Shown: positions 1 through 39,949 of the stretch, piece after piece
Numbering within the stretch: position 1 is the first letter of the stretch
Layout of the letters: each line of letters opens with the position of its first letter
NCBI GenBank assembly: GCA_944324475.1
Contig: CALUWK010000014.1
Location: 1-39,949 of the forward strand
Length of the DNA stretch: 39,949 nt
Direction of reading: 5' to 3'
From: Candidatus Gastranaerophilales bacterium
GTDB taxonomy: Bacteria > Cyanobacteriota > Vampirovibrionia > Gastranaerophilales > Gastranaerophilaceae
Notes under the pieces: model-generated
Database searches by the model: none
Seen by the model: only the letters and a program-made list of their open reading frames with translations
What the model was told of the DNA's origin: nothing
Made by a program: the position numbers and the translations under genes

Positions 1-117
1 TTAAAGAAAAAATTTAACTCAAAAGATGCAAAATATAGCCAATTAAACCGCGGTTTAATGGATTTTGAAGGTCATGATATCAAACATCAACCTTTTAAAA
101 TATCAGAATCATTTTAA
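1..117 (+). CDS. C-terminal end of an unidentified protein (partial)
   Basis: Reading frame 1 is open from the first base and ends with TAA at 115-117, giving a 38-residue C-terminus that closes KISESF. It is mostly polar and basic and shows no motif I recognise. The gene starts outside the window, so neither its function nor its length can be judged. The next gene begins 22 bp downstream on the same strand. Confidence 0.5.
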   Translation, partial: LKKKFNSKDAKYSQLNRGLMDFEGHDIKHQPFKISESF

Positions 118-139
118 TATTTTCTGATATTATATCTAT

Positions 140-664
140 ATGCAAAACTTCAAAATTGAAAAAATGGAACAAAAACATATCGATGAAGTTCTTCAAATTG
201 AAGAACTTTGTTATGGCGCACACCATTGGTCAAAAGATTCATTTTTAACTGAATTAAATAATAAAATTTCATCATATAAATGCATAACCTTCAATAATAA
301 ATGCATTGGCTATATAGGTTTTTGGAAAATCATAGACGAAGCTCATATAACTAATTTATCCATACATCCTAATTTTCAAAATAAAAAAATGGCTCAAAAT
401 CTGCTTTTAAATATGATTGATGAATGTTATAAAGAAAAAATAAAATATATTACTCTTGAAGTAAGAGTTTCAAATGAAAAAGCTATTTCTTTATACGAAA
501 AATTTGGTTTTAAATCTTTAGGAATCAGAAAAAATTACTATCAAGACAACAATGAAAGTGCTCTCATTATGTGGAGCGAAAATATTTTTGATAAAAATTA
601 TAAAGAATTATATGATAGAATTAGAAAAAATCTTATAAAATATGAAAAAGATAATGATAAATAA
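140..664 (+). CDS. rimI: Ribosomal protein S18-alanine N-acetyltransferase RimI
   Basis: This 174-residue GNAT-fold enzyme is expected to acetylate the N-terminal alanine of ribosomal protein S18 using acetyl-CoA, in the cytosol. The C-terminal half shows the RimI signature: LEVRVSN, then A-x-x-LYEKFGF, then GIRKNYYQDNNESALIM. The acetyl-CoA pyrophosphate loop, usually R/Q-x-x-G-x-G/A, is degenerate here (QNKKMA at about 80-85), so cofactor binding may be somewhat altered. There is no SD site. A TATTAT hexamer lies 6 nt before the ATG, which fits a leaderless transcript. The 3' end overlaps bioY by 23 bp. A related RimI-like acetyltransferase of other specificity cannot be excluded. Confidence 0.85.
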   Translation: MQNFKIEKMEQKHIDEVLQIEELCYGAHHWSKDSFLTELNNKISSYKCITFNNKCIGYIGFWKIIDEAHITNLSIHPNFQNKKMAQNLLLNMIDECYKEKIKYITLEVRVSNEKAISLYEKFGFKSLGIRKNYYQDNNESALIMWSENIFDKNYKELYDRIRKNLIKYEKDNDK

Positions 665-1379
665 AAGATATAAAGATATTTTTGAACAATATATATACAA
701 AGGAGAACCTACTCCGCTTACAATAGGAACTCTGGTTGTTTGCGCTCTTTGTTTTTTATTGCTGATAATTGCAACTTTTACACAAATAAATTTTTCTCAT
801 CCATTGCCCGAATATATTAAAGGAATTGGTTTTGTTCTTTCATTTAAAAATGTCACATATACGCCTCAAATTCCTATTATGATTTTTATAATTTATATCT
901 TAGGTAAAAAATATTCATACATAACATTTACAGCCTACCTTTTAACTGGTTTTTTTATTTGGCCAATTTTTATATATGGCGGGGGTATAGATTATATTCA
1001 GAATTATCTTTTTGGCTATCTTTTAGGCTTTATTTTTGCAATTTTACTTTCAGGAACAATACTTAGATTAAATCATTCATTAAAATTCAGATTAATTTCC
1101 GCTATTACAGGAGTAATCACAATACATACAATAGGATTTATTTATTGCATTATACTTGCAATTTTTAGAATCATAGATTTTAACTTAATTTTACCCATAG
1201 TAAAAGCAATGAGTAATAAATTTATATATGATTTAATATTCAGTACAATAGTTCTTGCCATAGGTCCTTACATAAAAAGCATTTTATGGGTTTGTATGAA
1301 ACCAAAACCAAATTCCAAAAAAAATAAAAAAATTAAAAAATCCCCGCATATGAAACCAAATAATCAGTTATTACATTAA
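642..1379 (+). CDS. bioY: BioY-family biotin transporter (ECF S-component)
   Basis: A 245-residue polytopic membrane protein with about six hydrophobic segments. BioY is the substrate-binding S-component that brings biotin in, alone or with an ECF ATPase module. Family features seen are the TPQIP segment near residue 78, a glycine-rich stretch (IYGGGIDY) and the following GYLLGFIFA helix. The C-terminus is a Lys-rich tail. ATG at 642 gives a 23-bp overlap with rimI; a second in-frame ATG at 654 is equally possible. Its 3' end overlaps the convergent fliR by 47 bp. No ECF ATPase genes are nearby, as is common for BioY. The N-terminus is longer and more polar than usual. Confidence 0.75.
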   Translation: MKKIMINKRYKDIFEQYIYKGEPTPLTIGTLVVCALCFLLLIIATFTQINFSHPLPEYIKGIGFVLSFKNVTYTPQIPIMIFIIYILGKKYSYITFTAYLLTGFFIWPIFIYGGGIDYIQNYLFGYLLGFIFAILLSGTILRLNHSLKFRLISAITGVITIHTIGFIYCIILAIFRIIDFNLILPIVKAMSNKFIYDLIFSTIVLAIGPYIKSILWVCMKPKPNSKKNKKIKKSPHMKPNNQLLH

Positions 1380-2115
1380 TTAACATAGGTAAAATCACTA
1401 TTAAAATAAATGCTCCTAAAACGGGTTTAAACAAAAAACTCAAAGAAAAAACATTAACTTGCGGGGCAGTTTTTGAAATTATACCCAAAATAATATCTTG
1501 CGCCATTGTAGCAAGCAAAACAGGACCTGCTATATGTAATCCCATAAAAAGAATATTGCCTGTAATTTCACTTAAATATTGAACATTAACTATATTTTCA
1601 AAATGAAAATTTATACTATACATAGGATACAATTCAAAACTTTTAATTATCGCATTAAACAACCAATAAATCCCCCCTGAATACATAAAAATTAATATTG
1701 CAAGTACAGAAAAAAAGTTAGCCATAACACTTACTTGTGATTTTGTACTTGGATCCATAATCATAGCAGATGATAATCCCATTTGTGTATTTATCATATC
1801 TCCACCAGTCAATACTGCGGCCAAAATACAATTTGCAACAAAACCAATTATCGCACCAAATATAAAATTCAAAACCATACAAAGAAAAATAGGAGTTCCA
1901 TCGGGGGGTGCTATGGGTTTAATTACACCAACCAATATAATCGTACAAATTATAGCAAAAGAAAGCCTTACCATTGAAGGAATTTCACTTTTAGATAAAA
2001 CAGGAGCAAGTCTCATCATTCCAACTAAACGCAAAAAAACCATAATACCGCTTCCAAGGGCAGTATTAATTTCAGGAAAAAAAGTTGCAAACTGTTTTAA
2101 AATCTCATCCAACAT
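1333..2115 (-). CDS. fliR: Flagellar export apparatus protein FliR
   Basis: A 260-residue, strongly hydrophobic protein of normal FliR length with several transmembrane helices. FliR joins FliP and FliQ to form the inner-membrane export gate of the flagellar type III secretion system. The family-typical N-terminal segment with RLVGMMRLAPVLS is present, as is the conserved loop with QMGLSSAMIMDP near the middle. It is the last gene of a leftward fliN-O-P-Q-R run, 8 bp after fliQ, and its end overlaps bioY on the opposite strand by 47 bp. fliR is followed by bioY, so flhB and flhA are not adjacent. Confidence 0.93.
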   Translation of the reverse strand: MLDEILKQFATFFPEINTALGSGIMVFLRLVGMMRLAPVLSKSEIPSMVRLSFAIICTIILVGVIKPIAPPDGTPIFLCMVLNFIFGAIIGFVANCILAAVLTGGDMINTQMGLSSAMIMDPSTKSQVSVMANFFSVLAILIFMYSGGIYWLFNAIIKSFELYPMYSINFHFENIVNVQYLSEITGNILFMGLHIAGPVLLATMAQDIILGIISKTAPQVNVFSLSFLFKPVLGAFILIVILPMLINVITDYLVSYAGIF

Positions 2116-2123
2116 TTACTCCT

Positions 2124-2618
2124 TTAATTATTACGCCGCATTTTTAATCTTTCAATAAAATTAGGCTCAACTGTAGGATTTTGTTTTGAATTTATATAAA
2201 CTTGACGTTTAGTTGCTTTCTTATCCCAAGGAATCTGACCATTATTCATTAAAGCTCTATTAAATGATTTATCTGTATCAATTTTATCCTGCATTTCTGC
2301 ACTAAAAGGACGTGTATACTTATAATAATCCGAAGGTAACACATAGGTATCATTCTTAGGAACAATCTGAAAAGCAAGATGGGTCCCTTCATATAAATAA
2401 TTAGTTAAAATTTTAATAAAGTACCCGCCCAACAAAACTATAGTTAAAAAAACTACAACAATTTTTGGAGCAGCCGCAATAGTTTGTTCTTGAACTTGTG
2501 TTACAGCCTGCAAAATACCCACAATTAAACCAACTAAAGCTGCCATCAATACACAAGGCATACTAATTGCAAGCATAACCATAAAACCTTTTGCTAAATA
2601 TTCAACAAGAACTTCCAT
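2124..2618 (-). CDS. fliQ: Flagellar export protein FliQ with C-terminal extension
   Basis: FliQ is normally about 90 residues with two transmembrane helices. Here residues 1-85 fit that pattern: two hydrophobic helices around a conserved VTQVQEQTIAAAPKI segment. A further 75 or so residues follow; they are polar, rich in Lys, Asn and Tyr, and end RLKMRRNN. This tail has no motif I know and would lie on one side of the membrane next to the export gate. The gene sits 2 bp after fliP and 8 bp before fliR, so translation is probably coupled. The FliQ core is a confident call; the role of the tail is unknown. Confidence 0.9.
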   Translation of the reverse strand: MEVLVEYLAKGFMVMLAISMPCVLMAALVGLIVGILQAVTQVQEQTIAAAPKIVVVFLTIVLLGGYFIKILTNYLYEGTHLAFQIVPKNDTYVLPSDYYKYTRPFSAEMQDKIDTDKSFNRALMNNGQIPWDKKATKRQVYINSKQNPTVEPNFIERLKMRRNN

Positions 2619-2620
2619 TT

Positions 2621-3262
2621 TTAATTAAAACTCTCCACAAGACCCTTTACAATTAAACTCCATCCATCAACCGCAATAAAAATCAATAATTTAAAAGGAG
2701 TTGAAACAATTTGAGGTGACAACATAAACATACCCAAAGCAAGTAAAACATTAGCCACAACAAGATCTAAAACAATAAAAGGAACATAAATAATAAAACC
2801 TATTTCAAAGGCAGTTTTTAATTCGGATACGATATATGCAGGAGCAACTTCCCATAAAGTAAGTTCATCAGGAGTTCTTGGGGCTCCTTTTCTTGTTTTT
2901 TCAACAAAAAAAGCTAAATCACTTTGTCTTGTCTGTTTCAACATATATTCTTTTAACGGTTTTGAACTTGCATTAAGTGCTTCTATTACATTTTGATTTT
3001 TTTGATAAGGAATTTGATATTCCTGATACATTTTATCAAACACAGGTGACATTGTATAAAAAGTTAAAATTAAAGACAAACCTATTAAAGTTATTGCAGG
3101 TGGAACAGAATTTGTACCCATAGCAGTTTTCAACATTGAAAAAACAACAGTAAACCTTAAAAAAGGTGTCATAGAAACAAAAATAAAAGGCAACAAAGAA
3201 AAAGCTGCCATTGCAATTAATAATTGTATAACCGGATTTATATCCTTTAACAAATTATCCAT
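2621..3262 (-). CDS. fliP: Flagellar export gate protein FliP
   Basis: A 213-residue membrane protein that forms the central export pore of the flagellar type III machine with FliQ and FliR. It carries the family signature FLRFTVVFSMLKTAMGTNSV (about 35-54), followed by PPAITLIGLSLILTF, and the C-terminal pair of helices with IGFIIYVPFIVLDLVVANVL. The usual cleavable signal peptide of enterobacterial FliP is not obvious, and the protein is about 30 residues shorter at that end. Its start overlaps the last base of fliO, so the two genes are likely co-translated. Confidence 0.95.
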   Translation of the reverse strand: MDNLLKDINPVIQLLIAMAAFSLLPFIFVSMTPFLRFTVVFSMLKTAMGTNSVPPAITLIGLSLILTFYTMSPVFDKMYQEYQIPYQKNQNVIEALNASSKPLKEYMLKQTRQSDLAFFVEKTRKGAPRTPDELTLWEVAPAYIVSELKTAFEIGFIIYVPFIVLDLVVANVLLALGMFMLSPQIVSTPFKLLIFIAVDGWSLIVKGLVESFN

Positions 3263-3774
3263 TAAAAACTCCTTGCTTTAGCATTTTTTGTTTCATTTAA
3301 TTCTTCCAATAATTGACGAATAATTTGATGTTTATTTTCAGCTTTATTTACAACTGATTTTTGCTGTTCATCTTCTTTCTCGTATAACTCCATAAATTGC
3401 TTTTGTAATTTTTCAAGATGAGACTTTTTATTATCATCAAATTTTATTTTATTTTCCATTTCAATATTTCTATTTATAAAATTTTGACCCTGTTCCTTTT
3501 TTTCCATAACATTTTTACTTAAATTATCATTTTCCAATTTAGATAAAAATGTAGTATGTTCTGGTCCAGAAGCAATTAAAAACTTTTCATTTTTAATTTT
3601 TACTACTAATAAAGTTTTTTTTGGTCCTATAGGATAACTATCTATAATTTTTATTATTCCTTTATTTTCGCTTTTATTTATCACAAAAGTTTTTTTATAA
3701 ATAATTAATCCAACAAGCATCACGCCTATCATTGCAAGTGTATAAAAAATAAATGCTGCTATATAGTTAATCAT
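3262..3774 (-). CDS. fliO: FliO-like flagellar assembly protein
   Basis: A 170-residue protein with one N-terminal transmembrane helix (about residues 5-26), then a small beta-rich domain containing SYPIGPKKTLLVVKIKNEKF, which fits the FliO cytoplasmic domain. FliO is an accessory factor that helps assemble or stabilise FliP in the export gate. Residues 95-170 are charged and probably helical or coiled coil, an extension beyond the minimal FliO. The position between the SpoA-domain gene and fliP is the standard fliO slot, and this supports the call as much as the weakly conserved sequence does. The spacing to the upstream gene is 12 bp. Confidence 0.75.
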   Translation of the reverse strand: MINYIAAFIFYTLAMIGVMLVGLIIYKKTFVINKSENKGIIKIIDSYPIGPKKTLLVVKIKNEKFLIASGPEHTTFLSKLENDNLSKNVMEKKEQGQNFINRNIEMENKIKFDDNKKSHLEKLQKQFMELYEKEDEQQKSVVNKAENKHQIIRQLLEELNETKNAKARSF

Positions 3775-3786
3775 ATCTTTTCCTTT

Positions 3787-5031
3787 TTATTTTTCAAAAT
3801 CAGAATAATCAAATTGCTCATCCTCAGAAACTTTTGGCTTAGGAACAGGACCTTGCCTTGGAGGAATTTTTTGAGCAGGTCTATTGGAAACGACTTCCTT
3901 AGACGAAACATCAGAAGAAGATTTTTGAACAGGTTTCGGTTGAACTTTAACTTGAGTTTCAATATCCTCTTTTGTTTTAGAACTTAAAACTTCATTTAAT
4001 CTTACTGCATATCTGTCATTGATTATTATAAGCTCACCTTTTGCAACTTTTTTATCCTCAACAAAAAGAGAGATTTCATTGTCAAAAACAGAACCTAAAT
4101 CAACAATTTGACCTTGGGTAATCTGCTTGAGTTCACCAATAGTCATTTTTACCTTTTCAAATTCTGCGTTGATTTCGATTTGTATATCATCCCAGAGATT
4201 TTTTTCCATTATTACCTCATCATTAATATTATCAATATTTTCACCATCTTCTTTATTATCTAAATTTAAAACAAGAGAGGGATTAACTTTAACATTAAAT
4301 TTTTTTTCATAATCACCCGAAATAAGAATAAGCTTTGAGCTATCACTATTCTCAAGCAAAACTATATCTTCTTTAGACAGATTATTCAACTCCTCCAAAG
4401 TTATTTTAGAACTGCCTGCTTTTATTCTAACTGTTGTCTGAGAGCTTCTAAAATCTTCATCATTGAATGTTTTTACCTTTTGCAAAGTCTTAATATTAAT
4501 TCTATCTAACGGAATAGTAATCATAAATTCAGATACGGTTTCATTTTTTAATTTTAATAAAAACAAAAAATTAATATTCTTTTCACTATTTTCAGTCAAT
4601 TTTAAATTTTTTTCTGGAATTAAAATATTCCTCAAACGTTTATATAAAAATTCACAAAAAGTATTTAAGATTTTAATTTCAAGAGATGTTAAACTGGAAA
4701 GTAAAAATTTTTCATTTTTTTTCAATGTAATATCTAAAAAATTTTGAATAAAATCACTAGATAACCTAACCGTAATTGGTTTATGTTTTTCCACTTTAAT
4801 CAAACTTGAAAAAAAATTAATATTTTCTACAAGTTTTTCATCTCTTAATTCACGAAAATCATTTATTGCCCTTAAAGTAACTTTAACATCCTGCTCCCAA
4901 AATTTTTCCACAGCAGACGCAACAACATTAGTAATATCTTCATAAAATTTACTTAAATCCAAATTATTAAAAATATTTTTATTTTTAACAGACAATGTAA
5001 ATACCCGTTTTTTGGCTATAAAACCCCACAA
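3787..5031 (-). CDS. fliN: Double-SpoA C-ring protein (FliN/FliY- or SctQ-like)
   Basis: A 414-residue protein. Residues about 198-258 form one SpoA (surface presentation of antigens) domain and residues about 282-350 a second, the latter containing MTIGELKQITQGQIVDLG, a clear FliN-type segment. Residues 1-190 resemble a degenerate FliM/SctQ middle region, and 352-414 is a Pro/Lys/Ser-rich tail ending in acidic residues. Two SpoA domains in one chain is the plan of SctQ and of some FliM-FliN fusions, where they form the cytoplasmic ring or sorting platform. The longest frame starts with TTG at 5029-5031 with no SD site. A TATAAT lies only 2 nt before it, so a TTG about 11 codons in may be the real start. 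It is the first gene of the fli operon. Confidence 0.8.
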   Translation of the reverse strand: MWGFIAKKRVFTLSVKNKNIFNNLDLSKFYEDITNVVASAVEKFWEQDVKVTLRAINDFRELRDEKLVENINFFSSLIKVEKHKPITVRLSSDFIQNFLDITLKKNEKFLLSSLTSLEIKILNTFCEFLYKRLRNILIPEKNLKLTENSEKNINFLFLLKLKNETVSEFMITIPLDRINIKTLQKVKTFNDEDFRSSQTTVRIKAGSSKITLEELNNLSKEDIVLLENSDSSKLILISGDYEKKFNVKVNPSLVLNLDNKEDGENIDNINDEVIMEKNLWDDIQIEINAEFEKVKMTIGELKQITQGQIVDLGSVFDNEISLFVEDKKVAKGELIIINDRYAVRLNEVLSSKTKEDIETQVKVQPKPVQKSSSDVSSKEVVSNRPAQKIPPRQGPVPKPKVSEDEQFDYSDFEK

Positions 5032-5093
5032 ATATTATATAATTTTATTTTTATATAAGGCAATTTATTAAAAAAATGTAATATGTTGTTTTG

Positions 5094-5138
5094 TAACAAA
5101 TATTTAATATATAATCTTTATATATTAAATATTTGTTA
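5094..5138. repeat. Perfect 21-bp inverted repeat, 3-bp spacer
   Basis: Bases 5094-5114 and 5118-5138 are exact reverse complements of each other, separated by TCT. The arms are almost wholly A/T and begin TAACAAATATTTAA. The repeat lies in the 259-bp space between the divergent fli operon and the small gene at 5291. It could be an operator, a cruciform-forming site or an RNA hairpin. There is no T-run, so it is a poor terminator. Confidence 0.7.
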
Positions 5139-5190
5139 TATTGCAGGATAATAAAACTAGTCTATCTGAATATTGCGAACAACTTTTTTT

Positions 5191-5247
5191 AAAACTAATA
5201 TAACAAATAATATTTTTTACTAGCAAAAAAATATTATTTTTAGTTTT
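5191..5247. repeat. Long imperfect hairpin upstream of the 5291 gene
   Basis: AATAATATTTTTT (5206-5218) pairs with AAAAAATATTATT (5226-5238) around a 7-nt loop. An outer pair, AAAACTA (5191-5197) and TAGTTTT (5241-5247), extends the structure. It lies 44 bp before the ATG at 5291 and so probably falls in that gene's leader, where it could act as an attenuator or stabilising structure. Extreme A/T content makes chance pairing more likely than usual. Confidence 0.45.
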
Positions 5248-5290
5248 GTATAGTAGGTAAGCACAAGCTTAACTTTTGGAGAGTAATTTA

Positions 5291-5641
5291 ATGAATAACG
5301 ATATAAACAATAATATAAATTTCATTGGAACTAAAATAAAAAATCATAATACTTTACCAAAAATTCCAATGCAACAAAATCAGAACAAATATGAACCAGA
5401 TTCAACACAAAATTCCTTAAACTTTTTAGGAACATTAGGTTGTGCTCAAGTTAACATGGATACTACTGAAAATAAACGTATAAAAGAAGCGCTTGAAAAA
5501 TTTCAATCAGATCCTGAAAAAATTAAAGCGCATACTAAAATTTGCGATGATCTTGTTAAAAAAGGCTACACGCTTGAACAAGCAATTTTAACAACAGACA
5601 AAATTTTTGATATATTATCAAGAAAAGAAACTTATATTTGA
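5291..5641 (+). CDS. Small F-x-G-motif protein, unknown function
   Basis: I chose ATG at 5291 because a good SD site (GGAGAG, 5278-5283) lies 7 nt upstream; an upstream in-frame TTG at 5276 overlaps this SD and is unlikely. The product is 116 residues. The first 45 are Asn-rich and disordered-looking with two short hydrophobic motifs, INFIGTKI and LNFLGTLG. A predicted helical part follows (about 55-116) with KALEKFQSDP-like and ILTTDKIFDIL segments. I do not recognise a family. The motif resembles those in the genes at 9816-10298 and 16425-18128. The gene ends 11 bp before upp with an SD site in between, suggesting one transcript. Confidence 0.75.
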   Translation: MNNDINNNINFIGTKIKNHNTLPKIPMQQNQNKYEPDSTQNSLNFLGTLGCAQVNMDTTENKRIKEALEKFQSDPEKIKAHTKICDDLVKKGYTLEQAILTTDKIFDILSRKETYI

Positions 5642-5652
5642 AGGAAATAAAA

Positions 5653-6315
5653 ATGGAAGTAATGAATAGCAACATAAAAATTTTATCTCACCCCATTATA
5701 AATAATAATTTAGCAATAATTAGAGATAAAAATTCTGATTGTGAAAAATTTAAAAATGCAGTTAAAAGAATAACTTATATGCTTATTTATGAAGCATCCA
5801 AAGAACTTCCCACAATTAATAAAGAAATTGAAACTCCATTAGAAAAAACCATTTGCAAAGTTTTTGATGATGACATTCAACTAATTATTGCTCCGATTTT
5901 AAGAGCCGGCATGATTTTTTGCGAGGTAGCACAAGAACTTTTACCTTTTGCTAATATTCATCATATTGGGATGTATAGAAATGAACAAACCCTTGAACCT
6001 GTATGGTATTACGACAAAAGAAAAGAAATAAAGCAAAATAAAGAAAAAGTTTTTGTTATAATTTTAGATCCTATGCTTGCAACGGGCAATAGTGCTATTG
6101 ATGCCATTAAAAACTTTACATTAAAAGGTATAATTGAAAAAAACATTACCTTTGTAAGCCTAATTTCATCACCTGAAGGAATTAAAAAAGTTTCAAACAC
6201 TTTTAAAGACGTTAAAATAATAACATCAGCCATAGACAGAACTATAAATAACAAAGGTTATATTCTTCCCGGCCTTGGAGATGCAGGAGACAGAATTTAT
6301 AATACAATCAATTAG
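5653..6315 (+). CDS. upp: Uracil phosphoribosyltransferase
   Basis: Upp salvages uracil: uracil + PRPP gives UMP + pyrophosphate in the cytosol. The 220-residue protein has the expected length. It has the PRPP-binding loop DPMLATGNS (139-147), the segment APILRAGMIF (80-89) and the uracil-binding C-terminal motif GYILPGLGDAGDR (202-214). ATG at 5653 is preceded by AGGA (5643-5646); an in-frame TTG at 5638 lies before the SD and is rejected. It follows the small F-x-G protein closely and ends with a 4-bp convergent overlap with the hydrolase-like gene on the other strand. All key residues look intact. Confidence 0.96.
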   Translation: MEVMNSNIKILSHPIINNNLAIIRDKNSDCEKFKNAVKRITYMLIYEASKELPTINKEIETPLEKTICKVFDDDIQLIIAPILRAGMIFCEVAQELLPFANIHHIGMYRNEQTLEPVWYYDKRKEIKQNKEKVFVIILDPMLATGNSAIDAIKNFTLKGIIEKNITFVSLISSPEGIKKVSNTFKDVKIITSAIDRTINNKGYILPGLGDAGDRIYNTIN

Positions 6316-7619
6316 ATATTTAAAGAATAATTTTTAACCACTCTTTTACCTTTAATATAAACATGTTTTGGTTTTTCCTTATTTAAAATAGCATTATAAT
6401 CTTCATTTTCATCAAGCTCAAATACATTAAAATCAGCATCTTTATCTGCTTCAAGAGAGCCTGTTATATTATTCAATCTCAAAATTTTTGCAGGAACTAT
6501 TGTAAGATATTTAATAGCCTCTATTGCATCTAATTGACCTTTATTTACATATCTTAATTCGTTTAACAAAGATAAATCTTTATTAAAAGCCAATGAATTA
6601 ACCCCAAAACCAAATCTATAAGAAAAATATTCTAACACTTTATTAAAATCAAGTTTTTTATTATGCAAATTATCACTAACTCTTGGACAATAAGCAAGGG
6701 CAACTTTATTCTCCTTTAACAAAGCTAAATCACTATCTGATAAAAAATTCCCATAAGAAACAATTAATTGCTTTGACAAAGCCCCTAACTCTTCAAGATA
6801 TCTTGCAGGCGAATAATTCTCAAAAACAGGTTCCATTTTCTTATGACCTGTAAATTCATTCAAAAGATCAACATCAGAAAACCCATGTTTAAGCCAATCC
6901 ATCTCATCTTGTGATTCTGCCAATCTTATAGTCATTAATATATTATTTTTCTTGCAATATTTAACTAAAATCTTAAATAGTCTTTTATGTACACAACAAA
7001 TACTGTGTGGAGCAACGCCTATAAAAGTATTATCTGATTTTTGTTTTTTTAATTTTTCTATTTTTTTCTGGATAACTCTAAATTCTTCCTTACTTTTTTC
7101 AACAGAATCTGAAAATAATTCAAAAAATAAATAAGTCTTTAAAGGCATTTCATTTAAAACTTCAAAATATTTACTTTCTTTAGACAACTGTACAACAGTA
7201 GTCGTACCCATCAAAAGACTATTTTCAACACCTTTTTTAAAAGAAGCCAACTTTTCATCTCTTGACATACAAAAATATTCAGACAAAAGATTTGCAAGTC
7301 TATATATAAAAGATTTTTTTGAAATTCCAGTAAGAAAATAATGTTTTTGAAAAACTGTATATAACTTTTTAATCTTAGCTCTTAAATCAGTTTTTTTTCT
7401 ATCTTCAAGATAACTATACTGCAAATGATTATGTAAATTAATAAAACCAGAAGTAATCACACTATGACCAAAATCTTTAACATTTGTATATAAATCTTCA
7501 TTAAGATTTTCTTGTTTAATAATTTCAACAACTTTACCTTCATCCACAACAAGAGCACAGTCACAATAAAAACTACCATCAGAAGGAATTATCCACTTTG
7601 CCTTAAACGCTCTTGCCAT
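6312..7619 (-). CDS. Amidohydrolase-fold protein with lost metal ligands (aminofutalosine-deaminase-like)
   Basis: A 435-residue protein with the amidohydrolase (TRZ/ATZ-like) plan: SGFINLHNHL (57-66), APHSI (203-207), LAES (233-236), AYCPRVSDN (309-317), and a C-terminal beta sandwich ending KHVYIKGKRVV. By memory it lines up best with the ATZ/aminodeoxyfutalosine deaminase group. The H-x-H pair (63, 65) is kept. However, the later metal histidine before L-A-E is Arg232, the next one falls on Ser288/Tyr289 (VSYGNF), and the catalytic Asp is Asn341 (GVNSLAFN). So the usual metal-dependent reaction is doubtful; it may be a pseudo-enzyme or have changed chemistry. The SD site AAGGG lies 6 nt before ATG. 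Confidence 0.7.
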   Translation of the reverse strand: MARAFKAKWIIPSDGSFYCDCALVVDEGKVVEIIKQENLNEDLYTNVKDFGHSVITSGFINLHNHLQYSYLEDRKKTDLRAKIKKLYTVFQKHYFLTGISKKSFIYRLANLLSEYFCMSRDEKLASFKKGVENSLLMGTTTVVQLSKESKYFEVLNEMPLKTYLFFELFSDSVEKSKEEFRVIQKKIEKLKKQKSDNTFIGVAPHSICCVHKRLFKILVKYCKKNNILMTIRLAESQDEMDWLKHGFSDVDLLNEFTGHKKMEPVFENYSPARYLEELGALSKQLIVSYGNFLSDSDLALLKENKVALAYCPRVSDNLHNKKLDFNKVLEYFSYRFGFGVNSLAFNKDLSLLNELRYVNKGQLDAIEAIKYLTIVPAKILRLNNITGSLEADKDADFNVFELDENEDYNAILNKEKPKHVYIKGKRVVKNYSLNI

Positions 7620-7645
7620 TTTAAACCCTTAAAAACTATAAAAGA

Positions 7646-7674
7646 ATTATACCAATTATCAAAATTAAATTCAA
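7646..7674 (-). promoter_or_regulatory. Sigma70-type promoter for the amidohydrolase-fold gene
   Basis: On the minus strand TTGAAT (7669-7674) is followed after 17 bp by a consensus TATAAT (7646-7651). The predicted start lies near 7639, leaving a leader of about 20 nt that holds the AAGGG SD site. Spacing and hexamers fit a housekeeping promoter well. Confidence 0.65.
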
Positions 7675-7721
7675 TTATTATATTATAGCAATATTAAATC
7701 ATCTTTGGTTTTTATTAAATT

Positions 7722-8063
7722 ATGGAAAACTCAACAGTTAATAAAATAAAATCACCCGAACCAAATTTGGTTACAAGCCAAAAAGAAACAAAACCAAAAA
7801 GAAAAATTAAAAAACCAAATGTTGGAGTTGTTAATGTGCCAAAAATATCAAACACACCTTTAGCAGATACTTTAGTTATGAAAAAAATAGAAAATCCACA
7901 CACAATCTATAAACAAACTACAAGTAAATATTCCTTCTTAAATTTACACAATGTATCCACCATTGGTATATTTGCCTGCGGAGGAATTATGACTATACCA
8001 CATATAAAAAAAGGAATTTCTTTTATTTTTAAAATAATAAAAAAAGCTTTCAAAAAAAAATAA
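7722..8063 (+). CDS. Small basic protein with C-terminal hydrophobic helix, unknown
   Basis: A 113-residue product. Residues 1-75 are rich in Lys, Pro, Thr and Asn and look disordered. Residues about 79-97 are hydrophobic (STIGIFACGGIMTIPHI), and the end is strongly basic (KIIKKAFKKK). This could be a tail-anchored or membrane-associated protein with its basic end in the cytosol. I recognise no family. There is no clear SD site before the ATG. A strong terminator hairpin begins at its stop codon, which supports it as a real transcription unit. Confidence 0.6.
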   Translation: MENSTVNKIKSPEPNLVTSQKETKPKRKIKKPNVGVVNVPKISNTPLADTLVMKKIENPHTIYKQTTSKYSFLNLHNVSTIGIFACGGIMTIPHIKKGISFIFKIIKKAFKKK

Positions 8064-8091
8064 GACTCTAATTAAAGAGTCTTATTTTTTT
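8062..8091. terminator. Bidirectional rho-independent terminator
   Basis: AAGACTCT (8062-8069) pairs with AGAGTCTT (8076-8083) around a 6-nt loop. A T-tract follows on the + strand (8085-8091), and an A-tract precedes the stem (8052-8060), giving a T-tract on the minus strand. It sits between the convergent genes ending at 8063 and 8090 and can serve both. Confidence 0.85.
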
Positions 8092-9286
8092 ACATATCAT
8101 CTCTATTAAATATTTTTATCCTTAAAGGTTCTAATAAAACAAATTCAACTCTTTGTCCCTTATGGATATACATATTTTGCCCTCTTACAACATTATATCT
8201 TGTTCTTGTTAAATAAGGGTCATTTCTGATTATTCTCATATCGGCATTTCTCTCACCTAACGTTGCAACAATTTTCATCTCAGGGATGCCTTTTCCATCT
8301 ATTATATTAGTTGTAGTTAATGCCATATATCCATTTTTAACGAATCTAAAAGGACGTTGAACCTTATGAACTCTACCATCTATTTGGACACCAACAGGAA
8401 TTACAACATACTTTTCCCTTGTAACAAAATTAAAAGGAGCTCTTGCGATGAATTGTTCGCCTTCCTTTGCAGTTTTAGCATTCAAACATCTATCCACAGT
8501 TAAAGGTAAAACTGTTCCTTTTGGAATAACAGCATAATCTTCGTCATAATATACATTATCTAAAATGTAACCGTCCGCCTTTTTAGGCTCAACCGGCTGT
8601 TTAGGTTCCATAGCTTCTTTAATTTTTTCACTTGGCATAATTTTAACTGCTTCAGTCATATTAAACAAAAATCTTGCTAATTCACCACGTGTTGCGGGAC
8701 GTAAGGGTTCAAGGGTGGTTTCATGTCCCGGCATATTATAAACAAGACCTATCATTTGACATTTTCCAGCAGAAATTAATGCCCAATCAGGAATTTCAGA
8801 ATAATCCTTATATATTGATAAAAAATGCTTTGCTTGTTCAGAATCAATATTTTCAGGAGCAAGCGCATTTAAAATCACCTCAAGAGCTTCAATTCTGGTT
8901 ACATCTTTATTAGGATAAAACATTTCATTTGGATAACCCTTAACAAGTCCATAATAAGAAGCTACCTGTATATTTCTATTTGCCCAATGATTCTTTATAT
9001 CTTTGTAATTAAATATCTCAGGAGTATCTTTTTCATATAAACCTAAAGCTTTTATAACCATAGTTGCAAATTCAGCTCTTGTAACCTTTTGATCAGGTCT
9101 ATACAATCCATCAGGATAACCAACCACAACTTTCTTATCAGTTAAAAAAGTGACAGCCTCATAAGCCCAATGGTCAGAAGGTAAATCAGGATAACTTGCG
9201 GGTCCTTGTTCCAACTCCCAAGCCATCGCAGCCGGTACAAAAAGAACTACCATAAACAAAATGATGACATTTAATAATTTTTTCAT
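8090..9286 (-). CDS. Secreted protein with three SLH domains
   Basis: A 398-residue protein with an N-terminal signal peptide (about 1-22, ending AMA). Three S-layer-homology domains follow: about 30-75 (DLPSDHWAYEAVTFL, then GYPDGLYRPDQKVTRAEFA), 92-137 (IKNHWANRNIQ, GYPNEMFYPNKDVTRIEAL) and 158-212 (degenerate, ending PATRGELARFLFN). SLH domains bind cell-wall polymers or peptidoglycan. In cyanobacteria they anchor outer-membrane or envelope proteins to the wall. Residues about 240-398 form a beta-rich domain of unknown family with VIPKGTVLPL and VVIPVGVQIDGRV, and no porin barrel is evident. The SD GGAG lies 9 nt before ATG. Confidence 0.88.
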   Translation of the reverse strand: MKKLLNVIILFMVVLFVPAAMAWELEQGPASYPDLPSDHWAYEAVTFLTDKKVVVGYPDGLYRPDQKVTRAEFATMVIKALGLYEKDTPEIFNYKDIKNHWANRNIQVASYYGLVKGYPNEMFYPNKDVTRIEALEVILNALAPENIDSEQAKHFLSIYKDYSEIPDWALISAGKCQMIGLVYNMPGHETTLEPLRPATRGELARFLFNMTEAVKIMPSEKIKEAMEPKQPVEPKKADGYILDNVYYDEDYAVIPKGTVLPLTVDRCLNAKTAKEGEQFIARAPFNFVTREKYVVIPVGVQIDGRVHKVQRPFRFVKNGYMALTTTNIIDGKGIPEMKIVATLGERNADMRIIRNDPYLTRTRYNVVRGQNMYIHKGQRVEFVLLEPLRIKIFNRDDM

Positions 9287-9312
9287 TTAACTTGCTCCAT
9301 TCTTAATAAAAT

Positions 9313-9386
9313 AATTTTACATGCTAAAAGCTTATCATGCAAGAATTTTAATTATTTTTCCTCTATACAAAGCATGTAAAAATTTT
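9313..9386. promoter_or_regulatory. Inverted repeat upstream of the SLH gene
   Basis: TTTTACATGCT (9315-9325) is exactly reverse-complementary to AGCATGTAAAA (9371-9381), 45 bp apart, and flanking A/T bases extend the match. It lies in the 177-bp space upstream of the SLH gene. It may be a pair of operator half-sites or a leader structure; its role is unknown. Confidence 0.35.
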
Positions 9387-9412
9387 TTTTGAATACCATT
9401 AAATTAAAAACA

Positions 9413-9440
9413 AAAAAGTTCGGCAAAACCGAACTTTTTA
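9413..9440 (-). terminator. Rho-independent terminator after the HEAT-like gene
   Basis: AAAGTTCGG (9415-9423) pairs with CCGAACTTT (9429-9437) around a 5-nt loop. The A-run at 9412-9417 supplies the T-tract on the minus strand. It lies 24 bp beyond the stop of the gene 9464-9826. A short T-run on the other side could also stop + strand transcripts. Confidence 0.8.
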
Positions 9441-9463
9441 GGATAAATATATTACAAACTCAG

Positions 9464-9826
9464 CTAAGAGCTAAAAGACATTAATGCTTTAACGGAACGA
9501 GCCGTATCTTGAACTTCTTTTTCAGAATGCATATTTATAGTATCGTCTAAAATCTTAATTGCTTCTTGTTTATCTTTAAGAGCTAAAAGTTCATTAATTG
9601 CACACATTGCAACACGAGCAGAAAGGTCATTTATACCCTTTCCTTTATTCACAATCATAAGTTCCAATGCCCTGTGAGTATTTTTTCTAATTAAAGCCTT
9701 ACTTGTCATTTCCCTAATCTCATCAATAGGACAATTTGTACCTAATTCATTTAAAACCTCGATTGACTCTTCGTCTTTGTGTTTTCCCAGTGCTTCAATA
9801 ATATTTTTAACTCTTCTATTGTTCAT
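9464..9826 (-). CDS. Small HEAT-like helical protein, unknown
   Basis: I start this gene at ATG 9824-9826 because AAGGAG lies 6 nt upstream; an in-frame GTG at 9847 lies before the SD and is unlikely. The product is 120 residues and wholly alpha-helical in character. Its repeated pattern (NIIEALGKHKDEESIEVLNELG, split by short turns, then ALELMIVNKG, AMCAINELLALKDKQEAIKIL) suggests three HEAT or ARM-like helix pairs. Such folds usually serve in protein binding. It overlaps the end of the upstream gene by 11 bp, so the two are probably translationally coupled. No known family was recognised. Confidence 0.75.
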   Translation of the reverse strand: MNNRRVKNIIEALGKHKDEESIEVLNELGTNCPIDEIREMTSKALIRKNTHRALELMIVNKGKGINDLSARVAMCAINELLALKDKQEAIKILDDTINMHSEKEVQDTARSVKALMSFSS

Positions 9827-10298
9827 TAGTAACTCCTTGTAATTCACTTGACAACATCGATTTTAACTCACTTACTGGTTTATTTTGTAATCTTGACACA
9901 TTGTACTTAAAAACATCAAATTCTACTTTTGTATTTCCAAAATCTCTTATTTTCTTTGCAGCAGCAATAGTACTATCTTTTATTTTATTACCAAATGCAA
10001 TTGCATTGGTCTTCAAGGATGAAAACTTATTAATTGTACCAACCCAAGCACTTGCAAGCAACTTACCTGTGTTTTGCATTTTTTCTTTTAAAGAGATGGG
10101 ATTTTTTGTACTTTCACTTGCTTTTTCTGCCTTTTCAAAAACATCCATCTGTATAACAGTTCCTTTAAAAGTTATACCAAAAGGATTAGTCTGAGTTTTT
10201 TGATCTGCTTGTTGAGTTTTATTTGTTTTATTTAATCTGGTCGCTCTGAATTTGTTAAAAGCTTCAATGCTTGACCTAAGGGGGGAAATTTTTTGCAT
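9816..10298 (-). CDS. F-x-G-motif helical protein, unknown
   Basis: A 160-residue protein. Its N-terminus (MQKISPLRSS) is followed by a Lys/Asn/Gln-rich stretch and then FGITFKGTVIQMD (about 40-52), the F-K-G element also seen in two other genes here. From 55 on it is helical and amphipathic (LKEKMQNTGKLLASAW, KIKDSTIAAAKKIRDFG). The SD AGGAAAGG precedes ATG. It is the first gene of a two-gene unit with the HEAT-like protein, overlapping it by 11 bp. I know of no function. The short N-terminal motif with a disordered leader could be a localisation or secretion tag, which is speculation. Confidence 0.75.
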   Translation of the reverse strand: MQKISPLRSSIEAFNKFRATRLNKTNKTQQADQKTQTNPFGITFKGTVIQMDVFEKAEKASESTKNPISLKEKMQNTGKLLASAWVGTINKFSSLKTNAIAFGNKIKDSTIAAAKKIRDFGNTKVEFDVFKYNVSRLQNKPVSELKSMLSSELQGVTNEQ

Positions 10299-10394
10299 AC
10301 TTTTTGCCTTTCCTACTAAATCATTGTAATACGTTTATCCTAAACAAAACTATCATATATACAATTTTAAAAAATCAATCTTTTGATTGAAAAA

Positions 10395-10901
10395 TTAAAA
10401 TTTTATTACTCCAATAAGACGGATATTGTTATAATCGTAAACTATCATCCAAATTTTTTGCTCATCAATATATATGATTTCAGCTTCTTTCCATTCAACT
10501 TCCGAAGGATTTTCACCCTTTAAATATTTTCTATATTCTTTTTCTTGTTTTCTTTTAAAACTGGAATAACTCATTTTTTCAGGTTTAAATTGTTTAGGAC
10601 TATTGGTTTCAAAAAATTCCATTTTAACAACAGGAATTTTAGCTTTTAATTTTCCACTTTGATAAATCAACAAAAAATCAAGATATTTATCCGGACAAAT
10701 ATTATAAAAACCCTTTTTTAAACCATAACCTTTTTGATTGACTATATCATCCTCTAATATTAAAACAGTTGAGACATTTTTATTTGGAGAATACTTATCA
10801 ATTAATTTTGTCTCATCTTTTTCTCCACTTGTATAAACAGGATTTGTAGTATATTGATTTTTAAAATATTCATAAGCAATTAAATTATTATCAAAAAACA
10901 T
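10395..10901 (-). CDS. Hypothetical protein, unknown family
   Basis: The longest frame starts at 10964, only 3 bp from the start of the divergent gene. I prefer the internal ATG at 10901 (MFFDNNLIAYEYF), which has TATAAT 6 nt upstream, giving 168 residues. The protein is rich in Lys, Tyr and Asp and mixed alpha/beta. It has segments such as STVLILEDDIV and KEYRKYLKGENPSEVEW, and the C-terminus reads IWMIVYDYNNIRLIGVIKF. There is no signal peptide or membrane segment and no recognised motif. Confidence 0.6.
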   Translation of the reverse strand: MFFDNNLIAYEYFKNQYTTNPVYTSGEKDETKLIDKYSPNKNVSTVLILEDDIVNQKGYGLKKGFYNICPDKYLDFLLIYQSGKLKAKIPVVKMEFFETNSPKQFKPEKMSYSSFKRKQEKEYRKYLKGENPSEVEWKEAEIIYIDEQKIWMIVYDYNNIRLIGVIKF

Positions 10902-10967
10902 AAAAACATTATAATTTATTTGAATTTTTTTTGCTTGATGATTTTTTTTATTATAAAATTTCATATC

Positions 10968-12851
10968 ATGAGGAGAATTTTAGCAAAACTAATAACTTTA
11001 ATATTATTTTTTAATTTTCAAAATTTAGCTATTTTAGCTAATTCAGCTCCAACAGATAACAAAAATTCAAATATTTTAACAACCACAAAAGAAAAAGAAA
11101 ATAATGATTCTCTTTTGTATATTTCAAAAAGCAAAGAAAAAAAAGAATTAGATAAAAAAGAAGAAAGAGAAATAAAAAAACTCTCAAAAAACATAGAACT
11201 TGATTATATAAATGACAGAGTTTTATCTGAATCAACAAAAAAAATAAATGCAATATACCCTATTGATGATGTTTCACCAACCAATACCTATCCAGGTTAC
11301 AGAGGACCTAATCAACTTGTAATTTACATTAAAGACTATGGAAAAACTACAGGCACAAATGAATTCGGCAAAGAAGCAGTTGTTATTGATAATACTGTTG
11401 TTAAGCTAACAGGTGCAAATTCAAACATCCCAAAAGATGGCTTTGTTATATCAGGCCATGGAAGTGCTAAAAAATGGATTTCAGACAATTTAAAAATAGG
11501 CACAAAAGTTGAAATAAAAGACAGAACCATAAAAGCTTATACAACTATAGACAGTTATCGATTTCAAGCTAAGTCAAAAATTGAAGCCATTGAAGATATT
11601 TTAGTATCAACAAAATCTGATTATACTGCAAGAGATGATAAATTTATCTATTATTACCTTAAAAGAGCAAAACAACAGTATAAAAAATCCTTAAAGGACG
11701 GAAGTGACACATCTTTAAATTGCGCAAAAGAATCAATATACAATGCCTCTCTTGCTTTTAGATATACACTTCCTTACCTTAAAAATGAACTTAAAGGCAC
11801 TTGGATAAGGCCAACAGAAAAGTCTATTACAAGTGTTCAAGCTACACTTGATAAAATCAAAGACACAGGAATTAATAATATTTTTCTTGAAACGTATTTT
11901 CATGGAAAAACAATTTTTCCATCTGAAACAATGGAACAATATGGCTTTGAAAAGCAAAATCCAAACTTTCAAAATTTCGATGCTCTTGCTGTGTGGGTAA
12001 AAGAAGCTCACAAAAGAAAAATAAAAGTCCATGTTTGGTTTGAAAGCTTCTATATAGGTAATACTTCGCCCGAATCAAATCCAAAATCGATTCTTGCAGT
12101 AAAACCCGATTGGCAAAACAAAACCCGTCAAAAAGCTTTTTATTTAGGCTATGTTCAACATCCAAACGAACACAACGGATATTTTCTTGACCCTGCCAAT
12201 CCCGAAGTAGTAGAATTTCTAACAAAATTAATTAATGAAATTGTATCAAGATACAACGTGGATGGGATTAATATTGATTATGTCAGATATCCGAATATTT
12301 CTAAGGAAAATTACGGAAATCAATGGGGCTATACCCCTTATGCTCGAGAAGAATTTATGCGCTTATACGAAATAGACCCTCTGGATATTGAACCAAAAAG
12401 CGCAATGTGGGATAATTGGTGTGAATATCGCAGAGATAAAATCTCAAATTATGTAAAAAAAGTTTCAGAAATTGTAAAAAACAAAAATAAAACAATTTCA
12501 GCAGTAATATTTCCAGACTATAAAGTAAGTCTTCAAACAAAGCAACAAGACTGGGTATATTGGATAAATCAAAAATATCTTGACGCGGTTACGCCCTTAA
12601 TTTTAACAAGTGATGACGACTTAGCTAAACCGATGTTAGAAGAAATAAAGAAAAAAACATCAGGCAATTCAGTTGTATACCCTGGGCTTTTTGCTGGATT
12701 TATAGAATCGGATCCTGAAGATTTATTAAAACAAATCCATATCATAAGAAAACTTGAACTCGGAGGAATTATTCTTTTTGACTGGGCACATTTAAATGAC
12801 AATTATCTTGATGTTTTAAAAACAAGTGTATTTAAGGTTCAAACCTACTAA
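10968..12851 (+). CDS. Secreted GHL10-type glycosyl-hydrolase-like protein
   Basis: A 627-residue protein starting at ATG 10968 (AGGAG overlaps the start codons; an in-frame TTG at 10920 has no support). Residues 1-26 are a signal peptide. A charged Lys/Glu linker (30-85) follows, then a small domain about 110-190 with GPNQLVIYI, TGTNEFGKEA and GFVISGHGSA. Residues about 272-600 match the GHL10 (DUF187) TIM-barrel family: LKGTWIRP, HVWFESF, GYFLDPANPEVVEFL and DGINIDYVRYP (432-442). Such proteins are thought to act on cell-wall or envelope glycans; the substrate is not established. It stands alone, divergent from the gene ending at 10395. Confidence 0.85.
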   Translation: MRRILAKLITLILFFNFQNLAILANSAPTDNKNSNILTTTKEKENNDSLLYISKSKEKKELDKKEEREIKKLSKNIELDYINDRVLSESTKKINAIYPIDDVSPTNTYPGYRGPNQLVIYIKDYGKTTGTNEFGKEAVVIDNTVVKLTGANSNIPKDGFVISGHGSAKKWISDNLKIGTKVEIKDRTIKAYTTIDSYRFQAKSKIEAIEDILVSTKSDYTARDDKFIYYYLKRAKQQYKKSLKDGSDTSLNCAKESIYNASLAFRYTLPYLKNELKGTWIRPTEKSITSVQATLDKIKDTGINNIFLETYFHGKTIFPSETMEQYGFEKQNPNFQNFDALAVWVKEAHKRKIKVHVWFESFYIGNTSPESNPKSILAVKPDWQNKTRQKAFYLGYVQHPNEHNGYFLDPANPEVVEFLTKLINEIVSRYNVDGINIDYVRYPNISKENYGNQWGYTPYAREEFMRLYEIDPLDIEPKSAMWDNWCEYRRDKISNYVKKVSEIVKNKNKTISAVIFPDYKVSLQTKQQDWVYWINQKYLDAVTPLILTSDDDLAKPMLEEIKKKTSGNSVVYPGLFAGFIESDPEDLLKQIHIIRKLELGGIILFDWAHLNDNYLDVLKTSVFKVQTY

Positions 12852-12922
12852 AAAAAACTTTACAAATTAGCCATTACATTAAGCTTTTGATAAAATAGAA
12901 GAAAAAGGAAAACAATAAAACC

Positions 12923-15900
12923 ATGGTAGACAGTATCGAAATCAGATTAGACCAGTTAACAGAGGCAATTAAGGGCCTTTATGCCAAATCATCAATGTCG
13001 CAGGGAGAAATTTACAACGCCCTTACCAGTTTGTCGCAAAGATATGAAAATTTAACAAATGTTTCAAGCGAAAAAATTGCATCTACTCTTGTTAATGAAT
13101 TCAGAAAAACTATTGATTTAAAATATGGACAAACAAATCAATTTTTAAAAGACCTTGAAGAAACCCTAAAAAACTTCATGGTAACTCATTCCAATCAAAG
13201 CCCTAAAATGGCTGCTGAAATTACAAAACTTTTAAATGATACATCAAACACTTATGCTAAACTAAACTCTCAAGATTTGGCTCTTCAAAAAATATTTAAT
13301 GCAATAGAACAACAAAGAAAAGAAAACCCCTCTCAAGAAATTGCAAAATTAAGTGAAAATTTTTTAAATTTTTCTCGTGGTTTTGAAAATATCACGGTAA
13401 CTTTAAATAAAAATTTTGCGGATTTTTTAGAACAAGTTAAAAGTCACAGTTCAAAAGAAGATTTTTTAGAAATAAAAGGCAAACTAGACATTATAACAGG
13501 AAATGTTAATTCTGTTATCTCGGCTATTTCAATAATAGACAATAAATACAGGGATTTAACCAGCCTTATAGATGCTGTTCATTCCAGAGAAAATATTTTT
13601 AACAATGCGCTAAAAGAAGTTAAAAATCTTACAAATTCAATTAAATCAATGCAAAACAGTATTGCTTTAATTGACCCTAAACAAGAACTTCAAGCATTTA
13701 GTTCTGAAATCAGAACCCAAATTGAAACAGTTAAATATGAAATTCAAAAAATCATTAACACAGCAGGAGATGCAGGTGTTAAAACAGAAGTCTACAATCT
13801 CACAAATACAGTTAATAATGTTTCTAATAGCGTACAAAATTTAAATAATAATTTAACAAATACAAAAGATGAAGTTAAAAACCTACAAGCTACAGTGCAA
13901 GGGCTTGGAAGTGAATTAAAGAGCGTACATAATTTAATAAATGATGAAATTTTATACAAATCACATCAACATCAAGAAGATTTTGAAAGATATTTAAATA
14001 ATGCAAAGCAAGATATAAAAACTCTTTTAGTAGGACTAACCTCATTTAAAAAAGACTTAAGTGCGATTAATGAGGGTAATATTAAAATATTACAAGAACC
14101 TATTGAAAAAGCTATGGAGGAGCTTAAAAATCAAGATGTAGGAAAGAATATAAAAGATTTATCCGACAACTTGAGAGATATAACTCTTGAAATACAATCT
14201 TCAATTCAAAATATGCAATTAAGCTTAAACGATTTAAATTCTGTTTCAAGCATGCAAATTTTAACTCAAATTTCAGAAGCAATCCCAACTATTTCAGATA
14301 AACTTGAAATATTTAGAACTCATGTTGTAACAGAAAATAGTACCAATCTGGGGCAAATCAAAACTTCTTTTTCGGAAGTTGTTAATTCTGTTCAAGAAAA
14401 TCTTAAAAATGCAGTCGATAAAATACAAGATGACACAAAAACAATAAATATAGAAACTCTTGATACCTTAAAAGTTGATTTACAAAGACTTTCCGACCAT
14501 TTAGTCGATAGTGTTGAAGCAGTAAATGAAAGAATTGAAAAAGAATTTGTTAATTTTAAAGTTGATTTTCAAGAATTTTCAATAAAGCAATCTGATAATG
14601 TTGATAAAATTTCAGATAAACTTTCTTCTTTAGAAATAGGACTTGAAAATTTCAGCAATGATACAATTGACAAACTAAATGATACTATAAACGCAAACAA
14701 CGCCCATGCTCAAGATACTTTGAATGAAATCAAAAGTGACATTTTAGAAAGTATTGTTAATATTGATAAAACAAACAAAAATTCTCTAACACAATTTGAG
14801 CTTAAAGTGGATAAACTCCTAGATAATTACATTGGAGAAGATTTAGACAATATAATTGAAAAAAAATCCTTAAGAGAAACTGTTGTTGATATTGAAACAA
14901 AAATAGACAGAACTAATCTCCAACAAATACATAATGCCAAAGAATTACTGGAAGAAATACAATCTTCTACATCAAATTTATCAATGAAAATTGCGACTAT
15001 TGAAGAAAGTAAAAATCTACAAGGTATAGTTTCTTCAATGTCAAAAATCTCTGAAAAAATACAAAGTATTGAAGAATTTAATATTGAATTATCAGATGAA
15101 TTAAAAGAAATAAAAGAGCAAATCGAACAGAAATTAAAAGATAATGTTCAAAAAATCTCCTCTCTTTTGGAAAAAAAAGAAGACAAAACCGAATTTGAAA
15201 AACAACAAAATAACAATTTTGATAATTTATCAAATAAAGTTCAAGAATATCTTTCTAATTTTGAATATTTAAAAAATAATATATCACAAGAAATTAAAGA
15301 AAATCTTATAAGTGAATTCAATAAAATTGAAAATTCAATAAAAAAAATAAAAACATCAGATGAAAATTCTAATTATTCATATACCTTAGAAGATATTGAA
15401 TCAGATTTAGCAAAAATCAAATTAAGCATAGATAAATCGATATCAGGAAATGACGATTTTAGAAATTTAATAGAAAAAACTATCGAATTAAGAACAGTGG
15501 CACTAGAAAATGTTAAAATTAATCGAGATGTTGAAGCGGAATTAGGTCACCTTGCAGGATGGTTTAAAGATGCAGTAGGAAAAATTGATGATTTAGTAGA
15601 TAAAGTTGAAGATATACAAAATATTGGATTTGAAGATATAAAAGAAAGACTTATACAAAGCGAAAAATCAAAAGTAAACTCTGAATTCAACACAAAAGTT
15701 GAAAATGCACTAAAACATCTTATTAAAAATGCTCAAAATCAAGAAAATAAAATATCAGAATTGACTAAAAAAATGGAACTAATGACCCAAGCTCAAGCAG
15801 AAAGTTTTAATCCGAATCAATTTATAGACATATTTTATGAAAATATGACTCAAACAAAAATGCTCTCAAATAGAGTTGAAATAATTGAAGATAAAATTAA

Positions 15901-15949
15901 TAATATTCAAAGTTGTATTGAAAAATTAATCAGTTATGTTGAACAGTAA
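12923..15949 (+). CDS. Giant coiled-coil protein, unknown (1008 aa)
   Basis: A 1008-residue protein starting MVDSIEIRLDQLTEAI. From about residue 35 to the end it is an almost unbroken heptad-like pattern rich in Asn, Lys, Glu, Ile and Leu, with segments such as LTNTVNNVSNSVQNLNNNLT. It has no transmembrane helix, no signal peptide and no enzyme motif. The nearest analogies are methyl-accepting-protein-like or cytoskeletal coiled coils (filament-forming proteins), but no specific family can be named. Residues 850-900 (LGHLAGWFKDAVGKIDDLVD) are less repetitive and may be a conserved local element. The SD AAAGGA lies rather far (13 nt) upstream. The gene ends in a strong terminator hairpin. Confidence 0.85.
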   Translation: MVDSIEIRLDQLTEAIKGLYAKSSMSQGEIYNALTSLSQRYENLTNVSSEKIASTLVNEFRKTIDLKYGQTNQFLKDLEETLKNFMVTHSNQSPKMAAEITKLLNDTSNTYAKLNSQDLALQKIFNAIEQQRKENPSQEIAKLSENFLNFSRGFENITVTLNKNFADFLEQVKSHSSKEDFLEIKGKLDIITGNVNSVISAISIIDNKYRDLTSLIDAVHSRENIFNNALKEVKNLTNSIKSMQNSIALIDPKQELQAFSSEIRTQIETVKYEIQKIINTAGDAGVKTEVYNLTNTVNNVSNSVQNLNNNLTNTKDEVKNLQATVQGLGSELKSVHNLINDEILYKSHQHQEDFERYLNNAKQDIKTLLVGLTSFKKDLSAINEGNIKILQEPIEKAMEELKNQDVGKNIKDLSDNLRDITLEIQSSIQNMQLSLNDLNSVSSMQILTQISEAIPTISDKLEIFRTHVVTENSTNLGQIKTSFSEVVNSVQENLKNAVDKIQDDTKTINIETLDTLKVDLQRLSDHLVDSVEAVNERIEKEFVNFKVDFQEFSIKQSDNVDKISDKLSSLEIGLENFSNDTIDKLNDTINANNAHAQDTLNEIKSDILESIVNIDKTNKNSLTQFELKVDKLLDNYIGEDLDNIIEKKSLRETVVDIETKIDRTNLQQIHNAKELLEEIQSSTSNLSMKIATIEESKNLQGIVSSMSKISEKIQSIEEFNIELSDELKEIKEQIEQKLKDNVQKISSLLEKKEDKTEFEKQQNNNFDNLSNKVQEYLSNFEYLKNNISQEIKENLISEFNKIENSIKKIKTSDENSNYSYTLEDIESDLAKIKLSIDKSISGNDDFRNLIEKTIELRTVALENVKINRDVEAELGHLAGWFKDAVGKIDDLVDKVEDIQNIGFEDIKERLIQSEKSKVNSEFNTKVENALKHLIKNAQNQENKISELTKKMELMTQAQAESFNPNQFIDIFYENMTQTKMLSNRVEIIEDKINNIQSCIEKLISYVEQ

Positions 15950-15959
15950 TAAAAAAACT

Positions 15960-16018
15960 AAATTTAAGCTCTAAAGTCTGAAAACAAGATTTTAGAGCTT
16001 AAATTTAAAATTTTTCTT
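15960..16018. terminator. Bidirectional terminator with 16-bp perfect stem
   Basis: Bases 15960-15975 and 15991-16006 are exact reverse complements (arm AAATTTAAGCTCTAAA) with a 15-nt loop. On the + strand a T-rich run follows (16011-16018). On the minus strand a run of seven T (A at 15951-15957) follows. It serves the coiled-coil gene and the convergent 53-residue gene. Confidence 0.85.
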
Positions 16019-16031
16019 TTTAAAACCTTAA

Positions 16032-16193
16032 TTAAGCTAACCCTAAAACTTTTTTGTACCAACTGAATGTTTCCAATTCTAAACCATTGAATGTAGTCTT
16101 TAAACATTGTTTTTTTAAATAATGTTGAAACTCATCATTGAACTTTGATTTAATCGAAGTCTGAGACTTTTCCTTGTGGGTAGAAATTGCCAT
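16032..16193 (-). CDS. 53-residue protein, unknown
   Basis: ATG at 16191-16193 is preceded by a perfect AGGAGG at 5 nt, the strongest SD in the window. A consensus promoter lies further upstream and a strong terminator follows, so this is a complete small transcription unit. The product is 53 residues: a polar N-terminus (MAISTHKEKSQTS), a central helix-like part with two Cys-free turns and one Cys (LKKQCLKTTFNG), and an aromatic end (ETFSWYKKVLGLA). It has no signal peptide or transmembrane segment. No known family comes to mind. It may be a small regulator or a binding peptide, but the sequence does not say. Confidence 0.75.
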   Translation of the reverse strand: MAISTHKEKSQTSIKSKFNDEFQHYLKKQCLKTTFNGLELETFSWYKKVLGLA

Positions 16194-16242
16194 AAGAACC
16201 TCCTAGCGAATTTTACAACTAACAACCGAACTTTTGTCAACT

Positions 16243-16271
16243 ATTATACCACAAAAAAGATATAATGTAAG
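16243..16271 (-). promoter_or_regulatory. Promoter of the 53-residue gene
   Basis: On the minus strand CTTACA (16266-16271) and a consensus TATAAT (16243-16248) are 17 bp apart. TGG directly precedes the -10, giving an extended -10. Transcription would begin near 16236, leaving a leader of about 42 nt that ends with the AGGAGG site. A TTGACA at about 16234-16239 with a weaker -10 forms a possible second promoter. Confidence 0.65.
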
Positions 16272-16424
16272 TATTTAATAAAAAAATAACCCATTAAGAC
16301 TAGAAAAAATAACCTATTATTGATTTTTACAAGTGTAGTAATTGTTAAGTTTTTGTTACATTTATGCGCAATTTTTTTTGTTTTCAATTTTTGTATAAAA
16401 GCAAGTATCAATAAGGCTAATAAT

Positions 16425-18128
16425 ATGAAAATTACAAATATACAACCTATAAGAAATTATACATACAATAAAAAAAACACCAATAATCATCTAACAAAAA
16501 CAAACTATAAACCAATTAATTTAAACTATTATCCTGTTTTTTTGGGCGGGTACAGTCTTGATTTATCAATGGTTAATAAAAATTTAAAAAAAGAAGAATT
16601 TCCACCTGATATTTTTGAACTTGTTCAGTTAATTTTAAAAAATAATCCCAATCCTCAGAATAAAACTCTTTATGATATTCATTTTGAAAAATATAAAAAT
16701 ATTTTAGAATGTTACTCTCTTGAAGAATTAAAAGAAACATACCCTGAATTTAAAGATGTGATATCTGTTTTTGATGTTGAAGCAGAAAAAAATAGTTTTA
16801 TAGGTGAATTTCTTGAAGAAAAATCCGATATCTTTTCTACAGAAGAAGATTTAACATTACAATTAATAAAACTATATTGGGGACAAGGATTTTCACTAAA
16901 TGATTTAACAAAATATATAAGCGAAAATTCAAAAGATAAAAAAAATATCAATTTGTATTACACAATGGTTAAAAAACTAAATATTCCCTTAATGAATAGT
17001 CACTATGCAAGTGTATTAAAACTTTCCAATAAAGAATATAATAAAAATTTAATTGAAAGAATTTCAATAAAAAGAAAAGAAAGCATTGAAGCAAAAAAAC
17101 AAAAACAAGAAGGAGAACCAGTTGTAATTCCAAAAGGACCCTTAAGTAAAGCACATGTAAAACATATATCAGAAGAACTAGAAGATCACTTTAGAAATAA
17201 TCCTGAAAAAATTTATAATCAAACAAAAAGACAAAATCATTTTTTAAATGAAAATCCTGAACTCAGAGAAAAAATGTCAGAAGCAATGATTTATGCTTGG
17301 AATAGAACAAAAGAAGGATTATCTGTTAAAAAATATCTTTCTAAATTTATGAAAAAATACGGTGGTATAAGCGAAGAAGAATTGGCCCTAAAAGTTACAG
17401 TACCAAAAGAAAAAATAACAGCTCTTGAATTGTTTTGGATAAAAAACCCTTGGGCAAGAGAAAATTTTTCTATAGCAGTAAATAAAGGGTGGGATTATAC
17501 TAAAAATTATAGCCCTAAAATTTATTTCGAAGCAAAAAATGATGAAAATCATATAACTTTAAATTTAATTCCAACAATGGTTAATCACAAAATATCATCT
17601 TGGGCAAAAGAAAACAATTTTTTTATTGATGAAAACGCGCATTATGGAAGAATACTTATAAATAAAGGAAAAGACTATAGTAATGACGAAAAAGCAAAAC
17701 AATATTCTAAAAAAATAGAAAAAACTACAGTTGAATATTATAAAAAACATCCCGAAGATGCTGATATATGCGCAACTGTTCTGCAATTAACACTAATTGA
17801 TTTTGAAAACGATCTTGAAAAAATAGATAAAACATTGCCTGATTTCATAAGAAATAATCCAGAACTACTTGAAAACTTTAAACAATTATTATCATCTCTC
17901 TTTCATAAAACACAGATATACAAAAAATCAGGTGAATTTAACAAAAATCCTATTGAAAATATAGAATTTAAAACCTTAATCGGAATATTTACAAATATAG
18001 CAGAAATTCTTGCTATAACTCCCGAAGGTTGTAAGGTTGCAGAATATTTAAATAATAAACTAGATAAAATATATAATTTATTTTTAACAAACAATAGAAC
18101 TAAAATAAATAAAATTGTCACAGGTTAA
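16425..18128 (+). CDS. F-x-G-motif protein with internal helical repeats, unknown
   Basis: I start at ATG 16425, which has AAGG 8 nt upstream and an N-terminus (MKITNIQPIRNYTYN) like that of other motif proteins here. A TTG at 16320 would add a hydrophobic leader but has no SD. The 567-residue product has YPVFLGGYSLDLS at about 34-46 and is then helical. Two related segments occur: NENPELREKMSEAMIYAWNR (about 281-300) and KNPWARENFSIAVNKGWDYT (about 343-362); both share N-P, R-E, a central A and W followed by T-K. Further NNPE motifs occur at about 263 and 490. No known domain is evident and no function can be proposed. It overlaps rfbA by 11 bp at the 3' end. Confidence 0.7.
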   Translation: MKITNIQPIRNYTYNKKNTNNHLTKTNYKPINLNYYPVFLGGYSLDLSMVNKNLKKEEFPPDIFELVQLILKNNPNPQNKTLYDIHFEKYKNILECYSLEELKETYPEFKDVISVFDVEAEKNSFIGEFLEEKSDIFSTEEDLTLQLIKLYWGQGFSLNDLTKYISENSKDKKNINLYYTMVKKLNIPLMNSHYASVLKLSNKEYNKNLIERISIKRKESIEAKKQKQEGEPVVIPKGPLSKAHVKHISEELEDHFRNNPEKIYNQTKRQNHFLNENPELREKMSEAMIYAWNRTKEGLSVKKYLSKFMKKYGGISEEELALKVTVPKEKITALELFWIKNPWARENFSIAVNKGWDYTKNYSPKIYFEAKNDENHITLNLIPTMVNHKISSWAKENNFFIDENAHYGRILINKGKDYSNDEKAKQYSKKIEKTTVEYYKKHPEDADICATVLQLTLIDFENDLEKIDKTLPDFIRNNPELLENFKQLLSSLFHKTQIYKKSGEFNKNPIENIEFKTLIGIFTNIAEILAITPEGCKVAEYLNNKLDKIYNLFLTNNRTKINKIVTG

Positions 18129-18984
18129 CAATTTTTTCCAAATATTTCCCGTATCCATTTTGTTTATATTTTTTAGATATTTCAAGCAGTTGTTCTTTAG
18201 AAATATAACCCATACGATATGCTACTTCTTCTATAGAAGCTATTTTCATGCCTGTATTTATCTCCATAGATTGAACAAAATTAGCAGCCTGTAACAAACT
18301 TTTAAAAGTTCCTGTATCAAGCCAAGCAAAGCCCCTACCTAAAATTTCAACTTTTAATTGATTTTTTTCAAGATAAATTTTATTTAAATCCGTAATTTCA
18401 AGCTCTCCTCTTTGAGATGGTTTTAAGACTTTTGCATATTCAACCACTTTATTATCATAAAAATATAACCCCGTCACTGCATAATTAGATTTCGGATTTT
18501 TTGGTTTTTCTTCAATTGAAATAGCTTTATTATTTTTATCAAATTCAACTACGCCAAATCTTTCAGGGTCTTGCACTTGATAACCAAAAACAGTTGCACC
18601 AAAATCTCTCTTTCCAACTTCTTTTAACATTGAAGAAAAACCAAACCCATGAAAAATATTATCACCTAAAATTAAAGCAACCGGAGAATCTGCAATAAAA
18701 TCTTGAGCAATTATAAAACTATCTGCAATTCCTTTTGGAATTTCCTGAATAGCATAAGAAAAATTAACTCCAATAGAACTTCCATCGCCTAAAACTTTTT
18801 TAAAATTATCTGTATCACAAGAATTTGTAATAATTAAAATATCTTTAATACCAGCTAAAAGCAAGGTGGTAATAGGATAATAAATCATTGGTTTATCATA
18901 AACCGGAAGTAAAATTTTAGATATAGGCAAACTTGCAGGATATAATCTGGATCCTGCTCCAGCTGCAAGGATAATACCTTTCAT
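18118..18984 (-). CDS. rfbA: Glucose-1-phosphate thymidylyltransferase
   Basis: RfbA (RmlA) converts dTTP and glucose-1-phosphate to dTDP-glucose, the first step toward dTDP-rhamnose and related sugars for surface polysaccharides. The 288-residue protein has normal length. It begins KGIILAAGAGSRLYP with the nucleotidyltransferase loop (9-16), followed by KILLPVYDKPMIYYP, LILGDNIFHG, IEEKPKNPKSNYAVTGLYFYD and FAWLDTGTF. The loop has GAGSRL in place of the usual G-x-GTRL. No rfbB, C or D is adjacent. The SD (AAGGA) and the start codon lie within a perfect 18-bp inverted repeat, so translation may be controlled by RNA folding. Confidence 0.95.
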   Translation of the reverse strand: MKGIILAAGAGSRLYPASLPISKILLPVYDKPMIYYPITTLLLAGIKDILIITNSCDTDNFKKVLGDGSSIGVNFSYAIQEIPKGIADSFIIAQDFIADSPVALILGDNIFHGFGFSSMLKEVGKRDFGATVFGYQVQDPERFGVVEFDKNNKAISIEEKPKNPKSNYAVTGLYFYDNKVVEYAKVLKPSQRGELEITDLNKIYLEKNQLKVEILGRGFAWLDTGTFKSLLQAANFVQSMEINTGMKIASIEEVAYRMGYISKEQLLEISKKYKQNGYGKYLEKIVNL

Positions 18985-19035
18985 TTAAAAATCCTTTTTA
19001 TTACTCTTAAATAAAGTATAAAAAGGATTTTTAAA
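18984..19035 (-). promoter_or_regulatory. 18-bp inverted repeat covering the rfbA SD and start
   Basis: Bases 18984-19001 and 19018-19035 are exact reverse complements with a 16-nt loop. The 18984-19001 arm holds the rfbA SD (AAGGA on the minus strand) and the first base of its ATG. It lies in the 72-bp space between recA and rfbA. It may serve as a recA terminator or attenuator (GGATTTTT ends the stem), as a lid on rfbA translation, or both. Confidence 0.6.
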
Positions 19036-19056
19036 TCTTGCAAGTATATTAATAAT

Positions 19057-20121
19057 TTAATTTTCTAGTTTTTCTTCAGGTTTATTTTTGGAAGCAATTT
19101 TTTCTCTTACTTTTGTTTCAATTTCATTTAAAATTTCGGGGTTTTCCGCTAAAAACTCTTTTGCTTTTTCTCTACCTTGACCTAATTTTTCATCATTATA
19201 ACTAAACCAAGCACCTGCTTTTTTAATAATATCAAAATTAACTGCAACATCTATAATATTACCTAAAGCACAAATTCCTTTTCCATATATAATATCAAAT
19301 TCAGCAACTTTGAAAGGTGGAGCAACTTTATTTTTGGCAACTTTAACTCTAACTCTATTTCCTATATCTTCGTTATCTTTATTTTTAACGCTGTCGCACC
19401 TTCTTATATCAAGCCTAACTGAAGCATAATATTTAAGAGCATTTCCACCTGTTGTTGTCTCAGGATTTCCAAACATTATACCAATTTTTTGTCTTAATTG
19501 ATTAATAAAAATTACAGTTGTATTTGTTTTTCCCACTATACCTGTTAATTTTCTCAAAGCTTTTGACATCAAACGAGCCTGTAAGCCCATTTGTTGTTCA
19601 TCCATCGCATGCTCTATTTCAGCCTTAGGAACCAATGCAGCAACAGAATCGATAACTATAACATCAATAGCACCTGAACGAACCAATTCTTCAGCAATTT
19701 CCAATGCTTGTTCACCTGTATCAGGTTGAGATATTAAAAGTTGATCTATATCAACACCTAAATTTTTAGCATATTCAGGATCAAGTGCATGTTCTGCATC
19801 AATAAAAGCTGCAATTCCACCTTTCTTTTGACAATTTGCAACAATATGTTGAGCTAAAGTTGTTTTACCTGATGATTCCGGACCGTAAATTTCAATTATT
19901 CTTCCTCTTGGAACGCCTCCTATTCCAAGAGCTATATCAAGAGCAAGTGAACCTGTCGGTATACATTCACAATTAACAGATGTCTTGTCACCAAGACGCA
20001 TGATTGAACCTTTGCCAAAATCTTTTTCAATTTTATCTAAAGCCATTTTTAAAGCTTTATTTTTTCCCTCTTGAATTGCATCTTTTTCTTTTTCATCCGT
20101 TGTTTTAGCAACTGCACACAT
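19057..20121 (-). CDS. recA: Recombinase RecA
   Basis: RecA is the ATP-dependent strand-exchange protein of homologous recombination and the SOS co-protease. The 354-residue protein has the Walker A loop GPESSGKTT (80-88), the segment [13 protein letters not shown], the ATPase signature [19 protein letters not shown], and the L2 region with [16 protein letters not shown]. The C-terminus is acidic and basic mixed and shorter than in E. coli. ATG at 20121 has AAGGA 7 nt upstream. It is divergent from kdsA with only 50 bp between them. I saw no convincing LexA-type operator there. Confidence 0.99.
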
Positions 20122-20158
20122 AATTTTTTCCTTACTTCCCTAATATTAATAATTATTA

Positions 20159-20164
20159 TATAAT
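20159..20164 (+). promoter_or_regulatory. -10 element of kdsA, 7 nt before ATG
   Basis: A consensus TATAAT at 20159-20164 is followed after 7 nt by the kdsA ATG. There is no SD. The normal start point would be at or very near the A of ATG, so a leaderless mRNA is likely. The -35 match is poor. Confidence 0.45.
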
Positions 20165-20171
20165 AAAACTT

Positions 20172-20987
20172 ATGAAAACTCTAACTCTTAATAATTTTGA
20201 AATAGGCGGGGACAAACTAACAATTTTGGCTGGTCCATGTGCAATGGAGAGTGCCGAAATATCATATACAACAGCAAAAAAATTAAAAGAAATATGCAAA
20301 CGTTTAAATATAAATTTTATTTTTAAGACTTCCTTTGATAAAGCAAACCGCTCGTCTTTATCTTCTTACAGGGGTTTGGGAATAGAAGAAGGTTTAAAAA
20401 TTCTATCAGATATAAAAAAAGAATTATCTGTTCCTATTGTAACAGACATACACGAACCGTCTCAGGCTAATCTTGCGGCTCAAGTGGCAGATGTTATTCA
20501 GATTCCTGCTTTTTTATGTAGGCAGACAGATCTTCTTGTTGCTGCTGCTAAAACAAACAAAATTATAAATATTAAAAAAGGACAATTTTTGTCACCATAC
20601 CAAATGAAATCCATAGCTTTAAAAGTCATAGAAAGTGGAAATGATAAAATTTTAATAACAGAAAGAGGAACTTCTTTTGGATATAACAACCTTGTTGTTG
20701 ATATGAGAGGTATTCAAATAATTCAAGATGATTTAGGTTATCCTATGATATTTGATGCAACTCATAGTGTTCAAATCCCAGGAGGACATGGCACAAGTTC
20801 TTCTGGAGAAAGAAAATTTGTTCCTTTATTAGCAAAAGCAGCTATTGCAGCAGGTGCTAAAGGATTATTTTTTGAAATTCATCCAAATCCTGACTCAGCC
20901 CTTTGTGATGGGGATAATATGTTACCTTTAGATAACTGCGAAGAAACTTTTTATATTTGTAATCAAATTTTTAAGCTTGTAAACTAA
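20172..20987 (+). CDS. kdsA: 3-deoxy-8-phosphooctulonate synthase (KdsA)
   Basis: KdsA condenses phosphoenolpyruvate with arabinose-5-phosphate to Kdo-8-phosphate, the first committed step to Kdo for lipopolysaccharide, which implies an outer membrane. The 271-residue protein carries FKTSFDKANRSS, SYRGLGIEEGLKIL, VTDIHEPSQA, IPAFLCRQTDLL and ERGTSFGYNNLVVDM. The N-terminal segment reads LAGPCAMES, with Cys where E. coli KdsA has Asn. Together with the His in DATHSVQ, the Glu in FFEIHP and the Asp in CDGDN, this is the residue set of the metal-dependent (Aquifex-type) class. It overlaps mnmG by 17 bp at its 3' end. Confidence 0.96.
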   Translation: MKTLTLNNFEIGGDKLTILAGPCAMESAEISYTTAKKLKEICKRLNINFIFKTSFDKANRSSLSSYRGLGIEEGLKILSDIKKELSVPIVTDIHEPSQANLAAQVADVIQIPAFLCRQTDLLVAAAKTNKIINIKKGQFLSPYQMKSIALKVIESGNDKILITERGTSFGYNNLVVDMRGIQIIQDDLGYPMIFDATHSVQIPGGHGTSSSGERKFVPLLAKAAIAAGAKGLFFEIHPNPDSALCDGDNMLPLDNCEETFYICNQIFKLVN

Positions 20988-22890
20988 CTTTTTTAATTTT
21001 ATGCTGCTCAATTAAAACCATTAAAATTGATACATCGGCTGGTTTTACTCCACCTATTCTTAAAGCTTGTCCTATTGTTTTAGGTCTTATCTTGATAAGT
21101 TTTTCTTTTGATTCGGTTGAAATCTGTTTAATTAAATTATAATCAATATCATCAGGAATTTTTATATCTTCTGTTTTTTTATGATTATTTATTTCAACAG
21201 TTTGTCTTTTAATATAACCATCATATTTAACAAGAATTTCGGTCTGTTCTTCAATATCCCTTATTAGATAATTATCATCTGTCTCAATATTTGATTTAAA
21301 ACCTAACTCTTTTAATATTTTATAATCAATATTAGGTCTTTTTAAAAGATTTAATCCATTTATTCCTAGCTCAAGTCCTTCATTATATTTCAATAACACT
21401 TCTTTATTTTTTAAATTTGCTTTAATTTTAAAATCTTTTAATTTTTCAATTTGTCTTTCAATTTCTTTTTCTTTAAAACGTTTTCTTTGAATATCAAATT
21501 CTTTTACAAGTCCTATTGAATACCCTATTTCTGATAATCTCAAATCAGCGTTATCTTGTCTTAAAACAAGTCTGTATTCACTCCTTGAAGTAAGCATTCT
21601 ATAAGGTTCATCAATATCTTTAGTGATTAAATCATCAATTAAAGTTCCAATATATGAATTAGAACGAACCAGATTAATATATTCTTTATTTTGAAGATAA
21701 TTATATGCATTAATCCCTGCAACAAGTCCTTGAGCTGCGGCTTCTTCGTATCCTGAAGTACCATTTATTTGACCTGCTAAAAATAAACCTTTAACTTTTT
21801 TTGTCATTAATCCATAATCTAATTCAAGAGCACATACACTATCATATTCAACAGCGTAAGCTGGTTTTATAATAGAAGCACTTTCAAGCCCTGGAAGCGA
21901 ATGAATCATATCAAATTGAACTTCTATAGGTAAACTTGTTGAAAAACCTTGAATATAAACTTCATAAGTATTTTTCCCTTCAGGCTCTATAAAGATATGA
22001 TGAGAAGGATTATTTGCAAACCTTACAACTTTATCTTCAATACTTGGGCAATATCTTGGACCAACACCTTTAATCAGACCTTGATATAAAGGTGAATAAC
22101 ACAAATTTGCTTTTATTATTTCATGAGTTTTTGTATTAGTTTTAGTTAAATAACAAGGATATTGTTTTCTAATTGGACGATTTGGTTTAAAACTAAAAAA
22201 TCTCGGCATACCATTAATTACTTCATCCCCCGGATGAAGTTCAAGTTTTGAATAATCAATAGTTCTGCCATCAACTCTAGCAGGAGTTCCTGTCTTTAAT
22301 TTTCTTGTTTTAAGTCCTAATTTTCTTAAAGAATCAGATAAACCAAAAGCGCTTCTTTCTCCTAATCTTCCTGCTTCAAATGATTTTAAACCTATATAAA
22401 TTCTACCCTCAAGACTGGTTCCAGTTGTTAAAATAACACATGGTGCATAATATTCTATTCCAAGTTCATCACAAACTCCTTGTATAATATCATCTTTCAC
22501 TAACAAACCTGTTATTTGAATTTGTTTTAATGTTAAATTTTCTTCACTTTCAATATATTTTCTTGCAAGTAATTTATATTCTATTTTATCCGATTGAGCC
22601 CTCAAAGCTCTTACAGCAGGTCCTTTTGAAGAATTAAGAGTTTTTAGTTGAAGGTATGTGCTATCTGCAAGTTCTGCCATGACACCACCAAGTGCATCGA
22701 TTTCCCTTACTAAATTTGACTTAGCAGGCCCTCCAATTGCAGGATTACAAGGCATTAATCCAATATTTTCTATATTTAAAGTAGTTAATAAAGTTTTTAA
22801 ACCTAAACGCGAAGCACTAATCGAAGCTTCAATTCCAGCATGGCCTGCACCAATAACTATACAATCAAATTTAAAAGGGGAATTTAACAT
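20971..22890 (-). CDS. mnmG: tRNA uridine-5-carboxymethylaminomethyl modification enzyme MnmG
   Basis: MnmG (GidA) binds FAD and, with MnmE, adds the carboxymethylaminomethyl group to U34 of certain tRNAs. The 639-residue protein has normal length. It shows the FAD dinucleotide motif VIGAGHAGIEA (12-22), the family signatures NPAIGGPAKSNLVREIDALGG (split over 49-69), GTPARVDGRTIDYSKL and AGQINGTSGYEEAAAQGLVAG, and a C-terminal MnmE-binding helical part. It follows thrB by 10 bp, with AAGG upstream of ATG, in a dnaN-thrB-mnmG unit. No mnmE is in the window. Confidence 0.98.
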   Translation of the reverse strand: MLNSPFKFDCIVIGAGHAGIEASISASRLGLKTLLTTLNIENIGLMPCNPAIGGPAKSNLVREIDALGGVMAELADSTYLQLKTLNSSKGPAVRALRAQSDKIEYKLLARKYIESEENLTLKQIQITGLLVKDDIIQGVCDELGIEYYAPCVILTTGTSLEGRIYIGLKSFEAGRLGERSAFGLSDSLRKLGLKTRKLKTGTPARVDGRTIDYSKLELHPGDEVINGMPRFFSFKPNRPIRKQYPCYLTKTNTKTHEIIKANLCYSPLYQGLIKGVGPRYCPSIEDKVVRFANNPSHHIFIEPEGKNTYEVYIQGFSTSLPIEVQFDMIHSLPGLESASIIKPAYAVEYDSVCALELDYGLMTKKVKGLFLAGQINGTSGYEEAAAQGLVAGINAYNYLQNKEYINLVRSNSYIGTLIDDLITKDIDEPYRMLTSRSEYRLVLRQDNADLRLSEIGYSIGLVKEFDIQRKRFKEKEIERQIEKLKDFKIKANLKNKEVLLKYNEGLELGINGLNLLKRPNIDYKILKELGFKSNIETDDNYLIRDIEEQTEILVKYDGYIKRQTVEINNHKKTEDIKIPDDIDYNLIKQISTESKEKLIKIRPKTIGQALRIGGVKPADVSILMVLIEQHKIKKVSLQA

Positions 22891-22900
22891 TTATTTTACC

Positions 22901-23833
22901 TTACAAAATCTTAACTGCACCCTCTTTTTCTATAGGCAGGTTTAAAAAATTAGTTTTAACATTAAAGTAATTCCAACTATTTGAGACTATCTCTTTAATT
23001 TCACTAACACCAATACCATTATATATAATTAATACAGAAGGACCTGCACCACATAATACTGTTCCTATTACACCATTTGTATGTTTAAGATTATCCATTA
23101 TCTCAACCATACCTGGGACAAGCTTTTGCCTGTATGGTTGGTGGATTTTATCTTTTAAAGATAATTTTAATAATTCTTCGTCTTTTGTATAAAGTGCTTC
23201 AACAAACATAGCACTTCTTTTAAGATTATATACCGCATCAGACAAAGGAATTTCCTTTGGTAAAACTGAACGAGAAATTTCTGTATTCAACTCATAATCA
23301 GGAATACATACCATTAATTTCCAATCATCATTCCAGGGTAATTTTCTATATATAACAGACCCATCTTCTTCCCAAGATGACAAAGTCATTCCTCCTACAA
23401 AAGCAGGTGTTATATTATCAGGATGACCTTCTATTTCTGTCGCTATGGAAAGCAAAACTTTCTCATCTGCCGGATGACCTAAAAGCTCATTTGCAGCAAT
23501 TAACCCCCCAACAATAACAGAGGCAGATGATCCTAATCCCCTCGATATTGGAATTTGAGTTTTAATTGTAATTTTTAATTCATTAGGATTTTGACCTATA
23601 AAATTATATAAAAGTTCTATTGCCTTATAAACTATATTATTTTTATCCGTTGGAATGTCAATTAAATCATTTTCATTATTTTTTTCATTAATTATATTAA
23701 TTTCAATACCTGTACCCGGAAGGACTGTTTCTTCAACTGTAACAATATTATATAAAGGCAAAGCCAACCCGAAAGAATCAAATCCTGGTCCTATATTTGC
23801 TATTGTTGCTGGAGTTTTTACACTTACTTTCAT
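22901..23833 (-). CDS. thrB: Homoserine kinase
   Basis: ThrB phosphorylates homoserine to O-phosphohomoserine in the threonine branch of the aspartate family. It is a 310-residue GHMP kinase with PATIANIGPGFDSFGLAL at the N-terminus (8-25), the ATP-binding motif PISRGLGSSASV (95-106), EGHPDNITPAFVGG and the C-terminal GAGPSVLIIY motif. It lies 7 bp after dnaN with AGGA before ATG, so it is probably co-transcribed with the sliding clamp; there is no functional link that I know of. Confidence 0.96.
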   Translation of the reverse strand: MKVSVKTPATIANIGPGFDSFGLALPLYNIVTVEETVLPGTGIEINIINEKNNENDLIDIPTDKNNIVYKAIELLYNFIGQNPNELKITIKTQIPISRGLGSSASVIVGGLIAANELLGHPADEKVLLSIATEIEGHPDNITPAFVGGMTLSSWEEDGSVIYRKLPWNDDWKLMVCIPDYELNTEISRSVLPKEIPLSDAVYNLKRSAMFVEALYTKDEELLKLSLKDKIHQPYRQKLVPGMVEIMDNLKHTNGVIGTVLCGAGPSVLIIYNGIGVSEIKEIVSNSWNYFNVKTNFLNLPIEKEGAVKIL

Positions 23834-23840
23834 AATCTTC

Positions 23841-24965
23841 CTATTGAACTTTAACAGGCATTATCAAACAAATATAATTATCTTTTTCATCTTGCGGTTT
23901 AAAAATCGCGGCTGCTAAAGTGTCTGAAATTTCAATTTCAACTTTTTTAGCTTCCATATTTTTTAAAGCATCGAGAACATATTTATAATTAAACGCTGTT
24001 AAAATTTCATCAAAATCGTATTCTATATCAATATAATCTTTTGAACGACCTGCATCAGGAGTATCTGCCATAATCTCCAACTGGTTCTGTTTAAAATTAA
24101 ATCTTACAACATTAGTCCTGTCATTTACCATAACAGAAACTCTTTCAATAGAATTTACAAGTTCGCATCTGTCAACTATAACTTTTTTATCATTATTTAC
24201 AGGTATTAACTGTTGATATTTAGGATAAGAACCTTCAATTAATCTAGATTGAAAGATTAAATTTGCAAATTCAAAAATAATTTTATTATCTTGAATTTTA
24301 AGAGTAATATTTTCATCATCAACAAGAGAGGAAATCCTTTGGACTTCAGCTAAAGTTTTAGCAGGGACAATAAAATTAATAAGATCTTCAACACTTGTTG
24401 AAATTTCTTTTTGAACTCTTGTTAAACGATTGCCGTCTGTTGTTGCAAGTTCTAAAATATTATTTTTTATATTAAAACAAACCCCTGTTAAAACCCCTTG
24501 TGTTTCTTGTTGAGATACTGCAAAAATAACTTGTTTAATAGCTTTTGAAAATTCATTTTTATTCAAAACTACAATTTTAAAATCTTCATCCGAAACATTC
24601 TCTATAACTTGAGGAAATTCAATAGAAGGTAAACCAATTAAAACAAATTCTGTTTTACCACTTTTTATTTTAACATTGTCTGTATCTTCAACGGTAGCTA
24701 GGTTAATTTCAGTTGAAGATAATCTTGAAACAAGTTCAGATAATTTCTTAGCACTTAAAGTAATAGAACCCTGTGTAATAACTTGGGCAGGTATTTTAAA
24801 ATTTATTGCAAGATTTAAATCTGTTGCACAAAATTTTATTTTATCAGAAGAAATTGTTTCAATTAAAATATTTGATAAAATTGGTTGAAGTGCTTTTTGT
24901 GAAGTAATTTTTTCAACTATTTTTATAGCGTTTGAAAAATCTTCTCTATTTAAAATTATTTCCAC
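23841..24965 (-). CDS. dnaN: DNA polymerase III beta subunit (sliding clamp)
   Basis: DnaN forms the ring that tethers DNA polymerase III to the template. At 374 residues it has the normal length and three-domain character. Visible features are the N-terminal ILNREDFSNAIKIVEKITSQK, the segment SAKKLSELVSRL, TDGNRLTRVQ in domain 2, and a C-terminal end LIMPVKVQ in the position of the usual M-P-M-R-L end. The start codon is GTG (24963-24965), preceded by AGGAG at 9 nt. It heads the dnaN-thrB-mnmG operon. The upstream spacer has DnaA-box-like repeats (see the origin feature). No dnaA is in the window. Confidence 0.97.
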   Translation of the reverse strand: MEIILNREDFSNAIKIVEKITSQKALQPILSNILIETISSDKIKFCATDLNLAINFKIPAQVITQGSITLSAKKLSELVSRLSSTEINLATVEDTDNVKIKSGKTEFVLIGLPSIEFPQVIENVSDEDFKIVVLNKNEFSKAIKQVIFAVSQQETQGVLTGVCFNIKNNILELATTDGNRLTRVQKEISTSVEDLINFIVPAKTLAEVQRISSLVDDENITLKIQDNKIIFEFANLIFQSRLIEGSYPKYQQLIPVNNDKKVIVDRCELVNSIERVSVMVNDRTNVVRFNFKQNQLEIMADTPDAGRSKDYIDIEYDFDEILTAFNYKYVLDALKNMEAKKVEIEISDTLAAAIFKPQDEKDNYICLIMPVKVQ

Positions 24966-25198
24966 TTAACTGGTCTCCTATTTTTATCTAAATAAATTAT
25001 ATTATAAAAAAAAGAACTTACAATCTAAAAGCTTTTTAATTTTATATAATTATATAAAATATATATTTTTAAATATAAAAATAATAATTATAATAAAGAT
25101 TAAATATTTGTGTAAAAAGTATTAAAAATGTTGTTATAACTAAATTTTGGTTTGTGTAAAAAACTTATTTTTTTACACAATTTTTACACAATATTTAT
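24966..25198. other. Candidate replication origin (oriC) with four DnaA-box-like repeats
   Basis: This spacer between dnaN and comF holds four copies of TTTTTACACAA: two on the minus strand (25108-25118 and 25153-25163) and two abutting on the + strand (25170-25180 and 25181-25191). Their core TTTTACACA matches the cyanobacterial-type box TTTTCCACA at 8 of 9 positions and E. coli TTATCCACA at 7 of 9. Beside them, about 25020-25107 is nearly pure A/T, as a DNA-unwinding element would be. The neighbouring dnaN and nearby mnmG are genes commonly found by bacterial origins. Alternatively the repeats could be operators for dnaN. Confidence 0.55.
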
Positions 25199-25864
25199 TT
25201 AAGTTTTTGCAATGGTTAAACAAATAATGTCATTAATATTATTTTCTTTTAAGATATTAATTATTTCTTCTAAAGTCGCACCCGAAGTGGTTATATCATC
25301 AATTAAAAGAATAGTTTTATTTTTAATTTGTTTAAGTTCATTTTTGTTTATTTTAAAACTACCTTTAATATTTTTGTATCTGTTTTTAGCTTTATACTGC
25401 GGTTTTGTGTATTTTATTTTTTTAATTATTTTATTATTTATTTCAATATTTGTTAATTTTGAGAATTCTTTTGCTATTAAAAACATATGATTATAACCTC
25501 TTTGAGCAGATTTTAAAAAGTAACTCGGCGGGTAGATTATAATGTAATTTTTTTGTTCTTTTATATTTTTAAAATATTTAAAAAGTATTTTAGCTAAAGG
25601 AATAGAGGCTTTTTTATGATGGGAGAATTTTAATTTATGAATTAATTTTTTAACACTTCCATCATATAAAGTTGCAGAATAAAAAGGAATATTTTTAAAA
25701 AATTTATGTGCATAAGTTGATAAGTATCGAATATCTTTTGAACAGGTTTTACACAATAATTCGTCAGTTTTTGCACAAGAACAAATTAGACATTTTTGAT
25801 TATAAATTAAATCTAAAAATGTATTTAAAATATGTATTATTTGATTTCTTAATTCCAAAAACAT
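25199..25864 (-). CDS. ComF-family phosphoribosyltransferase-like protein
   Basis: ComF-type proteins carry an N-terminal zinc-binding part and a C-terminal phosphoribosyltransferase fold, and in naturally competent bacteria they act in DNA uptake. I start at ATG 25862-25864 (MFLELRNQII) because the longer frame would read back through the terminator of the pilin gene; TATAAT lies 7 nt before this ATG. The product is 221 residues. It has a four-Cys cluster (CLICSCAKTDELLCKTC, about 26-42), YDGSVKKLIHKLKF, PPSYFLKSAQRGYNHM and the PRPP loop ILLIDDITTSGAT. Together with the pilin gene this hints at, but does not prove, competence. Confidence 0.88.
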   Translation of the reverse strand: MFLELRNQIIHILNTFLDLIYNQKCLICSCAKTDELLCKTCSKDIRYLSTYAHKFFKNIPFYSATLYDGSVKKLIHKLKFSHHKKASIPLAKILFKYFKNIKEQKNYIIIYPPSYFLKSAQRGYNHMFLIAKEFSKLTNIEINNKIIKKIKYTKPQYKAKNRYKNIKGSFKINKNELKQIKNKTILLIDDITTSGATLEEIINILKENNINDIICLTIAKT

Positions 25865-25925
25865 TAAAAGTATTATAATTAAATATTTTTCTTTTGCAAA
25901 ATTTAAATATATGATTTTAAAGTTT

Positions 25926-25951
25926 AAAAAAAAGGAGGTGTGGTACCTCCT
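25926..25951 (-). terminator. Terminator of the prepilin gene
   Basis: On the minus strand AGGAGGT (complement of 25945-25951) pairs with ACCTCCT (complement of 25933-25939) around a 5-nt loop. The T-tract that follows comes from the A-run at 25926-25933. It lies 36 bp beyond the pilin stop and inside the spurious N-terminal extension of comF. Confidence 0.85.
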
Positions 25952-25986
25952 AACCAAAACACAAAAAATAAAATTAAAATTTTTAA

Positions 25987-27564
25987 TTATAATTCTGCCA
26001 CACAACGAACAGAAAAAGCATCTTTTCTTGTGCTATGATATGAATACCAGCTATCATTATTTAAATAATAACTATATGCATTATTATCATCATAAAGTGT
26101 TCCGCTCCATACATAAGCAGGATAACAATTACCATCACTTGAACCTTTGCATTCATTAGAATAAGTACACCAGTAGGTAGATGTATATTGTTGATTTCCG
26201 CATAACGTTAAACCTTTATCTCCTTTGTCTTTAGAATATGTATTAAATACTGCAAGTTCTTCAACTGTTGGTAATCTCCAACTAAAATCACTATTTAAAT
26301 AATTTAAATTTTTACAAACATTTTCTGCTGCATAATGTGTACATATTGTTCTTCTACAAGGACTATAAGTGTAATCTGTAGAACCACCACAATTTTCTGA
26401 TGTCCATCCCTTTCCCCAACAACAGTTGTTATTTGTGCAATTTGTTCCTATGGAAATTAAATTAATTTTTGAAGTATCAATTTTAAATAAGTCATTATCT
26501 CCAATATTATATTGTGTAACACATAAATCTTTGTTGTTTACAGTAATTTTTATAGTTTTATCAGGACAAACAGGTAGTTTTGAACAATGTCCATTTGTCA
26601 AGTTGTATATATTTGTACAACGAGTACATTCAGTATTATTGCATTCAACACACCCTGCTCCAAATCTATCTTTACATGTTAATTCATTTATGGTTCTAAC
26701 GCATCTTACAGATGCATTGCTTGTTTTATGTAATGAGGAGGTATTCCAATCGCTTGTACTTCCTAAATTATCTGTATATCGCCTATATGTATAAATATAA
26801 TCTGAATCACTACTTGTACTACTCCATAAATGATATGGGTTATAATAAATTCCATCTGTGCCATATCGGCTACCATTACAATCGTAATCTCCATCACATA
26901 ACATTAAACCGTCTTTATTTAAGCCATTTGAGTACATTGCTGGGTTAAAATTAGCTAATTCAAATCTGGTTGGCAATCTCCAGCTTGTATTATTATAATT
27001 TAAACTATTACATAAAATTTCTGCTGCATAATAATTACATACTGTTCTTGCACAACCGCTATAACTATCTTCATTTGATCTGCAATCACTATTCATTCCT
27101 TTCCAGCAGTAGTTGTCATCTTCGTCTGTTTTTGGTGGGTAGATTGTTTTTACACCTAATACGTTTATTGGAAATTCATCTGCATCACCCATATTATATT
27201 GTGTAGCACACAGTCTTTTGTTTCCGATAATTATTTCTATTGTTTTTGGCGGACAATTTTCAATTTCACAATGTCCGTTTATTAAAGTATAATCGCTTTC
27301 ACAATTACTACAAGCGGTTTTAGTGCAAACTATACAATTTTGAAATGTATCTGAGCAATTAATGCAAGTATTCGTTTTGTCATCCAAATATTGACCTAGT
27401 GGACAAAGATTATTATTTAAATTATTATTACCAGAATGTGATATTGTAGTTAATGACGTGGATAATTTTCTGGAAATTACCGGACTAAAGGCTGCTGTGA
27501 TACAACTAATTACAATCAAACTAATCATAAGCTCGATTAGGCTAAAGGCTTTTAATTTTCTCAT
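25987..27564 (-). CDS. Prepilin-type protein with two FISUMP-like domains
   Basis: A 525-residue protein. Residues 1-30 are a class III prepilin leader and helix: KAFSLIEL with cleavage expected after Ala6, Phe7 at +1 and Glu11 at +5. A Cys-rich linker (about 54-110, several C-x-x-C pairs, growth-factor-like) leads to domain 1 (about 115-310), which has WRLPTRFELANF and ends SVRCVRT. A second Cys-rich linker (about 315-345) leads to domain 2 (about 350-525), which has WRLPTVEELAVF and ends SVRCVAEL. The domains resemble FISUMP / DUF1566 surface modules. Many cysteines imply disulphides outside the cell. Such a protein may be a pilus-tip or pseudopilin adhesin. AGGA lies 7 nt before ATG. Confidence 0.8.
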   Translation of the reverse strand: MRKLKAFSLIELMISLIVISCITAAFSPVISRKLSTSLTTISHSGNNNLNNNLCPLGQYLDDKTNTCINCSDTFQNCIVCTKTACSNCESDYTLINGHCEIENCPPKTIEIIIGNKRLCATQYNMGDADEFPINVLGVKTIYPPKTDEDDNYCWKGMNSDCRSNEDSYSGCARTVCNYYAAEILCNSLNYNNTSWRLPTRFELANFNPAMYSNGLNKDGLMLCDGDYDCNGSRYGTDGIYYNPYHLWSSTSSDSDYIYTYRRYTDNLGSTSDWNTSSLHKTSNASVRCVRTINELTCKDRFGAGCVECNNTECTRCTNIYNLTNGHCSKLPVCPDKTIKITVNNKDLCVTQYNIGDNDLFKIDTSKINLISIGTNCTNNNCCWGKGWTSENCGGSTDYTYSPCRRTICTHYAAENVCKNLNYLNSDFSWRLPTVEELAVFNTYSKDKGDKGLTLCGNQQYTSTYWCTYSNECKGSSDGNCYPAYVWSGTLYDDNNAYSYYLNNDSWYSYHSTRKDAFSVRCVAEL

Positions 27565-27708
27565 ATTATTCCTGTATAACTATAAATGATAATTTGGTAT
27601 TAAATATATTACTTATAATAATATATTCTACTTATTTATTAGAATTAGTCAATATAATTCTTACAAATAGGTAGTTTAATATATAAAAAAATAATTTAAA
27701 GTAATATA

Positions 27709-28032
27709 ATGAATGAAATAATTAAACAAATCGGAATAAAAATAAAAGAATATAGAAAAAAAGCAAAACTTACACAAGCTGAACTTGCTGAAAAAATTAA
27801 TGTTGATTCAAAATATATAAGTAGACTTGAAACAGGCACTTCCATTGCTTCAATATCTACCATAGTTAAAATTAGTGATGTTTTAAATGTGGAGTTATCT
27901 GAAATTTTTACTGTTGAAACAATTAAAAATAAAAATAAAATAATTGAATTAATTAATTCTAAATTATTAAAGATTAATTTGAAAGATTTAAAATCAATTT
28001 TAGAAATAGTTTCTTGTATAGCTGAAAAATAA
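27709..28032 (+). CDS. XRE-family transcriptional regulator
   Basis: A 107-residue protein with an N-terminal helix-turn-helix (about 10-63): IKEYRKKAKLTQAELAEKIN, then KYISRLETGTS and ISTIVKISDVLNVELSEIF. This is the lambda Cro/C1-like (XRE) fold, which binds DNA as a dimer. The 40-residue C-terminus is helical and may dimerise. It is divergent from the prepilin gene with 144 bp between them and could control it, though no operator was identified. Its stop lies 1 bp from the end of the convergent SNF2 gene. No clear SD site precedes the ATG. Confidence 0.9.
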   Translation: MNEIIKQIGIKIKEYRKKAKLTQAELAEKINVDSKYISRLETGTSIASISTIVKISDVLNVELSEIFTVETIKNKNKIIELINSKLLKINLKDLKSILEIVSCIAEK

Positions 28033-28033
28033 T

Positions 28034-30919
28034 TTATGCAAGAGAAAAAATTTCATATATTTCATCATCAGACAACTCTGTTAATGTTCTTTCGCCTTCA
28101 AAAACAGCAGCGTTTGCAAGGTCTCTTTTATCCTTTATAATTTTATCAATTTTTTCTTCAAAAGTTGAAAGTGTGATAAATCTGTGTATCATAACATTTT
28201 TATCTTGACCAATTCGATAGGTTCTATCTGTTGCTTGATCTTCAACGGCAGGATTCCACCAAAGGTCGTAATGAATTACATTTGATGCGCTTGTAAGGTT
28301 TAAACCTAATCCTCCTGCCTTTAGAGATAAAATCATTATTTTATGATTTATATCTTCTTGAAAATTTTTAATTACTTCTTCTCTTTGTTTAACATTTAAA
28401 CTTCCATGAAAAAATAATGGGCTAAAAGAATATTCTTCTTTTATTATGTTTTCTAAAATTGAACCCATTTCCTTATATTGAGTAAATACAAGTACTTTTT
28501 CATTGTTATCTAAAATATTATTTAAAATATCAATTAGTTTTTGGCTTTTTCCTGAAGCATTTGCGCTCATATCCCCATATTTCAAGTAATGGTAAGGATG
28601 GTTGCATACTTGTTTTAAATTTGTAATTAATTTAAATATTGCACCGCGTCTTCCTATTTTATTATCCGATTTTGCAATATTTTCCATAGATTCTTTTAAA
28701 ATTCTTTCATATAGAGCAATTTGTGGTTTGGTTAAATAACAATAATCATCAAGGACGATTTTTTCTGGCAAATCAGAAATAATTGTTTTATCTGTTTTTA
28801 AGCGTCTTAACATAAAAGGACTAATGGCTTTTTTTAATTTTTCTGCACGTGTCAATTCTTTGAATCTTTCAATAGGTATTGAATAATTTTTTGAAAAATC
28901 GTTAAGTGAACCCAAATAACCTTTATTTATAAAATCAAAAATAGACCAAAGTTCAGATAATCTATTTTCAACGGGAGTACCTGTCATTGCAACTTTCATT
29001 TGTGTTTTAATTGCTTTAATAGCTTGTGTTTGACTGGTTGATGGGTTTTTAATATTTTGTGCTTCGTCAATTATAAGTAAATCCCAATTTGTTTTTTCAA
29101 ATTTTTCCAAATCAATTCTTAAAATTGCATAAGTTGTTAAAATTATATCGCAATTTGTTGAAAACTCACGATTAAAACCATGATAAGTTAAAGTTTTTAA
29201 GCTTGGTGCGAAAGTATTTAATTCCCTTTTCCAATTACCCATTAAAGTTGTTGGGCAAACAACAAGTGCTGGTTTTTTAAGTTTATTTTCTTCTTTTAGT
29301 TTTAAAATTAAACTTATAACTTGAATTGTTTTACCAAGACCCATATCATCTGCTATGCAACAACCAAAACCTTTGTTAATATTGGTATATAACCACTTAA
29401 AACCAATTTTTTGGTATGCTCTTAATTCTCCGTTTAATTTTTTAGGCAGTGTAATTTCTTCAACTTTGGTAAAATCCGATATAACTTTTGCGAAAGCTTC
29501 ATCGTAATCAAAGTCATAATCATCAATTTTTCCAGATAGAGCATTATGCAAAAGTTGCATTTTATTCACATTGAAATTTGGAGTTTTTTCAAGTTTTTGA
29601 ATTAATTTTTCTGTTTCTTCTTTATCAATTAAAATATAACGATCTTTATAATTAATTAAACCTTGTGAATTTTTTGCAAGTTGTATAAATTCTTCTGCTG
29701 AAATTTTTTCATTATCTCCAAGTGCAATTTCAATTTTAAAATTCATTATTTCATCAAGAGATATCGTTGAACCTGTTGGATTTTCAAGCAAGTCTTTAAT
29801 ATCTTGGAGTCTTTTTTCTTTGATTTTAGCATTTATTGAAGCTCTTGGAATGATAACATTGTCTAGTCCTTCGGGAAGATTAACTTCCATTCCTGCTTGA
29901 GAAAGATAATATGAAATTTGTGTAATTAATTTATATACACCTGTTAAATCAAGCTCCATTGTGACGTCTTCAAGATCTTCAATATATTTTGTCGCCCAAT
30001 TTATTTGTTTTTCAATTAAAATTTTATTTTCATCAGATAATTTTTCTAATTCTATAATTTCATTTTTTGTTTTATCTTTTGCTAAAATTTTTAAAAGAAA
30101 TTTATCATCAGATAATTTTTCAATATTGAAAACAGGTACAATATCATAACTTCCGAGACTCATCTCATCAAACCAAGTTTGAATATCATTAGCTAAATCA
30201 TTTCCTTTAAAAATTCTTTTTTGAAGAGTATTTTTAACTAGATAAGGAGCTGCTTTTAAGTCTTTAAAGCGATAATGTTTTACGTTTAAAAAAGTAAAAA
30301 TTAAGTAGTTTAGATATTTTTCTATTAATTTTTTTGTTATTTCAGGATTTAAAAAATCATTTTCTATAATTTCACTATAAACTCTTAAAAAATCTTTGTT
30401 TTGAAAATAAGGTTCCCAAAATACACTAAAAGTATCTTTTTTAAAATTTACAGCAGGAATAAAATGCATTTTTTCTACTGCTTTTTTTACAAATTGAAAA
30501 AGGTAAAAATAAAATTTGTAGCTATTTGAACAGTCTGATAAATCAAGATTTTCATCAACTCCTGTATAATATTCAAAAAACATGTCAAGACTTATTTTGT
30601 ATCCGTAGTTAGAATTTTTATATTCAGGTCTTAGTTTGTATAATGAACCTTTTGATTTTAAGTAATAACCGAAATTATAAGGTGGAGTTATAAAAATACT
30701 TGCTGCATTATTATTTAATTCAAGGATTATTTCTGTTTGTCTTAAAATAGGATTTTTGGTATCGAAAGTATCTGCAAATTCTTCTTCTATAAGTTCATAT
30801 ATTAAAGAAAGAGTATATCTAAAATCTTTATTCTTCTGTGAATAAGGATTTTGGTCAAGATTTAAAAGCAGTTTTTCTATATTGTTTTTCTTAAAACTCA
30901 AATTGAAATTTTTATTCAT
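28034..30919 (-). CDS. SNF2-family ATP-dependent helicase-like protein
   Basis: A 961-residue protein with a C-terminal SNF2 motor. Motif I is DDMGLGKT (524-531), followed by VVCPTTLMGNWKREL, motif II DEAQNIKNP (617-625), TGTPVENRLSELWSIFDF, and the helicase C domain with VLVFTQYKEMGSILENI, LFFHGS, LSLKAGGLGLNLTSASNVIH and ATDRTYRIGQDK. Residues 1-490 are a long N-terminal region found in bacterial SNF2 proteins (Snf2-associated domain plus unknown segments). I see no SWIM Cys-His zinc motif. Bacterial members remodel DNA- or RNA-polymerase-bound complexes; the exact role is unknown. It converges with the XRE gene. Confidence 0.93.
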   Translation of the reverse strand: MNKNFNLSFKKNNIEKLLLNLDQNPYSQKNKDFRYTLSLIYELIEEEFADTFDTKNPILRQTEIILELNNNAASIFITPPYNFGYYLKSKGSLYKLRPEYKNSNYGYKISLDMFFEYYTGVDENLDLSDCSNSYKFYFYLFQFVKKAVEKMHFIPAVNFKKDTFSVFWEPYFQNKDFLRVYSEIIENDFLNPEITKKLIEKYLNYLIFTFLNVKHYRFKDLKAAPYLVKNTLQKRIFKGNDLANDIQTWFDEMSLGSYDIVPVFNIEKLSDDKFLLKILAKDKTKNEIIELEKLSDENKILIEKQINWATKYIEDLEDVTMELDLTGVYKLITQISYYLSQAGMEVNLPEGLDNVIIPRASINAKIKEKRLQDIKDLLENPTGSTISLDEIMNFKIEIALGDNEKISAEEFIQLAKNSQGLINYKDRYILIDKEETEKLIQKLEKTPNFNVNKMQLLHNALSGKIDDYDFDYDEAFAKVISDFTKVEEITLPKKLNGELRAYQKIGFKWLYTNINKGFGCCIADDMGLGKTIQVISLILKLKEENKLKKPALVVCPTTLMGNWKRELNTFAPSLKTLTYHGFNREFSTNCDIILTTYAILRIDLEKFEKTNWDLLIIDEAQNIKNPSTSQTQAIKAIKTQMKVAMTGTPVENRLSELWSIFDFINKGYLGSLNDFSKNYSIPIERFKELTRAEKLKKAISPFMLRRLKTDKTIISDLPEKIVLDDYCYLTKPQIALYERILKESMENIAKSDNKIGRRGAIFKLITNLKQVCNHPYHYLKYGDMSANASGKSQKLIDILNNILDNNEKVLVFTQYKEMGSILENIIKEEYSFSPLFFHGSLNVKQREEVIKNFQEDINHKIMILSLKAGGLGLNLTSASNVIHYDLWWNPAVEDQATDRTYRIGQDKNVMIHRFITLSTFEEKIDKIIKDKRDLANAAVFEGERTLTELSDDEIYEIFSLA

Positions 30920-30990
30920 TTGACTATTCTAATATAAAGATTGAGCTTTTTAAAGATATTTTTTATTGAAATAGTTTGAATATATTAATT

Positions 30991-31019
30991 TTGCTTAATT
31001 TAAAAATTTCAGTTATAAT
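30991..31019 (+). promoter_or_regulatory. Promoter of ricT with -10 next to ATG
   Basis: TTGCTT (30991-30996), 17 bp, then TATAAT (31014-31019), and 7 nt later the ricT ATG at 31027. This is the clearest example in the window of a promoter placed so that transcription should begin at the start codon. No SD is present. Confidence 0.6.
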
Positions 31020-31026
31020 TAAAATT

Positions 31027-31941
31027 ATGAAATTTGCAATAAGAGTTATCAAAAATCAATTTCATCCCCTTAAGGTTGCTTTAAATGCGAATATTAAACA
31101 CGGGCAGTATGTTCTTGTGAAAACCGATAAAGGAGAAGAGGTTTTTCAAGTTTTTTTAGTAAATTCTTGTATACAAAAAATATGGGAAAAACATCAACCC
31201 GAACCATTTTCTGTGGTTAGAATTATGACTGATGAAGATATGGAAGTTTATAAAGAGCAGAAAGAACTTGAAATTAAAGCTTTTTATAGATGTAGGGATT
31301 TGGCTCAAAAAAGAAATCTTGTTATGAAATTTACTCAAGCAAGATATACTTTTGATAGGAAAAAAATAACATTTTATTATACAGCTCCAGAGCGCGTTGA
31401 TTTTAGGGAACTTTTAAAAGATTTAACCCAAGAATTTAAAAGAGTAAGAATTGATTTAAGGCATATTGGAGTTAGAGATGAGACATCAATTCTTCAAGGG
31501 CAAGGAATTTGCGGTGAAGATTATTGTTGTTGCAGGTTTTTAAAGAAATTTGAACAGGTTAATACAAAACTTGCCCGTGACCAAGGTATTCCAATTACTC
31601 CTGGTAAAATAACTGGAGCTTGCGGAAGGCTTTTGTGTTGTTTAAATTATGAATATAAAAATTATATTGATGCAGCAAAAACCTTGCCACCTGTTGGTTC
31701 TGGTGTTATGACTCCAGATGGGGTCGGAAAAGTATTTATGGTCAATTTTCTTAAAAAGACAGTTAATGTTAAATTAGAAGATGGCAAAATTAAAGAATAT
31801 CAAAAAAGTGAAATTGAAATGATAGACGGAGAAGTTAACATTGATATTGATATAACTAATAATCTTGCATATCAAGAAGAAGAAATTGTTGATATAAAAT
31901 CATTAGAAGATGATAAAAATTCTACGACAGGTAACATTTAA
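31027..31941 (+). CDS. ricT: PSP1 / RicT-family protein
   Basis: Start at ATG 31027; an in-frame TTG at 30976 precedes the promoter and is rejected. The 304-residue product is a PSP1 C-terminal-domain protein of the RicT (YaaT) family. In Bacillus, RicT forms a complex with RicA and RicF that binds Fe-S clusters and FAD and affects RNase Y and competence or sporulation. It has the Cys cluster ICGEDYCCCRFL (161-172) and ACGRLLCCLNYEY (198-210), and GQGICGEDYCC is a family hallmark. It ends 8 bp before rsfS, so the two are probably co-transcribed. No ricA or ricF is seen here. Confidence 0.92.
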   Translation: MKFAIRVIKNQFHPLKVALNANIKHGQYVLVKTDKGEEVFQVFLVNSCIQKIWEKHQPEPFSVVRIMTDEDMEVYKEQKELEIKAFYRCRDLAQKRNLVMKFTQARYTFDRKKITFYYTAPERVDFRELLKDLTQEFKRVRIDLRHIGVRDETSILQGQGICGEDYCCCRFLKKFEQVNTKLARDQGIPITPGKITGACGRLLCCLNYEYKNYIDAAKTLPPVGSGVMTPDGVGKVFMVNFLKKTVNVKLEDGKIKEYQKSEIEMIDGEVNIDIDITNNLAYQEEEIVDIKSLEDDKNSTTGNI

Positions 31942-31949
31942 GGCTGAAT

Positions 31950-32342
31950 ATGAAAAATTTTACAAGTGAAAAATTAGCTTCCGTTATGGCAAGAATTTTG
32001 GATGATAATAAAGCTAAAGATATTGTCATTTTGAATGTTTCAAATGTTTGTTCTTTATCTGATTATTTTATTATTGCAACAGGGACTTCTACCTCTCAAA
32101 TTAGAGGTTTGACTGAAATTTTAAGAAAAAAAATAAAAGATATATTTAAAAGAATACCAATAGGAGAAGAAACTGAGCGCCAAAGCAAATGGAATTTGTT
32201 AGATTATGGTGAAGTAGTAGTTCATATTATGGATGAGAAACAAAGAGAAATATATAAAATAGAGAAATTTTGGTCTCATGCTCTTATTTTAGAAAGAGAA
32301 GTTTGGGAAGAAAATTCAAGAGAATACTCTTTGTATGAATAA
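31950..32342 (+). CDS. rsfS: Ribosomal silencing factor RsfS
   Basis: RsfS (RsfA, DUF143) binds ribosomal protein L14 and blocks joining of the subunits under poor nutrition. The 130-residue protein has the family motifs KAKDIVILNVSNVCSLSDYF, IATGTSTSQIRGL, and DYGEVVVHIMDEKQREIYKIEKFW. It follows ricT by 8 bp with no strong SD. A strong hairpin starts at its stop codon. Length and motifs are normal. Confidence 0.95.
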   Translation: MKNFTSEKLASVMARILDDNKAKDIVILNVSNVCSLSDYFIIATGTSTSQIRGLTEILRKKIKDIFKRIPIGEETERQSKWNLLDYGEVVVHIMDEKQREIYKIEKFWSHALILEREVWEENSREYSLYE

Positions 32343-32378
32343 TAAAACTCATGAATAAAGTTATTCATGAGTTTTATT
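32341..32378. terminator. Bidirectional terminator between rsfS and clpB
   Basis: Bases 32341-32358 and 32361-32378 are exact reverse complements (18-bp arms, AATAAAACTCATGAATAA). The real loop is probably 4-8 nt after the closing pairs open. The arms carry A/T runs at both outer ends, giving a T-run on each strand. It lies between the convergent ends of rsfS and clpB. Confidence 0.7.
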
Positions 32379-32382
32379 GAAT

Positions 32383-34956
32383 TTATAACTTTTTAAATTT
32401 AATTTCATCATTCTTAAAATCAATTTCGATTTTATCTCCGTCTTTAAATTCACCTTTTAAAAGTTCTTTTGAAAGAGGATTTTCAATTAATTGTCTTATT
32501 GTTCTTTTTAAGGGTCTTGCTCCATACATTGGATTATAACCTTGTATAGCAAGATGTTCTTTGGCATCTTGAGTTATATAGAGTTCAATTTTTCTTTCTT
32601 TTAATAATTCTTTTAAATATTCAATTTGAATATCGACAATTTTGGATAAATTTTCTAAAGTTAAAGCATCAAAGAATATTGTCTCATCAATACGATTTAA
32701 AAATTCGGGTTTAAAATATTCTCTTAATTTTTGCATAATTTCTTCTTTGATTTGTTCTTTGTTGCCCGTATTTCCTTTCAAAACATTATCAAGAATAATG
32801 TTTGAACCTATATTGGATGTTAATATTATAATTGTATTTTTAAAATCAACAGTTCTACCTTTTGAATCTGTCAATCTTCCATCGTCAAATATTTGAAGCA
32901 TTATATTAAAAACATCAGGATGTGCTTTTTCTATTTCATCAAATAAAATAACGGAATACGGTTTTTTTCTGACAGCTTGTGTTAATTGACCGCCTTCGTC
33001 ATATCCTATATATCCTGGAGGAGCTCCAATTAAACGAGCAGTTGAATGTTTTTCCATATATTCGGACATATCAATTCTAATCAAACTGTCTTCATCCAGA
33101 AACATAAATTTAGCGAGAGCTTTAGCCAGTTCTGTTTTTCCGACTCCTGTTGGACCCAAAAATAAAAATGTTCCAATAGGCCTTTTGGGGTCTTTTAATC
33201 CGCTTCTTGCTCTCCTTATGCTGTCTGAAATTACTTCAACAGCTTCATCTTGACCGATTACTTGTTTATGAAGAGCATCTTCCATTTGAATTAATTTTTG
33301 ACTTTCTTCTTCAACGAGTTTTGATACCGGAACGCCTGTCCATTTTGAAATAACTTCCGCTATATCTTCTTCGTCGATTTCTTCTTTTAAGAGTGTATTT
33401 TTATGTTCTGTTGTTTTACAATTTTTTAATTCTTCTTCAAGTTCAGGTAATTTTCCGTATTGTAATTTAGCTGCAAGCTCAAGATTATATTCTCTTTGAG
33501 CTTTTTCAATTTCGTGTTTAATTTTTTCAATTTCGGCTTTAATTTGAACTTCACCTTTTATTGTTGATTTTTCTTTTTCCCATTGTTCTTTTAGGATATT
33601 TGCTTTTTTTTCGGTTTCATTAAGTATTTTTTGGACTTTTTCGATTTTTTCTTTGTCGTTATCATCTTTTAAGGATTGTAATTCAATTTGTAATTGAAGT
33701 TTTTGACGTTCCAGTTTATCAAGTTCTTCGGGCATTGAATCAATTTCAATTCTAATTGCACTCGATGCTTCATCTATTAAGTCTATAGCTTTATCAGGTA
33801 AAAATCTATCCGTTATATACCTTGAAGATAATTTTGCGGCAGCAACAAGAGCTGAATCTTTAATTCTTATACCATGGTGAACTTCATATTTATCTTTTAA
33901 GCCTCTTAAAATTGAAATAGTATCTTCAACAGAGGGTTCGTCAACTAAAATTGGCTGAAAACGACGTTCAAGTGCCGGATCTTTTTCAATATATTTACGA
34001 TACTCGTTAATTGTGGTTGCTCCTACTGTTCTTATTGCACCACGAGCTAACATTGGTTTTAAAAGATTTCCTGCATCTGCCGTGCCTTCTGCTCCACCTG
34101 CTCCTACAACGGTGTGTATTTCATCTATGAATAGAATTATTTGGCCGTCTGATTTTTCTACTTCTTTTAAGACTTTTTTTAGTCTTTCTTCAAATTCACC
34201 CCTAAATTTAGCACCTGCGATAAGTGCCCCCATGTCAAGTGAAATTAAAGTTGTATTTTTTAAGCTTTCAGGGACATCTCCTCTTATAATACGTTGTGCT
34301 AAGCCTTCAACTATAGCAGTTTTTCCGACCCCAGCTTCACCTATTAAACAGGGATTGTTTTTAGTTCTTCGATTTAAAACTTGTATTATTCTTCTTATTT
34401 CTTCATCTCTGCCTATAACAGGATCAAGTTTTCCCATTGATGCGAGTTTTGTTAGATCTGTTGAAAATTTTTCTAGTATTTTATAGTCTTCATCTGCATT
34501 TTTGTTATCCACTTTTTTATCTCCTCTGATGTTTTTCATAGCGGTTAAGATTTTTTCTTTAGTTAAAGAAAATTTATTAAAAATTCTTTCAATATCAAAA
34601 TCTTTTGTAGTTGTCATAGCAAGCAAAATATGTTCGGCTGTTACAAATTTATCTTTTAATTCTTCGGCTTGTTTTTTTGCTGTTTCAAATAAGGCGAGAC
34701 AATTTTTACTAAAATAAATTTTGTCATTTATTTCTTCAGTTTTTGGAAGATTGTCTATTATGTTTGAAATATCTGTTGAAAAAAGATTATTATTTAATTT
34801 TAGTTCGTTAAAAAGCATATTAATTGAATCTATAGCTGAATTTGTCATTGCATATAAGATATGAGCCGGTTCAATTAATGTATTGTGCTTTTCAATAGCT
34901 GTATTTTGTGCATTATATATTAATTCTTTTGTTGAATCAGTATAATTATCAAACAT
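32383..34956 (-). CDS. clpB: Chaperone ClpB (AAA+ disaggregase)
   Basis: ClpB rescues aggregated proteins with DnaK. The 857-residue protein has the N-terminal substrate domain (1-145), the first AAA+ domain with GEAGVGKT (206-213) and [13 protein letters not shown], the coiled-coil middle domain (about 400-520), and the second AAA+ domain with GPTGVGKT (601-608), [14 protein letters not shown] and PEFLNRIDE. The middle domain marks it as ClpB rather than ClpA or ClpC. AAAGGA precedes ATG at a normal distance. I saw no CIRCE-type heat-shock operator upstream. Confidence 0.98.
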
Positions 34957-35045
34957 AGTTTAATCCTTTCTTATATTTTTATTTTATAAGGTTTTTTAAA
35001 TTTTTTTCTAAAATTAATGTTATTTTAATTGTTTAAGAATTATTT

Positions 35046-35051
35046 TATAAT
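35046..35051 (+). promoter_or_regulatory. -10 element of the amidase gene, 6 nt before ATG
   Basis: TATAAT at 35046-35051 lies 6 nt before the ATG at 35058, with no SD between. The -35 region (TTTTAA, 17 bp upstream) is weak. The arrangement fits a leaderless transcript. Confidence 0.45.
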
Positions 35052-35057
35052 ATAGCT

Positions 35058-36227
35058 ATGAAAAAGTTTTTATTTTTATTAATTTTATTATTGTTTCAAA
35101 ATGTTTTAGCACTTGATGAATTAAAGGATGTCGGAATTGCTAAATATGCGGTTTTAGAAGTTATAGAAGATAATACTCCTTTAAGAGATAAAGCAAATGA
35201 AAATGCAAAAAGAGTAACTCATTTATATAAAGGCAGTGTTTTGTTTGCAGATAAAGAAAATAAAGATTATTTTAGGGTTGAATTAAAAGAAAATAAATAT
35301 TTTTGGATAAATAAGAAATATGTTGAAGTTCAAGCAATAATTCCTGAAAAAAGGATTGATAACGTTAAAAAAATTACTTTTAAAGAAGAAAAAAATAAAT
35401 ATAAATTGAATATAGAAACTGATTTTAAAAGCACTTATATTGTGAATGAAGAAGGTAATAATCTTGATTTTACATTATATGATAATTATTTTGACCCTAT
35501 TCAAACTAAAATTTCAAATAAAAACGGTGCTTTTGAATTGCCTTTAATGTTTGTTGACGATTTAAAAATAAAATATAAAAACGATAAGCCTTTATTTGGT
35601 TATGATGTTGAAAGTTATGAAGATGGTTATATTTTAACGGTTAAAAAATCTCCAAAAATTAATCATAATAAACCCTTAAAAAATATTAAAGTAACACTTG
35701 ACGCAGGACATGGCGGAAGTGAAAAAGGAGCTTGTTGTTTTGGTTTGGAAGAAAAGAATATTAATTTACAGATAGTAAAAAAATTAAAAAAGGAATTTAA
35801 AAAACAGGGTGCAAAAGTATATTTAACAAGGAGTAGGGATAAAAAAGTCGACTTGTATGATAGAATTTCTTATGCACAAAAAAAAGATAGTGATATTTTA
35901 CTTTCAATTCATCAAAATTCTCTTCCAAATCCTAAGGATATAGATAAAAAATATGGTGTAGGTACTTATTATTATCATCCACAGGCGAAATCTCTTGCTC
36001 AAAAAATTCAACAAAATTTAGTTTCTGCTACAAAATTTAGAGATGATAAAGTTAATTATGCGTCCTTTGCTATAACAAGAGCAAGTTTACCTGTTAGTGT
36101 GTTAATTGAGTGCGGGTATATTATAAGAAAAGAAGAAGCTGAAAAAATTTCAGATAAAAAATTTCAAAAAATTATTGCAAAAGCAATTACAAATGGATGT
36201 AAGCAGTATTTAAAAGAAAATTTTTAA
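35058..36227 (+). CDS. Secreted N-acetylmuramoyl-L-alanine amidase (Amidase_3)
   Basis: A 389-residue protein with a signal peptide (about 1-18, ending VLA). An SH3-like domain follows (about 25-95), then a beta-rich AMIN-like region (about 100-200), and a C-terminal Amidase_3 zinc domain (about 208-385). The zinc ligands are seen as His218 in DAGHGG, Glu232 in LEEKNINL and His285 in SIHQNS, with catalytic Glu351 in LIECGY. It cleaves the bond between N-acetylmuramic acid and L-alanine of peptidoglycan, in the periplasm, during cell separation or wall turnover. The domain order is that of AmiC-like enzymes. It overlaps the next convergent gene by 4 bp. Confidence 0.93.
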   Translation: MKKFLFLLILLLFQNVLALDELKDVGIAKYAVLEVIEDNTPLRDKANENAKRVTHLYKGSVLFADKENKDYFRVELKENKYFWINKKYVEVQAIIPEKRIDNVKKITFKEEKNKYKLNIETDFKSTYIVNEEGNNLDFTLYDNYFDPIQTKISNKNGAFELPLMFVDDLKIKYKNDKPLFGYDVESYEDGYILTVKKSPKINHNKPLKNIKVTLDAGHGGSEKGACCFGLEEKNINLQIVKKLKKEFKKQGAKVYLTRSRDKKVDLYDRISYAQKKDSDILLSIHQNSLPNPKDIDKKYGVGTYYYHPQAKSLAQKIQQNLVSATKFRDDKVNYASFAITRASLPVSVLIECGYIIRKEEAEKISDKKFQKIIAKAITNGCKQYLKENF

Positions 36228-37117
36228 GCTGTTGTTGGGTCATTAAAGATAATTTTTGCATTTTTTAAAATATTATCTTGTTTAATTTCTCTATAATAGT
36301 CTTTTGCCAAAATTTGACTTTTTGATATAAATTCCATGTTATTTTCGTTTAAAATTGCAAGAAGTTCTTTTGAATTCATAAAATAGTCTTTAATTTTAAT
36401 ATATAAATTAAAGTTTTTTGTTTTTTGGGATATTTTTGAATAAATAAATTTAATAGCATCTGTTAAATATATGTTATATGCGAAATCTATTGTAAAATTA
36501 ATGTAAAAATCATGGTTATTTTTTGTTGCTATTTCAAAATATCCTAAAATTTTGTTACTGTCATTATAAAAAACGTATTTATAACATTTGTTTAAAAATT
36601 GATAATTTTGTCTTGCAAATAAAAATTTGTTGAAGGAATTTATACCTTCGTTATAAAAATTGCAAACTTCCTTTACAAATTCTTTTTTAAAGGGTTTTAA
36701 GAATAATGAATAGCTTGTATTTATTGAATTAATTTTATAAAGATATTCAAATCCGCAGTTTCTAAAGTTTAAATCATTTCTAAAAATATTTAATAAATCG
36801 GTTTGTTTTTCATCAACAACAACATAAAAAGAATTAGCACCCATAGCTCTATATCTTGAAATTACATAGTTTACAAGTTGATGAGCAATGCTTGCAGAGT
36901 TTTCTTCTAAAATTAATTTTGTTATTTTAAAACGAGTATAACTTTTTGAATCTTTATCAAGAGTAATTAATCCTTGATTTTTTTTATCTACAAGGGCAAC
37001 AAAGCTTTCATTTGCAAATTTCAACCTTAAAGGTAGAAGGTGATTAATAAAACACAAAAGTTCCTTTATAGGATTTAATTTACAATTAACAAAAACTATG
37101 TTTTTAATTTCAATCAT
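36224..37117 (-). CDS. GNAT-like protein, unknown substrate
   Basis: A 297-residue protein. The N-terminal half looks like a GNAT acetyltransferase fold: KITKLILEENSASIAHQLVNYVISRYRAMGANSFYVVVDE (split here over about 62-103), followed by LNFRNCGFEYLYKIN. The C-terminal half (about 135-297) has a second, weaker alpha/beta pattern with NKILGYFEIATKNN, which could be a second GNAT-like unit. No clear acetyl-CoA loop is visible. The start ATG at 37115-37117 has TATAAT 5 nt upstream, although it also lies just 13 bp after folE2. Confidence 0.5.
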   Translation of the reverse strand: MIEIKNIVFVNCKLNPIKELLCFINHLLPLRLKFANESFVALVDKKNQGLITLDKDSKSYTRFKITKLILEENSASIAHQLVNYVISRYRAMGANSFYVVVDEKQTDLLNIFRNDLNFRNCGFEYLYKINSINTSYSLFLKPFKKEFVKEVCNFYNEGINSFNKFLFARQNYQFLNKCYKYVFYNDSNKILGYFEIATKNNHDFYINFTIDFAYNIYLTDAIKFIYSKISQKTKNFNLYIKIKDYFMNSKELLAILNENNMEFISKSQILAKDYYREIKQDNILKNAKIIFNDPTTA

Positions 37118-37130
37118 ACTTTATTATAAC

Positions 37131-37928
37131 TTATTTATAACATTTTTGGTAAGCCCAAGCGTTATGGTTGTGTATAGATTCAAATGCTTCCATTTCTACT
37201 TCATAGAAAATGATTTTCTTGTTTTCGTTTAATTTTATTACTACATCTCTTATGACATCTTCAACAAATTTTGGATTTTTATATGCGGTTTCTGTTACAA
37301 ATTTTTCATCCTGACGTTTTAAAAGAGGATAAATTTCACAGGAAGCACAACTTTCAGCCATTTGAATTAAATCTTCAATCCAAATTTGTTCATTTTCGCC
37401 GTAACTTATTTTAATTTTTAAAATTGCCCTTTGATTATGTGCTCCAAATTCCGAAATTTCTTTTGAACAAGGGCAAAGAGTTGTAATCGGAACATTAACT
37501 ATAAGGTAAAATTTATAATTACAGTTTTCGTCTAATTCACCTTCAAAAGCACAATCGTAACACATCAAAGATTCAAGTTTGCTTATTGGTGCTTTCTTTT
37601 TTATAAAATATTTAAAACTGAACTTTAAATATGAACAAGTTGCATCCAGTCTTTTTTTCATATCAAATAAAATGGTTTCAATGTCATTTGCAAAAAGACC
37701 TTCTTTTTTATAATGATTTAAAATCTCGATAAAACGAGACATGTGTGTACCTTTGTAATGCGAAGGCAAACTTACGGACATTTTTGCTTTAGCATAAACT
37801 GTTTCAAGTTCGGGTTTTTTGTTGTCTGTTTTTCTTTCTATTTTTAGAGGAATTTCAACATCTTTAACACCGACTTTTTGAATTGGAATATTTCTTAAAT
37901 CTTTTTGGTTTTGTACATCTTTAATCAT
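37131..37928 (-). CDS. folE2: GTP cyclohydrolase FolE2
   Basis: FolE2 (GCYH-IB) converts GTP to 7,8-dihydroneopterin triphosphate, the first step of folate and, in many bacteria, queuosine synthesis; it uses Zn or Mn rather than strictly Zn. The 265-residue protein has GTHMSRF (60-66), the Cys motif TLCPCSKEIS (150-159) with the likely metal Cys152, GAHNQRA (162-168), SCASCEIYPLLKRQDEKFV and the C-terminal FESIHNHNA. It overlaps the upstream small gene by 8 bp (TAATGATTAA), so the two are coupled. No other folate gene lies nearby. Confidence 0.96.
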   Translation of the reverse strand: MIKDVQNQKDLRNIPIQKVGVKDVEIPLKIERKTDNKKPELETVYAKAKMSVSLPSHYKGTHMSRFIEILNHYKKEGLFANDIETILFDMKKRLDATCSYLKFSFKYFIKKKAPISKLESLMCYDCAFEGELDENCNYKFYLIVNVPITTLCPCSKEISEFGAHNQRAILKIKISYGENEQIWIEDLIQMAESCASCEIYPLLKRQDEKFVTETAYKNPKFVEDVIRDVVIKLNENKKIIFYEVEMEAFESIHNHNAWAYQKCYK

Positions 37929-38250
37929 TAAAACTGTTTTTTTCCAGTGCCAATAGTAATTTTAAAGCAGCTATTCTTTGGGTTTTTGGGTCTGCTTGTC
38001 TTAACATTTCAACAGCTTTTATCATGACAGGGTCGTTATCGTACCAACGATTACCTTTGCCGTGATATTGAGTAACTATTTGATAAATTCTTTCTATTAC
38101 ATCTTGAGCGACATCTTCTTGTAATTTAAGCATGAAATCTTTTGCTTGTTCTTTTTGTTCATCGGTTGAAAGTTTCAAAAGTTCAAGTGCTTCTTTTAAA
38201 ATCGGGTCCTTGTCGTACCAACGTTTGCCGTAGTTTTCTTTTTCACTCAT
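37921..38250 (-). CDS. Small duplicated-repeat protein coupled to folE2
   Basis: A 109-residue protein with two copies of one unit: RWYDKDPILKEALELL (10-25) and RWYDNDPVMIKAVEML (68-83). Each is followed by a helical stretch with Q/K-rich turns. I do not recognise the family. It has no signal peptide or membrane helix and looks like a compact helical protein. It starts with SD AAAGG 7 nt before ATG and overlaps folE2 by 8 bp, so its product is made in step with FolE2. Confidence 0.8.
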   Translation of the reverse strand: MSEKENYGKRWYDKDPILKEALELLKLSTDEQKEQAKDFMLKLQEDVAQDVIERIYQIVTQYHGKGNRWYDNDPVMIKAVEMLRQADPKTQRIAALKLLLALEKNSFND

Positions 38251-38411
38251 AAGCTTGCCTTTCTCTTGATTAAGTATAGCAAATTTTTTAAAAATTTAAA
38301 AGTTAAAATTCATTATTTTAATTCCACGATAATTTTTAAATATACCCAGATGTCTAATTTTAATTTATATTTTTAATTCATAAAATAATTCTTAAATTAA
38401 GGAGAAAGATG

Positions 38412-39278
38412 ATGCAAAATCAAAAAAGTATGTTTATGACCCCGCCAAAAGTTGAGCTTAAAGAATTGCAAAATTTATTTTTTCAGCTTTGTACAAAAAC
38501 TTGTAATTTAAATTGTAAGCATTGTTATATTCAAAGAAATCCATTTAAAAATGAAGAAGATTTTATTTCTTTGGATAAGGTAAGACAATCCCTTTTGCTT
38601 GTTAAAGGTAAAAAATTAAATTCAATATATTTAACAGGCGGAGAACCTTTAATGCACCCTGACTTTAACCAAATTTTAAGAATGTGTCTTAAAGTTTCAA
38701 ATACAACAGTTATGTCAAATGGTGTTATGATTAATGATAAAAAAGCAAGATTTTTAAGAAAAATTGATGATGAAAGCCAATTTGAAACTATTTATAGAAT
38801 AAGTATAGATTCAGCAGATGAAATAGAAAATGACGAATTAAGAGGAAGGGGTAGTTTCAGAAAAGCAATGAATGCTATTTTAAGTTTATTGAAATATGAA
38901 TTTAATCCTATAATCAGTGTGGTTAATTATAAAAATCGACCAAAAGAAGAAGTTTTTAACGAATTTTGGAATTATTTTTATAAAAAAGGTTTTGAATTAG
39001 ATGATATAAATTTAAAAATAATTCCTTATTTTTCAAAGACGGATGAAACAAGCCAAGTTGAAATGATTGAAAATATACAGATTGATAAATTAGATTGTTA
39101 TAATTCAAGAGTGGTTTCACAAAATGGAGTTTATTCATGTCCTATGTTAGTTGATGATTATAGGGCGAGATTAGGTTCTTCGCTAAATAATTGTTCTAAG
39201 ATTAATTATTTGGATTGTGAAAAGTGCACTATATGTACAAAAACAAATCAAAAAGTCCAAGTTAACGATTGGATGTGA
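38412..39278 (+). CDS. Radical SAM protein
   Basis: A 288-residue protein from ATG 38412, chosen because AAGGAG lies 7 nt upstream; ATG 38409 is only 4 nt from it. The radical SAM cluster is CNLNCKHC (Cys31, 35, 38), followed by YLTGGEPLMHPDF, the usual GGEP motif, and SNGVMI. The C-terminal part has a Cys pattern (PMLVDD preceded by SC, then NCSKINYLDCEKCTIC) like a truncated SPASM or twitch region that could bind a second Fe-S cluster. The substrate is unknown, and no precursor peptide is adjacent. Its stop codon touches the start of the GC-rich repeat block, so the 3' end could have been trimmed. Confidence 0.88.
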   Translation: MQNQKSMFMTPPKVELKELQNLFFQLCTKTCNLNCKHCYIQRNPFKNEEDFISLDKVRQSLLLVKGKKLNSIYLTGGEPLMHPDFNQILRMCLKVSNTTVMSNGVMINDKKARFLRKIDDESQFETIYRISIDSADEIENDELRGRGSFRKAMNAILSLLKYEFNPIISVVNYKNRPKEEVFNEFWNYFYKKGFELDDINLKIIPYFSKTDETSQVEMIENIQIDKLDCYNSRVVSQNGVYSCPMLVDDYRARLGSSLNNCSKINYLDCEKCTICTKTNQKVQVNDWM

Positions 39279-39335
39279 ACCCGAGCCGAGCGAAACGCAG
39301 TGCAACTGCACACGTTGAGCGAAGGCGAGGGCAAA

Positions 39336-39395
39336 GGTGTGTGAAGGGCGTGACGGTGAAGCGGGAGCTTCAGCGAACAGCCCGCAACCGTACCC
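39336..39395. repeat. 60-bp hairpin module, copy 1
   Basis: Begins GGTGTGTGA and ends AACCGTACCC. Outer stem GGGC (39346-39349) with GCCC (39380-39383); 7-nt spacer GTGACGG; inner stem TGAAGC (39357-39362) with GCTTCA (39367-39372) around GGGA; 3' spacer GCGAACA. Compare copies 2 and 3. Confidence 0.8.
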
Positions 39396-39437
39396 GAGAG
39401 CCAAGGAGCGGACGCCAGTCCAGCGAACGGCTCGAGG
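39395..39437. repeat. 43-bp hairpin module, copy 1
   Basis: Identical to 39504-39546. Outer stem GAGCC (39398-39402) with GGCTC (39429-39433), 7-nt spacer AAGGAGC, inner stem GGAC with GTCC around GCCA, 3' spacer AGCGAAC. The plan (outer stem, 7 nt, inner hairpin, GCGAAC-type spacer) is the same as in the 60-bp modules. Confidence 0.85.
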
Positions 39438-39442
39438 GCAGA

Positions 39443-39502
39443 GGTGTGCGAAGCACGCAGGCAGGAGCGTTGAGCTCGTGCCAAGTGCGTAGTCCGTACC
39501 CC
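39443..39502. repeat. 60-bp hairpin module, copy 2 (diverged)
   Basis: Begins GGTGTGCGA and ends CCGTACCCC. Outer stem GCAC (39453-39456) with GTGC (39485-39488); inner stem GGCA-G-GAGC with GCTC-G-TGCC, one G-G mismatch, loop GTTGA (39469-39473). The length is 60 bp, as in copies 1 and 3. Confidence 0.65.
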
Positions 39503-39503
39503 A

Positions 39504-39546
39504 CGAGAGCCAAGGAGCGGACGCCAGTCCAGCGAACGGCTCGAGG
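39504..39546. repeat. 43-bp hairpin module, copy 2
   Basis: Exact copy of 39395-39437. Like copy 1, it follows directly on a 60-bp module, so the pair (60-bp plus 43-bp) is itself a repeated unit. Confidence 0.85.
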
Positions 39547-39650
39547 AACTGCGAAGCCGGTGCGATAACGAGCTTTCGTTCAGAAAGCGAGTTAAGCACT
39601 ACGAATGCGACGTTTCAAATTCTTGCCGAAGGCGAATTTGTCAGGAGCAA
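39546..39650. repeat. 105-bp tandem repeat, copy 1
   Basis: Differs from copy 2 by one base (GAACT versus GAACC). Hairpin 1: outer GTGC (39560-39563) with GCAC (39596-39599), inner AAC-GA-GCTTTC with GAAAGC-GA-GTT, with tandem G-A mismatches, loop GTTCA. Hairpin 2: CAAATTC (39616-39622) with GAATTTG (39634-39640) and an inner GCC-GAA-GGC. Confidence 0.9.
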
Positions 39651-39755
39651 GAACCGCGAAGCCGGTGCGATAACGAGCTTTCGTTCAGAAAGCGAGTTAA
39701 GCACTACGAATGCGACGTTTCAAATTCTTGCCGAAGGCGAATTTGTCAGGAGCAA
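39651..39755. repeat. 105-bp tandem repeat, copy 2
   Basis: Follows copy 1 without a gap and has the same two hairpins. Unlike copy 1, it continues into the hairpin at 39766-39798. Confidence 0.9.
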
Positions 39756-39765
39756 TGGGAATGAT

Positions 39766-39798
39766 GTAAAACCGTAGCGCGACTGCGCTAGGTTTTAC
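39766..39798. repeat. Strong hairpin after the tandem repeats
   Basis: GTAAAACC (39766-39773) pairs with GGTTTTAC (39791-39798), and AGCGC (39776-39780) with GCGCT (39785-39789) around GACT. There is no T-run, so it is not a typical terminator. The left half recurs at the end of the window. Confidence 0.8.
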
Positions 39799-39810
39799 GA
39801 ATGACCCCAT

Positions 39811-39870
39811 GGTGTGTGAGCTCGTGACGGCAGAGCGTTGAGCTCTGGCGAACAGAGCGAAACCGTACCT
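39811..39870. repeat. 60-bp hairpin module, copy 3
   Basis: Begins GGTGTGTGA and ends AACCGTACCT. Outer stem GCTC (39820-39823) with GAGC (39855-39858); spacer GTGACGG as in copy 1; inner stem CAGAGC (39831-39836) with GCTCTG (39842-39847), loop GTTGA; 3' spacer GCGAACA as in copy 1. Confidence 0.8.
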
Positions 39871-39872
39871 AA

Positions 39873-39949
39873 GCGACGTTTCAAATTCTTGCCGAAGGCG
39901 AATTTGTCAGGAGCAATGGGAATGATGTAAAACCGTAGCGCGACTGCGC
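39873..39949. repeat. Third partial copy of the 105-bp repeat and following hairpin, cut by the window edge
   Basis: These 77 bases are identical to 39712-39788: the end of the 105-bp unit plus the left half of the GTAAAACC hairpin. The identity runs to the last base, so the array continues beyond the window. Confidence 0.9.

Follow-up and report, generated by a model that had tools for sequence, protein, structure and literature searches.

Hairpin modules, probably mobile and non-autonomous, form a GC-rich array in a Gastranaerophilales genome and recur within RNA and protein genes of related genomes

To our knowledge, Rickettsia offers the best-known cases of palindromic repeats that lie within both protein and RNA genes, and we know of no mover for them. 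The Rickettsia palindromic elements (RPE) occur in AT-rich hosts as palindromic units of 105-146 bp, inserted in frame in protein genes and also in the genes for tmRNA and RNase P (M1) RNA (PMC2229807), and repeats of the CGTC type, which include some RPE, are without a dedicated transposase (PMC3733652). The bacterial MITEs (Correia/NEMIS, ERIC and RUP) are non-autonomous, short and foldable, and some of them lie in frame (PMC2229807). The window described here is a whole contig of 39,949 nucleotides from a 1.72-Mb assembly, and the contig stops within an array of palindromic modules, named P, M, Q, N and T below. In a comparison of habits, RPE appear to be the closest known kind, and the modules would represent a second, unrelated lineage with Rickettsia-like palindrome habits.

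The likeness to RPE lies in the AT-rich hosts and in the sites that are occupied. Palindromic repeats stand in frame in protein genes (the RseP-like genes of genomes G000, G127, G198 and G107, and the prepilin leader at locus L228), and structural RNA genes have received insertions: RNase P RNA at P3 and P12, and tmRNA and tRNA genes at their 3' ends. Unlike RPE, the repeats here are small interchangeable hairpin modules which nest and are duplicated in tandem; they target the exact 3' ends of tRNA and tmRNA genes, their stems are hypervariable and covary, and they belong to another phylum. They resemble the MITEs in being non-autonomous, short, foldable and in some cases in frame, but no TA duplication was found and several modules make up one element; the M module has the outer helix GGTGTG/CGTACC. 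REP/BIME elements with RAYT are also short palindromic dispersed repeats that are arrayed and mostly intergenic; however, the Y1 transposase is almost absent from this genus, and the M ends GGTGTG/CCGTACC are without the GTAG tag. The N module carries GACGT near one end.

The small dispersed repeats (SDR) of Nostoc, which Elhai is said to have described in 2008, reportedly measure 21-27 nt, show compensatory changes, nest in themselves and have been proposed to move by an RNA-mediated route. Compensatory changes and nesting in own copies are found here too, and the phylum is related, but the present modules measure about 42-60 nt and the composites about 150-177 bp. The short tandem repeats (STRR) in rnpB of heterocystous cyanobacteria, reportedly treated by Vioque in 1997, are said to sit inside an RNase P RNA hairpin; here repeats are likewise found within such a hairpin, but as covarying modules common to many other genomic sites. 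A search of part of the openly readable literature found no account of such repeats for Gastranaerophilales or Melainabacteria.

The array starts two bases past the TGA of a radical-SAM gene and extends up to the contig end in the order P-M-P-M-P-[Q-N]-[Q-N]-T-M-N-T(cut) (Table 1). It is GC-rich, in a window with a GC content per kb of 18-33%. The original prediction had placed its modules correctly but drew the block too short: the true block spans 39280-39949 and adds the Q-N tandem pair and the T palindrome. The three modules with common ends (GGTGTGYGA...CCGTACC) that it described are present as M modules 1-3, with sizes of 59, 58 and 59 nt. The two 43-bp modules that it took to have the same plan (39395-39437 and 39504-39546) match one another at 100% identity and belong to P; the GGTGTG/CCGTACC ends are missing from them, so that the plan is not that of M. 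The two Q-N units, of 105 bp each, form a tandem pair. Stems of at least five pairs were present in 39 of 78 N copies, against a shuffle mean of 13, some of the 78 being chance matches. That the block might be contaminant sequence had also been considered, and is contradicted because modules lie within other contigs of the same genome (in the RseP reading frame on C1, in RNase P RNA on C3 and beside tmRNA on C29) and because congener G127 has an array at the orthologous place.

Table 1. Modules of the array and the gene upstream of it, by position in the window; boundaries of the P, Q, N and T modules are approximate.
Feature	Position	Strand	Remark
Radical-SAM gene	38409-39278	+	Immediate upstream context, outside the element
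P module 1 (CCCGAGCC..hairpin..GGCGAGGGCAAA)	39280-39335	+	Same module found in P3 of RNase P RNA
M module 1, 59 nt	39336-39394	+	74.4 bits; C3 has an identical copy inside RNase P RNA
P module 2 (CGAGAGCC..GGCTCGAGGGCAGA)	39395-39442	+	
M module 2, 58 nt, longer inner stem subtype	39443-39500	+	57.7 bits
P module 3	39504-39546	+	Identical to 39395-39437
Q module 1 (GCCGGTGCGA..CACTACGA hairpin)	39547-39604	+	Similar Q-N pair in RNase P RNA P12 of another genus (L074)
N module 1 (GCGACGT..CAGGAGC hairpin)	39607-39648	+	
Q module 2, tandem copy	39652-39709	+	Q-N unit 99% identical
N module 2	39712-39753	+	
T palindrome (ATGGG..CCCAT, 56 bp)	39755-39810	+	Folding z -5.7
M module 3, 59 nt	39811-39869	+	83.7 bits
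N module 3	39873-39914	+	
Second T palindrome	39916-39949	+	Truncated by contig end

The swaps of outer and inner stem originally noted between M modules 1-3 were borne out, the stems being changed yet paired, and the three modules folded singly on the + strand with z = -2.8, -4.5 and -3.1. When 32 chosen copies were placed on a hand-written structure, 98.9% of cells were paired and double-sided changes numbered 71, against 18.5 in shuffled alignments and no more than 11 when the pairing partner was slid. A covariance model built on these copies found 100 distinct M copies, of which 97.2% of cells were paired with 267 double-sided changes, against 69 shuffled and at most 34 slid, in an alignment that is fitted to the structure and therefore leans in its favour. 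The pairing of M is beyond chance. In the same 100 copies the outermost pair varies (G-C in 78, A-U in 15, others in the remainder), which supports the outer helix, and two G-U pairs of this helix are almost fixed. In 72 of the 100 copies the apical loop reads GTTGA or GATGA, of the type GNTGA, and no inverted apical loop was seen among the M copies. Each inner stem is replaced as one block, and G-U states are very rare (11 G-U and 2 A-C among 913 cells); helices 2 and 3 of the 32 copies have four one-sided against 71 double-sided cells. Comparison of the array with Rfam 15 returned chance-level matches far under the gathering scores and no described family.

The exact M pattern matched 38 stretches in a scan of 84,980 species genomes, with titles naming Gastranaerophilales, Galligastranaerophilus, 'Cyanobacteria bacterium SIG27' and uncultured bacterium; the coordinates of the matches under the last title agree with genomes of the same family. 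The pattern was found in none of the Rickettsia records of that scan, and had no match in viral contigs. Further copies sought with the covariance model were dispersed in this genome and present in 109 of the 383 family genomes, including 26 of 28 congeners, with no M in the other two at the threshold used; copy numbers are lower bounds, with 14 candidates scored per genome. A phylum-wide draw of 386 genomes added two with M that fall outside the family but within its order. In these searches the modules stay within Gastranaerophilales and their order. The records that bear names come from metagenome assemblies, whose contigs often terminate in arrays.

In the RNase P RNA of this genome, RF00010 places the P1, P2 and P3 stem around an inserted P-M-P array when sufficient upstream sequence is supplied. 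RNase P RNA was readable in 25 congeners, three more being without a match, and P3 is filled by modules or arrays in 15 of the 25 and native or nearly so in ten (slightly enlarged in G145). The P3 array of G207 (L097) consists of the same modules in antisense, and in G057, G127 and G208 the contig stops inside the P3 array. Placed on the RseP tree, the state of P3 requires at least five changes, and well supported branches force three of these. P12 has Q-N-type inserts in eight of the 25 congeners. Together these copies suggest that RNase P RNA can carry P3 inserts of up to roughly 300 bases. Long Q-N-type inserts in P12 were also seen in several genera (L073-L075, L092, L094-L096 and L106-L109).

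In several genera the M model also matches behind tmRNA, either immediately or at a distance of about 200 bases, as part of a 177-bp P-M-N unit. Copies of this noncoding unit begin, in sense, on the final bases of tmRNA, tRNA-Ala, tRNA-Leu, tRNA-Lys and tRNA-Ser genes (loci L277, L279, L296, L298, L300, L303, L304, L308 and L330). When this genome is set against genus g33, the stretch of the unit that was compared is 98.7% identical and the tmRNAs 63% identical, and over the cross-genus pairs compared the unit has an identity of 88-99% and the tmRNA of 59-70%. Its tail is T-arm-like (GTTCGATTTTACGGACATTATCTCCA) and its usual right end is TCTCCA. At a tRNA-Ser the right end is TCTCCG and at one tRNA-Leu ATGCCCA, each matching the target; at a tRNA-Lys (L315) it matches little beyond CCA, at the tRNA-Leu of L314 it does not match the target, and at two tRNA-Ala sites the match spans five bases only. 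The two informative sites suggest that insertion at the ends of tRNA and tmRNA genes may duplicate some 5-7 target bases.

The reading frames that flank the 177-bp unit vary between genomes, and no integrase was recognised among them by eye. As the main reading of this unit, a conserved non-coding RNA was rejected because the unit is conserved far above its tmRNA and is found at five kinds of tRNA or tmRNA gene; the remnant of a single genomic island was also rejected, as the downstream genes differ between genomes. Several genomes have the 177-bp unit placed after another insert behind tmRNA, unit B. Where it follows tmRNA at L277, L278, L280, L281 and L282, unit B has an inverted T-arm-like start (as GAGTCGAACCC) and closes with a host-like tmRNA 3' end.

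Copies also lie in protein genes. A P-M-P insert lies in frame within a 508-residue RseP-like protease of this genome (M50-type with a HEIGH motif, the family assignment resting on sequence motifs). The RseP-like gene is present in all 28 congeners, and 24 have a shorter variable loop with no insert; the four inserts encode peptides such as ESQGASDSEANGSRAEVCE.. and EPSELSESLASEGEG.. in differing arrangements, with all frames open. In congener G191 (C52, L228, reverse strand) an antisense array is located in the leader of a type IV prepilin. This leader is long and GC-rich from the antisense hairpin modules, and the leader of a similar pilin (L177) is short.

In 31 of 31 neighbouring pairs the M modules follow each other head to tail, the gene upstream of the array runs in the same direction in 41 cases and in the opposite direction in 22, and eight M copies in P3 are sense. 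A strict sense orientation within genes was considered, and is contradicted by P3 of G207 and by the prepilin leader. Most M copies are intergenic, so that those in genes may be rare survivors. Genome G127 has a shorter array behind the orthologous radical-SAM gene, and in G021 the radical-SAM homologue adjoins the RNase P RNA, with no array match in that genome.

The array is probably a mosaic of non-autonomous hairpin-forming mobile modules of the five kinds, which insert, nest and duplicate. A non-autonomous mobile element was among the possibilities originally raised, and it agrees with the dispersed copies, the filled and empty sites, the nesting and the near-identical units across genera; the distribution, the insertion sites in genes and RNAs, the 177-bp unit, and the orientation and growth of the arrays all support mobility. 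Copies would insert between genes and wherever an extra hairpin is tolerated, such as the RNase P RNA loops P3 and P12, tmRNA and tRNA 3' ends, the variable loop of the RseP-like protein (in frame) and, once, a prepilin leader, and after insertion they would grow by nesting and head-to-tail duplication. We infer that an enzyme supplied in trans recognises a folded single strand, either RNA or single-stranded DNA, by its constant ends, internal loops and apical loop. Recognition by fold would mean that the stems can change only as matched pairs, and template-switch repair of the arms may help such matched change. Insertion at tRNA and tmRNA ends would duplicate the 5-7 or so target bases mentioned above. 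The majority of copies are probably selfish, with an almost neutral effect on the host. Tentatively, the modules could form a new modular mobile class, in which interchangeable hairpins recognised by shape spread into structured RNA genes (loops of RNase P RNA and, with short target duplications, the exact 3' ends of tmRNA and several tRNAs), possibly by way of RNA or single-stranded DNA and a putative enzyme. The Y1 transposase was detected in one of 28 congeners and reverse transcriptase in 12 of 28, neither being found in this genome, in assemblies which may be incomplete. The many genomes, the filled and empty sites and the near-identical 177-bp unit across genera provide material for finding the mechanism.

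The original prediction held that kept pairing implies selection on the fold. Pairing is indeed kept, but the inference is unsafe, because template switching during replication likewise keeps stems paired (PMC8794818) and whole-block stem change with few G-U states fits it. That the compensated stems come mainly from template switching between the arms (quasipalindrome correction), with no selection on the fold, is nevertheless doubtful; this account covers the covariation only and is compatible with mobile modules. The documented mechanism, the replacement of whole stems, the four one-sided against 71 double-sided cells and the 11 G-U among 913 speak for it, whereas the apical and internal loops are conserved, the apical loop is never seen inverted and the wobble pairs are nearly fixed. 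The near-fixed G-U pairs, the conserved GNTGA-type loop and the excess of G-U over A-C (11 to 2) point to folding of the + strand, contrary to a purely DNA-level account. The few one-sided states favour template switching, and the wobble pairs, loop and G-U excess favour a selected fold; selection on an RNA fold is possible, and selection on the folded form, in movement or in a transcript, may contribute jointly with template switching. Covariation by itself does not prove that an RNA has a function in the cell. That the modules are a conserved family of structured RNAs with such a role (e.g. 3' end protection or regulation), their compensation reflecting selection on the RNA fold, is very unlikely: the nearly fixed outer-helix G-U pairs, the conserved apical and internal loops, the inner-stem G-U to A-C ratio and the mild excess of arrays behind same-direction genes (41 against 22) would agree with it, but there is no Rfam match, copy number and position differ among relatives, other functional RNAs and a protein gene contain copies, and two congeners are without M at the threshold used. 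The suggestion of a repeat-rich non-coding RNA, as a new RNA gene, was not upheld either, given the Rfam result and the modules inserted in or beside other genes.

Other means of movement can be weighed against the same copies. REP/BIME-like elements had been proposed too, and short palindromes that are arrayed, many of them 3' intergenic, are in keeping with them; movement by a RAYT (Y1) transposase is however highly improbable, as Y1_Tnp occurs in one of 28 congeners and is absent from this genome, with control genomes positive, against M in 26 of 28, and the M ends carry no GTAG tag. The 3' ends of tRNA and tmRNA genes are classical attachment sites, and together with the constant orientation and T-arm-like tail of the 177-bp unit this could indicate a tyrosine recombinase acting there in trans, with the modules spreading later by other means. 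Such a recombinase is quite unlikely, since inspection by eye revealed no integrase among the adjacent reading frames, the last bases follow the target at two sites, contrary to a fixed core, and the RNase P loops and RseP are left unexplained. Spread through RNA, in which a hairpin RNA is attached to the 3' end or a loop of another RNA and then reverse transcribed, as was reportedly suggested for the Nostoc SDR, would suit targets of which several are structured RNA genes, hit at exact 3' ends and loops and mostly in sense, but it appears unlikely in view of the antisense array in the RNase P RNA of G207, and because no reverse transcriptase was detected in this genome or in 15 of the other congeners.

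Apart from the array, the window encodes an SNF2-type helicase on the - strand (28034-30919), for which the best NCBIfam match is the SCO1167/SCO6262 family, under the curated cut-off.
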